NCBI GenBank assembly: GCA_017513005.1
Contig: JAFWDM010000096.1
Location: 1-40,524 of the forward strand
Length of the DNA stretch: 40,524 nucleotides
Source: Lachnospiraceae bacterium
GTDB taxonomy: Bacteria; Bacillota; Clostridia; Lachnospirales; Lachnospiraceae
Reading direction: 5' to 3'
The notes under the pieces were generated by a model, which was given only the letters and a program-made list of their open reading frames with translations, was not told the DNA's origin and searched no databases. The position numbers were made by a program, and so were the translations under genes. The stretch's first letter is position 1, and each line of letters begins with the position of its first letter. Positions 1 through 40,524 of this stretch are shown one piece after another.

Positions 1-26
1 CTGACCCCTGTCTCCTCCTGTCTCCT
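1..26. repeat. Partial REP-like element, class A (cut by window edge)
   Basis: The first 26 bases match one arm plus outer flank of the long hairpin at 5963-6047 (CTGACCCCTGTCTCC followed by a second CTGTCTCC). The other arm would lie outside the window. It sits about 55 bp downstream of the permease stop on the minus strand, a usual place for REP elements. Confidence 0.6.
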
Positions 27-80
27 TGCTGCTTCCTGTCGAAGCAGTCCGTCAAGGAACCGTTGTGAAAAGACTCGTCA

Positions 81-926
81 TCAGCCCTTGATACCGGACG
101 AAGCGATACCTTCCACATAGTACTTCTGCATGAAGATGAACATCACGATCATAGGGATCGCGGAAACCACCAGGGCCGCCATGATCGCGCTGTAGTGCAC
201 GGGGCTCGTGCTGAAGAAGGACTGCACGGCCAGCTGGATCGTGCGCTTATCCTCTCCCGTCATGACCAGGAAAGGCCACATGAAGTCATTCCAGTGTGCC
301 ACGAAATCCAGGATGAAGACTGTCGCATAGACCGTCTTGGAGATCGGCATGACGATCTGGAAGAAGGTCCGCACGGGAGAACTGCCGTCGATCGCGGCCG
401 CTTCCAGCAGGTCATCCGGAATGTCGTGGAAGAAGTTGTAAAACATGTAGATGGAGAAGCACTTGGCGATAAAGGGGATGACCAGAGCCTGCAGGGTGTT
501 GACCCACCCCAGCTGGGACATCTCGATATAGAGCGGCAGAAGGATCGCTTCCATCGGAAGGACCATCAGCGCGACGATGAAGCTGAGCATCAGCCCCCGC
601 CCCTTGAAATCAAATTTTGCAAGTGCATACCCGCAGATCGAGTTGATGATCAGGTCCAGGATCAGGATCAGGGCGATATACAGCAGGGTGTTTTTGAAGA
701 CGTTTGCCATATTGATGCGCCTGAACACTTCAAAATAGTTGTCCAGAGATGCCTGCTCGGGCAGGAAGGTGGACAGCGAATTCATATTTGCAAAGATCCT
801 TGCCTCCGGCTTAAAGGATGCCGAGATCATCCAGATCAGGGGGGAGACGAAAATAATGCCGATCACAGCATTTCCAAAGTAAAACAAAAACTTGCCCAGC
901 ATTGCTGATCCTTTTTTGGATTTCAT
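81..926 (-). CDS. Carbohydrate ABC transporter permease (MalG-type)
   Basis: Inner-membrane permease of 281 aa, one of two that form the channel of a sugar importer. It has about six hydrophobic segments (from residue 10, then around 75, 110, 140, 185 and 245). The EAA loop reads EAAAIDGSSPVRTFFQIVMP at about 175-195, the contact site for the ATPase and typical of the MalG/CUT1 branch. The ATG at 926 follows an AGGAGGGGAA-like ribosome binding site. It lies 15 bp after the partner permease and is the last gene of the operon inside the window. No ATPase gene is present here; CUT1 importers in Firmicutes often share a housekeeping MsmX-type ATPase encoded elsewhere. The sugar cannot be read from the sequence. 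Confidence 0.93.
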   Translation of the reverse strand: MKSKKGSAMLGKFLFYFGNAVIGIIFVSPLIWMISASFKPEARIFANMNSLSTFLPEQASLDNYFEVFRRINMANVFKNTLLYIALILILDLIINSICGYALAKFDFKGRGLMLSFIVALMVLPMEAILLPLYIEMSQLGWVNTLQALVIPFIAKCFSIYMFYNFFHDIPDDLLEAAAIDGSSPVRTFFQIVMPISKTVYATVFILDFVAHWNDFMWPFLVMTGEDKRTIQLAVQSFFSTSPVHYSAIMAALVVSAIPMIVMFIFMQKYYVEGIASSGIKG

Positions 927-941
927 GATTCCCCTCCTTTC

Positions 942-1838
942 TTACTCTGCGTTGGTGATCCTCTGGAGGATCAGAGACATGGCGACGACGATGACGAAGA
1001 AGACTGCCGCGACAGAGCACGCATATCCGAAATTACCCTTCTGGAAACCCTGTGTATAGATGTAATACACCATGGTCTTCGTAGCGTTGCGCGGACCACC
1101 CTGCGTCATGACATAGGGCTGGGTGAACAGTTTCATCGCCTGGATCATGGTGATCATGACGACGTACTTGATCGTGCCCTTGAGGTTCGGAAGTGTGATA
1201 TTCCAGAACTGCTGCCACTTTGTGGCACCGTCCACGGCAGAAGCTTCATACTGCTCTGTCGGGATCCCCTGCAGTCCTGCCAGGAAGATCATCATCTGGT
1301 ATCCTGCGCCCTGCCAGGCCGACATGAAGATGATCGCATTCATGGCTGTCTTGGCATTCGTCAGGAAATTGATCGGCTGCATACCGAGGCCGACCAGGAT
1401 CGAGTTGATCAGACCTGTGTTGGGGTTGGAGTTGTACAGGACCGTCCACAACACGGAGATGACGACCATGGAGGTCAGCTGCGGGCTGAAGTACATGGTA
1501 CGGAAAATAGAAACGCCCCTGAACCGTTTGGATACGAGAAGTGCCAGCGCCAGAGCCAGCACGCACTGCACCGGCACGACGATGACCGTGAAGTAAAAGG
1601 TGTTTTTCAGGGACTGCCAGAAATCCATGTCCTTGAAAAGCTTGGCGTAGTTGTCCATCCCGACGAACGCGATGTCATCCGGCCTCATGACCTGATACTT
1701 GAAAACGGAGTAGTACACCGTGTAGATCATGGGAACCACCAGGAACGCGACCAGCAGGATCATCGCAGGCGTCGTAAAGATGTACGCCGCAGCTCTCTCG
1801 TCCTTTTTTCTGTCAGAGAATTTTTTGGTGTTGGCCAT
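942..1838 (-). CDS. Carbohydrate ABC transporter permease (MalF/UgpA-type)
   Basis: Second permease of the sugar importer, 298 aa from the chosen start. The N-terminus is basic (MANTKKFSDRKKDER), followed by a first membrane helix with AMILLVAFLVVPMIYTVYYS and five more. The EAA motif EASAVDGATKWQQFWNITLP is clear. The frame stays open upstream to 1889, but the ATG at 1838 has an AAGGAA ribosome binding site at normal spacing and gives the usual N-terminus. It is separated from the binding-protein gene by 194 bp holding a perfect stem-loop, and from the downstream permease by 15 bp, so the two permeases are very likely co-translated. Confidence 0.93.
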   Translation of the reverse strand: MANTKKFSDRKKDERAAAYIFTTPAMILLVAFLVVPMIYTVYYSVFKYQVMRPDDIAFVGMDNYAKLFKDMDFWQSLKNTFYFTVIVVPVQCVLALALALLVSKRFRGVSIFRTMYFSPQLTSMVVISVLWTVLYNSNPNTGLINSILVGLGMQPINFLTNAKTAMNAIIFMSAWQGAGYQMMIFLAGLQGIPTEQYEASAVDGATKWQQFWNITLPNLKGTIKYVVMITMIQAMKLFTQPYVMTQGGPRNATKTMVYYIYTQGFQKGNFGYACSVAAVFFVIVVAMSLILQRITNAE

Positions 1839-1888
1839 AATAAATTCCTTTTTTATGAAGATGTATTTACAGTTCCTCTGACTGTACA

Positions 1889-1921
1889 AACCGGCTGTAC
1901 CGCGATCCGGTACAGCCGGTT
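1889..1921 (-). promoter_or_regulatory. Intercistronic stem-loop between binding protein and permeases
   Basis: A perfect 14-bp inverted repeat (AACCGGCTGTACCG and its complement) with a 5-base loop. On the transcribed strand it is followed only by a weak run (TTTG), so it is unlikely to be a full terminator. Such hairpins behind solute-binding-protein genes usually stabilise the upstream mRNA or attenuate read-through, giving more binding protein than permease. That role is inference. Confidence 0.7.
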
Positions 1922-2032
1922 CAAAAAGCTTGTGACCGTAGGAATTATAAGGTGTTGCTCAGGTCTGCCGCTTCATAACGCAGGAAGCGCCTCATGTCTT
2001 TTCCGGGTTATGATCGGGCAGCGCCTTACTTC

Positions 2033-3421
2033 TTACTGATAGTAGGTCGTGTAATCTTCCGTGAACTTCGTGGAAACGCCGTCCAGTTCTTCCTTGATGT
2101 AAGCTTCGTCAACGGTACCGTTGGAAGCAGCTTCGGCAAGGATGTTGGTCATAGCTTCCGCGTAGTCAGTGGAGAAGGTAGCATAGGAAGGAGTACGGGG
2201 TCTCGGAACAGCGGTGTTCTGAAGCTGCTCGACGAGGAGAGCCCTGGGGCCATCTTTGTAGTCAGCCATGGCGGGATCGTCATAGGCAGTTGCCCTGGTG
2301 GCGGGCTTTGCGATCGCCGCTGCATAGGAAGCGACGTTCTCAGTGCCCATCAGCCACTGCAGGAACTGACCTGCTGCCTCAACATTATCGCAGTCCCTGG
2401 TAACAGCTGCAGACCAGTCGCCGCAGGGAGAAACAGCCTTCTTGGTGTCGTCTGCGACAGGATAGTAGGTCACGCCCCAGTCAAAGTCCGCATTTGCTTC
2501 CAGTGTAGCCACTTCCCAGGAGCCGCCGATCATGGTCGCGCAGGCCTTGTTCAGGAATTCATCTGTGATCGGGTCGACGTTCGCCTGGCCCTTTGCGATG
2601 AAGTTGGCGATGAACGCAGTGGTCTTGACAGCCTCGTCGCTGTTCACAAAACCTTCTGCAGTTGTGCCGTCCTCAGAGATATAATCCTTGCCCTCGGAGA
2701 TGTACATGGGCTCCAGTGCATAGGGAAGGCCCTCGCCGTGGTCCATGACGATGTGCGTGCCGACATAGCTGTCAGTGGTGCACTTCTCGGCGATCTCAGC
2801 CATCTCGGACCATGTGATCGGGTTCTCAAGGGTTCTGGAGTCGAGATCATCGGTATCGACGCCGCACTCTTTGAGCATATCCTTGTTGTAATAGAAAGCA
2901 ACAGAAGACTCCGTAGCAGAGATGGCATAGAGCTGGCCGTCATACGTGCACTGGGCCACTGTGGATTCCGCGAAATCGGAAGTATCCGGGAAATAATCTG
3001 TGATCGGAACGATGATGCCGTTTGCCGCATAATAGGAGACCTGCGGGCCGTCGACAAACAGGATGTCCGGCAGATCGTTGGAGGTCACTGCTGTAGCGAC
3101 CTTGTTGTCATAGGCGTAGGAATCGGAGCGGTCGATCGCTTCTCTGGAGACCTGGATGTCAGGGTGCTCGCTGTTCCAGGCATTGATCTTTTCCACCCAC
3201 CAGTTCTCAACGGCTTCCTTATCGGTGGGCTGCCAGATGCTGATCGAAACAGCCTCGGAGCTGCTTGCATCCGCAGCGGGAGCCGCCGCCTCTGTAGTGG
3301 TGCCGGATGACGCATCAGCACCGCCGGCGGGGGCGGAACTGCCGGAGCTGCCGGAACCGCCGCAGGCGGCCAGGCTCAGCGCCATCGCAGATGCCAGAAG
3401 TAAACTGACAACTTTTTTCAT
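2033..3421 (-). CDS. Extracellular sugar-binding lipoprotein of ABC importer
   Basis: 462 aa solute-binding protein, family 1 (SBP_bac_1). The start is the ATG at 3421, behind AAGGAGGACAGT; the frame is open further upstream but those codons cover the operator. The signal peptide ends in the lipobox LAAC (Cys20) with a Ser/Gly/Ala-rich tether to about residue 60. The mature domain begins VSISIWQPTDKEAVENWW and contains the typical LPDILFVDGPQVSYYAANG region. It captures a sugar outside the membrane and delivers it to the two downstream permeases. First gene of the operon, directly behind the LacI-type operators. Substrate not identifiable. Confidence 0.93.
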   Translation of the reverse strand: MKKVVSLLLASAMALSLAACGGSGSSGSSAPAGGADASSGTTTEAAAPAADASSSEAVSISIWQPTDKEAVENWWVEKINAWNSEHPDIQVSREAIDRSDSYAYDNKVATAVTSNDLPDILFVDGPQVSYYAANGIIVPITDYFPDTSDFAESTVAQCTYDGQLYAISATESSVAFYYNKDMLKECGVDTDDLDSRTLENPITWSEMAEIAEKCTTDSYVGTHIVMDHGEGLPYALEPMYISEGKDYISEDGTTAEGFVNSDEAVKTTAFIANFIAKGQANVDPITDEFLNKACATMIGGSWEVATLEANADFDWGVTYYPVADDTKKAVSPCGDWSAAVTRDCDNVEAAGQFLQWLMGTENVASYAAAIAKPATRATAYDDPAMADYKDGPRALLVEQLQNTAVPRPRTPSYATFSTDYAEAMTNILAEAASNGTVDEAYIKEELDGVSTKFTEDYTTYYQ

Positions 3422-3472
3422 ACTGTCCTCCTTTTCATCTTGTGCTGCCTCAGGCAGCTGTTGAATAGTACA

Positions 3473-3490
3473 TGTGGAACCCGTTCCACA
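3473..3490. promoter_or_regulatory. LacI-family operator O1
   Basis: TGTGGAACCCGTTCCACA: 8-bp perfect arms around a CC centre, the classic LacI/GalR operator shape. It lies in the 5' untranslated region, about 50 bp upstream of the binding-protein start codon. Confidence 0.75.
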
Positions 3491-3551
3491 TTCCCTTGAA
3501 AAAAATACCGCAGTGCACGCTGCGGCAGCTGTATGCCTTTGAGCCGGAGGT

Positions 3552-3569
3552 TGTGGAACCCGTTCCATA
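3552..3569. promoter_or_regulatory. LacI-family operator O2 at the transcription start
   Basis: TGTGGAACCCGTTCCATA, matching O1 except for the two last bases swapped, with its centre exactly 79 bp away. It begins about 10 bp downstream of the -10 box, so a bound repressor would cover the start site. Two sites on about the same face suggest a repression loop. Confidence 0.75.
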
Positions 3570-3579
3570 TTTCGGTTTA

Positions 3580-3608
3580 ATGGTACCTGATTTGTCAGAA
3601 ATTGTCAA
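3580..3608 (-). promoter_or_regulatory. Sigma-A promoter of the sugar importer operon
   Basis: Read on the minus strand: TTGACA (3603-3608), 17-bp spacer, TACCAT (3580-3585). The -35 is perfect and the -10 matches 4 of 6. The position just upstream of operator O2 supports it. Confidence 0.65.
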
Positions 3609-3636
3609 TATGCCAACTCCGCACCCGAAAAAAATA

Positions 3637-3679
3637 GTGATAATACACAATTTTTACAGGTACACTTGTGCATTATCAC
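3637..3679. repeat. 14-bp inverted repeat upstream of sugar operon promoter
   Basis: GTGATAATACACAA and TTGTGCATTATCAC, one mismatch, separated by 15 bases. It lies about 30 bp upstream of the -35 box of the sugar operon. It could be an activator site or a weak hairpin; neither is proven. The rest of 3680-3846 is AT-rich and holds no gene I can support. Confidence 0.5.
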
Positions 3680-3846
3680 CATATACAGTCCGTCTCTTCT
3701 GTACAGCATGCCTTTTCGCTTTATGTATATTCGCAAACCTGTCTACATTACATTTTTATGCTCTCTTCCCTTGCCCTCTTTTTGCCCTCTTTCAGTCGGG
3801 CAATTCCTGATTTTTACTTTTAAAAAGTATATGCCCTGCGATACAG

Positions 3847-3900
3847 CCTGCCCTGCAGCGCCAGCCTGCCTGGCAGCGCCAGCCTGTACTGCAGTGCCAG
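3847..3900. repeat. 18-bp tandem repeat, 3 copies
   Basis: Three head-to-tail units of the form CCTGCCCTGCAGCGCCAG with a few changes, ending 26 bp before the stop of the DUF624 gene. Each unit also contains a small palindrome around CTGCAG or TGGCAG. No coding role seen. Confidence 0.7.
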
Positions 3901-3925
3901 CCTGCATTTTCCGGGACCTCTGCCC

Positions 3926-4575
3926 TCATTCCTCCCGCCGTTCCAGCTCCTCCATCTTCTCCGGGGCAAACAGACGGGCGATATGGAGGGAAGCCAGGTA
4001 GGCCACCGTCCCGCTTCCCAGCAGAAAATACAGGATCAGCCACTGCCCGAAGCTGGCGGAGGTAAAGCGCCTGACCAGAAACAGAACCGGCATGATGTTC
4101 AACAGGATAATAAACATTGTAAAGACCCCGTTTCGCATCGCCATCAGAAAGGCTTTTTTCACCACCTTTGCCGGCTTTCCCTCATACCAGGCGAGACCGG
4201 GAAATGCATGGGTGAAGGCTGCCGCCCAGAACCAGCAGGCCGCGAGGATCATGAAGATCAGGACAGGGCGGATCCCCGTATCCCATCTGACCGCGGCAAA
4301 CAGATCCGCACCCAGAAAGAGCCCGGACCCAGAAAGGCCAGAAACGTCACCGTCGACCGCACAAAATTCTTTTTGAAGGAGGAAAAAAAAGTCTGGACGA
4401 TTCCGCTCCCCTCATCAAAGACCAGGTGCAGCGTCACGTCATACATCGCCGTCGTGGACGCCCCCATCGTGACCAGCGGAATGCTGCACAGAAACCACAG
4501 CACACTGACTATGAGCAGATCGATCAGCCTGCTCAGGAATCTGGTCAGAAAAGTATCCCCCTGAAGAAATCTCAT
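3926..4575 (-). pseudogene. DUF624 (YesL-like) membrane protein, frameshifted
   Basis: Two reading frames together make a normal-length (about 215 aa) YesL-type protein. The first part (from ATG 4575, behind GGGGAGCGG) carries the DUF624 signature: a helix ending in FLCSIPLVTMGASTTAMYDVTL and then VRSTVTFLAFLGPG. Around 4315-4330 the frame is lost; the continuation (LFLGADLFAAVRWDTG, then MILAACWFWAAAF) runs in another frame to the stop at 3926. A single missing base in the GGGCTCTTT area explains it. YesL-type genes usually neighbour sugar ABC importers and polysaccharide-use genes, as here. It could be a sequencing error rather than a true mutation. Confidence 0.75.
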
Positions 4576-4601
4576 AGTACCGCTCCCCTGCTTTTTGCTT
4601 C

Positions 4602-5708
4602 TCAAATCTTTGTATCCACTTCTTCCTGCTCCTGAAAATACTCTCTGAAGAAAGGGATTGCGAATGAAAATGTCTGTCCGGCACCCTCTTCGATTACGCC
4701 TGCTTTCAGCATGCGGGTCTTATAGGTGGATGCATAACCTGTTTTCTTTCCCATTCTACCTGCGACATCTGACAGGCGGCTGAATTCACGATCCGGAAGC
4801 ATAGCCCGCAGAAATGTCCTGTCCCCCTTTGAGAGTTCTCTGTATGTACTCCGAAGAACTCCGTTTTTGAAATCCTTTACTGCCAGGCTGATCCCCCGTT
4901 CCGCATGAATCCCGCTAATCACAGCCTCATCCTGACATTCTTCCCACATGGAAAAGCCAACCAGCTGCATCATATAAGGATATCCTCCTGAAGCGGCGAC
5001 AGCTGAGGAAAGCGCCTCTTCCTCGATCCGCTTTCCTTCGCTCTCTATGGTCATGCGAAATGCGCGGCTGATCTCACTGTCACTGATACGGGCAAGGTCA
5101 TGCTGTCTGGAACGCCTGAGAAATGAGACATCCTCATTGCTGATCAGGCTGTCAACATTGGCAGGCAGTCCCGCCATGACCAGGCTGACCTTCGCGCCCT
5201 CCCGGATAAAGAGCTGATAGGTAGAAGCCAGCCGGATCATCTCGGGAACATCTGCACGCACTTCATCCACTGTCATCAGCAGACCGACATCCTGCTCCTT
5301 CAGCTTCTCGAGCAGAGTCTCCATACGCATTCTCCAATTTACATCAGAAGAAGTGTCTGTCGTCCATTCCAGCCCACGGATCTGTCCGATTTTTACTCCT
5401 GTCAAATGCTTTTTCTGCGGGGTACCAGCCAGCTCCGAGGCGGTTTTCAAAGCCTGCTGCAGGATATCCTCGAGCATGCCTTCCACTGCAACTGTATCGA
5501 CTACAAGCCATCCTGACTCACGGGCTCTCTCTCCGATACAGGAGAGAAGTGCGGTCTTTCCGGAGCCTCTCGGACCAATCAGAATGCTGGACAGATTCGG
5601 ATCCCCGGGCCAGTTCTCAAATGCCCTGCTCATGTCTGCCAGAATTATTTTCCGTCCTGCCAGTACCGGCGGCACCATTCCGAATGTAGGGGTGAAAGGG
5701 TTTTTCAT
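4602..5708 (-). CDS. Orphan AAA+ ATPase (ORC/CDC6-like ATP-binding protein)
   Basis: 368 aa from the ATG at 5708 (AAGGAAA ribosome binding site). The Walker A motif GPRGSGKT is at residues 45-52, and a Walker B-like stretch GLLMTVDEV lies at about 155-163. After the AAA core come a helical lid with ASGGYPYMMQLVGFSMWEE and a C-terminal winged-helix-like part (LSDVAGRMGKKTGYASTYKTRML, shown here only as an indication of the segment near residue 320). This is the general build of STAND-like or archaeal-type ATPases that sit alone in many Clostridia genomes. The role is unknown: it could be a regulator, a defence gene or a toxin-antitoxin-like unit. It has its own promoter and ends 26 bp before the DUF624 gene. 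Confidence 0.8.
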   Translation of the reverse strand: MKNPFTPTFGMVPPVLAGRKIILADMSRAFENWPGDPNLSSILIGPRGSGKTALLSCIGERARESGWLVVDTVAVEGMLEDILQQALKTASELAGTPQKKHLTGVKIGQIRGLEWTTDTSSDVNWRMRMETLLEKLKEQDVGLLMTVDEVRADVPEMIRLASTYQLFIREGAKVSLVMAGLPANVDSLISNEDVSFLRRSRQHDLARISDSEISRAFRMTIESEGKRIEEEALSSAVAASGGYPYMMQLVGFSMWEECQDEAVISGIHAERGISLAVKDFKNGVLRSTYRELSKGDRTFLRAMLPDREFSRLSDVAGRMGKKTGYASTYKTRMLKAGVIEEGAGQTFSFAIPFFREYFQEQEEVDTKI

Positions 5709-5767
5709 CAGTAACAATTTCCTTTTCTTCGTGAGATGCAGTTGACACATCCTCTTTCCGTATCAAT

Positions 5768-5796
5768 ATTGTACGGCCGGGGTATAATTTTTGCAA
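5768..5796 (-). promoter_or_regulatory. Promoter of the AAA ATPase gene
   Basis: On the minus strand: TTGCAA (5791-5796), 17-bp spacer, TACAAT (5768-5773). About 60 bp upstream of the start codon. A-rich repeats directly upstream probably act as an UP element. Confidence 0.65.
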
Positions 5797-5797
5797 G

Positions 5798-5854
5798 TTT
5801 AGGCATTTTTTGTCATTTTAGGCATTTTTTGCAATTTCAGGCAATTTTGTCTGT
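5798..5854. repeat. 19-bp AT-rich tandem repeat with phased A-tracts
   Basis: Three units of the form TTTAGGCATTTTTTGTCAT, period 19 bp. On the minus strand it gives A-tracts about every 9-10 bp directly upstream of the -35 box, the layout of intrinsically curved DNA. Confidence 0.7.
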
Positions 5855-5962
5855 TCATGCCGTCCTCTCAGGTTTTCCGCTCAAAAACGCCTCGGGTTTC
5901 GAATATCACGCGCAGCTCCCTGATTGACTTTCCCCTCCCGGCAGGATACAGTAAAGCAGGGT

Positions 5963-6047
5963 GGAGACAGGTGGAGACAGGGGTCAGTTCTCTGTCTCCC
6001 CTGGAAAAGGGAGACAGAGAACTGACCCCTGTCTCCTTCCTGTCTCC
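5963..6047. repeat. REP-like hairpin, class A (complete)
   Basis: Perfect 28-bp arms (5973-6000 and 6009-6036) around an 8-base loop. Each arm holds GGAGACAGGGGTCAGTTC and ends in TGTCTCCC or its complement. Outside the arms an extra GGAGACAG (5963-5970) is mirrored by CTGTCTCC (6040-6047). It resembles REP sequences mobilised by REP-associated (RAYT) transposases; none is encoded in the window. It lies between divergent genes. Confidence 0.8.
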
Positions 6048-6101
6048 TTTTCATGAAACTGAACATCCTTCGTTACATCTTTCTTTTTTCCAGGAACTGA
6101 C

Positions 6102-7532
6102 ATGACTGATCATAACATTTCAAACACGAAAGCTGCCATAAATGTCCATGCTTCGCAGGACACGCTCCCTCTGGAAGTCTCCGCACAGGACCTTCTGCAG
6201 TGGTCCCGCGGGACCTGGCTTGCCGTCGATCTGCGGGACGAAGCCTCCTGCGCCTACGGGATGATGGAGGGAGCGGTGAGGATCTCAGAAGCAGAGCTCC
6301 TCGATTTTGTACAGAAGCTCCCCGCCAGTCCTGTGGAGGAGCGCACCCGGGATGCACTGATTTCTCCCTCCGGTTCAATGAAGGTGACCGCCGGAGAGGC
6401 ACAGATTTCCCCCGCCGGCTCTTCGAAAACCACGTCTGACCACGCATCGCTACCGGAAGCGCCAGCGGACAGAGAGGTAGACAGAGAGGACTCCGGAGAC
6501 ATCTCCAAAGAGACCTTCCATGCCTCTGCCCGCCTGGAGGACGCCCTGTGCGCAGGCCTGCCCATTGTCCTGTACTGCAAGTACGGGCTGATCAGCCGCG
6601 ATGCCGCCGAAGCCTTTCGGGAAAAGGGATGGAAAAACGTATGCAGCCTCGCGGGCGGGTACGGGCGCTGGGCCCTCGAGGAGAGCTACCGGGCCGCACA
6701 GGATGAGCAGCGGCGCGGCGATATCGAAAAATCCCTGCGAAAAACATTTAAGCACGACCTCGTCGGCCGCTTTGAGAAAGCTGTCGTCCAGTACGGCCTG
6801 GTCGAGGAGGGCGACCGCATCGCCGTGTGCATTTCCGGCGGCAAGGATTCCATGCTGATGGCAAAGCTCTTCCAGGAGCTCAAGCGCCACAACAAGTTTC
6901 CCTTCTCCCTCGTTTTTCTGTGCATGGATCCCGGCTACAACCGTGAAAACCGCGGCATTATCGAAAACAATGCACGGCTCCTGGGAATCCCGATCGAGTT
7001 TTTTGAGACCGACATTTTTGACGCGGTCTTCAACATAGAAAAATCCCCCTGTTACCTGTGTGCGCGCATGCGCCGCGGATACCTCTACCGCTTTGCCAGG
7101 GAGCACGGCTGCAACAAGATCGCCCTCGGCCACCACTACGACGACGTGATCGAGACCATCCTCATGGGCATGCTCTACTCCGGCCAGTACCAGGCCATGA
7201 TGCCCAAACTCCGCAGCACCAACTTCGAGGGCATGGAGCTTATCCGCCCCATGTACCTCGTCCGGGAAAAGGACATCATCCGCTGGCGCGACCACAACGG
7301 ACTGCGTTTCATCCAGTGCGCCTGCAAGTTTACCGAGACCTGCTCGAGCTGTGCCGACGACGGCACCTCCAACTCCAAGCGGCTGGAGACGAAAAAGCTC
7401 ATCGCCGCCCTCAAGGAGACCAATCCCCAGGTCGAGAGCAACATCTTCCGCGCGACGGAGAACGTCGTTCTGAACAAGGTCCTGGGCTACAAACTCCACG
7501 GAGAAAAGCACAGCTTTCTGGAGGATTACTGA
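6102..7532 (+). CDS. Rhodanese domain fused to TtcA-like tRNA thiolation enzyme
   Basis: 476 aa. Residues about 24-75 and 149-195 form a rhodanese domain with the persulfide loop CKYGLIS (Cys159). Between its halves sits about 70 residues of polar sequence with a loose internal repeat (ISPSGSMK / ISPAGSSK). Residues 205-476 are a PP-loop ATPase of the TtcA type: SGGKDS (245-250), CYLC (317-320), GHHYDDVIET (343-352) and a Cys cluster CAC plus CSSC (406-417) suited to a 4Fe-4S centre. TtcA makes 2-thiocytidine in tRNA; the rhodanese part could supply the sulfur as a persulfide. ATG start behind AGGAA. Monocistronic, followed by a strong terminator. Exact tRNA target unproven. Confidence 0.85.
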   Translation: MTDHNISNTKAAINVHASQDTLPLEVSAQDLLQWSRGTWLAVDLRDEASCAYGMMEGAVRISEAELLDFVQKLPASPVEERTRDALISPSGSMKVTAGEAQISPAGSSKTTSDHASLPEAPADREVDREDSGDISKETFHASARLEDALCAGLPIVLYCKYGLISRDAAEAFREKGWKNVCSLAGGYGRWALEESYRAAQDEQRRGDIEKSLRKTFKHDLVGRFEKAVVQYGLVEEGDRIAVCISGGKDSMLMAKLFQELKRHNKFPFSLVFLCMDPGYNRENRGIIENNARLLGIPIEFFETDIFDAVFNIEKSPCYLCARMRRGYLYRFAREHGCNKIALGHHYDDVIETILMGMLYSGQYQAMMPKLRSTNFEGMELIRPMYLVREKDIIRWRDHNGLRFIQCACKFTETCSSCADDGTSNSKRLETKKLIAALKETNPQVESNIFRATENVVLNKVLGYKLHGEKHSFLEDY

Positions 7533-7630
7533 GGCGGTCTCAGGTGTCCCCCGCCTTATATCCGCTCCCGGGAGGCGGCACTGCAGAAGCCTGCCCCGGC
7601 CGCCCTTCTGTCCCCGGGAGCAGCAGTATT

Positions 7631-7674
7631 CCTGATAAAAAAGCATCCTGCAGGGGGATGCTTTTTTTATCAGG
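7631..7674. terminator. Bidirectional terminator between thiolation gene and deoD
   Basis: About 18-bp stem: CCTGATAAAAAAGCATCC pairs with GGATGCTTTTTTTATCAGG around a short GC loop. The A-run and T-run flanks let it work in both directions for the two convergent genes. Confidence 0.9.
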
Positions 7675-7722
7675 AAATTTTAGAGAAAGAACGATTCCAT
7701 ACGAAAAAACAGACGCATATTT

Positions 7723-8430
7723 CTACAGCTGCGCTGCCACATCCAGGGCGACCTCCATCATATTGGTGAAGTTGTTCTGGCGCTCCTGCGCCGTAGTCTC
7801 CTCCCCGGTTACGAGGGAATCCGAGACCGTAAAGATCCCGAGGGCGCGCACACCGGCGCGGGCCGCGTTGCAGTAGAGGGCATAGGTCTCCATCTCAGAG
7901 GCCAGGCATCCCATCTTCGCCCAATCCTTCCATGTCGGAAGCTCATTATAAAAAATATCCGTGGAATTTACGTTGCCGACCGCATACGGAAAGCCGTGGG
8001 CCTTCGCCGCATCCACTGCTGCCGAGAGCAGGCCGAAATCGGCGATCGCCGAGAATGTGCCGTGCAGGCCGTACTGGTAGGCATAGTTGGAGTCCGTGCA
8101 GGCCCCCTGGGCCATGACGATGTCTCCGATCTTCACCCTGTCGGTGATCGCACCGCAGGAGCCGATGCGGATCAGGTTCTGCGCGCCGTATACATGGATC
8201 AGCTCATGGCTGTAGATGCCGATGGACGGGATCCCCATGCCCGTTCCCATGACCGAAACGGCTTTTCCCTTGTAGGTCCCTGTGAATCCGAACATATTGC
8301 GGACGGCATTGAACTGCACCGGGTCTTCAAGAAATGTGTCTGCGATCACCTTCGCCCGCAGGGGATCCCCCGGCAGAAGGACGGTCTTTGCAATCTCTCC
8401 GATCTTCGCTGCATTGTGTGGTGTCGCCAT
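7723..8430 (-). CDS. deoD: Purine-nucleoside phosphorylase DeoD
   Basis: 235 aa hexameric-type purine nucleoside phosphorylase. It splits purine (deoxy)nucleosides with phosphate into base and (deoxy)ribose 1-phosphate in the cytosol. Seen: the phosphate-binding VLLPGDPLRAK near residue 20, MGTGMGIPSIGIYSHEL, RIGSCG, the ribose-binding SEMETYALY and the catalytic Asp in TVSDSLVTGEE. Length and order match the DeoD family. The ATG at 8430 follows AAGAAAGGAGTAAAT; the open frame further upstream has no such site. No partner deo gene lies next to it. Convergent with the TtcA-like gene. Confidence 0.95.
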   Translation of the reverse strand: MATPHNAAKIGEIAKTVLLPGDPLRAKVIADTFLEDPVQFNAVRNMFGFTGTYKGKAVSVMGTGMGIPSIGIYSHELIHVYGAQNLIRIGSCGAITDRVKIGDIVMAQGACTDSNYAYQYGLHGTFSAIADFGLLSAAVDAAKAHGFPYAVGNVNSTDIFYNELPTWKDWAKMGCLASEMETYALYCNAARAGVRALGIFTVSDSLVTGEETTAQERQNNFTNMMEVALDVAAQL

Positions 8431-8585
8431 ATTTACTCCTTTCTTTTCCGGGTTCTTCCGGGTCCTTGCCTGAATGCTTTGCAAGTAGTATCGCTGCCTG
8501 AACGCTTTGCAAGTATTATAGCATCGAATCTCCAAATATGATATGATAGGGAGCCGCGGCGGTTCCGGGCTTGAGCCACATAGGT

Positions 8586-8658
8586 CTACCCGGTTTTTTC
8601 GCGAAAAAGACGCGGAAAACACCACGAGGCTTCAGGTGGGTCTGTACTGTAACCCACA
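8586..8658. repeat. Dispersed element C, partial copy
   Basis: Shares its order of parts with 11680-11765: a CGGTTTTTTCGCGAAAAA-type hairpin, then 20 identical bases (CGAGGCTTCAGGTGGGTCTG, 8625-8644) and ACTGTAACCCA. Lies upstream of the DUF4317 gene. A related but diverged copy is at 21486-21620. Confidence 0.6.
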
Positions 8659-8731
8659 TAGAACAACCATCTTGAGAACAACTTCCAGAACATCCTGAGG
8701 ACAGCTTCCTGGAAAGAAAGCGAGGCAGCAT

Positions 8732-9868
8732 TTGGACAAAAAAGCAATTGCGGAGATCCGCAAACTGATGACGATGAACAACTGCCGGATCGACCGGATC
8801 CGGGGATGCTATGTAGATGAAAACCGGGAGATCGTGACAGAACTGCAGGAGACCTTCCTTGCCCTGGAGGAGTCCACAGTCGAAAAGTACTGCGAGCTCT
8901 TCCGGCAGACGCTGTCGGGAAAACCCGGCAAAAACCTTTTCAACCTGGAGTTTCCGCTTGCGGAGGAGGAAGCCGGGGGCCGGCAGGATCTGCTGTACCG
9001 CCTGCAGCAGTCCGGGCTGGAGGACAACACCCTGGTGCGCGCCTTTTTTGACCGCGTCATCGAGACTGCCGCCTTTCCGGACAAATATCTGATCCTGCTC
9101 GCACACGGCGTCTACGACATTCCCGGCCGCACATCGGACGGCATCGATATGGAGGATGCCTCCGACTATGTCTATTCCTTCATCCTGTGCAGCCTCTGTC
9201 CCGTGATCCTGCTGAAGGAGGGCCTGTGCTACGACTCGGAGGAAAAGACCTTTCTGGACCGCCGCCGCGACTGGGCTGTGCAGCGGCCCGGGGCTGGCTT
9301 CCTCTACCCGGCCTTCAATGACAGGAACACGGATATCCACCAGGTCCTCTACTTTGCCCGCCGCCCCGACGAACTCCACGAAGAACTGCCGGCAGAGCTT
9401 CTGGGATGCCCCATGCCCCTCCCCGAGGATGACCAGCGGGACGTGTTCAAAAACGTCGTGGAGGCCACCCTGGGCCGGGACTGTGATTTTGAAAATGTGA
9501 AAAACATCCACGAGGCCATCGGACAGCTCGTGGAGCAGGAAAAGGACAGCGGCGAACCTCCCCAGATCGAGAAAGTACAGCTACGCCGCATCCTCTATGA
9601 GAACGGCGCTCCGCAGGACTCCCTCGACACCTTCGACGAAGCCTTCGAAGAGGCTGTCGGTGAGGGAGGCACCCTGGCCGCGGAAAATATCGCCGACACC
9701 AAGAAGCTGGAGATCAAGACCCCCAGCCTGCGGATCACCGTAAAGGCGGAGATGGCGGATATGATCAGGACCCGTTTCATCGACGGGATCGAATACCTCA
9801 CGATCCCCGTCGCCGACGACATCGAAGTCAACGGCATCCGGATCCTCCAGTCCCGCAGGGACAAATGA
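8732..9868 (+). CDS. DUF4317 domain-containing protein
   Basis: 378 aa soluble protein of the DUF4317 family, common in Lachnospiraceae and of unknown function. The family feel comes from the start (AIAEIRKLMTMNNCRIDRIRGC), the stretch LILLAHGVYDIPGRTSDGID and the C-terminal DGIEYLTIPVADDIEVNGI. No membrane segment, signal peptide or nucleotide-binding motif is visible. The start is TTG at 8732, behind GAAAGCGAGG; no in-frame ATG fits better. It stands alone, with a shared terminator at its end and the L,D-transpeptidase facing it. Confidence 0.85.
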   Translation: MDKKAIAEIRKLMTMNNCRIDRIRGCYVDENREIVTELQETFLALEESTVEKYCELFRQTLSGKPGKNLFNLEFPLAEEEAGGRQDLLYRLQQSGLEDNTLVRAFFDRVIETAAFPDKYLILLAHGVYDIPGRTSDGIDMEDASDYVYSFILCSLCPVILLKEGLCYDSEEKTFLDRRRDWAVQRPGAGFLYPAFNDRNTDIHQVLYFARRPDELHEELPAELLGCPMPLPEDDQRDVFKNVVEATLGRDCDFENVKNIHEAIGQLVEQEKDSGEPPQIEKVQLRRILYENGAPQDSLDTFDEAFEEAVGEGGTLAAENIADTKKLEIKTPSLRITVKAEMADMIRTRFIDGIEYLTIPVADDIEVNGIRILQSRRDK

Positions 9869-9876
9869 TTAGAAGA

Positions 9877-9930
9877 TTCAAGACTCGCTTGCGCGTATCT
9901 CACGACTGAAGTCACGGGTATTGCGCGAGG
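9877..9930. repeat. REP-like element, class D (diverged)
   Basis: Holds TTCAAGACTCGC (also at 17211) and CTCACGACTGAAGTCACG (also at 38387 and in part at 19730), with imperfect GCGTATCTC/GGGTATTGCGC arms. Just downstream of the DUF4317 stop. Confidence 0.55.
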
Positions 9931-9936
9931 AAGAAT

Positions 9937-9977
9937 AAAACCATCCGATGGAAGCACATGCTCCACCGGATGGTTTT
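9937..9977. terminator. Bidirectional terminator, DUF4317 gene / L,D-transpeptidase
   Basis: AAAACCATCCG pairs with CGGATGGTTTT around an 18-19 base loop; T-run on the plus side and A-run on the other. Ends 8 bp from the stop of the convergent transpeptidase gene. Confidence 0.85.
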
Positions 9978-9984
9978 TCAGTGT

Positions 9985-11553
9985 TTAGTAGTAAATGATG
10001 ATCGCTGTGCCCGGCACGATGTTGTTGTAGACCGTCTCCGCGACCGACGGAGGGAGATTGACGCAGCCGTGAGAACCGTTGCCTATATACTCACTGCCCC
10101 CGAAGACACTCTTCCACCACGCGTCATGCAGGCCCTGGCCCTCGTAGAAGGGCATCCAGTACTGCACCTTGGTCTCGTATTTTTTCTTGCCCTCGCCGCC
10201 CCGCAGGATGGACGGACTCTGCTTGAAAGCGAGCGGAAAAACGCCGGTCGCAGTTCCCTGGTCCAGGGTGACATCTCCGGTCACGACATCGCTCTCGACA
10301 AAGAGCGCACCGTCGATATAGTACCACATGTGCTGGGCGCTGATGCTGACCTCCACATAGGTGCCCGCGAGATCATCCGTCCCGCTGCGCTTCAGGAAAA
10401 GGGGATCTCCCCAGGGTCCGTAGATCTGGTAGACCGGCTCGCGCTCCACGGACTTCCCGGACAGGAGATCCTGCATCAGCTGCGCCGTCTCCTCATCCTC
10501 CAGGATCGTGTAGCCATACTCATTCAGTCCCGGAGAGAAGGTGACTACATTTCCCCAGGTCGTCGTGAAATCCCGCTCCCTGTAGCGGGTCTCGTATTTT
10601 CCCGCCAGCTTCCGGACATAGGCCCTGACCTCGTCCTCCTTCACACTCACCTTTCCGTCTTTGATCTTCAGCCAGTTCATGAAGGTCTTAAAATCCAGGG
10701 TCTCTGTCTTGTCGCCGAACACATAGGTGACGGTCTCGCCTGCATACTCGTTCAGGATCCTGCATTTTTCCTGCATTTTTTCGTCGTCCGCGGTCTTTTC
10801 CGGCGGAATATACAGGGCTCTGGGGATCGCGCGCTCGACCGTGCAGTCTGCCGGACCGCCCTCTTTCTTCTCCGCAGAAAGTTCCGCAGCGGCCTCCCCG
10901 GAATGACCTTCCCCGGCATCTGCTGTCACACCTCCGGAAGCTTCATTCCCTGCCGAAGCTCCCAGCACTGCCTCGACTTCGCCGCGCAGCCAGGTCTGCA
11001 GGTCCTCATCGTCCAGCTCCGTTCCCTGCACTTCCGGTTTGATCTTACACTTCCTCTCCTTCTCGTAATAAAGGATCTTCGCGTTCTCGTTTTTCTTTCT
11101 GGGAACAGAGAGGGCTTCCGCCCGGACAGCCTCCCGGAAAATCTCCTCGTCCAGCCGGTACGGGAGCTGTACAGAGAATGCATTTCCCTCCCGCAGTACA
11201 TCGAGCACACTTCGCAGATCTGCCTTTTCAGCTTCCACATATTCTGTAAAAGTCTTTTCCAGCGCCTCTGTATCCAGGGTGTAGCCCAGGTCCGGAAGCG
11301 CTGCATGGAAGACCTCTTTCCCGTTCTCCGTCAGCACGACCTGCCCGCCTTCAAATTCGTCCCGGAACAGGACAGCCGCCTCCGCGGGGGTCTTTCCGGA
11401 GACACTGGTCCCGTTGATCCGTGTGCCCGTCAGGAAATCATTGCCGCTCCGCAAGGCATGCATATACCAGGCGGCACCGCCTGCAGCAGCAGCGAGAACG
11501 GCCGCTGCGACGATGACGGCAAAGAGGACGCCCCTTCCCATTTTCTTTTTCAT
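9985..11553 (-). CDS. L,D-transpeptidase (YkuD) with putative peptidoglycan-binding region
   Basis: 522 aa, anchored by one N-terminal helix (about residues 7-32). Residues about 40-330 look like the PG_binding_4-type region found before clostridial YkuD domains, interrupted by an acidic Ala/Gly/Glu-rich linker near 195-235. Residues about 390-522 are the YkuD domain, with the active site SHGCVNLP; the catalytic cysteine is Cys497. The enzyme would make 3-3 crosslinks in peptidoglycan or attach proteins to it on the outer face of the membrane. ATG at 11553 behind GGAGGAAAAAG. Single gene; shares a terminator with the convergent DUF4317 gene. Confidence 0.9.
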   Translation of the reverse strand: MKKKMGRGVLFAVIVAAAVLAAAAGGAAWYMHALRSGNDFLTGTRINGTSVSGKTPAEAAVLFRDEFEGGQVVLTENGKEVFHAALPDLGYTLDTEALEKTFTEYVEAEKADLRSVLDVLREGNAFSVQLPYRLDEEIFREAVRAEALSVPRKKNENAKILYYEKERKCKIKPEVQGTELDDEDLQTWLRGEVEAVLGASAGNEASGGVTADAGEGHSGEAAAELSAEKKEGGPADCTVERAIPRALYIPPEKTADDEKMQEKCRILNEYAGETVTYVFGDKTETLDFKTFMNWLKIKDGKVSVKEDEVRAYVRKLAGKYETRYRERDFTTTWGNVVTFSPGLNEYGYTILEDEETAQLMQDLLSGKSVEREPVYQIYGPWGDPLFLKRSGTDDLAGTYVEVSISAQHMWYYIDGALFVESDVVTGDVTLDQGTATGVFPLAFKQSPSILRGGEGKKKYETKVQYWMPFYEGQGLHDAWWKSVFGGSEYIGNGSHGCVNLPPSVAETVYNNIVPGTAIIIYY

Positions 11554-11603
11554 ATCTATATCTTTTTCCTCCCCTCAATCCCTTTTCGGGATGTATCCAA
11601 AAT

Positions 11604-11770
11604 GCTGTTATCTGCTCACGCCCTCCTGAGGGCGTGAACAGTTAACGTTGCGTTCGGCGATTCCAATGCGTTTCGCGCGCCGAACGCCTTTGCACTCAGG
11701 TTTTTTCGCTGAGAACCGCTCAAAAACACCTCGAGGCTTCAGGTGGGTCTGAACTGTATCCCAAATGCTA
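11604..11770. repeat. Dispersed element C, fullest copy
   Basis: Successive hairpins: TCACGCCCTC/GAGGGCGTGA, then GCGTTCGGCG/CGCCGAACGC, then a TTTTTTCGCTGAGAA-like part, then the 20-base core shared with 8625-8644 (here 11732-11751). Lies between divergent genes (L,D-transpeptidase and XRE regulator). Confidence 0.65.
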
Positions 11771-11887
11771 CCACGCTCCGCAGGAATGTCAATGTCAAAA
11801 TTCTATTTCCTTTTTTTCTGATATAATGTAACATATCTTTGTATCGCAACTCTGTTTCAAAGGCTTTCAAGCCAGGGAGAATATATT

Positions 11888-12229
11888 ATGTCAAATCATC
11901 TGAACCCCGAACGTCTTGCATCCGTCCGGAAGAATCTCGGTCTGAACAAAACAGAAGCTGCCGGTCTGCTGAACCTCTCCAAAATGGGATACGGAAGGTA
12001 TGAGCACGGTGAACGCACACCCTCCACGCAGATCGTAGAGTATATCGCCTGGAAGTTCGGGACCTCCGCAGCCTACCTGACCGGCACGACTGATGATCCA
12101 TCTCCGGAATGGATCCACGTCTCCAGGCAGGAGGCACCTGCCCTGTTCAAACTGGTACAGGAGCTTCAGGCCTCCGAGGAGATGCAGCAACGCCTGTCCG
12201 CCTACTATGAGTCTCTGAAAAGGCAGTGA
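11888..12229 (+). CDS. Small XRE-family DNA-binding regulator
   Basis: 113 aa. Residues about 8-68 form an HTH_3/XRE helix-turn-helix (RLASVRKNLGLNKTEAAGLL, then MGYGRYEHGERTPSTQIVEY); the tail (80-113) is helical and probably dimerises. A TATAAT -10 box stands at 11822-11827 without a convincing -35. Start ATG behind CAGGGAGAA. It stands alone and is followed by a 19-bp tandem repeat and a terminator. Target genes unknown; neither neighbour is an obvious toxin or phage gene. Confidence 0.85.
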   Translation: MSNHLNPERLASVRKNLGLNKTEAAGLLNLSKMGYGRYEHGERTPSTQIVEYIAWKFGTSAAYLTGTTDDPSPEWIHVSRQEAPALFKLVQELQASEEMQQRLSAYYESLKRQ

Positions 12230-12238
12230 CCTGCGGCG

Positions 12239-12333
12239 CAGATCCTCTTATACGAAGCAGACCTCTTTATGCGCCACAGACCCTCTTATACGAGGCAGAC
12301 CTCCTTATGCGGCGCAGACTCTCTTATGCACAC
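12239..12333. repeat. 19-bp tandem repeat, 5 copies
   Basis: Five exact-length units of the form CAGACCCTCTTATACGAGG, alternating TATACGA and TATGCG variants, so a 38-bp double unit is hinted. Period not divisible by 3, so non-coding. Starts 10 bp after the XRE stop and runs straight into the terminator. Confidence 0.85.
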
Positions 12334-12369
12334 AAAGAGCAGGCAGCCCCAGCTGCCTGCTCTTTCTTT
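12334..12369 (+). terminator. Terminator of the XRE gene
   Basis: Perfect 14-bp stem (AAAGAGCAGGCAGC and complement), 4-base loop, followed by CTTTG. Nearly symmetric, so it may also help the convergent PPC gene. Confidence 0.85.
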
Positions 12370-12441
12370 GTCGTCATCGGGCATTGTCCGGTTACATTCT
12401 CACGAAAGTCAGAATCAGGAGTCTCACAGCCAACCGGCTGA

Positions 12442-12867
12442 TCAGACATTGAACTCAAACAGATTGAGTCCGATCTTCTCACTGTAACGGCGGCCGACTG
12501 CGCCGTCGATCTTACGGATCACGATCTCCGCCGTCGCGCTGATGATGGCTGCATTAAGATGACCGCCGACAACATTTCCTTTTGCGTCCCCGGCACTCAG
12601 GTGCGCATGCAGATAGGGCTTTCCCTCCATTCTTGTCAGGGTCCCGACCAGAGAAGTGATCTCATAGACACCCTTGAAGCTGTTCGCGTGATACTCTTTT
12701 GCTACCGTATCGAAAACGCCGGTCGTGAACTCATTGATGGCTCCGAGCCCCTGGAGCTCCGCCAGAATGATATTTTCCTTTTCCGCGATATCCAGAAGGC
12801 TGGCGCAGATCTCCTCCCCCGGATCCAGACGCACGACCAGTGTATCTCCGAATGTTCTGTATTCCAC
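12442..12867 (-). CDS. PPC/DUF296-domain DNA-binding-type protein
   Basis: 141 aa, a single PPC (plants and prokaryotes conserved, formerly DUF296) domain. Typical parts: [20 protein letters not shown], the ALGAI-like [15 protein letters not shown], and the metal-site region [19 protein letters not shown]. Bacterial PPC proteins form trimers; their role is not settled, though plant relatives bind AT-rich DNA. The start is GTG at 12867, six bases after GGAGGAG; the longer frame upstream lacks a ribosome binding site. Convergent with the XRE gene. Confidence 0.85.
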
Positions 12868-13118
12868 AGCAATCTCCTCCTTCTTTATTCTTGTTTTTTT
12901 TTTCTTTTGTATGTATGTCCGCGTCATGCAGACAATTATGTGTCCCGGTAAGGAATCGGACATTGAAATCAGATTTCTTATTTTCTATAATAAATCTGCG
13001 CCGGCCTGCTTTGCAACGGACAAAAGCCGCGGCAGCACACGCGGCGGCAGGACCGTATCCATACATGTCTGCGGATGCGCATTCACAGACACAAGATGCC
13101 GAAAGGAAGGAAAAACGG

Positions 13119-13373
13119 ATGAAGAAGCACTCTGCATTCAGAAATATCCGGAAAGAGCGGCCTGTCCTCTATTCCCCGCGCAGCAGCGCGGCGGAAGATC
13201 CGCTTCCCTCCCCCCGGGACACTGACTCCTTCCCTGAGGACGATCCCCGGCTGTCCGAACCCCGGTCCGACTGCAGGGAAGATTCCCGGCTGTCCGAACC
13301 CCGGTCCGACTGCAGGGAAGATCCTACACCATCTCTTCCGGATGAAACACTTCGTCAAACTGCTCTGGAGTGA
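13119..13373 (+). CDS. Doubtful small ORF with 13-residue repeat
   Basis: 84 codons from an ATG behind GAAAGGAAGGAAAAACGG. The product starts MKKHSAFRNIRKER and continues as Pro/Ser/Asp/Arg-rich low-complexity sequence holding two copies of DxRLSEPRSDCRE. Its last 50 bp overlap the end of fumC on the other strand. The good ribosome binding site favours translation; the composition and overlap speak against it. No family recognised. Confidence 0.25.
   Translation: MKKHSAFRNIRKERPVLYSPRSSAAEDPLPSPRDTDSFPEDDPRLSEPRSDCREDSRLSEPRSDCREDPTPSLPDETLRQTALE
13242..13319. repeat. 39-bp direct repeat, 2 copies
   Basis: Two adjacent 39-bp units (13242-13280, 13281-13319) that differ by a single base, each containing CTGTCCGAACCCCGGTCC. 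It directly abuts the fumC stop codon. Confidence 0.85.
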
Positions 13374-14703
13374 GGAAGCCCAGCCGGGCACAGGCCTCCC
13401 GCAGGGAGATGTTCTCCCGATAAGCGAGTTTCGCGGTCTTCGCAGCGTTCTCATATCCGATATAGGGATTGAGCGCTGTCACGAGCATGAGGGAGTTGTG
13501 GAGGTTGTGACGCATTTTCTCTGTGTCCGCCTCGATCCCCTCCGCGCAGTTCTTCGTGAAGGAAAGGATGGATTCCGATAAAAGCCGCACGGACTGCAGG
13601 AAGTTGTAGGCGATCACCGGCATAAAGACATTCAGTTCAAAATTTCCCTGCGAGGCGGCAAAACCGATCGCGGCATCGTTGCCCATGATCTGGACAGCGA
13701 CCATCGTGACCTGTTCGCACTGGGTCGGATTGACCTTGCCCGGCATGATGGAGCTTCCCGGCTCGTTCTCCGGGATGCGGATCTCGCCCAGGCCGCAGCG
13801 CGGACCGCTCGCCAGCCAGCGGACATCGTTGGCGATCTTCATCATATCCCCTGCCATCGCCTTCACAGCGCCGTGGGCAAAGACGATCTCGTCCTTCGAG
13901 GTCAGCGCGTGGAACTTGTTGGGTGATGTCACGAAATTTTTCCCCGTCAGGGCAGAGATCTCTTCTGCCGCCTTTTGGGCAAATCCCGCAGGCGCATTCA
14001 GGCCCGTACCGACTGCCGTGCCTCCGAGCGCGAGCTCTAAGAGCGGGCCCAGCGCAAGCCGGACCATCTCAATATCCCGCTCCAGAGAACACCTCCAGCC
14101 GCTGATCTCCTGGGAAAAGGCCACCGGAACCGCGTCCTGCAGATGGGTCCGGCCGCTCTTTACGATTCCCTGATTTTTTTTCTCCAGCATTTTAAACACA
14201 TCGATCAGGCCCTGTGCTGCGGGGATCAGTCTGTCCTCCAGCGCCATCACTGCGGCGATGTGCATTGCCGTCGGAAATGTATCGTTCGAGGACTGGCTCA
14301 TATTGACATCATCGTTTGGATGGCAGAGCTTCGGAAGGGATGCGATCTCATTTGCCCGGTTCGCGATGACCTCGTTCGCGTTCATATTGGACTGCGTGCC
14401 GGACCCCGTCTGCCAGACCACCAGGGGAAAATGTGCATCCAGCTTCCCGGAGATGACCTCGTCCGCCGCCTGTGAGATCACAGCCAGCTTCTGCGCCGTC
14501 ATCTTTTCAGGCTTCAGCGCATGATTGGCCTGCGCGGCGGCCTTTTTCAGGATCCCGAACGCCCGGATGATCTCAGCGGGCATGGTCTCGATCCCGACGC
14601 CGATCCGGAAATTCTCGTGGCTGCGCTGCGTCTGGGCCGCCCAGTATTTATCCGCAGGCACTTTCATCTCTCCCATAGAATCATGTTCGATACGATATCC
14701 CAT
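13324..14703 (-). CDS. fumC: Class II fumarate hydratase
   Basis: 459 aa, the full length of the iron-independent tetrameric fumarase that interconverts fumarate and malate. Seen: EHDSMGEMKVPADKYWAAQTQRS-type N-terminus, GSGTQSNMNANEV, SSNDTFPTAMH, GRTHLQDA, and the superfamily signature GSSIMPGKVNPTQCE with the active-site loop. ATG at 14703 behind GGGAGGAAAGGT; the longer open frame runs into the promoter. Class II fumarase is less common in strict anaerobes than the FeS class I. Monocistronic, own promoter. Confidence 0.96.
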   Translation of the reverse strand: MGYRIEHDSMGEMKVPADKYWAAQTQRSHENFRIGVGIETMPAEIIRAFGILKKAAAQANHALKPEKMTAQKLAVISQAADEVISGKLDAHFPLVVWQTGSGTQSNMNANEVIANRANEIASLPKLCHPNDDVNMSQSSNDTFPTAMHIAAVMALEDRLIPAAQGLIDVFKMLEKKNQGIVKSGRTHLQDAVPVAFSQEISGWRCSLERDIEMVRLALGPLLELALGGTAVGTGLNAPAGFAQKAAEEISALTGKNFVTSPNKFHALTSKDEIVFAHGAVKAMAGDMMKIANDVRWLASGPRCGLGEIRIPENEPGSSIMPGKVNPTQCEQVTMVAVQIMGNDAAIGFAASQGNFELNVFMPVIAYNFLQSVRLLSESILSFTKNCAEGIEADTEKMRHNLHNSLMLVTALNPYIGYENAAKTAKLAYRENISLREACARLGFLTPEQFDEVFHPEEMV

Positions 14704-14747
14704 ACCTTTCCTCCCGTATGCTTCCTCGAAAGCTTTTTGCAATTTGA

Positions 14748-14776
14748 AGTATACCATGCGGCGTCCGAATTCACAA
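14748..14776 (-). promoter_or_regulatory. Promoter of fumC
   Basis: Minus strand: TTGTGA (14771-14776), 17-bp spacer, TATACT (14748-14753), about 45 bp upstream of the start codon. It lies back-to-back with the amino acid importer promoter 30 bp away. Confidence 0.7.
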
Positions 14777-14803
14777 ACACCCCTGCGCCTCCTCATTCGC
14801 CTA

Positions 14804-14832
14804 TTGACAGCATAGGTAAATAGGGTTATCAT
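14804..14832 (+). promoter_or_regulatory. Promoter of the amino acid importer operon
   Basis: TTGACA (14804-14809), 17-bp spacer, TATCAT (14827-14832). A near-consensus sigma-A promoter, giving a leader of about 260 nt that contains the 24-bp tandem repeat. Confidence 0.75.
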
Positions 14833-14896
14833 TTTCAAGACTACTACATGTCGGACTCCGGCAGACCTTTACGGAAAACTGCCCGGGCAGGCTTTT

Positions 14897-15082
14897 ATGG
14901 CTGACTGCCCCGGCAAAGATCAATACAAAAGCCCCGGCAGAGCGCGATACAAAAGCCCCGGCAGAGCACGATACAAAGCCCCCGGCAGAGCACGATACAA
15001 AACCCCCGGCAGAGCACGATACAAAACCCCCGGCAGAGCACGATACAAAACCCCCGCAGAAAACGGATACGTGTCTGCATGA
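14897..15082 (+). CDS. Possible repetitive upstream ORF in importer leader
   Basis: 61 codons, ATG at 14897, stop 18 bp before the permease start. It encodes a strongly basic peptide built of octapeptides YKxPGRAR (five and a half copies; x is Ser, Ala or Thr). The ribosome binding site is weak (GGCAGG). It spans nearly the whole leader between the promoter and the permease, so if translated it could couple or attenuate importer expression. No homologue recognised; it may be only a by-product of the 24-bp repeat. Confidence 0.35.
   Translation: MADCPGKDQYKSPGRARYKSPGRARYKAPGRARYKTPGRARYKTPGRARYKTPAENGYVSA
14908..15070. repeat. 24-bp tandem repeat, about 6.8 copies
   Basis: Six full units of CCCCGGCAGAGCACGATACA plus AAAC, then a partial seventh. 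The first unit is the most diverged, the inner ones almost identical. The period is divisible by 3, leaving both strands open for long stretches. Confidence 0.92.
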
Positions 15083-15100
15083 CAGGAAGCAGGTGACCCC

Positions 15101-15760
15101 TTGAACCTGGAATTTATACACCAATACCTTCCCCTTTATCAGGAAGCTGCCATACTGACCGTGCAGATCGGTGTGCTGGGCATCCTCGCGTCCATCCTGA
15201 TCGGCATCCTGTGTACCATGATCCATTATTTCCGGGTGCCCGTCGCGCGGCAGATCGCAGCCGCCTATGTGGAGATCAGCCGCAACACACCGCTCCTGAT
15301 CCAGCTGTTTTTTATCTATTACGGCCTGCCCAAGATCGGGATCCGGACGAATCCCTACGCCTGCGGTGTGGCAGGTCTCGCTTTCCTGGGCGGAAGCTAC
15401 ATGGCGGAGACATTCCGGAGCGGGATCGATGCGGTAGACAAAATACAGACAGAGAGTGCCGCCAGCCTGGGGCTGAGCGGGCTGCAGGCCCTGCGCTACG
15501 TCATCTTTCCGCAGGCCCTCTCGATCAGCTTTCCCGCCTTCATGGCAAATGTGATCTTTCTGCTCAAGGAAACCAGCGTTTTCTCGGCGATCAGCCTGAT
15601 GGACCTGATGTTCACGGCAAAAGACCTGATCGGCCTGTACTATCAGACAACGGAGAGTCTGTTCCTCCTGGTCATCTTTTATCTGCTGATCCTGCTTCCG
15701 GTTTCCATCGTCGGGAGCCTCATAGAAAGGAGGCTGCGCTATGCCGGATTTGGGTCTTAA
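15101..15760 (+). CDS. Polar amino acid ABC transporter permease 1 (HisM/GlnP family)
   Basis: 219 aa inner-membrane permease with about five hydrophobic segments. Near residue 60-75 is the ISRNTPLLIQLFFIYYGLP motif of the His/Glu/Gln permease family, and the EAA loop reads AASLGLSGLQALRYVIFPQA at about 125-145. The start is TTG at 15101 behind AGGAAGCAGGTGA. It overlaps the second permease by 20 bp. Its partners are the second permease, ATPase and binding protein that follow. The amino acid carried is not determinable. Confidence 0.93.
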   Translation: MNLEFIHQYLPLYQEAAILTVQIGVLGILASILIGILCTMIHYFRVPVARQIAAAYVEISRNTPLLIQLFFIYYGLPKIGIRTNPYACGVAGLAFLGGSYMAETFRSGIDAVDKIQTESAASLGLSGLQALRYVIFPQALSISFPAFMANVIFLLKETSVFSAISLMDLMFTAKDLIGLYYQTTESLFLLVIFYLLILLPVSIVGSLIERRLRYAGFGS

Positions 15761-16415
15761 TGTTCTTTTCAAGGGAAAAAACCTGACCCGTCTACTGGGC
15801 GGACTGGGCGTCGCCCTGCAGATCAGCCTGCTCTCCGTCGGGATCAGCATTGTCCTGGGCATTCTCCTCGGGGTGCTGATGACATGGAAAAACCCGGTCA
15901 GCAGGGTGCTGACGAGACTCTGGCTCGAGACGGTGCGCATCATGCCGCAGATGGTCCTGCTGTTTCTGGTCTATTTCGGGACCACGAGAGTGTTCGGCTG
16001 GAATCTCTCCGGGGAAATGTCGGCCGTGATCGTCTTTTCCTTCTGGGGAGCGGCCGAAATGGGAGATCTGGTGCGGGGTGCCCTGCTCAGCATCCCTGCC
16101 CACCAGTATGAAAGCGCAGCGGCGCTCGGAATGTCCGGCGCACAGACCTATCGCTATATCATCCTGCCCCAGACGGTCCGCCGGCTGATCCCGCTGTCGA
16201 TGAACCTGATCACCCGCATGATCAAGACGACGAGCCTGGTGCTGATGATCGGCGTCGTAGAAGTCCTGAAGGTCTCGCAGCAGATCATTGAGGCCAACCG
16301 GATGAGCAGCCCGAACGCGGCATTCGGCGTATATCTGACAGTCTTTTTCCTGTATTTTATCGCCTGCTGGCCGATCAGCGTCCTGGCGGGATATCTGGAA
16401 AAACGGTGGAAATGA
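15741..16415 (+). CDS. Polar amino acid ABC transporter permease 2
   Basis: 224 aa, same family as the preceding gene, forming the heterodimeric channel. It shows the family motif as RIMPQMVLLFLVYFGTTRVF and the EAA loop as AAALGMSGAQTYRYIILPQT. The ATG at 15741 lies inside the end of permease 1, behind AAAGGAGGCTGCGCT, so the two are translationally coupled. It ends 4 bp before the ATPase gene. Confidence 0.93.
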   Translation: MPDLGLNVLFKGKNLTRLLGGLGVALQISLLSVGISIVLGILLGVLMTWKNPVSRVLTRLWLETVRIMPQMVLLFLVYFGTTRVFGWNLSGEMSAVIVFSFWGAAEMGDLVRGALLSIPAHQYESAAALGMSGAQTYRYIILPQTVRRLIPLSMNLITRMIKTTSLVLMIGVVEVLKVSQQIIEANRMSSPNAAFGVYLTVFFLYFIACWPISVLAGYLEKRWK

Positions 16416-16419
16416 GGAC

Positions 16420-17253
16420 ATGATGGAAAAAAGAACAGCTGAAGCCAATATAATGGAACCGATCCTCACCGTCAACAGCCTGACGAAGCGATTCGGAGAT
16501 CTGACCGTCCTGGACGGAATAAACCTGAAAGTGCGGGAGGGGGAGGTGATCGTCATCGTCGGCCCCAGCGGCTGCGGCAAGAGCACCTTCCTTCGATGTC
16601 TGAACGCCCTGGAGGATATCCAGGGCGGTGAGATCCGGCTGCGGGGTGAGACCATTTCCCGGGACAGCAAAGATCTGACAAAGCTGCGCCAGAAAATCGG
16701 CATGGTCTTCCAGAGCTACGAGCTCTTCCCCCACCTGAATGTACTGGACAATATCCTGCTGGCCCCGACGAAAGTCCAGAAAAGAGACCGGGAGGAAGTA
16801 AAAAAGGAGGCAATGGCACTTCTGGCCCGCATCGGACTCGAGAGCAAGGCGGAGAGTTTTCCCCGGCAGCTTTCCGGCGGCCAGAAGCAGAGGGTCGCGA
16901 TCATCCGAGCCCTCTGCATGCATCCCGAGGTCATGCTCTTCGACGAAGTGACCGCCGCCCTGGATCCGGAAATGGTCCGGGAAGTCCTGGACGTGATCCT
17001 GGAACTGGCAAACCAGGGAAGGACCATGCTGATCGTGACCCACGAGATGCAGTTTGCCAGGGCCATCGCGGACAGAGTTGTCTTCATCAACGAAGGCAGG
17101 ATCTGGGAGGAGGGAAAGCCGGACCGGTTTTTTGACGACCCGAAGACAGAAAGGGCGAAACAGTTTCTGCAGACCTTTACCTTCGAACGAAAGAGGGCGG
17201 AAGAGGGAACTTCAAGACTCGCCAGCGAGTCTTGCGCGCCGGATGCGGGCTGA
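16420..17253 (+). CDS. Amino acid ABC transporter ATP-binding protein (GlnQ-like)
   Basis: 277 aa cytosolic ATPase that powers the importer. Walker A GPSGCGKST (48-56), Q-loop FQSYELFPH, signature LSGGQKQR (151-158), Walker B VMLFDE (171-176), D-loop and switch His in VTHEM. The core family ends near residue 260; the last dozen residues (RLASESCAPDAG) are translated from a REP-like hairpin that overlaps the 3' end, so the native C-terminus was probably replaced. A start at the next Met, or at residue 12, is possible. Confidence 0.95.
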   Translation: MMEKRTAEANIMEPILTVNSLTKRFGDLTVLDGINLKVREGEVIVIVGPSGCGKSTFLRCLNALEDIQGGEIRLRGETISRDSKDLTKLRQKIGMVFQSYELFPHLNVLDNILLAPTKVQKRDREEVKKEAMALLARIGLESKAESFPRQLSGGQKQRVAIIRALCMHPEVMLFDEVTAALDPEMVREVLDVILELANQGRTMLIVTHEMQFARAIADRVVFINEGRIWEEGKPDRFFDDPKTERAKQFLQTFTFERKRAEEGTSRLASESCAPDAG

Positions 17254-17306
17254 CATGTCTTGCTTTTCAAAGACATGCCAGCAACTTCCGCACCGCATCC
17301 TGCGCA
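17213..17306. repeat. REP-like nested hairpins overlapping the ATPase stop
   Basis: First hairpin CAAGACTCGC/GCGAGTCTTG (17213-17234). A larger one then pairs GGATGCGG with CCGCATCC (ends near 17230 and 17300) around an inner CATGTCTT/AAGACATG stem. TTTTT follows at 17308-17312, so it may act as a partial terminator ahead of the binding-protein gene. TTCAAGACTCGC is shared with 9877. Confidence 0.7.
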
Positions 17307-17383
17307 GTTTTTCAGCAGCGTCTGCGCAGGAGCGCCGCAGACAGTCTCATAGAGCCACCAGACGCTCCGGAAAAGGAGGCAAT

Positions 17384-18340
17384 ATGAAAAAGTATCGCAA
17401 ATTCACCGGGATCCTCTTGACGATCGCCATCGCACTCTCCCTTGCAGCGTGCGGCTCCTCCGGTTCAGCCGGCTCTTCCGGAGCCGCCGCGCCGGCAGAC
17501 GCAGCTGCACAGGATGCGACTGCCGCGGCAGCCGGTCAGGAGGCAGAGACCGATGCGGCCCCTGCGCAGGACACCGGCGCTGTCTTCAGGACACTGGATG
17601 AGATCACTGCAAGCGGAACCATCAATATCGGCGTTTTCTCCGACAAAAATCCTTTCGGATATGTCGACGAGTTCGGAGAATACCAGGGCTATGATGTCTA
17701 CTTCGCCGAGCGGATCGGAAAGGACCTGGGCGTTGAGATCAATTACGTCTCGACCGAGGCCGCAAACCGCGTGGAATATCTGGAGACCGGCAAGGTGGAT
17801 ATTATTCTGGCGAATTTCACTGTCACTGCGGAGCGCGCGGAAAAAGTCGACTTTGCCCTGCCGTACATGAACGTGGCACTTGGCGTCGTCTCCCCCGACA
17901 GCAGGGTCATCAAGGACCTGTCCGAGATCGGCGCGGATGATCAGGTGATCGTCATTTCCGGCACAACAGCGGAGACCTACCTGAGCGAGAACAACCCCGA
18001 GATCAGGCTCCAGAAATATGACACCTATGCAAACGCGAAGAATGCCCTGGAAAACGGCAACGCCGTCGCATGGGCGAACGATAATACCGAAGTCATCGCA
18101 TTTGCCCTCCAGAACCCCGGCTATACGGTCGGCATCCCCACACTGGGAAGCCAGGACACGATCGCACCGGCCGTCTCCAAGGGCAACGAGACCCTTCTGA
18201 ACTGGATCAACGATGAGATCGTCGCCCTGGGCAGTGAGAATTTCTTCCACACGGCCTACGAGGAGACCCTGATCGATACCTACGGCGCGGATTATGAGGA
18301 CAGCCTCGTTGTGGAAGGCGGCGTGACGGCACAGGAATGA
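17384..18340 (+). CDS. Amino acid-binding lipoprotein of ABC importer
   Basis: 318 aa solute-binding protein, family 3 (SBP_bac_3). Signal peptide with lipobox LAAC at residues about 22-25, then an Ala/Gly/Ser-rich tether to about residue 65. The mature part has the family landmarks INIGVFSDKNPFGYVDEFGE, YQGYDVYFAERIGKDLGV, VDIILANFTVTAERAEKVDF, and LNWINDEI near the end. The ATG at 17384 follows AAAGGAGGCAAT. Last gene of the four-gene operon, separated from the ATPase by a hairpin that may adjust its level. Confidence 0.94.
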   Translation: MKKYRKFTGILLTIAIALSLAACGSSGSAGSSGAAAPADAAAQDATAAAAGQEAETDAAPAQDTGAVFRTLDEITASGTINIGVFSDKNPFGYVDEFGEYQGYDVYFAERIGKDLGVEINYVSTEAANRVEYLETGKVDIILANFTVTAERAEKVDFALPYMNVALGVVSPDSRVIKDLSEIGADDQVIVISGTTAETYLSENNPEIRLQKYDTYANAKNALENGNAVAWANDNTEVIAFALQNPGYTVGIPTLGSQDTIAPAVSKGNETLLNWINDEIVALGSENFFHTAYEETLIDTYGADYEDSLVVEGGVTAQE

Positions 18341-18435
18341 TCTTTCATTCACTGCCTGTTTGTCACTGCATGGCATTTTGCCCACTCTATCTGCACAACA
18401 GATAGAATAGAATACAGCAAATACGAAACACGTAC

Positions 18436-18471
18436 ACCGCCCCTGCAGAACATACAGGGGCGGTTCTTTTT
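18436..18471 (+). terminator. Terminator of the amino acid importer operon
   Basis: ACCGCCCCTG pairs with CAGGGGCGGT, followed by TCTTTTT. A smaller hairpin (TCTATCTG/CAGATAGA) lies at 18386-18406. Confidence 0.9.
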
Positions 18472-18572
18472 GCCCCCTTTCTATGGTATGATAGTACCAG
18501 GTTATGAACACTGTACAGACACGCATATATCCAGTGTCTGTTCCACCTGTCACGCCAGGGAGGCAGAATAGT

Positions 18573-19682
18573 ATGGAAACAAGACCCTATGTCAAATGGG
18601 AACTGATGAATGATTTTCTGACGGATGCTTTCGCCGGATACGGCGTCCCGCGAAAGGAGGCCGCGATCTGTGCGGACGTCCTGCTGGAGGCAGACCGGCG
18701 CGGGATCGAGAGCCACGGCTGCAACCGCTTCAAACCCATCTACATCGACCGGATCGAAAACGGGACGCTTCTGCCGGTCACACAGATCGAGATCCTGAAG
18801 GAGACACCGACCACGGTCGTGATGGACGCACACGACGGGATGGGGATGGTCGCAAGCCATCAGATGATGGAAATGCTGATCGAAAAAGCAAAGAAAAACG
18901 GAATGGCCGGCGGGGCGATCCGGAATTCGACCCACTACGGCATCGCCGGCTACTGGGCGACCATGGCCAGCAAAGAAGGCCTGATCGGTCTGACAGGCAC
19001 AAATGCACGGCCTTCCATCGCTCCCACCTTCGGTGTGGAAAACATGATGGGCACGAACCCGCTGACCTTTGCCCTGCCCACGGACGAGGAATTTCCCTTC
19101 TGCATCGACTGCGCGACCTCCATCGTGCAGCGGGGCAAGATCGAATACTACGCCCGCGAGGGCAAGGACACTCCCGCCGGCATGGTCATTGCCCGCGACG
19201 GCACAGCCATGACGGACAGCCCGCAGATCCTGCAGGCCCTGGTGGCCGGCGAAGCTGCCCTTGCGCCCCTGGGAGGGATCGGTGAGGAGCTGGCCGGCTA
19301 TAAAGGGTACGGCTACGCCGCTGTCGTCGAGATCCTCTCCGCAGCGCTGGCAGGCGGACAGTTCATGAAGGCCCTCACCGGCGTCTCGGAGACCGGCGGA
19401 CCGCAGATGTATCACCTCGGCCATTTCTTCTTCGTCATAGACCCCGATGCTTTTACGGGCCGCGACGCTTTCCGCCGGACTGCCGGCGAGATCTGCCGTG
19501 CCCTGCGAAGCTCCGAGAAGGCTCCCGGACAGGACCGCATCTATACAGCCGGTGAAAAAGAGTATCTCACCTGGCTTGACCGCAGGGACAAGGGCGTGCC
19601 GGTCGGTACGGCCGTCCAGAAGGAGATTCTCGAAGTGCGGGACCGGCTGGGCCTCCCCTACCGCTTCCCGTTTGAAAACTGA
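18573..19682 (+). CDS. LDH2/malate dehydrogenase-family oxidoreductase
   Basis: 369 aa NAD(P)-dependent oxidoreductase of the LDH2 (malate/L-sulfolactate/ureidoglycolate/2,3-diketogulonate) family, which reduces 2-oxo acids with a fold unlike classic Rossmann LDH. Landmarks: EADRRGIESHGCNRF near 40-53, the catalytic His121 in NSTHYGIAGYW, TGTNARPSIAP and GYKGYGYAAVVEILSAALAG. ATG at 18573 behind CAGGGAGGCAG. A TATGAT -10 box lies at 18487-18492. Substrate open. Single gene. Confidence 0.9.
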   Translation: METRPYVKWELMNDFLTDAFAGYGVPRKEAAICADVLLEADRRGIESHGCNRFKPIYIDRIENGTLLPVTQIEILKETPTTVVMDAHDGMGMVASHQMMEMLIEKAKKNGMAGGAIRNSTHYGIAGYWATMASKEGLIGLTGTNARPSIAPTFGVENMMGTNPLTFALPTDEEFPFCIDCATSIVQRGKIEYYAREGKDTPAGMVIARDGTAMTDSPQILQALVAGEAALAPLGGIGEELAGYKGYGYAAVVEILSAALAGGQFMKALTGVSETGGPQMYHLGHFFFVIDPDAFTGRDAFRRTAGEICRALRSSEKAPGQDRIYTAGEKEYLTWLDRRDKGVPVGTAVQKEILEVRDRLGLPYRFPFEN

Positions 19683-19716
19683 TCTCTTTTACCCATTTTC
19701 CTATACAGGGAAACCC

Positions 19717-19756
19717 GGACTGCAGACTGCCGAAGTCACGAGAATGCGCCGACTGT
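19717..19756. repeat. REP-like element, class D (half copy)
   Basis: GAAGTCACGAGAATGCGCCG here is also found at 38397-38414, preceded in both places by a TACAGGGAAAC stretch. Only one arm is kept. Confidence 0.5.
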
Positions 19757-19783
19757 CTTTCAAGTCTTTCAAGTATGAAGAAT

Positions 19784-19846
19784 AAAAAAGCCCCGCCGTA
19801 CCGGCCAGGACCAATTCCTGCAGTACAGCGGGGCTCTTTTCTTTTT
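19784..19846. terminator. Bidirectional terminator, dehydrogenase / aquaporin
   Basis: AAAAAAGCCCCGC pairs with GCGGGGCTCTTTT, with an inner GTAC/GTAC stem, around a loop of about 24 bases. T-runs on both strands. Confidence 0.85.
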
Positions 19847-19874
19847 CCATTTTTCTTTCATTGAACCGCATCTG

Positions 19875-19959
19875 CGCATCTGCGATTCAGTCACATCTGC
19901 GATTCAGCCGCATCCGCGATTCAGTCACGTCTGCGATCCAGCCGCATCCGCGATTCAGT
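19875..19959. repeat. 17-bp tandem repeat, 5 copies
   Basis: Units alternate between CGCATCCGCGATTCAGT and CACATCTGCGATTCAGC types, giving a 34-bp double unit. Non-coding by period. Lies between the terminator and the aquaporin stop. Confidence 0.85.
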
Positions 19960-19986
19960 GTCACATCTGCTGCCGGCTTTTACGGA

Positions 19987-20676
19987 TCAGTCCTGCTCCA
20001 GCATCGGATAGATGACTGCCGCAAGCGCTGCGCCCACAAGCGGTCCCACGATGAATACCCAGAGCGCCGCGATCGGGGCGGAATTGCCGGTGATGGCTGC
20101 GACTACTGCGGGAGCGATGGAACGGCTGGGGTTCACGCTGGTCCCGGTGAGGCCGATGCCCAGAATGTGGACGAATGCCAGGGTCAGGCCGATGATCAGG
20201 CCGCCGAAAGATCCGTGGTTAAACTTCTCGGAGGTCACTCCCTGGATGGTCATCAGGAAGATAAATGTCAGGATGATCTCCACCAGAAGACCTGCCACGG
20301 CGCTGCCGTTCACACCTGCGAGTCCGTTGCTTCCGTAACCGCCCGTCATGTCTGTCACTTTCCCTGCGCTGAAAATGACCGCCAGGAGGATCGTGCCGAC
20401 AAAGGCGCCGATGATCTGGAAGATCCAGTACATGACTGCGTCCTTGCTGGAGATCTTCCCGCGGATCAGCATCGCCAGCGTGACAGCCGCGTTAAAATGA
20501 CCTCCGGAGATATTGCCGACGCAATATGCCATGGCGACTACGGAAAGTCCGAACGCAAATGCAGTCAGGATATATCCGCCGCCTGCTGCCGCATCGCACC
20601 CCACGAGCATTGCAGTCCCGCAGCCCATAAAGACCAGTACGCAAGTACCAATGAGTTCTGAAAGATATTTTTTCAT
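19987..20676 (-). CDS. aqpZ: Aquaporin (MIP family, AqpZ-like)
   Basis: 229 aa, six membrane helices, of the length and pattern of AqpZ water channels. The first pore loop reads SGGHFNAAVT (NAA at 62-64 instead of NPA) and the second TSVNPSRSIAP (NPS at 182-184). The selectivity filter residues His170 and Arg185 are kept, as in water-selective channels, so water rather than glycerol is the likely main substrate. ATG at 20676 behind AAGGAGAGGAAATT. Own promoter; single gene. Confidence 0.92.
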   Translation of the reverse strand: MKKYLSELIGTCVLVFMGCGTAMLVGCDAAAGGGYILTAFAFGLSVVAMAYCVGNISGGHFNAAVTLAMLIRGKISSKDAVMYWIFQIIGAFVGTILLAVIFSAGKVTDMTGGYGSNGLAGVNGSAVAGLLVEIILTFIFLMTIQGVTSEKFNHGSFGGLIIGLTLAFVHILGIGLTGTSVNPSRSIAPAVVAAITGNSAPIAALWVFIVGPLVGAALAAVIYPMLEQD

Positions 20677-20792
20677 AATTTCCTCTCCTTTCAGTTCCAA
20701 AACAACAGCTTCATCCCCTCTATGCAAGTTTCCCTGTGCGGCTGCAGTGCCGGGCAGTTTCCTGCTTCGCGTGGAGCCGTACATCGATTACT

Positions 20793-20820
20793 ATTTTAGC
20801 AGGAAAAAGAGGTTCTGCAA
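20793..20820 (-). promoter_or_regulatory. Promoter of the aquaporin gene
   Basis: Minus strand: TTGCAG (20815-20820), 16-bp spacer, TAAAAT (20793-20798), with TG one base upstream of the -10 (extended -10). Confidence 0.65.
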
Positions 20821-20956
20821 GCAGTCCGGCAAAAGTGTGCATCAATAGATACCTTTATAAATAGTATTCTCAATATTTCCTTCGCGCAGTCACACTCTCC
20901 TCACCGACTGAACACAGATTGTTCACGATATTGCGTAAAATGGCACACAAGCCGGC

Positions 20957-21065
20957 AAATGCGGTTTACGGTGAATACGGTTTACGGTGAATGAGATTTA
21001 CCGTGAATGCGGTTTACCGTGAATGAGATTTACCGTGAATGAGATTTACCGTGAATGCGGTTTAC
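20957..21065. repeat. 16-bp tandem repeat, 6.8 copies
   Basis: Units GAATGAGATTTACCGT and GAATGCGGTTTACCGT/CGGT alternate irregularly. It ends 4-5 bp before the ribosome binding site of the VanZ-like gene, so it forms most of that gene's upstream region. Non-coding. Confidence 0.88.
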
Positions 21066-21082
21066 AAGGAAAGGAGGCAGTC

Positions 21083-21481
21083 ATGATCGCAGAACTTCTG
21101 GATCTTTTCGTGCGCGGCATCGCGCGTATACATGAACATATACTGGCGCTCAATGATTCGAGTGCCTACTTTCTCACAGACAAACAGCTTCATTTCGTCG
21201 TGATGGGTATCGCAGGCATGGCCTTTCTCTTCGTGATCTATCCGCTCTTTCTGCTTCTTTCAAAAAAGCACGTGCTGGTCATCGCGTGGATCTATGTCTT
21301 TACCGTCCTGGTCATGCTCTCCTTCGCGATCGAGATCGGCCAGGGACTGTCCGGGACCGGCACCATGGACATGCGCGACGTCATTTCCGGTCTTGCGGGC
21401 TTCCTGCTTCTGTTTTTTGTCTTCGCAGCAGTCCGCGCCGTCCTCCATTTTTTGACAGGTCTGTTCAGGCATAAAGACTGA
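21083..21481 (+). CDS. VanZ-like membrane protein
   Basis: 132 aa with three hydrophobic segments (about 38-60, 66-84, 100-125). The stretch AIEIGQGLSGTGTMDMRDVISGLAGFLL fits the VanZ-like E-x-x-Q ... D-x-x-x-x-x-x-G pattern (segment at about 82-109). Function of such small VanZ-like proteins is poorly known. ATG at 21083 behind GGAAAGGAGGCAGTC; the frame upstream is only repeat sequence. Confidence 0.7.
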   Translation: MIAELLDLFVRGIARIHEHILALNDSSAYFLTDKQLHFVVMGIAGMAFLFVIYPLFLLLSKKHVLVIAWIYVFTVLVMLSFAIEIGQGLSGTGTMDMRDVISGLAGFLLLFFVFAAVRAVLHFLTGLFRHKD

Positions 21482-21485
21482 GCTG

Positions 21486-21620
21486 CCGTTCACGCCCCAT
21501 CGAGGGCGGAGGCAAAGCTGCGCATTGCTGTTACTTGCGTTCGCCTATGCTGAATTCGCTGCGTGAATGGGCGAGCGCCGTTCCACTCGGATTTTTCGTG
21601 AAAAACCGCGAAAATGGCAG
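21486..21620. repeat. Dispersed element C, diverged copy
   Basis: GTTCACGCCCC/GAGGGCGGAG, then TGTTACTTGCGTTCGCC ... GGGCGAGCG, then CACTCGGATTTTTCGTGAAA: the same order of parts as 11604-11720. A further short relative (GTTCAAGCCCTCCCGGGGGCGTAAAC-like) lies at 21676-21702. Confidence 0.5.
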
Positions 21621-21656
21621 AAAAAGCTCCCTGTTTTGCAAAACAGGGAGCTTTTT
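21621..21656. terminator. Perfectly symmetric bidirectional terminator
   Basis: A perfect 36-bp palindrome, AAAAAGCTCCCTGTTTTG followed by its exact complement. Serves the VanZ-like gene and the convergent fhs gene. Confidence 0.92.
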
Positions 21657-21723
21657 AACTTCGCTGACAGATACTGTTCAAGCCCTCCCGGGGGCGTAAA
21701 CATGTAACTTAGGGAATATGCGG

Positions 21724-23400
21724 TCAGAACAGTCCGCTGATCACACCGTTTTCGTCCACATCGATCCTCTCCGCGGCGGGGACTTTCGGCAGGCCGGGCA
21801 TCGTCATGATATCGCCGGTCAGGGCCACGATGAATCCCGCGCCCGCGCTGACCTTCAGATTGCGCACGGAGACTGTAAAGCCCTTGGGTGCGCCCAGAAC
21901 AGACGCATCGTCGGAGAAGGAATACTGGGTCTTGGCCATGCAGATAGGAAGGTTCCCGAAACCGAGCTCTGTGAGCTGCTTCACCTGCTTGACTGCATTT
22001 CCGACCAGCTGCACGCCGTCCGCGTGGTAGATCTTTTTGCAGATCGCCTCGAGCTTTTCTTCGATGGAAAGATCCAGCGCATAGGACTGGCGGAAATCAT
22101 TGGGCTGTTCGCACAGACGCACAACTTCCTCTGCCAGAACCTTGCCGCCTTCGCCGCCCTTGGCCCAGACCTCGGAGAGGGCGACGTTCACACCCAGCTC
22201 CCTGCACTTTGCCTCGACCAGATCCAGCTCCGCCTTCGTATCTGTGGGGAAGGCGTTGATCGCGACCACGCAGGGAAGACCGAACACATCCTTGATATTG
22301 CCGACATGCTGCAGGAGGTTGGGAAGGCCCTTCTCGAGCGCCTCGAGATTCTCATTGTTCAGATCGGCCTTCGGCACGCCGCCGTGGTATTTCAGCGCGC
22401 GGACCGTAGCGACGACGACAACAGCGCTCGGATGGAGGTCTGCCAGACGGCACTTGATGTCGAGGAATTTCTCGGCGCCGAGATCTGCGGCGAATCCTGC
22501 CTCCGTGACGATGTAATCACCGAGCTTCAGCGCCATCCTGGTCGCTGTCACAGAGTTGCAGCCGTGCGCGATATTGGCAAAGGGACCGCCGTGGATAAAT
22601 GCGGGCGTATGCTCCAGGGTCTGCACGAGATTGGGCTTGAGGGCATCCTTCAGAAGCGCCGCCATCGCGCCCTCCGCCTTCAGATCGTGGGCAGTGACAG
22701 GCTTTCCGTCATAGGTGTAGGCGACGATGATCCTGCCCAGACGCGCCTTCAGATCGGCGATATCACTGGCGAGACAGAGCACTGCCATTACCTCGGAAGC
22801 GACCGTGATGTCAAAGCCGTCCTCTCTGGGGACACCCTGCATCCTGCCGCCGAGACCGTCGACGATATTGCGGAGCTGGCGGTCATTCATATCGACCGCG
22901 CGCTTCCAGGTGATCTGCTTGACATCGATGCCCAGCTCGTTGCCCTGCTGAATGTGGTTGTCCAGCATCGCGGCGAGAAGGTTGTTGGCCGCGCCGATGG
23001 CGTGGAAATCCCCTGTAAAGTGCAGGTTGATGTCCTCCATGGGAATCACCTGGGCATAGCCGCCGCCTGCCGCGCCGCCCTTGATACCGAACACAGGGCC
23101 CAGGGAGGGTTCACGGAGTGCTACGACAGACTTTTTGCCGATCTTTCTCAGACCGTCTGCCAGACCGACACTGGTCGTCGTCTTTCCTTCCCCGGCGGGT
23201 GTAGGAGTGATCGCAGTCACCAGAATCAGCTTGCCGTCAGGCGCATCGGAATGATCTTTCAGAAAATTGTAGTCAATTTTTGCCTTATAATTGCCGTACT
23301 GCTCGATGTACTTCTCATCAATGTTCAGCGAAGCGGCGATCTCCGTGATCTTTTTCGGAGATGCTTCCTGTGCGATCTCAATGTCGGACTTAAATCCCAT
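21724..23400 (-). CDS. fhs: Formate-tetrahydrofolate ligase
   Basis: 558 aa. Makes 10-formyl-tetrahydrofolate from formate, THF and ATP in the cytosol, feeding purine synthesis and, in acetogens, the methyl branch of the Wood-Ljungdahl pathway. Seen: the ATP-binding [11 protein letters not shown] (65-75), [29 protein letters not shown], and [11 protein letters not shown]. Full length. ATG at 23400 behind GGAGGGAGAATAC. Own promoter. No other one-carbon genes are adjacent, so acetogenesis cannot be concluded. Confidence 0.97.
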
Positions 23401-23454
23401 GTATTCTCCCTCCTGTATGCTGTGTTGTATGAACACCATCATGTTTCTACTGCT

Positions 23455-23482
23455 ATTATACTGACAAAATCCAATCTATCAA
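23455..23482 (-). promoter_or_regulatory. Promoter of fhs
   Basis: Minus strand: TTGATA (23477-23482), 16-bp spacer, TATAAT (23455-23460, perfect). Confidence 0.75.
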
Positions 23483-23689
23483 GAAGAGCAGAGCCCGGAT
23501 CGGCTCCGAAAAGGTATCTTTTTACAAGCCTTTTTCTTTCTTTCGAAGCGGATTTACGATAAATCGTGCACAGTCCTCAGAAAATGACAAAAACCGCTGC
23601 ACAGGCATCTCCCTGATCCGCAGGTCCCAGGAGGAGATCCTTCTGCAGGACCCGGCTGCGGGTCCTTAACGCGCATCCCGTGCGTTTCC
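23483..23689. other. Gap without recognised gene
   Basis: Apart from a short GC hairpin (GGACCCGGCTGCGGGTCC, 23650-23667) that could end the exonuclease transcript, I see no gene, repeat or regulatory site here. Confidence 0.5.
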
Positions 23690-24520
23690 TTACAGGTCTA
23701 TTTCCAGCAGGATCGGTGTGTGGTCCTGTCTGGGACCGGAATCCATCATCTCAGACCTCTTTACCAGGTCTCTGATCCGGTCGCTGACCAGAAAATAGTC
23801 GATCCTCCACCCCGCATTGTTGATCTTACTGGTCTTGACCCTCTGTGCCCACCAGGAATAGACATCCTTTACGTCCCCGTGGACATACCGGAAAGTGTCA
23901 GTGAATCCCTTCTCCAGCAGTCTGGTGAATCCCTCCCGCTCTTCGTCCGTAAATCCAGGAGACATATGGTTGCTCTCCGGATGGGCCAGGTCGATCTCCC
24001 TGTGCGCCACATTGAAGTCCCCGCAGGCGATCACGGGCTTACTGCGGTCCAGCTCTGCCAGATATTCCGCATAGAGGCCGTCCCAGATCTGCCGGTCGCC
24101 CAGCCTCCTGAGTCCGTCTCCCGCATTCGGTGTATAGACATTTACAAAATAGAACTGCCCGCTCTCCAGAACAAGCAGCCTCCCTTCCTCATCCATGGGA
24201 GCGGGGGCTCCGATCCTGGGAACGATCTTCTCCGCTTCCATCCCTTCCCTCCGGAGGATCATCGTTCCTGCGTAGCCCTTTCTTGCGGGCGGTACCGAAC
24301 TGATCCATTCAGGCGTATACCCCGGAAAATACTCTGCCAGCACGGCCAGATGTTTTTTGGAAGGCCCTCCGGCGGGCAGCTTCGTCTCCTGGATCGCAAT
24401 CAGATCGGCGTCCTCATTTTTGATCGTATGCAGGACATCTCTGGACAGCCGGGCCCTGGGTGACTCCGAGGTCAGGGCGGCATTCAGAGAATCTATATTC
24501 CAGGAAATAAATTTGTGCAT
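23690..24520 (-). CDS. Exodeoxyribonuclease III / AP endonuclease (ExoA-type)
   Basis: 276 aa, endonuclease/exonuclease/phosphatase fold. Cuts DNA at abasic sites and trims 3' ends in base excision repair. Catalytic landmarks: SWNID (6-10), IQETKL with Glu45, NVYTPNAG, GDFNVAHREIDL, NAGWRIDYFLVS and the C-terminal Asp-His pair at 266-267 (DHTP). ATG at 24520 behind GGGAGGAAGAT. Last gene of the sbcDC cluster on this strand, 48 bp after the histidine phosphatase gene. Confidence 0.93.
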   Translation of the reverse strand: MHKFISWNIDSLNAALTSESPRARLSRDVLHTIKNEDADLIAIQETKLPAGGPSKKHLAVLAEYFPGYTPEWISSVPPARKGYAGTMILRREGMEAEKIVPRIGAPAPMDEEGRLLVLESGQFYFVNVYTPNAGDGLRRLGDRQIWDGLYAEYLAELDRSKPVIACGDFNVAHREIDLAHPESNHMSPGFTDEEREGFTRLLEKGFTDTFRYVHGDVKDVYSWWAQRVKTSKINNAGWRIDYFLVSDRIRDLVKRSEMMDSGPRQDHTPILLEIDL

Positions 24521-24568
24521 ATCTTCCTCCCACAGTATGCTGTTAAGGTAAAAAGTGATATCACCGTT

Positions 24569-25105
24569 TCAAAAATCAAATTTTACGATCTCGCAGTTTT
24601 CGATCTTACAGGCGGCAAATTCATCGTTAGCCATATCCGAAAAATATGATTTTACAAAACGCACGATTCCGTTATGCGCGACCAGGATGCAGGTCTTTTT
24701 GTCCGTTTTCAGTTCATCCAGAAGGTTATAGATCCTCTGGGCGACGCGAAACATGGACTCGCCGGTTTCGAAGGAATTGATAAAACATTGCTTTGCCAGA
24801 AAAAACGCATGGCTGTTCCGGGGGCTTGTCCCTTCCCAGATGCCGAAATTCTGTTCAATGAGGCGGGGTTCGATCCGGACAGGGATCCCGGTGATCTCTG
24901 AAATGTGCATCGCTGTATCCTTCGCCCGCATCAGGGGTGAGCACAGGATCTCATCCGCCGAATATCCCAGGCCTATGAATCTGTTTCCTGTCAGAACTGC
25001 CTGCTCATGCCCTTTCTCCGTGAGGGGCACATCTGTTGCTCCGCAGATCCTGTCCGCCACATTCCAGCTGGATTCCCCGTGTCTGATAAAAAATACGTGT
25101 CCCAT
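24569..25105 (-). CDS. Histidine phosphatase (phosphoglycerate mutase-like)
   Basis: 178 aa. The catalytic RHGE motif is at the N-terminus (MGHVFFIRHGESSWN), followed by the TDVPLTEKGHEQA region, and the second histidine in VAHNGIVR. Substrate unknown; small members of this family act on sugar phosphates, nucleotides or cobalamin intermediates. ATG at 25105 behind AAAGGAGAGAA. It lies 31 bp after the metallophosphoesterase gene, so probably co-transcribed. Confidence 0.9.
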   Translation of the reverse strand: MGHVFFIRHGESSWNVADRICGATDVPLTEKGHEQAVLTGNRFIGLGYSADEILCSPLMRAKDTAMHISEITGIPVRIEPRLIEQNFGIWEGTSPRNSHAFFLAKQCFINSFETGESMFRVAQRIYNLLDELKTDKKTCILVAHNGIVRFVKSYFSDMANDEFAACKIENCEIVKFDF

Positions 25106-25136
25106 TCTTCTCTCCTTTGCCTCTTCCGTTCTCGTC

Positions 25137-25883
25137 TCAATCCAGCACCTTCAGCGGCTTCCACCGCAGATAATCCCCGGAAACCAGGTGGTAAGTCCTT
25201 CCCCGAAAGTCGCCATGGATACTGTCATAAAACCGGCTCTCCCCGTGGCAGTGCGCATAGATCACCTGCTCCGCACCGTACTCCTCCGCCATGTCGGTAA
25301 AGCCGCTGCGCTCCTCCAGAATGCTTGTGGGAGGGTAGTGCAGGAACATGATATATTTCCGGTATCCGTCCGCCCTCGCCAGCTCGAAAGACTTTCGCAG
25401 CCGCTGCAGTTCCCGGTCCACCAGCTTTTTCGCGTGGTCCTCCGCCTCTTCATCCCAGCCAACGATCCGGCCGCGGCGGTCAATATAAAAAGGCCCTTCA
25501 AAGGTATAGCCCTTCGTCCCGACCAGGGCGTAATCCCGATAGCTTTCGTAGCTGTCCTGCAGAAAAGTCAGATGCGGCTGATACAGCTCATTCAGCTTCT
25601 TCGTCTTCTTCGCATCCCAGAACATGTCGTGGTTGCCTCTGGTCAGGATCTTACGGCCGGGCAGGCCGCAGATATACAGCAGGTCCTGCCCGCATTCCGG
25701 TAGATTTTTTCCCCAGCTGTGATCGCCCGCCAGAACGAGCGTATCCACCTCTGTGACCAGCTTTGCACAGTTCTTTTTGAATTTCTCCTCATGATTTTTC
25801 CATACACGGCCATGCAGCTGCCCCGGTGCCTTCAGCACCGACTGATAGTGCAGATGCAGATCGCCGATCGCATACAGACTCAT
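25137..25883 (-). CDS. Metallophosphoesterase
   Basis: 248 aa calcineurin-type phosphoesterase. Metal ligands: GDLHLH (7-12), GDHSWG, GNHDMFW, a His in LHYPPTS and the final AHCHG. The order matches the family; the W in GDHSWG is typical of a clostridial branch of unknown substrate. ATG at 25883 behind GAGG. Sits 92 bp downstream of sbcC, in the same direction. Confidence 0.9.
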   Translation of the reverse strand: MSLYAIGDLHLHYQSVLKAPGQLHGRVWKNHEEKFKKNCAKLVTEVDTLVLAGDHSWGKNLPECGQDLLYICGLPGRKILTRGNHDMFWDAKKTKKLNELYQPHLTFLQDSYESYRDYALVGTKGYTFEGPFYIDRRGRIVGWDEEAEDHAKKLVDRELQRLRKSFELARADGYRKYIMFLHYPPTSILEERSGFTDMAEEYGAEQVIYAHCHGESRFYDSIHGDFRGRTYHLVSGDYLRWKPLKVLD

Positions 25884-25975
25884 ACTATACCTCGACTTTC
25901 CTGCCGGTCTGTAACCTTTCCTGCCGGTCCGGTAAAGAATCAGTGCTGCTTTAGGCGGGCCTGCACCGGAAAGGA

Positions 25976-28900
25976 TCAGTCGCCAAGGACGAGCCCTGTG
26001 CAGCTTCCATTTTCTCTGTCCTTTCGAACCACGATCTGTTTCCCGATCCTCGATTTGAGTTCACTGACATGGGAAATGATCCCTACCAGCCTCTCCCCGC
26101 CCTCGGTCAGGTCCTGCATTGCATTCATGGCCTGGTCAAGAGCATCCTGATCCAGAGAGCCGAAACCTTCGTCCACAAACATGGTATCAAGCCGGATACC
26201 ACCGGCGTGGGACTGGATCTCATCCGACAGGCCGATCGCCAGCGAGAGGGATGCCATGAAGGATTCTCCTCCGGAAAGGGATTTTACACTGCGCCTTGTC
26301 CCGTTGTAGTGATCAATGACCTCCAGGTCCAGGCCGGTCTGTTTCTGCCCCCCGCTCTCTGCCACATCACAGCGGCGCAGGTCATATTGACCGGAGGACA
26401 TGACCGAGAACCGGCTGTTGGCCCTTCCTATGATCCGGTCAAACAGCGACATCTGGACATAGGTCTCCAGTTCGACCTTGGCTTTTCCTCCGGTTTTGCC
26501 GGCGGCTGTGTCCGCGAGAGCGCTGAGATCGCGATGTTCTTTCTCTGCCTCAAGGGCCTGCGCACTGTGTTCTTCAAATTTCTTCAGCGCAATCTCATTG
26601 ATCTTCAGCCTGCCCGCAATCACTGCGGTCCGGCTTGTAAGCTCCTTCTGCCTGCGCTCGACTTTCTCAAACGCTTTCAGGTCCTCCTCCCTGTTATAGG
26701 CAGGTGCGGCAGCGATCTCGGCAGCGACGCGGTCGCGCCGGGCACCTGTCTCCAGGATCACCTTTGTCACAGTCTCCAAAGCTTTCCGGGCGTTTTCGAT
26801 GTCCGCAAGGATTTTGCTGCTCTCCTGCCTGAATGAACGGGCGGCCTCTTCTGCCTCCCTCCGCCCGGCGTATTGCAGTTTTTCCTTCAGCACATTGATA
26901 TTGCCCTGCAGGTTCGTCCGCTTCTGGGTCAGCGCCCCGATCCTGACCTGCAGATCGTTCGCCTCTCCGGACAGGGCGCGGATCCGGGCCTCCATCTTTT
27001 CGTTTTCTATTTTCAGCTGTTCTTTTCTCTTCTCCTGCTTTTCCAGACCTGCGATCAGTTCGTGACAGGCGGTTCTTTCTTTTTCAATGTCCGCTTTTTG
27101 CCGGCGTACTGAATCCCCGATCGAAACTCTGAATGCTTCCTCCGGTTCTTTTCCAAGGACGGCAGCCGCACTTTCTCTGACGGCCTTCCATCCGGATTCT
27201 GCCGTCGCCTCGGCAGACTTCACTTCGTCGTGCAGCACCCGGAGCGCTTCATCCATACGTCCTTTTTTCTTCTCACGTTCCGGAAGATCCGTCTCCAGCT
27301 GTTTTTTTCGGGTGGCTTTCCGGTTCAGGGCAGAGATCTCCTGCCCGAGGCTCTGCTCTTCTTCCTGCACGCGCCGGATCTCGGGGATAATGGCTTCCGC
27401 GTCTGCCTGCAATGCTTCCGCAAGAAGGCTGTCCTCTCCCAGGAGATCTGCAGACATTTTCCGGCACTGCTGTTTCTGTGAGTCCGCTTCCTGCCTTTTT
27501 GCAGCTGCCCGGTTCCCTGCCGCCGTGTACAGATCTGCCATATCCTCTTCGTCTTTCTCGGCTGCGGCCAGCTCTTTCCCGAATCCGATCCTCTCCTCTA
27601 TGGCCGCCTGCGCCTCCTTTTTCCTTGCAGCTGCCGCTTCACTCTCCCGGCGGTTGATCTCTGCCAGCGCAGCTGTCCTGCCGGATTCGGGAAGGGGCTC
27701 TTCGATTCCTTCCAGAAGCTTTTCGGTGTCCTCTTCGATCTGCTTTTCCAGGGCTTTTATCTTTTCAGACTGTGCACCGGCGTTTTCCTTTGCTTTTGAA
27801 AACGCCGCAATATCCCGGTCACGGATCACGGCCGCCTGCTCGACCGCATCCTGGGAGGGTACATCCTCCTCGCGTTTTCGGGGGGCAGGATGATGAATGG
27901 AGCCGCAGACAGGGCAGGGCTGACCGGGAACGAGCTGTGTGTCCGCAATGATTCCTGCCTGACCGGCCAGAAATCTCTGGTAGAGCCGGTTCCATGTCCC
28001 GGAAGACGCGGAGGATCGAAGGAATGCCTGCTGTCTTTCCTCCTCAAGACGGACAAGGGTCCTGTTTTCCTTCTCAAGCGAAGCTTCCAGCCTTTCCAGC
28101 CTTTTCAGTTCCTCTGCACGGCTGCCGGTTCGTTCGATCTCGTTTTTTGCCGCCTCGAAGGCTGCATCCGCATTTCTGCGCGCTTCGATTTTTTCTTTCA
28201 GGATCCCGATGTACGCTCTCTTTTCCCGAATCTTTTTGTCCAGTTCCCCTGCTTCCTCCTGCAGCTTCTGTGCTTCCTCCTCCAGGCCCTTCTGTTTCTG
28301 CAGGGCGGCGCGTAAGCTCTCCAGAGCCCGGCGCCTGTTGACAGTATCTTCAAGAGCATGGCTCTTTTCGCTGAGCCGGATCTCCACATCGGCCAGCTCC
28401 GCCAGTTCCTGCCGGAGTATATCGGTCTGCGCACTGAGCCGGCCGATCTCCTCCCCCTTTTTCTTCTCCTCCTCCTGCTTTTTCTCCAGATCGAGATCGC
28501 CCTCTGCGGCCTCTTTAATCTTCACAAGCAGGTTCTCCGCCCGCCCGAGGCGGTCTTCGATCATATCTTTGGATGCACGGGACCTGACCAGCTGCTCACC
28601 GACCGTACTCAGCTTCTCTAACTCTGCCTTCTGCTGCGCCAGTCCAGCCTCCAGGGTATCTTTCCCTGTATTTTTTTCCTCCAGACGGTTTTTCGCCTCT
28701 TCCTCTTCTGCCGCTGCCGCCTCCAGAGATTTCCTTTCCTCTTCGAGGCGGTCATACTCGCCCAGGCAGTTTTCCTCCACGGCCGCCAGCGCCAGGAGGC
28801 GGCCTGACTCCGGCTCCTTCTCCTCTGCCCTCTGCAGGGCCTCTTTCCGGACAGTTTCTTCCTTTTTCTTCTCCTCGAGAGATTCCGACAGGCTCTTCAC

Positions 28901-29764
28901 CTCCGCCTTCCTGCCCTCGATCTGCTCCGCTGCCTGAATATCGGCTATGAGCCTGTCATGCTCTTTTCCCAGGATCTCCTGTTGCTTTTTGATCTCCTCC
29001 CCGGCCTGACGGTCCGTCTCGATCAGCGCCTGCATGAGGACCAGGATCTCCTCCGTCGACTTCCTTTCCTGCAGAACCTCCTCCCGCCAGACCGTCCCGA
29101 TCTTCTCGTCACCGGAGGGGTCAACATTTTCGATGTCAGACAGGCATTTCTGGCGAAGGACGCTGCAGCGCTTCCAGGCTTCCCGCTCCTCCTCCTTGAG
29201 ACGGTCCTCCAGCTTCTGGTAATTTCCTGTGTGGAAGATCTTACTGAGGATGCCCTTGCGTTCCCTGGTCTCGGCCAGAAGAAGCTTCAGAAAGTCCCCC
29301 TGGGCGATCATGGAGATCCGGGCAAACTGGTCTTTGTCGATCCCCAGCAGGTCCTCGATGGTCTTTGTCACCTCACGTTCTTTCCTCTTTGCCAGACCGT
29401 CCGGGCCGGTCAGCTCCGCATCAGCAGGTTTTCTGGTCATCCTCCCGTCGCCTTTTCTGGACGGGCGGAGATATTCCGGATTTCGCGTGACTGTGTATGT
29501 CTTGCCGTTGCAGATAAATTCGAGCCGGACATAGGTCTCTGTCTCCGGCAGGGCATACTGGGAGCGCAGCATGGATTTTTCCCGGTTCTCGCCGCTGGCA
29601 ACTCCATACAGGGCAAAGCGGATGGCGTCGAAAATGGTCGTCTTGCCGGCCCCGGTGTCCCCGGTGATCAGGTACAGGCCCTCCGTGCCAAGCTTTTCAA
29701 AATCTATCGTCTCTCTGCCCGCATAGGGTCCAAAGGCGGACATTTCCAATCGAACTGGTCTCAT
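25976..29764 (-). CDS. sbcC: Exonuclease SbcC (Rad50-like ATPase)
   Basis: 1262 aa SMC-type ATPase, partner of SbcD in the MR-like nuclease that opens DNA hairpins and blocked ends. Walker A GDTGAGKTTIFDAI near residue 30, long coiled-coil arms to about 1090, the zinc hook PCPVCGSIHHP near residue 620, signature LSGGESFMASLSLA and Walker B FVDEGFGSLD near the end. The ATG at 29764 (MRPVRLEMSAFGPYAG) has AGGAGA ten bases upstream and matches other SbcC starts; an upstream TTG in frame has no ribosome binding site. Follows sbcD after 99 bp that contain a duplicated hairpin. Confidence 0.95.
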   Translation of the reverse strand: MRPVRLEMSAFGPYAGRETIDFEKLGTEGLYLITGDTGAGKTTIFDAIRFALYGVASGENREKSMLRSQYALPETETYVRLEFICNGKTYTVTRNPEYLRPSRKGDGRMTRKPADAELTGPDGLAKRKEREVTKTIEDLLGIDKDQFARISMIAQGDFLKLLLAETRERKGILSKIFHTGNYQKLEDRLKEEEREAWKRCSVLRQKCLSDIENVDPSGDEKIGTVWREEVLQERKSTEEILVLMQALIETDRQAGEEIKKQQEILGKEHDRLIADIQAAEQIEGRKAEVKSLSESLEEKKKEETVRKEALQRAEEKEPESGRLLALAAVEENCLGEYDRLEEERKSLEAAAAEEEEAKNRLEEKNTGKDTLEAGLAQQKAELEKLSTVGEQLVRSRASKDMIEDRLGRAENLLVKIKEAAEGDLDLEKKQEEEKKKGEEIGRLSAQTDILRQELAELADVEIRLSEKSHALEDTVNRRRALESLRAALQKQKGLEEEAQKLQEEAGELDKKIREKRAYIGILKEKIEARRNADAAFEAAKNEIERTGSRAEELKRLERLEASLEKENRTLVRLEEERQQAFLRSSASSGTWNRLYQRFLAGQAGIIADTQLVPGQPCPVCGSIHHPAPRKREEDVPSQDAVEQAAVIRDRDIAAFSKAKENAGAQSEKIKALEKQIEEDTEKLLEGIEEPLPESGRTAALAEINRRESEAAAARKKEAQAAIEERIGFGKELAAAEKDEEDMADLYTAAGNRAAAKRQEADSQKQQCRKMSADLLGEDSLLAEALQADAEAIIPEIRRVQEEEQSLGQEISALNRKATRKKQLETDLPEREKKKGRMDEALRVLHDEVKSAEATAESGWKAVRESAAAVLGKEPEEAFRVSIGDSVRRQKADIEKERTACHELIAGLEKQEKRKEQLKIENEKMEARIRALSGEANDLQVRIGALTQKRTNLQGNINVLKEKLQYAGRREAEEAARSFRQESSKILADIENARKALETVTKVILETGARRDRVAAEIAAAPAYNREEDLKAFEKVERRQKELTSRTAVIAGRLKINEIALKKFEEHSAQALEAEKEHRDLSALADTAAGKTGGKAKVELETYVQMSLFDRIIGRANSRFSVMSSGQYDLRRCDVAESGGQKQTGLDLEVIDHYNGTRRSVKSLSGGESFMASLSLAIGLSDEIQSHAGGIRLDTMFVDEGFGSLDQDALDQAMNAMQDLTEGGERLVGIISHVSELKSRIGKQIVVRKDRENGSCTGLVLGD

Positions 29765-29773
29765 ACCGGAATC

Positions 29774-29845
29774 GTCTCCTGTCTGTAGGGCCTCCAAAGG
29801 CCCGGTATTGTCTTCTGACTGTCTGGCCTCCAGGGGCCCGTTTTT
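29774..29845. repeat. 36-bp imperfect tandem repeat with hairpins, between sbcD and sbcC
   Basis: Two units (29774-29809, 29810-29845), each with GTCTxCTGxCTGTxxGGCCTCCA followed by GGCCCG and a T-richer end, so each forms a GGGCCT/AGGCCC stem. On the plus strand the second looks like a terminator; the genes run the other way. Confidence 0.65.
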
Positions 29846-29863
29846 TTCATCTTCTGCCTTCCC

Positions 29864-31030
29864 CTACAGATCTTCTCTCCATATCTCTTCGATCAGGCGG
29901 GACGCCAGCTGCGTCTGATACTCGTTCATGGCGGAGCCGTTCTGTTTGAGGAACAGCTCCTGCAGGATCTCGATCGGTTCCTTTTCGAGGGTCTCCTCAC
30001 CGGCGTCGATGTCGGACCGGGTCCGGGTCCGGGTATTGTCGTATTCGAGGTCCATAAGGTTTTTGTAAAAAAATCTGCGCAGCCTTGCGAGCGCCTGGTC
30101 GATATCCTGCTCATCGGTCAGGATGATCCTGTAATAGTCCTCTGCAGAGAGGGAAGCAGTAAAACCGGGCGACATAAGCGTACTGAAAGTGCCGCGCAGG
30201 GTCTTGAAATCGCGGGCAGCGGCAAGAGGGAGCAGGGAGTACTCCACATGCCCTTTCTCTTTGATCTCCAGGAGGGTCACGCTCTTTTTGTGTTTTTCCT
30301 CTGAGAAGGAATATTTGAGCGGCGAGCCGGCGTAGCGCACCATATCCCTGCCGATCCTCTGGGGACCGTGGAGATGACCGAGCGCCACATAATCAAAGGC
30401 GTCAAAGACGGAGTAATCCACGTTGTCGAGGCCGCCGATATGCTTCTGCTCCGAGTCGCACTCCTCCGGCCTTGTCCCGGAGGCAGTCACATACTGATGG
30501 CAGACGGCAATGTTCCTGGCTGCAGGATCGACCTGTGCATTCCGGATCAGAACATCCATGGCCTGTGTCCAGTCCGTGATCTTTTCCTCCGGATACGCCT
30601 CACGGACTACAGAGGGGTGTATATACGGAATCAGGTAGATATTGAGCGGCCCATATGCATCCTCCAAGCAGACAGGCCGGATGACAGGTGTATGCTGCCC
30701 GCCGCTGATCCGGGGGAAAATATGAATGCCGCTCTGCTCCATGACGCGGCCTCCATAGGAAACGCGCTCGGCAGAGTCATGGTTCCCGCTGATGATAAAG
30801 ATCTGCAGGTTCCTTTTGACAAGGTCGACCAGAAAATCGTCCATCAGATTCACGGCCTCCACGGAAGGGATCGACTTGTCATAGACATCCCCCGCGATAA
30901 TGACCCCGTCGGGCTTCTCCCTGTCTGCAAGCCCGACGATCTGCTCCAATATCTCCTTCTGATCCTCCAGCATCGGAAAGCCATTGACACGTTTTCCGAG
31001 GTGCAGATCTGCAAGATGGAAAAACTTCAT
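29864..31030 (-). CDS. sbcD: Exonuclease SbcD (Mre11-like nuclease)
   Basis: 388 aa nuclease subunit of SbcCD. Metal-binding motifs: LADLHLGKR (6-14), IIAGDVYDK, IISGNHDS, AVCHQY and ALGHLHGPQ. The C-terminal cap ends in the SbcC-binding tail. ATG at 31030 behind AAAGAGGTGAA. Pairs with sbcC just downstream. Confidence 0.95.
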   Translation of the reverse strand: MKFFHLADLHLGKRVNGFPMLEDQKEILEQIVGLADREKPDGVIIAGDVYDKSIPSVEAVNLMDDFLVDLVKRNLQIFIISGNHDSAERVSYGGRVMEQSGIHIFPRISGGQHTPVIRPVCLEDAYGPLNIYLIPYIHPSVVREAYPEEKITDWTQAMDVLIRNAQVDPAARNIAVCHQYVTASGTRPEECDSEQKHIGGLDNVDYSVFDAFDYVALGHLHGPQRIGRDMVRYAGSPLKYSFSEEKHKKSVTLLEIKEKGHVEYSLLPLAAARDFKTLRGTFSTLMSPGFTASLSAEDYYRIILTDEQDIDQALARLRRFFYKNLMDLEYDNTRTRTRSDIDAGEETLEKEPIEILQELFLKQNGSAMNEYQTQLASRLIEEIWREDL

Positions 31031-31257
31031 TTTTCACCTCTTTCTCCGCTTCCGCCCTTCGAGGGGGCGTGGGCAGCAACACCTGCAAAGGGATCGCAGG
31101 GATCCTGAACAGGCCATGCCGGCCAGGGAACTGCAGCGAAATACTCTGTACATTTTACTTGTCCGAATTCGCAGATTCTGCGCAAACTGTACTGTTATAC
31201 TCAGTACCGCATTTGTTTGCCGATGTGTATGTCCGGATCATTAGCGATGGCGTACAA
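31031..31257. other. Gap upstream of sbcD, no gene recognised
   Basis: Contains a GCCCTTCGAGGGGGC hairpin (about 31053-31068) that resembles the head of element C, and AT-rich sequence with TAAAAT (plausible -10 for sbcD on the minus strand, -35 unclear). No coding region supported. Confidence 0.4.
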
Positions 31258-31495
31258 TTATATTTCAACAACGGCAGGCAATAGCGTTAACGAGTATAAC
31301 AGGCCGGCAAATTCTGTAAGCGGTGCAAGCAGATAAAGGTCTGCCTGCGAGGTCGTCCAGCAGCCCGTCCGTGTAAATGAAACATGTATCGGCCCGGACC
31401 GGATCCGGCTTTCGGGATCCGCATCCGGCAGCACAAACAGTTACAATTACAAGCAGTGCAAATATGGAAAGTCGGTATTTTTTGCCTGCAGTCAT
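31258..31495 (-). pseudogene. Remnant of a nucleoside hydrolase-like lipoprotein gene
   Basis: ATG at 31495 behind GGAGGG, then a clean lipoprotein signal peptide (MTAGKKYRLSIFALLVIVTV, lipobox CAAGC) and IYTDGLLDDLA, which resembles the N-terminal Asp-rich motif of nucleoside hydrolases. That frame stops early. A second frame picks up as ADLYLLAPLTEFAGLLYSL, which resembles the family's LGPLTNLA motif, and stops at 31258. A full gene is about 300 codons, so a large internal deletion plus frame loss is the simplest reading. The 76-codon frame could still be made as a small lipoprotein. Confidence 0.55.
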
Positions 31496-31554
31496 AGCGG
31501 CCCTCCATAGAATACAAGAGCCTTAGTATAGTTGAAGTCGCCCGGCGCACCGGC

Positions 31555-32889
31555 TCAAAGTGTAAATTCTACATAATCGGCCCCTGCCTTGTCCGAGACC
31601 TCCTCAGATTTCGCGTAGGAAAAGTCCTCCGACTGGAGCAGGTCCATCATGCGCAGGTCCGGGTTCTGGTACATGAGGTCGAGCAGCTCGATGAAGTCGC
31701 GGATAACCTCGCGGGGGGTGATGTGCCGGTCGGCGCCGATCCGGCCGTATTCCAGTTTGATGAAGTCCGCCAGGGACTCTGTCCCGATGGTCCGCTCATA
31801 GCCGTAGAGGCCGGCGTGCATGTCGGACAGCTTCTCGCACAGAACCAGCATCTCCTCGGGGGTCAGGGGCTCCAAGCGGATGACCGGGGCCAGGAGGTCG
31901 CGGGCACCCGGACGGGAGAATTTTCCTTCTGCCAGCCGGGACCGCAGGGCCTCGTAGCTGTAGACGCCGCGCCGCTTGTCCTCGACGGCCTGGGGCGTCG
32001 CCCCCAGGATGATGCCCAGGTATTTTGCCTTGCCCTGCAGGGTGTCATTGTACATGGTCAGCATCTTTTCATAATTGTACTGGCGGGTGATAGAGTTGGG
32101 GATCTTGTAGATATTTACCAGCTCGTCGATCATGATCATCATGCCTGAATAGCCCGCCAGGCGGAAAAAGAGGGCAAAGAGCTTGAGGTACTCGTACCAG
32201 TCATCGTCCGTGATGATGATATTGACGCCCAGGGCCTCTTTGGCCTCCCGCTTGAGGGCGTATTCGCCGCGGAACCAGCGGACGACCTTCATCTTTTTCT
32301 CCACGTCGTCCTCCACATAGGCGTGGTAGTACATGGAAAGGAGCCGGGCGAACTCAAAGCCGTGGACCAGCTCGCTGACGGCGGCGGTGACTTCATAAAT
32401 CTTCTGATCCACTGCCCTGGTCAGGGCGGGGGCTCCGGGCGCATATCCCGTCTCCTGCAGGGTCTGCGTCTGGACGGTACTGATCCACCGGTCCAGGACC
32501 AAGGTCAGGGCCCCGCCCTCCGGCTTCGTTTTGGTGGAGAGGTTCCCGATCAGCTCCCGGTAGGTGGCCAGTCCCTGGCCCCGCGTCCCCTGGAGCCGCC
32601 GCTCGGGCGAAAGGTCCGCGTCCGCCACGATAAAGCCCCGGTCCATCACATAGTTGCGGATGGTCTGGATCAGGAAGCTCTTGCCGGACCCGTAGCGGCC
32701 CACGATAAAGCGGAAGGAGGCCCCTCCCTCCGAGATGATGTCCACATCGTGGAGCAGGGCTTCGATCTCGTTTTTCCGTCCGACTGTGATATAGGGCAGG
32801 CCGATCCTGGGGACCACGCCGCCCTTGAGTGAATTCAGCACCGTCTGCGCGATCCGCTTCGGTACCTTTTTATTTCTGCTGTCTGCCAT
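31555..32889 (-). CDS. P-loop ATPase of the DUF2791/BrxD family
   Basis: 444 aa AAA-like ATPase. Walker A GRYGSGKS (64-71), Walker B MIMIDE (251-256) followed by LVNIYKIPN, a sensor-like GIILGATPQAVEDKRRGVYS and a C-terminal RHITPREVIRDFIELLDLM region. This is the P-loop family once called DUF2791, which includes BrxD of BREX phage-defence systems; the match is by eye. ATG at 32889 behind GGAGAAG. Third gene of the helicase-TerB-ATPase set, 147 bp after the TerB gene, with a possible promoter of its own. Confidence 0.85.
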   Translation of the reverse strand: MADSRNKKVPKRIAQTVLNSLKGGVVPRIGLPYITVGRKNEIEALLHDVDIISEGGASFRFIVGRYGSGKSFLIQTIRNYVMDRGFIVADADLSPERRLQGTRGQGLATYRELIGNLSTKTKPEGGALTLVLDRWISTVQTQTLQETGYAPGAPALTRAVDQKIYEVTAAVSELVHGFEFARLLSMYYHAYVEDDVEKKMKVVRWFRGEYALKREAKEALGVNIIITDDDWYEYLKLFALFFRLAGYSGMMIMIDELVNIYKIPNSITRQYNYEKMLTMYNDTLQGKAKYLGIILGATPQAVEDKRRGVYSYEALRSRLAEGKFSRPGARDLLAPVIRLEPLTPEEMLVLCEKLSDMHAGLYGYERTIGTESLADFIKLEYGRIGADRHITPREVIRDFIELLDLMYQNPDLRMMDLLQSEDFSYAKSEEVSDKAGADYVEFTL

Positions 32890-32929
32890 CTGTTATGCTT
32901 CTCCGTGATCTTCTTCTGAATAATCTCCT

Positions 32930-32957
32930 ATTATCTATGATCTTCTCTATCTGTCGA
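32930..32957 (-). promoter_or_regulatory. Possible internal promoter of the BrxD-type ATPase
   Basis: Minus strand: TCGACA (32952-32957), 16-bp spacer, GATAAT (32930-32935), each one base off consensus. A perfect AAAAAACGTTTTTT palindrome lies upstream at 32975-32988. Confidence 0.45.
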
Positions 32958-33036
32958 TATATCTCACGATTGTTAAAAAACGTTTTTTCGTGCTCCGGAT
33001 CCCGTCAGTCCGGATCCGTTTCCCGGCCTCCGGCGC

Positions 33037-35526
33037 TCAAGGAAACAAGTCCGCAAGATCCGCCCTGTAATCCTCTATCAGGATAAGATGATCTTCATCC
33101 CACTCCAGGACGTTGTCCCCGATCTCCTCAAAGAGAGCCTCATTGATCGTATCCGCGACGATAGCGGGCATCAGGTGCTGCTCTCTGATCAGGCCATCGA
33201 CGGACTGATCCTGCAGCAATGTCCGCAGGATCTGCGTGTGCAGGGCATCCAGGCCGTCAATTGTGCCGGCATCCTCCCCGGAGCAGGGGCCTGCCGGCTT
33301 TGACTCTTTCGTCGTTTCCTCCGGGCCTTCTGCAGACAAGGGGCTTTCTTTCATTTCCGCCCGACCGGTTCCCGGTATCCGGTCACGGGCAGACTCGTCG
33401 AGGCTCTCAGCCGCCCCCGGGAGGCTTTCCCGCTCTTCCTCACGACCGGTTCCCGGTATCCGGCCACGGACTGCTTCATCGGAATGATCTGCCGGAGCCA
33501 GGAAGCCTTCAGATTCCGTTACGCCAGCCCCCGCGTCAGTCCCGGGCCGTGTCTGATAGAAAAGTTCTTCAGCTTCCTCCGCTTTCTCCTCTTCCGTCAG
33601 CAGGCTGTCTCTGGTAATCAGCGCATCCCGTCGGATCTTGTCCAGGCCGGACAGATCGATCCGGATCCTGTCCAGGGCAGCCTTTTTCTCCACCTCGATC
33701 CGGGCCTTTTCATCAGCTTCCAGGTCGGCAGCGATGACCGCCTCGATATAAGGCTCGGCCCATGCCTCCTCCGCTTTTGCCCGGAGGTAATGTCCGGTCC
33801 TGAGATATCTGCGAAAGCCCCTGTCGGCAGCATGGAGCAGGCCCTGCAGCCGGTCTTTTGCAAAACAGGGATTTTCGTAGTGCTCCTCCTCCCACTCGCC
33901 TGCATGGCAGCGATAGATACGGCAGGCGTTCAGGACATACAAAGCCTCCTGCGGCCGGTCCTCCTCCCAGTGGATGGCATTGGAGAGAGGATTCCAGGGA
34001 CTTTTTTTCCGCACTCCGAAGCAGTCGGTGAAAATGGCCGGGTCCTCACTCTCGACCGGATGTCCCGCGGACACCATCTCATTTTTCCTGGCCTGCGCAG
34101 ACGCAGGCGGGGTTGGTTCCGTTTCCGCTGTGAGCTTTCCGGCCGTGTCTCCCGCGGGAGCAGCGGCCTCCTCCCCTGATCCATAGTGCTCGGTCAGGTA
34201 TCTCCAGAGTGCCGCAAACAGGTGCCTTCCTTTTTCTCCGCCGCCTGTCTTCCCGCCGTCCGTTTTTCCGTTTTCCGTTTTTCCGTTTTTCCGTTTTTCA
34301 TTTTCTGTTTTCCCATTGTCCGTTTTCCCATTGTCCGCGACGACCGGGGACTGCGGGAGCTTTTTCCCGCCAAAGGCGCAGAGCGCGGCGAAGATCTCCT
34401 CGTCGCTGTGGTCTTTAGGGGCCTTCAGGACAGCCAGCTGCAGGTCTCTCTCCGCAATGGCCGGCAGTTCATAGAGACGGGCTGTCTCCACGGGTACATT
34501 GTGGATGACCGCGTAATCCAGCATCCAGCGATGGAGATTTCTGCGCATAAAGGTATCCCCGATCCCGGAATCCAGGAAGCCCTTTTCAAACTCCCGCATT
34601 TTCCGCAGGCTGTCCTCCGGGGAGGAGGTCCCGATTCCGCAGAGGAGCTCATAGATATACATATAGGCCAGCGATGAGGCGATGGGGCGGAACTGCCCCT
34701 TTCGCAGGGCGGTCCTCCAGGTAAAATAACCCCGCAGCTGGGGCAGGTGGAGGTCATGGTAGGTGGTGAAATACCGCCTGTACTCCCCGGTCCAGGAGGC
34801 GTCGTCCTCGTAGTCCTCCATGAACCTGCCCTGGCGGTAGAAATTCCGGCTCTTCGCCTCCAGAGATTCGCCCTGGTACTCGTACAGACGCATCATATCC
34901 CGGATCTTCTGCGGGATATGCGGAAGTGCTGTGGAGGCATAGCGGCCGGTCCTGTCGGCCTCCCGGAAAAAGTCCCTGGTCCAGGCCTCTGTGCTGTCAG
35001 GCGCAGAATCTGCCGGGGCATGCTCCTGCTCCGGGGCCGGCAGCCTCAGGGTCTCCTGTATTTTCCTGCTTCGCATCGGAGGCAGTGCAGTGCCGCGATC
35101 CTGTTCCTTCTGCGGCAGCGCCGTGTCATGGTACAGCCCCTTTGTATTGCCGCGCAGGTCCTCCAGGATGACTGTGTAAGCCCGCCGCTGGCGGATCATG
35201 CCGACCGCCCGGTCAAAAAGCCCGAAGACGATCTCCGGGTCCGTCCGGCCATCAAAGATCACGCCCACCCAGTTCTGGCCCTTCATGCGGAAGGGCAGGG
35301 TCAGCCAGGGAACCCGGATCTCGGCCAGGCACTGCCGCCCGCACTTGATGTCGCACCGCTGCACTTCCTCGCCGGTATCCCCGTCCCACTGACGCATGAG
35401 CAGGGCGGCCCACTTTCCGGTCCCCGGTTCCGCCAGGACCGAAAAGCCCGGGAAGTCAGCCCACTTATGCTGTTCCTGAATAGTATGTTTTTCCCGGGCA
35501 TAAGCCGCCAGCTCCGACAGTTCCAA
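33037..35526 (-). CDS. TerB-N / TerB-C domain protein
   Basis: 829 aa soluble protein. Residues about 10-115 form an unnamed N-terminal domain; about 195-385 is TerB-N (QGESLEAKSRNFYRQGRF, then GYFTWRTALRKGQF and YIYELLCGIG). A linker of NGKT-like repeats follows at about 398-432. The C-terminal part, from about 500, ends in the TerB-C pattern DTINEALFEEIGDNVLEWDE; it is split by an insert holding two RIPGTGR repeats near 690-735. I do not see a separate TerB domain. Start: TTG at 35526, eight bases after GGAGGAG; the open frame beyond would place that site inside the gene. TerB-related proteins are tied to stress and predicted DNA-processing systems. Middle gene of the set. Confidence 0.8.
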   Translation of the reverse strand: MELSELAAYAREKHTIQEQHKWADFPGFSVLAEPGTGKWAALLMRQWDGDTGEEVQRCDIKCGRQCLAEIRVPWLTLPFRMKGQNWVGVIFDGRTDPEIVFGLFDRAVGMIRQRRAYTVILEDLRGNTKGLYHDTALPQKEQDRGTALPPMRSRKIQETLRLPAPEQEHAPADSAPDSTEAWTRDFFREADRTGRYASTALPHIPQKIRDMMRLYEYQGESLEAKSRNFYRQGRFMEDYEDDASWTGEYRRYFTTYHDLHLPQLRGYFTWRTALRKGQFRPIASSLAYMYIYELLCGIGTSSPEDSLRKMREFEKGFLDSGIGDTFMRRNLHRWMLDYAVIHNVPVETARLYELPAIAERDLQLAVLKAPKDHSDEEIFAALCAFGGKKLPQSPVVADNGKTDNGKTENEKRKNGKTENGKTDGGKTGGGEKGRHLFAALWRYLTEHYGSGEEAAAPAGDTAGKLTAETEPTPPASAQARKNEMVSAGHPVESEDPAIFTDCFGVRKKSPWNPLSNAIHWEEDRPQEALYVLNACRIYRCHAGEWEEEHYENPCFAKDRLQGLLHAADRGFRRYLRTGHYLRAKAEEAWAEPYIEAVIAADLEADEKARIEVEKKAALDRIRIDLSGLDKIRRDALITRDSLLTEEEKAEEAEELFYQTRPGTDAGAGVTESEGFLAPADHSDEAVRGRIPGTGREEERESLPGAAESLDESARDRIPGTGRAEMKESPLSAEGPEETTKESKPAGPCSGEDAGTIDGLDALHTQILRTLLQDQSVDGLIREQHLMPAIVADTINEALFEEIGDNVLEWDEDHLILIEDYRADLADLFP

Positions 35527-35562
35527 AAACCACTCTCCTCCTTTTGACAGTCCTGACAAGTT

Positions 35563-35865
35563 TCACGCTGATTTTTTTGATTTATGCGTTATTGCTGATT
35601 TATGCGTTATTGCTGATTTATGCGCTATTGTTGATTCTATTGATTCATGCGTTATTGCTGATTTATGCGCTATTGTTGATTCTGTTGATTTATGCGTTAC
35701 TGTTTCCCCATGAGGTAATGCTGCACTGCTCCATGATGTTGAGAATACTTCTCCCGGGGATTCCACGGGAATGTCCCGATGAATCATGGATCTGAGCTGT
35801 GTGTTTGCACGAGCCGAAAAACTGTCCCCGCCGACTCCTGTCCCGAATAAATCAAAAAGGGCCAT
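35563..35865 (-). CDS. Doubtful small ORF with AITHKS repeats
   Basis: 100 codons between helicase and TerB genes on the same strand, ending 36 bp before the TerB start. The first 55 residues (beginning MALFDLFGTGVGGDSFSARA) look like a normal soluble protein; the rest is made of AITHKS / TIAHKS hexapeptides from the 18/9-bp repeat. No ribosome binding site is visible before the ATG. No homologue recognised. May be a real small component, a leader or an accident of the repeat. Confidence 0.3.
   Translation of the reverse strand: MALFDLFGTGVGGDSFSARANTQLRSMIHRDIPVESPGEVFSTSWSSAALPHGETVTHKSTESTIAHKSAITHESIESTIAHKSAITHKSAITHKSKKSA
35578..35703. repeat. 18-bp tandem repeat with 9-bp spacers
   Basis: Six 18-bp units of the form TGATTTATGCGTTATTGC, interrupted twice by a 9-bp TGATTCTRT. 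All lengths are multiples of nine, so the reading frame is kept on both strands. Confidence 0.88.
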
Positions 35866-35891
35866 TTACATCGGGTCATGTCGGTTCGAAT

Positions 35892-35930
35892 GTGTCAAAA
35901 AGAACCGTCCCCTTTGTCACCTTTTGACAC
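35892..35930. repeat. REP-like element, class B, at the helicase stop
   Basis: GTGTCAAAA and TTTTGACAC arms around AGAACCGTCCCCTTTGTCACC. Similar in plan to class A (AGAACTGACCCC). The helicase stop codon at 35917 lies inside it. Confidence 0.7.
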
Positions 35931-38205
35931 CAGTCAGGAGCTTTCTCTCATGGCCGGTCCAGCCGAGGACCCGCTGCCGCATGCCCTCGACGTCGAGGAC
36001 ACCCAGGGCAAAGCCCTTGCGAACCAGGTCCTCGGGCACGAATTCGTCGTATTTTTCGAAGACGGGGACCTCTTTGGGGTAGACCAGCTCCAGGGGGTCG
36101 ATGTCCTTCTCCACCTCTTCGGTGACGATCCGGTAGAAGTCCTCCTCGCTGGCCTGCATGGTGAACTGCAGGTAGTAGGGGCGGGCGGGGTTGAAGCCCT
36201 TGAGGCCCAGCTGTTTCCCGCAGCGGATCTTGAGGAAGCGCTCCAGGGCCAGGAAGGCATAGCTGCCCAGCCAGGGAAAGAGGGCCCACATTTTCCCGCC
36301 CAGGTGGATGAGGGGCCGGTCCGCCATACCGGATTTCATAAATTCCGCGCGGGCGTCCCGGAGGCGGCAGACGGCGTGGCGCATGAGATAGGGGTAGGTC
36401 TCCTCCTCGCGAAGGACCGCGAACATGCGCTCCAGGATCCGGGTGTGGATGTCGCCGGCCACATCGCCGAAATAGGCGGGAATATTGCCCTTGACCAGCT
36501 CGCAGTAGACGACGTGCTTTTTGTGGTCGACCTCCTCCACGATCCAGACCCGGCCGGCGATGGCGATCTTGTCCCCGACCGGCGGGGGGGCGACGATGGT
36601 GCCCAGCTCCTCGGAGCCGGCCCGGACGGAGTACTCGATATTTTCCTGGAAAACGGCGTAGAACTTGTAGTTGTTGACGATCCGCTCCCCGGAAAGGCCC
36701 ACGATCAGGCCGCCGCCCTCGGTCCTGGCGATGTGGTCGATCTCCAGCAGGTGCAGCAAAAGCGCTTTATAGTCCTCCTGGCTGATCCTGTGGAAACAGG
36801 CCAGGGGCAGGACCCGGGAGGCCAGCTCGCCGGGCGTCATTTCCCCGCAGGAGGCCAGGGTACTCATGGTCTGGTGGTAGAGCAGGCTGTAGGGCAGGCG
36901 GTCCATCCTGGGGGGCTCCACGAAGCGGTCCTCGATATAGAGCTGGACAAGCGCGATGCCCTGGATCAGGCGCCAGGGGATCATGTCCGGCAGCATGGCC
37001 CGGGGCTCGGGGTGGTCCTCCCGCATGACGAACCACATCTCCGACGGGTCTCCCCGCCGGCCGGTCCGGCCCATGCGCTGCAGAAAGCCCGATACCGTGA
37101 AGGGGGCATCGATCTGGAAGGCCCGCTCCAGGCGGCCGATGTCGATGCCCAGCTCCAGGGTCGCGGTCGCGCAGACACTCATGAGGGAATCGTCGTCCTT
37201 CATCTCCTCCTCGGCGCTCTCCCGGTAGGAGGCCGACAGGTTGCCGTGGTGGATCAAAAACCGCTCCGGCTCGTGCATGACCTCGCAGTACTGGCGCAGA
37301 GTCTGGCAGACCGCCTCGCACTCCTCGCGGGAGTTGGTGAAGACCAGGCACTTTTTGCCCCGCGTGTGGGCAAAAATATAGCCGATGCCGGGGTCCGCTG
37401 CCTTTGGGGCACCGTCCGTCGCCTCCTCGGGCTCCATTCCCTCTCCCGTCCCGGCGCTTTTGCTCCGCACCAGTCCCGGAGAAATCCCCGCGTCCGCCTG
37501 GGGATCCGTGTTGTAAAAATGCTCCATGGAAAGCCGCCAGACCTCGCGTCCCCCGTCAAATTTCGGGATGATGGTCCCCCGCCCGCTGCCCGAGGCCAGA
37601 AAGCGGCCGGCGGCCTCCGGATTCCCGATGGTGGCGGACAAGCCGACCCTGCGCGGCGAGCACCCGGCCAGCTTACAGAGCCGCTCGATCAGGCAGAAGG
37701 TCTGCATGCCCCGGTCCCCGCGGAGCAGGGAGTGGATCTCGTCGATGACGATAAAGCGCAGGTCCCCGAAGAGTCTGGGGATCTCCATATGCTTGTTGAT
37801 CATGAGGGATTCCAGGGATTCGGGCGTGATCTGCAGGATCCCGGAGGGCTTTTTCAAAAGCTTGCGCTTTCTGGTCTGCGCCACGTCCCCGTGCCAGCGC
37901 CAGACCTCGATCCCCTCCTCCTCGCACAGGTCGTTCAGGCGCCCGAACTGGTCATTGATCAGGGCCTTGAGCGGGGCGATGTAGAGGGCCCCCACACTGC
38001 GGGGCGGATCCTCGTCCAGAAGGGTCAGGATGGGAAAAAAGGCTGCCTCCGTCTTGCCCGAGGCCGTCGAGGCCGTCAGCAGGACATTTTCATCTGTCCC
38101 GAAGATGGCGTCTCCCGCCGCATTCTGCACACCTCGCAGCATCTGCCAGCCCGACCTGTATATATAATCCTGTATAAAAGGTGCATACCTGCTGAAAACA
38201 TCCAT
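35917..38205 (-). CDS. Lhr-like DEAD/DEAH-box helicase
   Basis: 762 aa superfamily 2 helicase. Motif I ASTASGKT (45-52), motif Ia APLKALINDQ, motif II DEIH (155-158), motif III SAT (190-192), motif VI QRMGRTGRRG (376-385); the C-terminal half is the Lhr-type winged-helix and accessory region. BREX type 2 carries a helicase of this general type (BrxHI). An acidic insert at about 233-273 separates the two RecA lobes. ATG at 38205 behind AAGGAG. First gene of the set; its last residues (TGVKR) and stop are supplied by a REP-like element. Confidence 0.88.
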   Translation of the reverse strand: MDVFSRYAPFIQDYIYRSGWQMLRGVQNAAGDAIFGTDENVLLTASTASGKTEAAFFPILTLLDEDPPRSVGALYIAPLKALINDQFGRLNDLCEEEGIEVWRWHGDVAQTRKRKLLKKPSGILQITPESLESLMINKHMEIPRLFGDLRFIVIDEIHSLLRGDRGMQTFCLIERLCKLAGCSPRRVGLSATIGNPEAAGRFLASGSGRGTIIPKFDGGREVWRLSMEHFYNTDPQADAGISPGLVRSKSAGTGEGMEPEEATDGAPKAADPGIGYIFAHTRGKKCLVFTNSREECEAVCQTLRQYCEVMHEPERFLIHHGNLSASYRESAEEEMKDDDSLMSVCATATLELGIDIGRLERAFQIDAPFTVSGFLQRMGRTGRRGDPSEMWFVMREDHPEPRAMLPDMIPWRLIQGIALVQLYIEDRFVEPPRMDRLPYSLLYHQTMSTLASCGEMTPGELASRVLPLACFHRISQEDYKALLLHLLEIDHIARTEGGGLIVGLSGERIVNNYKFYAVFQENIEYSVRAGSEELGTIVAPPPVGDKIAIAGRVWIVEEVDHKKHVVYCELVKGNIPAYFGDVAGDIHTRILERMFAVLREEETYPYLMRHAVCRLRDARAEFMKSGMADRPLIHLGGKMWALFPWLGSYAFLALERFLKIRCGKQLGLKGFNPARPYYLQFTMQASEEDFYRIVTEEVEKDIDPLELVYPKEVPVFEKYDEFVPEDLVRKGFALGVLDVEGMRQRVLGWTGHERKLLTGVKR

Positions 38206-38248
38206 GCAGTCAACTCCTTATGACTTGCCACTTTTACCTTAATATCAC

Positions 38249-38257
38249 AGTATAGCA
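38249..38257 (-). promoter_or_regulatory. Extended -10 promoter of the helicase set
   Basis: TGCTATACT on the minus strand: TATACT with TG at the extended position. No good -35 at 16-18 bp. About 45 bp upstream of the start codon. Confidence 0.5.
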
Positions 38258-38374
38258 GGTTTTCTTTACTGTTTTGGGATTTGCGGATAAAAAAAGGGGC
38301 AAATATCGCTGTTTTTTCAGAGAAATGACAGCCGGTTACGGCATCATAATCCTTCCCCTGTACAGGGAAACAAA

Positions 38375-38418
38375 AGCCGGCGCATTCTCACGACTGAAGT
38401 CACGAGAATGCGCCGGCT
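38375..38418 (-). terminator. Class D REP-like palindrome acting as terminator
   Basis: Perfect 15-bp arms AGCCGGCGCATTCTC / GAGAATGCGCCGGCT, 14-base centre ACGACTGAAGTCAC. On the minus strand it is followed by TTTTGTTT, so it would end the lipoprotein hydrolase transcript. Related copies at 9877 and 19717. The rest of 38419-38579 shows nothing I can name. Confidence 0.75.
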
Positions 38419-38579
38419 ATTATTCAGGCACTTACGACGGCAATAGATCAATAACCCAGTATGGGCATTGAAGCAATTCCTCTACCGTTTTCTTCATTTC
38501 ATAGAACTTCCCAAATCCCGGGTTACAGCTCAGCCCGCGGTTTCTCCGGTCATAGCGTCCGCTTGTTCCTGCGGTTGAT

Positions 38580-39911
38580 TTACTGTTCCCTTTCGATCGT
38601 GATCGTCACATCGCCATTACCCAGCAGCTCCGCCATTTCCTGCGCAGATTTATCCGTGACGCGGCCGAGTCTGGTATAAGCCCAGGAGTTTGAGCCATAG
38701 AATACAACGATCTGATTGCCGGAATACAGGACGATATCACCTGCCTGTGTCGTTGTCTGGCTGTCATTTCGGGGAAGGCTCTGTCCGATGGCACCGACCT
38801 GCTCAAAGCCGCCGTACATGGACATCTGGATCGTCAACGGGCCATTCCGGCACAATTCCTTCAGTGCTTCCACGGATTCATTCTCTTCCCAGTCCACGGT
38901 AACGCCTGTATCCCCGATCTTCATTTGAAGCATGGTTTCAGTCCCCTCGCTCTCTGTCTCTTCACTGTTCAGCTGCCTGTCCAGATAAGGCAGGATATAG
39001 GACATCGCATCCTCGAAGGGCTGACCGAAGAATTCGTGCCCTCCGTTTTTGATCACATAAAACTCGCAGTCCGGGATGATCTCTTTAGCCTCTTCTGACC
39101 AGGAGATGGGTACTGTGCCGTCTTTATCACCGTGCAGAAGCAGCATATGTCCCTGGTAGGAAGAAAGCAGCTCATTAAAATCAACTGTCCACAGATCCGT
39201 GATGTAGTTTTTTCCCACATGGATCCATCCGCCGAACAGGCTGACATCTTCCGGAATCTCATCCTCCGACTTGTACTGTTCGGCTCCGCTGTCAGCCTTT
39301 GCGGAGAGTGCCGGATACATGAGGATCATCCCCGCGATCTCATCCTGATGGCCGCTTCCGACGACTGTGGTAACAAGCCCGCCCATGCTTCCGCCGAGAA
39401 GGACGATCCTGTCCGGGTCCACAAAGTCCCAGGATCCGGATGCTTCCAGTACTGCCTCCAGATCGGACGCCTCCGTCAGGATCGACATTCCCTTATTGCT
39501 TCCGTCACTTCTGTTCCCGCCGACAGTGCCGCCGCAGAAATCAAAGACATAAGCGGCATAACCTGCTTCCGCGAGCCTTTCGGCATATCGCTCGCCGGAG
39601 GTATGGTCATTCCCCAGCTCATGGGAAAAGATCACCAGCGGCATTTTTCCATTCGCATCCGGTACATAAGCGATTCCGTAGATTCTGTGGTCTCCGTTTT
39701 GTACCCATATTTCCCGGGTTGAGTATGCCTTTTCGGACATAGCTGCATCTCCTTCCGACTGCTGCGATATTTCCAGATTCTCCTGTACGGACGCAGCTGT
39801 CTGCGATTCATTCTGCCCACCGACATTTCCCGGGTCTGCAGGACTGCATCCTGCAGGCAAAAGGCAGAGGGCCATGCATAATACCGCTGTGTTTAAAATA
39901 AACTTTTTCAT
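38580..39911 (-). CDS. Lipoprotein alpha/beta hydrolase fused to cyclophilin-like domain
   Basis: 443 aa. Signal peptide with lipobox LPAGC (Cys22), a polar tether to about residue 60, then an alpha/beta hydrolase with the nucleophile elbow GGSMGG, Asp in HGDKDGTVP and His in NGGHEFF. From about residue 330 comes a separate cyclophilin-like fold domain (MKIGDTGVTVDW, GPLTIQMSMYGGFEQVG, GDIVLYSGNQIVVFYGSNSW), a type often fused to or beside flavodoxins in Clostridia. Substrate unknown; it would act outside the membrane. The ribosome binding site is weak (AAAGAG). The flavodoxin remnant just upstream on the same strand fits this family context. Confidence 0.85.
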   Translation of the reverse strand: MKKFILNTAVLCMALCLLPAGCSPADPGNVGGQNESQTAASVQENLEISQQSEGDAAMSEKAYSTREIWVQNGDHRIYGIAYVPDANGKMPLVIFSHELGNDHTSGERYAERLAEAGYAAYVFDFCGGTVGGNRSDGSNKGMSILTEASDLEAVLEASGSWDFVDPDRIVLLGGSMGGLVTTVVGSGHQDEIAGMILMYPALSAKADSGAEQYKSEDEIPEDVSLFGGWIHVGKNYITDLWTVDFNELLSSYQGHMLLLHGDKDGTVPISWSEEAKEIIPDCEFYVIKNGGHEFFGQPFEDAMSYILPYLDRQLNSEETESEGTETMLQMKIGDTGVTVDWEENESVEALKELCRNGPLTIQMSMYGGFEQVGAIGQSLPRNDSQTTTQAGDIVLYSGNQIVVFYGSNSWAYTRLGRVTDKSAQEMAELLGNGDVTITIEREQ

Positions 39912-40014
39912 CTCTTTATCATTATGCTTTTCCCGGCTGTCGGCTCAGATAGTCCAGCCGGTCAATGCAGGCCCATGAACACAAGGGCCAGTGGGACATA
40001 GCGCCGTCCCTCCT

Positions 40015-40407
40015 TCATCTGATCTGTTTCAGTTCGTCGATCCAGGACTGAAGGTCCGTTTCCGGGACATCCCCGCTGAAACGCTTTCCTTCCAGCCAGG
40101 TGCCTGTACCTGCAAGTGCTTCCATGTTGGGGCCGCTTCTGCCGATACCGCTTCCGCCGGACGTGCAGAAGGGAATCACTGTGATACCTTCAAAACTGTA
40201 CTTCTCAACAAAGGTATCCAGGATACGCGGCTCTTCGCCCCACCAGATCGGAAAACCAAGGAATATAGTCGTATAGCCTTCCAGGGAAATGTTTTCACTG
40301 CCGATCTCCGGACGAGCGTTTTTATCGTTCTGTTCTGACGTGGAACGGCTGCTGCTTTCGTTATAATTCAGATCGTCGTCGGTATAAGGAACTGTAAATA
40401 AATAACT
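40015..40407 (-). pseudogene. 5'-truncated flavodoxin
   Basis: The frame reads PYTDDDLNYNESSSRSTSEQ, then the FMN-loop region GFPIWWGEEPRILDTF and TSGGSGIGRS to a stop at 40015, the C-terminal three quarters of a long-chain-type flavodoxin. The N-terminal phosphate-binding loop and start are missing: the frame is closed at 40408 and no start codon precedes the homology. The break falls where the insertion-sequence-like sequence begins, so insertion is the likely cause. It lies upstream of the cyclophilin-like hydrolase, a recurrent pairing. Confidence 0.75.
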
Positions 40408-40441
40408 TCATAATTTTATGTGAATATGATATACTATATTC

Positions 40442-40524
40442 ATGGATAAAAACATTCTAAAAAAACGCATTCAAACAGTTGCGTCCATGTTAGACGAAAG
40501 ACAAAAGAGGATCTATCTCGCAGC
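40442..40524 (+). CDS. N-terminus of an ISAzo13-like transposase (cut by window edge)
   Basis: 27 complete codons, MDKNILKKRIQTVASMLDER and onward QKRIYLA. This resembles the LDERQRRLxAAAEA start of ISAzo13-family transposases. There is no ribosome binding site; a TATACT box at 40430-40435 lies so close that the mRNA might start at or near the ATG. Judged from a short stretch only. Confidence 0.55.
   Translation, partial: MDKNILKKRIQTVASMLDERQKRIYLA

Follow-up and report, generated by a model that had tools for sequence, protein, structure and literature searches.

A predicted chromosomal Shango anti-phage locus with a probable permutation of gene order and a dispersed repeat at its C/A junction in a Lachnospiraceae bacterium

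Shango comprises a TerB-like protein, an ATPase, and a DEAD/DEAH helicase and inhibits phages; in Pseudomonas aeruginosa PA14 it is active against many, but not all, of the phages tried, according to the part of its description drawn on here (PMC10250203). The motors of BREX type 2, BrxD and BrxHI, share their ATPase superfamily and helicase type with the Shango proteins SngB and SngC, respectively, and in the relevant portion of a published helicase tree SngC clusters with BrxHI, DruE, and DpdJ (PMC12278908). Additionally, fusions of MmcQ/YjbR to TerB have been reported in other contexts, with DNA binding argued from the double-wing fold, in an article whose passages on these fusions do not name Shango (PMC7641849). 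A literature search for the combination of TerB-N, BrxD, and a helicase found no paper.

The window analysed here is a stretch of 40,524 nucleotides from a Lachnospiraceae bacterium, in which sngC, sngA, and sngB are neighbours on the minus strand at 31555-38205 (Table 1), each named as such by PADLOC profiles. An earlier note, made from the letters of this DNA, had described three minus-strand genes here; all are intact open reading frames, with the start of sngA corrected to TTG 35526. The domains that it had called were found by Pfam (BrxC_BrxD, TerB_N, TerB_C, DEAD, and Helicase_C): SngB matches BrxC_BrxD at 559.5 bits (E 5.8e-168), both TerB_N and TerB_C of SngA exceed the Pfam cut-offs, and SngC matches DEAD (E 1.1e-27) and Helicase_C (E 9.6e-17). 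The profile search that it had suggested with Pfam and PADLOC thus placed the ATPase and the middle protein in the expected families, with PADLOC adding the Sng names. The helicase and ATPase motifs, likewise described as intact, were located in SngB (Walker A GRYGSGKS at 64 and Walker B MIMIDE at 251) and in SngC (ASTASGKT at 45, DEIH at 155, SAT at 190, and QRMGRTGR at 376); the patterns used to name them are those we take to mark these motifs, and the positions were computed. Of the 75 sequences aligned, 73-75 share the catalytic letters of these motifs (GK[ST], DE, SAT, and QRxGRxGR), and the remaining letters within the motifs vary (identical in 52-74 of 75).

Table 1. Positions of the genes, domains, and other features of the locus in the window
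Feature	Position	Strand	Description	Evidence or detail
sngB	31555..32889	-	BrxC/BrxD-superfamily P-loop ATPase, 444 aa	PADLOC SngB 627.6 bits, E 3.1e-189
sngA	33037..35526	-	829 aa; YjbR-like N domain, TerB_N, TerB_C, long variable linkers	PADLOC SngA 234.3 bits; ORF extends to 35559
TerB_C domain of SngA	33055..33690	-	residues 613-824	Pfam PF15615, E 2e-17
TerB_N domain of SngA	34333..34908	-	residues 207-398	Pfam PF13208, E 2.8e-21
YjbR/MmcQ-like domain of SngA	35200..35514	-	residues 5-109 from TTG 35526	phmmer to PDB 2kfp/3h9x PSPTO_3016, E 5.3e-6
45-bp minisatellite	35596..35699	.	between sngC and sngA	Tandem Repeats Finder, 2.3 copies, 94% matches
29-bp dispersed repeat	35892..35920	-	C/A junction	bases 2-4 form the stop codon of sngC (TGA, 35919-35917)
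sngC	35917..38205	-	Lhr/BrxHI-type SF2 helicase, 762 aa	PADLOC SngC 932.7 bits, E 4.7e-281
Terminator-like hairpin	38375..38418	-	between upstream hydrolase gene and sngC	20-pair stem with T tail

Judged from sequence, profile matches and synteny establish the Shango identity of the locus, which is a further example of an already published system and not a new kind of system. Very likely, the locus belongs to the chromosome and encodes a Shango system against phages (SngA, SngB, and SngC) that is patchy in the genus; in this reading, a circular permutation has turned its operon order from A-B-C into C-A-B, and the junction so created carries a dispersed repeat. The earlier note was right to infer phage defence, since the same composition inhibits phages in the part of the Shango description cited above (PMC10250203). 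Compared via profiles and the published description with Shango of P. aeruginosa PA14 and E. coli, the window holds the same three families, adjacent and on one strand, whereas the order is C-A-B and not A-B-C, and SngA (829-840 aa against a profile length of 528) has an extra YjbR-like N domain and long linkers. Profile searches for SngA, SngB, and SngC revealed no second Shango copy in the same genome: SngA gave one match, SngB one strong match plus weak matches to C60 ATPases, and SngC one strong match and, on C128, a weak one of 58 bits.

The three genes remain neighbours in relatives, and the refuting outcome named in the earlier note, a lack of such adjacency, did not occur: counting the window, 90 of 101 loci centred on SngB carry all three, and in eight of the 11 others the locus is truncated by the end of a contig. 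By profile search, the remaining three have room yet miss a partner: L169 lacks SngC over 6.2 kb, and both L054 and L133 lack SngA over 8-10 kb. Both intergenic gaps are at most 200 bp in 68 of 74 distinct complete relatives. Within the genus, the distribution of Shango is patchy, with SngB profile matches at E<=1e-3 in 31 of 62 genomes, comprising 23 full-length strong matches, four strong fragments, and four weak matches to another ATPase pair. Regarding a fourth conserved gene, no Pfam family occurred more than four times at E<=1e-8 (DUF5131, four times) among 110 of 191 candidate flank proteins, taken from 34 of 56 loci; nor was any PADLOC family found in more than four of these 110 at E<=1e-20, so the setting is not a clear defence island.

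Two readings would assign the locus to other machinery. The earlier note had viewed it as an unnamed triad built from BREX motors, a description that found no support, and a reduced BREX type 2 derivative, in which BrxD and BrxHI were kept, PglX and PglZ lost, and TerB added, is extremely improbable. Pfam does place SngB in the BrxC_BrxD family, and SngC is a BrxHI-type helicase, but the Sng-specific PADLOC profiles are ahead of the BREX profiles by about 470-530 bits (SngB 627.6 versus BrxD 159.2 bits; SngC 932.7 versus BrxHI 401.4 bits), SngB reaches 161.1 bits against the BrxD equivalog cut-off of 350, and this trio of genes is also clustered in 74 further distinct complete loci. Unlike in BREX type 2, PglZ (PF08665) gave no match in the whole genome, which is 97.44% complete, and a BREX-derived module was rejected on this absence and the profile scores. 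PglX, PglZ, PglY, and PglW, which the earlier note had described as absent from the window, were not detected among 18 of its ORFs scanned with Pfam (eight of them also with NCBIfam and PADLOC). The other reading, a chromosomal DNA-repair module acting with the adjacent SbcCD nuclease, is very unlikely. It would fit the DNA-motor-like helicase and ATPase, the SbcD and SbcC genes that follow sngB on the same strand, and the named neighbours in the window, which are ordinary chromosomal genes (formate-tetrahydrofolate ligase, a fumarase-type lyase, and an aquaporin-type channel). Against it, sngB and sbcD lie 524 bp apart, none of 20 Shango loci in relatives had sbcCD beside it, although several of these loci were on short contigs, so that an SbcCD partnership was rejected as a rule, and sbcD occurs in 39 of 41 same-genus genomes (one weakly) versus a strong SngB, full-length or fragment, in 27 of 62. 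The adjacency of sbcCD to Shango looks incidental. Homology to the two closest sbcCD loci ends at the start of sbcD (31030), which indicates that the triad occupies the place of other genes in those two genomes. No clean empty site was found at the closest sbcD relatives, where other genes lie upstream of sbcD: a 287-aa gene without a Pfam match and one further gene, which we take to be hydrogenase-like and whose best matches in the window genome are 46-48% identical and located elsewhere.

SngA most likely starts at TTG 35526 and not at 35559, because AAGGAGGA, a good ribosome-binding site, lies directly upstream and because six of 20 relatives (L037, L038, L043, L044, L045, and L047) have their first residue opposite residue 12 of the longer ORF in the alignment. 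Its N-terminal domain is homologous to PSPTO_3016, a protein of solved structure for which the references of PMC7641849 give both family and fold, and here a YjbR-like-TerB fusion of the kind discussed in that article forms the SngA subunit of an SngABC operon. Pfam YjbR itself gave no row at E<=10 in the window SngA and was sub-threshold in three of seven relatives scanned (13.1-21.4 bits versus a cut-off of 30.1, best E 4e-4); the YjbR-like N domain is present in 57 of 75 SngA sequences of the clade. The linkers of the window SngA correspond mostly to gaps in the other 74 aligned sequences. Across 687 pairs with SngB identity of 80-85%, median identity is 47.6% for SngA versus 82.4% for SngB and 82.2% for SngC, a divergence about three times faster than that of either motor. 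The window SngA shares 35-54% identity with its counterparts in the 15 loci whose SngB is closest, which, like its modest 234.3-bit profile match and its long extra linkers, counts against the Shango reading. The YjbR-like domain suggests that SngA may be a DNA-contacting specificity subunit, and a sensor or adaptor role is plausible because SngA diverges fast and carries this domain.

The G+C content of sngC (0.635-0.652, versus about 0.56-0.60 for its neighbours) is accompanied by the possibility that this gene may differ from them in origin. Quick SngB and SngC trees contained no well-supported set that includes the window, whose nearest rows were L039, of the same genus, for SngB and L098, a Chloroflexota-labelled MAG, for SngC. 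The triad may form its own transcription unit, with a hairpin separating it from the upstream hydrolase gene; since terminator-like sites in the region number 12 versus a mean of 7.1 in shuffles, only the long stem of this hairpin is notable. Promoter-like sites showed no excess (three versus 2.9 by chance).

The order A-B-C is found in 74 of 75 distinct complete loci, as well as in two annotated plasmids, and C-A-B occurs in the window only. Most sampled relatives have overlaps or near-overlaps (median gaps of -4 and -4), whereas the window has gaps of 357 bp (C/A) and 147 bp (A-B). The 29-bp repeat at the C/A junction has about 45 copies in the genome (24 forward and 21 reverse at up to two mismatches; control 0/0), and a shorter pattern of it has 37 and 35 copies at up to one mismatch. 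The repeat was found in one of 61 other same-genus genomes and is absent from the other 60; its expansion in the window genome parallels the C-A-B order, which is found only there. As to a RAYT origin, neither of the two Y1-transposase matches in the genome has the repeat within the 3.4-4.0 kb examined, and it is therefore named only a dispersed repeat.

The permuted order and the lost overlaps could reflect decay or an assembly join. An assembly artefact of a fragmented draft contig, with A-B-C as the true order, is rather unlikely: a dispersed repeat and a minisatellite at the C/A junction are places where short-read assemblies can misjoin, but the repeat is only 29 bp long, two or more misjoins would be required, each of the sngA, sngB, and sngC profiles has one strong match in the genome, and the A-B gap has changed too, though without a copy of the repeat. 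That the locus is a decaying, non-functional Shango copy left after rearrangement is improbable; such decay would accommodate the loss of operon overlaps, the position of the sngC stop codon within the repeat, and the low-complexity expansions in SngA, yet three full-length frames with all motifs intact, the ribosome-binding site preceding SngA, and codon-position differences typical of purifying selection (SngC versus L096: 0.10, 0.09, and 0.49) speak against it. A more elaborate version of the Shango reading, which we regard as unlikely, is a working variant in which a repeat-mediated rearrangement would have moved the helicase gene to the front of the operon and broken its coupling to sngA-sngB, with SngA, through its YjbR-like DNA-binding domain, fast-evolving TerB module, and variable linkers, as the subunit that gives a helicase-ATPase surveillance complex its phage specificity.

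For the Shango system itself, we infer a tentative mechanism that is possible rather than probable. SngA (YjbR-like, TerB_N, and TerB_C) would act as an adaptor by detecting some feature of either phage DNA or the replication complex of the phage, SngB, an AAA+-like ATPase, would couple ATP hydrolysis to assembly on the recognised DNA, and SngC, a BrxHI/Lhr-type SF2 helicase, would translocate on DNA and remodel or unwind it, thereby blocking phage replication. No dedicated nuclease family is among the Pfam, NCBIfam, and PADLOC matches of the three proteins (SngC also matches restriction- and Cas3-type helicase-domain models), so that the block may be non-degradative, or host nucleases may finish the job.

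Naming the locus as Shango removes the false lead of a new BREX-derived triad and adds two details to the system. In this clade, the TerB subunit usually includes a domain of DNA-binding type, and its divergence is about threefold that of the two motors. Furthermore, the gene order common to the other 74 of 75 loci appears to have been broken once, with no gene lost, in a genome with an expanded dispersed repeat.

The three minus-strand genes proposed in the earlier note are borne out by ORFs (see table), and the helicase and ATPase motifs quoted there are present in the encoded proteins, with catalytic letters shared by 73-75 of the 75 sequences aligned. The best PADLOC match of each gene is a Shango profile (932.7 bits for the SF2 helicase SngC, 234.3 for the TerB protein SngA, and 627.6 for the P-loop ATPase SngB). 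The triad is thus a real member of the known Shango system, with an unusual gene order. Passages of PMC10250203 describe Shango as a three-gene system of P. aeruginosa PA14, comprising a TerB-like protein, an ATPase, and a DEAD/DEAH helicase, and also report it from E. coli immune islands; on solid medium, PA14 Shango reduced plating modestly (10-100-fold) for many, not all, phages, and protection was stronger in liquid. The earlier reading of BREX-type motors holds insofar as BrxHI and BrxD profiles do match, but their PADLOC scores (401.4 and 159.2 bits) lie well below those of Shango, and the NCBIfam BrxD equivalog reached 161.1 bits, under its cut-off of 350. Together with a genome-wide search that found no PglZ (genome 97.44% complete; PglZ was the BREX core gene covered), these scores led to rejection of a BREX identity. 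A passage of PMC12278908 groups SngC with BrxHI, DruE, and DpdJ in what may be a separate helicase clade, which accounts for the BREX-type motors of the earlier reading.

Features of the window's Shango triad, its C/A junction, and a second cluster in the same genome
Feature	Position	Strand	Description
Triad, three genes	31555-38205	minus	sngC, sngA, sngB
sngC	first in transcription (right to left)	minus	SF2 helicase, 762 aa; Pfam DEAD/Helicase_C above cut-off
sngA	second in transcription	minus	TerB protein, 829-840 aa; Pfam TerB_N and TerB_C above cut-off
sngB	third in transcription	minus	P-loop ATPase, 444 aa; Pfam BrxC_BrxD above cut-off
29-bp dispersed repeat	35892-35920	minus	bases 2-4 are the SngC stop codon
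45-bp minisatellite	35596-35699		after the repeat
L195 cluster	G000:C60, 2326-8041 (outside the window)		XPB/PbeA-like SF2 helicase, 586 aa; unknown protein, 260 aa; BrxC/BrxD-type ATPases, 628 and 432 aa

For sngA, the TTG at 35526 is the probable start; it lies downstream of an AAGGAGGA ribosome-binding site, and residue 1 of the SngA of 6 of 20 relatives aligns to it. The G+C content of sngC is 0.635-0.652 per kb (window 36000-38000), versus about 0.56-0.60 in sngA, sngB, and sbcCD; quick trees did not settle the origin of sngC.

Gene order was compared across the window, 20 loci from related genomes, and the best 80 loci from genome contigs, some belonging to both sets; since all were found through SngB and only the best 80 contig loci were kept, close relatives are over-represented in the sample. 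The neighbourhood is conserved, with all three genes together in 90 of these 101 loci. Of the 11 incomplete loci, 8 break off no more than about 1 kb beyond SngB on its downstream side; the other three are long enough for the missing partner, which the profiles do not find there (SngC in L169, SngA in L054 and L133). L169 encodes SngA and SngB, with no SngC by profile in 6.2 kb downstream, and may be without a helicase or carry a diverged one. After removal of incomplete and duplicate loci, 75 distinct complete loci remained, window included; the three genes share one strand in every one, and the order is A-B-C (sngA-sngB-sngC along transcription) in 74, as it is in the annotated records of two plasmids (Paenibacillus and Sulfitobacter). 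In 68 of the 74 relatives neither gap exceeds 200 bp (largest overall 2,395 bp, L129). Whereas the genes of sampled relatives typically overlap (median gaps -4 and -4), the window has the order C-A-B, found there only, with gaps of 357 bp between sngC and sngA and of 147 bp between sngA and sngB.

The 29-bp repeat at the C/A junction has 45 copies in the genome, the window's own and 44 elsewhere (24 forward and 21 reverse, at most 2 mismatches; reversed control 0), and was not found near the genome's two Y1 transposase matches. Beyond this genome, the repeat turned up in 3 of 199 sampled genomes of the family and in 1 of 61 from the genus, where it has 8 copies; the sole sampled C-A-B genome is thus also one in which the repeat has expanded. 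The SngC tail alone proves nothing, because tails differ among relatives too. The simplest reading is that C-A-B arose by rearrangement at repeat sequence, for example via tandem duplication and loss. A misassembly is a less likely but plausible alternative, although the genome holds only one strong match per Sng profile. Elsewhere, one Shango relative (L053, G044:C112, 3464-6947) has sngB and sngC each divided between two ORFs, and is therefore apparently broken or misassembled.

SngA is the divergent member of the triad. Across the 687 pairs in the 80-85% range of SngB identity, SngB and SngC have median identities of 82.4% and 82.2%, SngA of 47.6%; between the window and four relatives, differences at codon positions 1 and 2 are 0.27-0.33 in SngA and 0.08-0.14 in SngB and SngC, with position 3 still the most changed. 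The window SngA owes its length to three linkers, at about residues 150-210, 405-510, and 660-770 in the numbering of the longer ORF, that align largely to gaps in the other 74 sequences. The N-terminal 110 residues match PSPTO_3016 (E 5.3e-6), a protein of solved structure that its title, as listed in PMC7641849, assigns to the YjbR/DUF419 family with a double-wing fold. Pfam YjbR is sub-cut-off in 3 of 7 relatives' SngA (best 21.4 versus 30.1 bits) and has no match listed for the window SngA; a profile grown from the window's N-terminal domain detects that domain in 68 of the 90 complete SngA ORFs (57 of 75 distinct). Passages of PMC7641849 already note MmcQ/YjbR-TerB fusions and argue for DNA binding by MmcQ/YjbR.

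Within the genus, the SngB profile (E<=1e-3) matches in 31 of 62 genomes, many of them incomplete, and in 13 of the 26 with a completeness of 90% or more; by row count the 31 matches comprise 23 full-length strong, 4 strong fragments, and 4 weak, the weak ones representing a different ATPase pair. SbcD, by contrast, matches in 39 of 41 genomes (one weakly). In the two genomes whose sbcCD comes closest to the window's (SbcD 87% identical), DNA similarity stops at the start of sbcD, upstream of which lie other genes instead of the triad, and sbcCD is absent from all 20 relatives' Shango loci (3-20 kb of sequence each). Given patchy SngB, near-general SbcD, and relatives' loci devoid of sbcCD, the triad appears to be an accessory system that lies beside sbcCD by chance. 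The 110 listed flank proteins of relatives include mad3 twice and mad6, mad8, PD-T4-6, and a CARF nuclease once each as defence-type proteins, with no recurring fourth partner gene. In a plasmid collection, SngB-like ATPases (<60% identity, some possibly BrxD instead) occur in 692 records, 542 of them predicted conjugative; Klebsiella (449) and Salmonella (144) account for most of the 692. On the Sulfitobacter faviae plasmid (L199, 6015-8826), genes for a PD-(D/E)XK nuclease and a UvrD-type helicase directly follow the Shango helicase on the same strand.

What the sequence establishes for the triad is its families, intact motifs, linkage, order, and divergence. The literature passages on Shango give no mechanism. 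We propose that SngA would contact either DNA or a replication factor of the phage and would recruit the SngB ATPase and SngC helicase, whose ATP-driven translocation would block or remodel phage DNA. No dedicated nuclease family is listed for the three proteins in Pfam, NCBIfam, or PADLOC, the restriction- and Cas3-type models listed for SngC being helicase-domain models only; for this reason, a non-degradative block, or degradation of phage DNA by host nucleases, appears more likely than direct cutting.

The same genome carries a four-gene helicase-ATPase cluster (L195), whose genes recur in 5 of 5 same-genus loci examined (L200-L204), with the helicase on the opposite strand in three (L201, L202, and L204). 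PADLOC matches are partial (PbeA 208.6 bits; BrxD 83.4 and 39.3 bits), and the 260-aa protein has none. It is a candidate defence cluster and possibly a more novel lead than the window's Shango.
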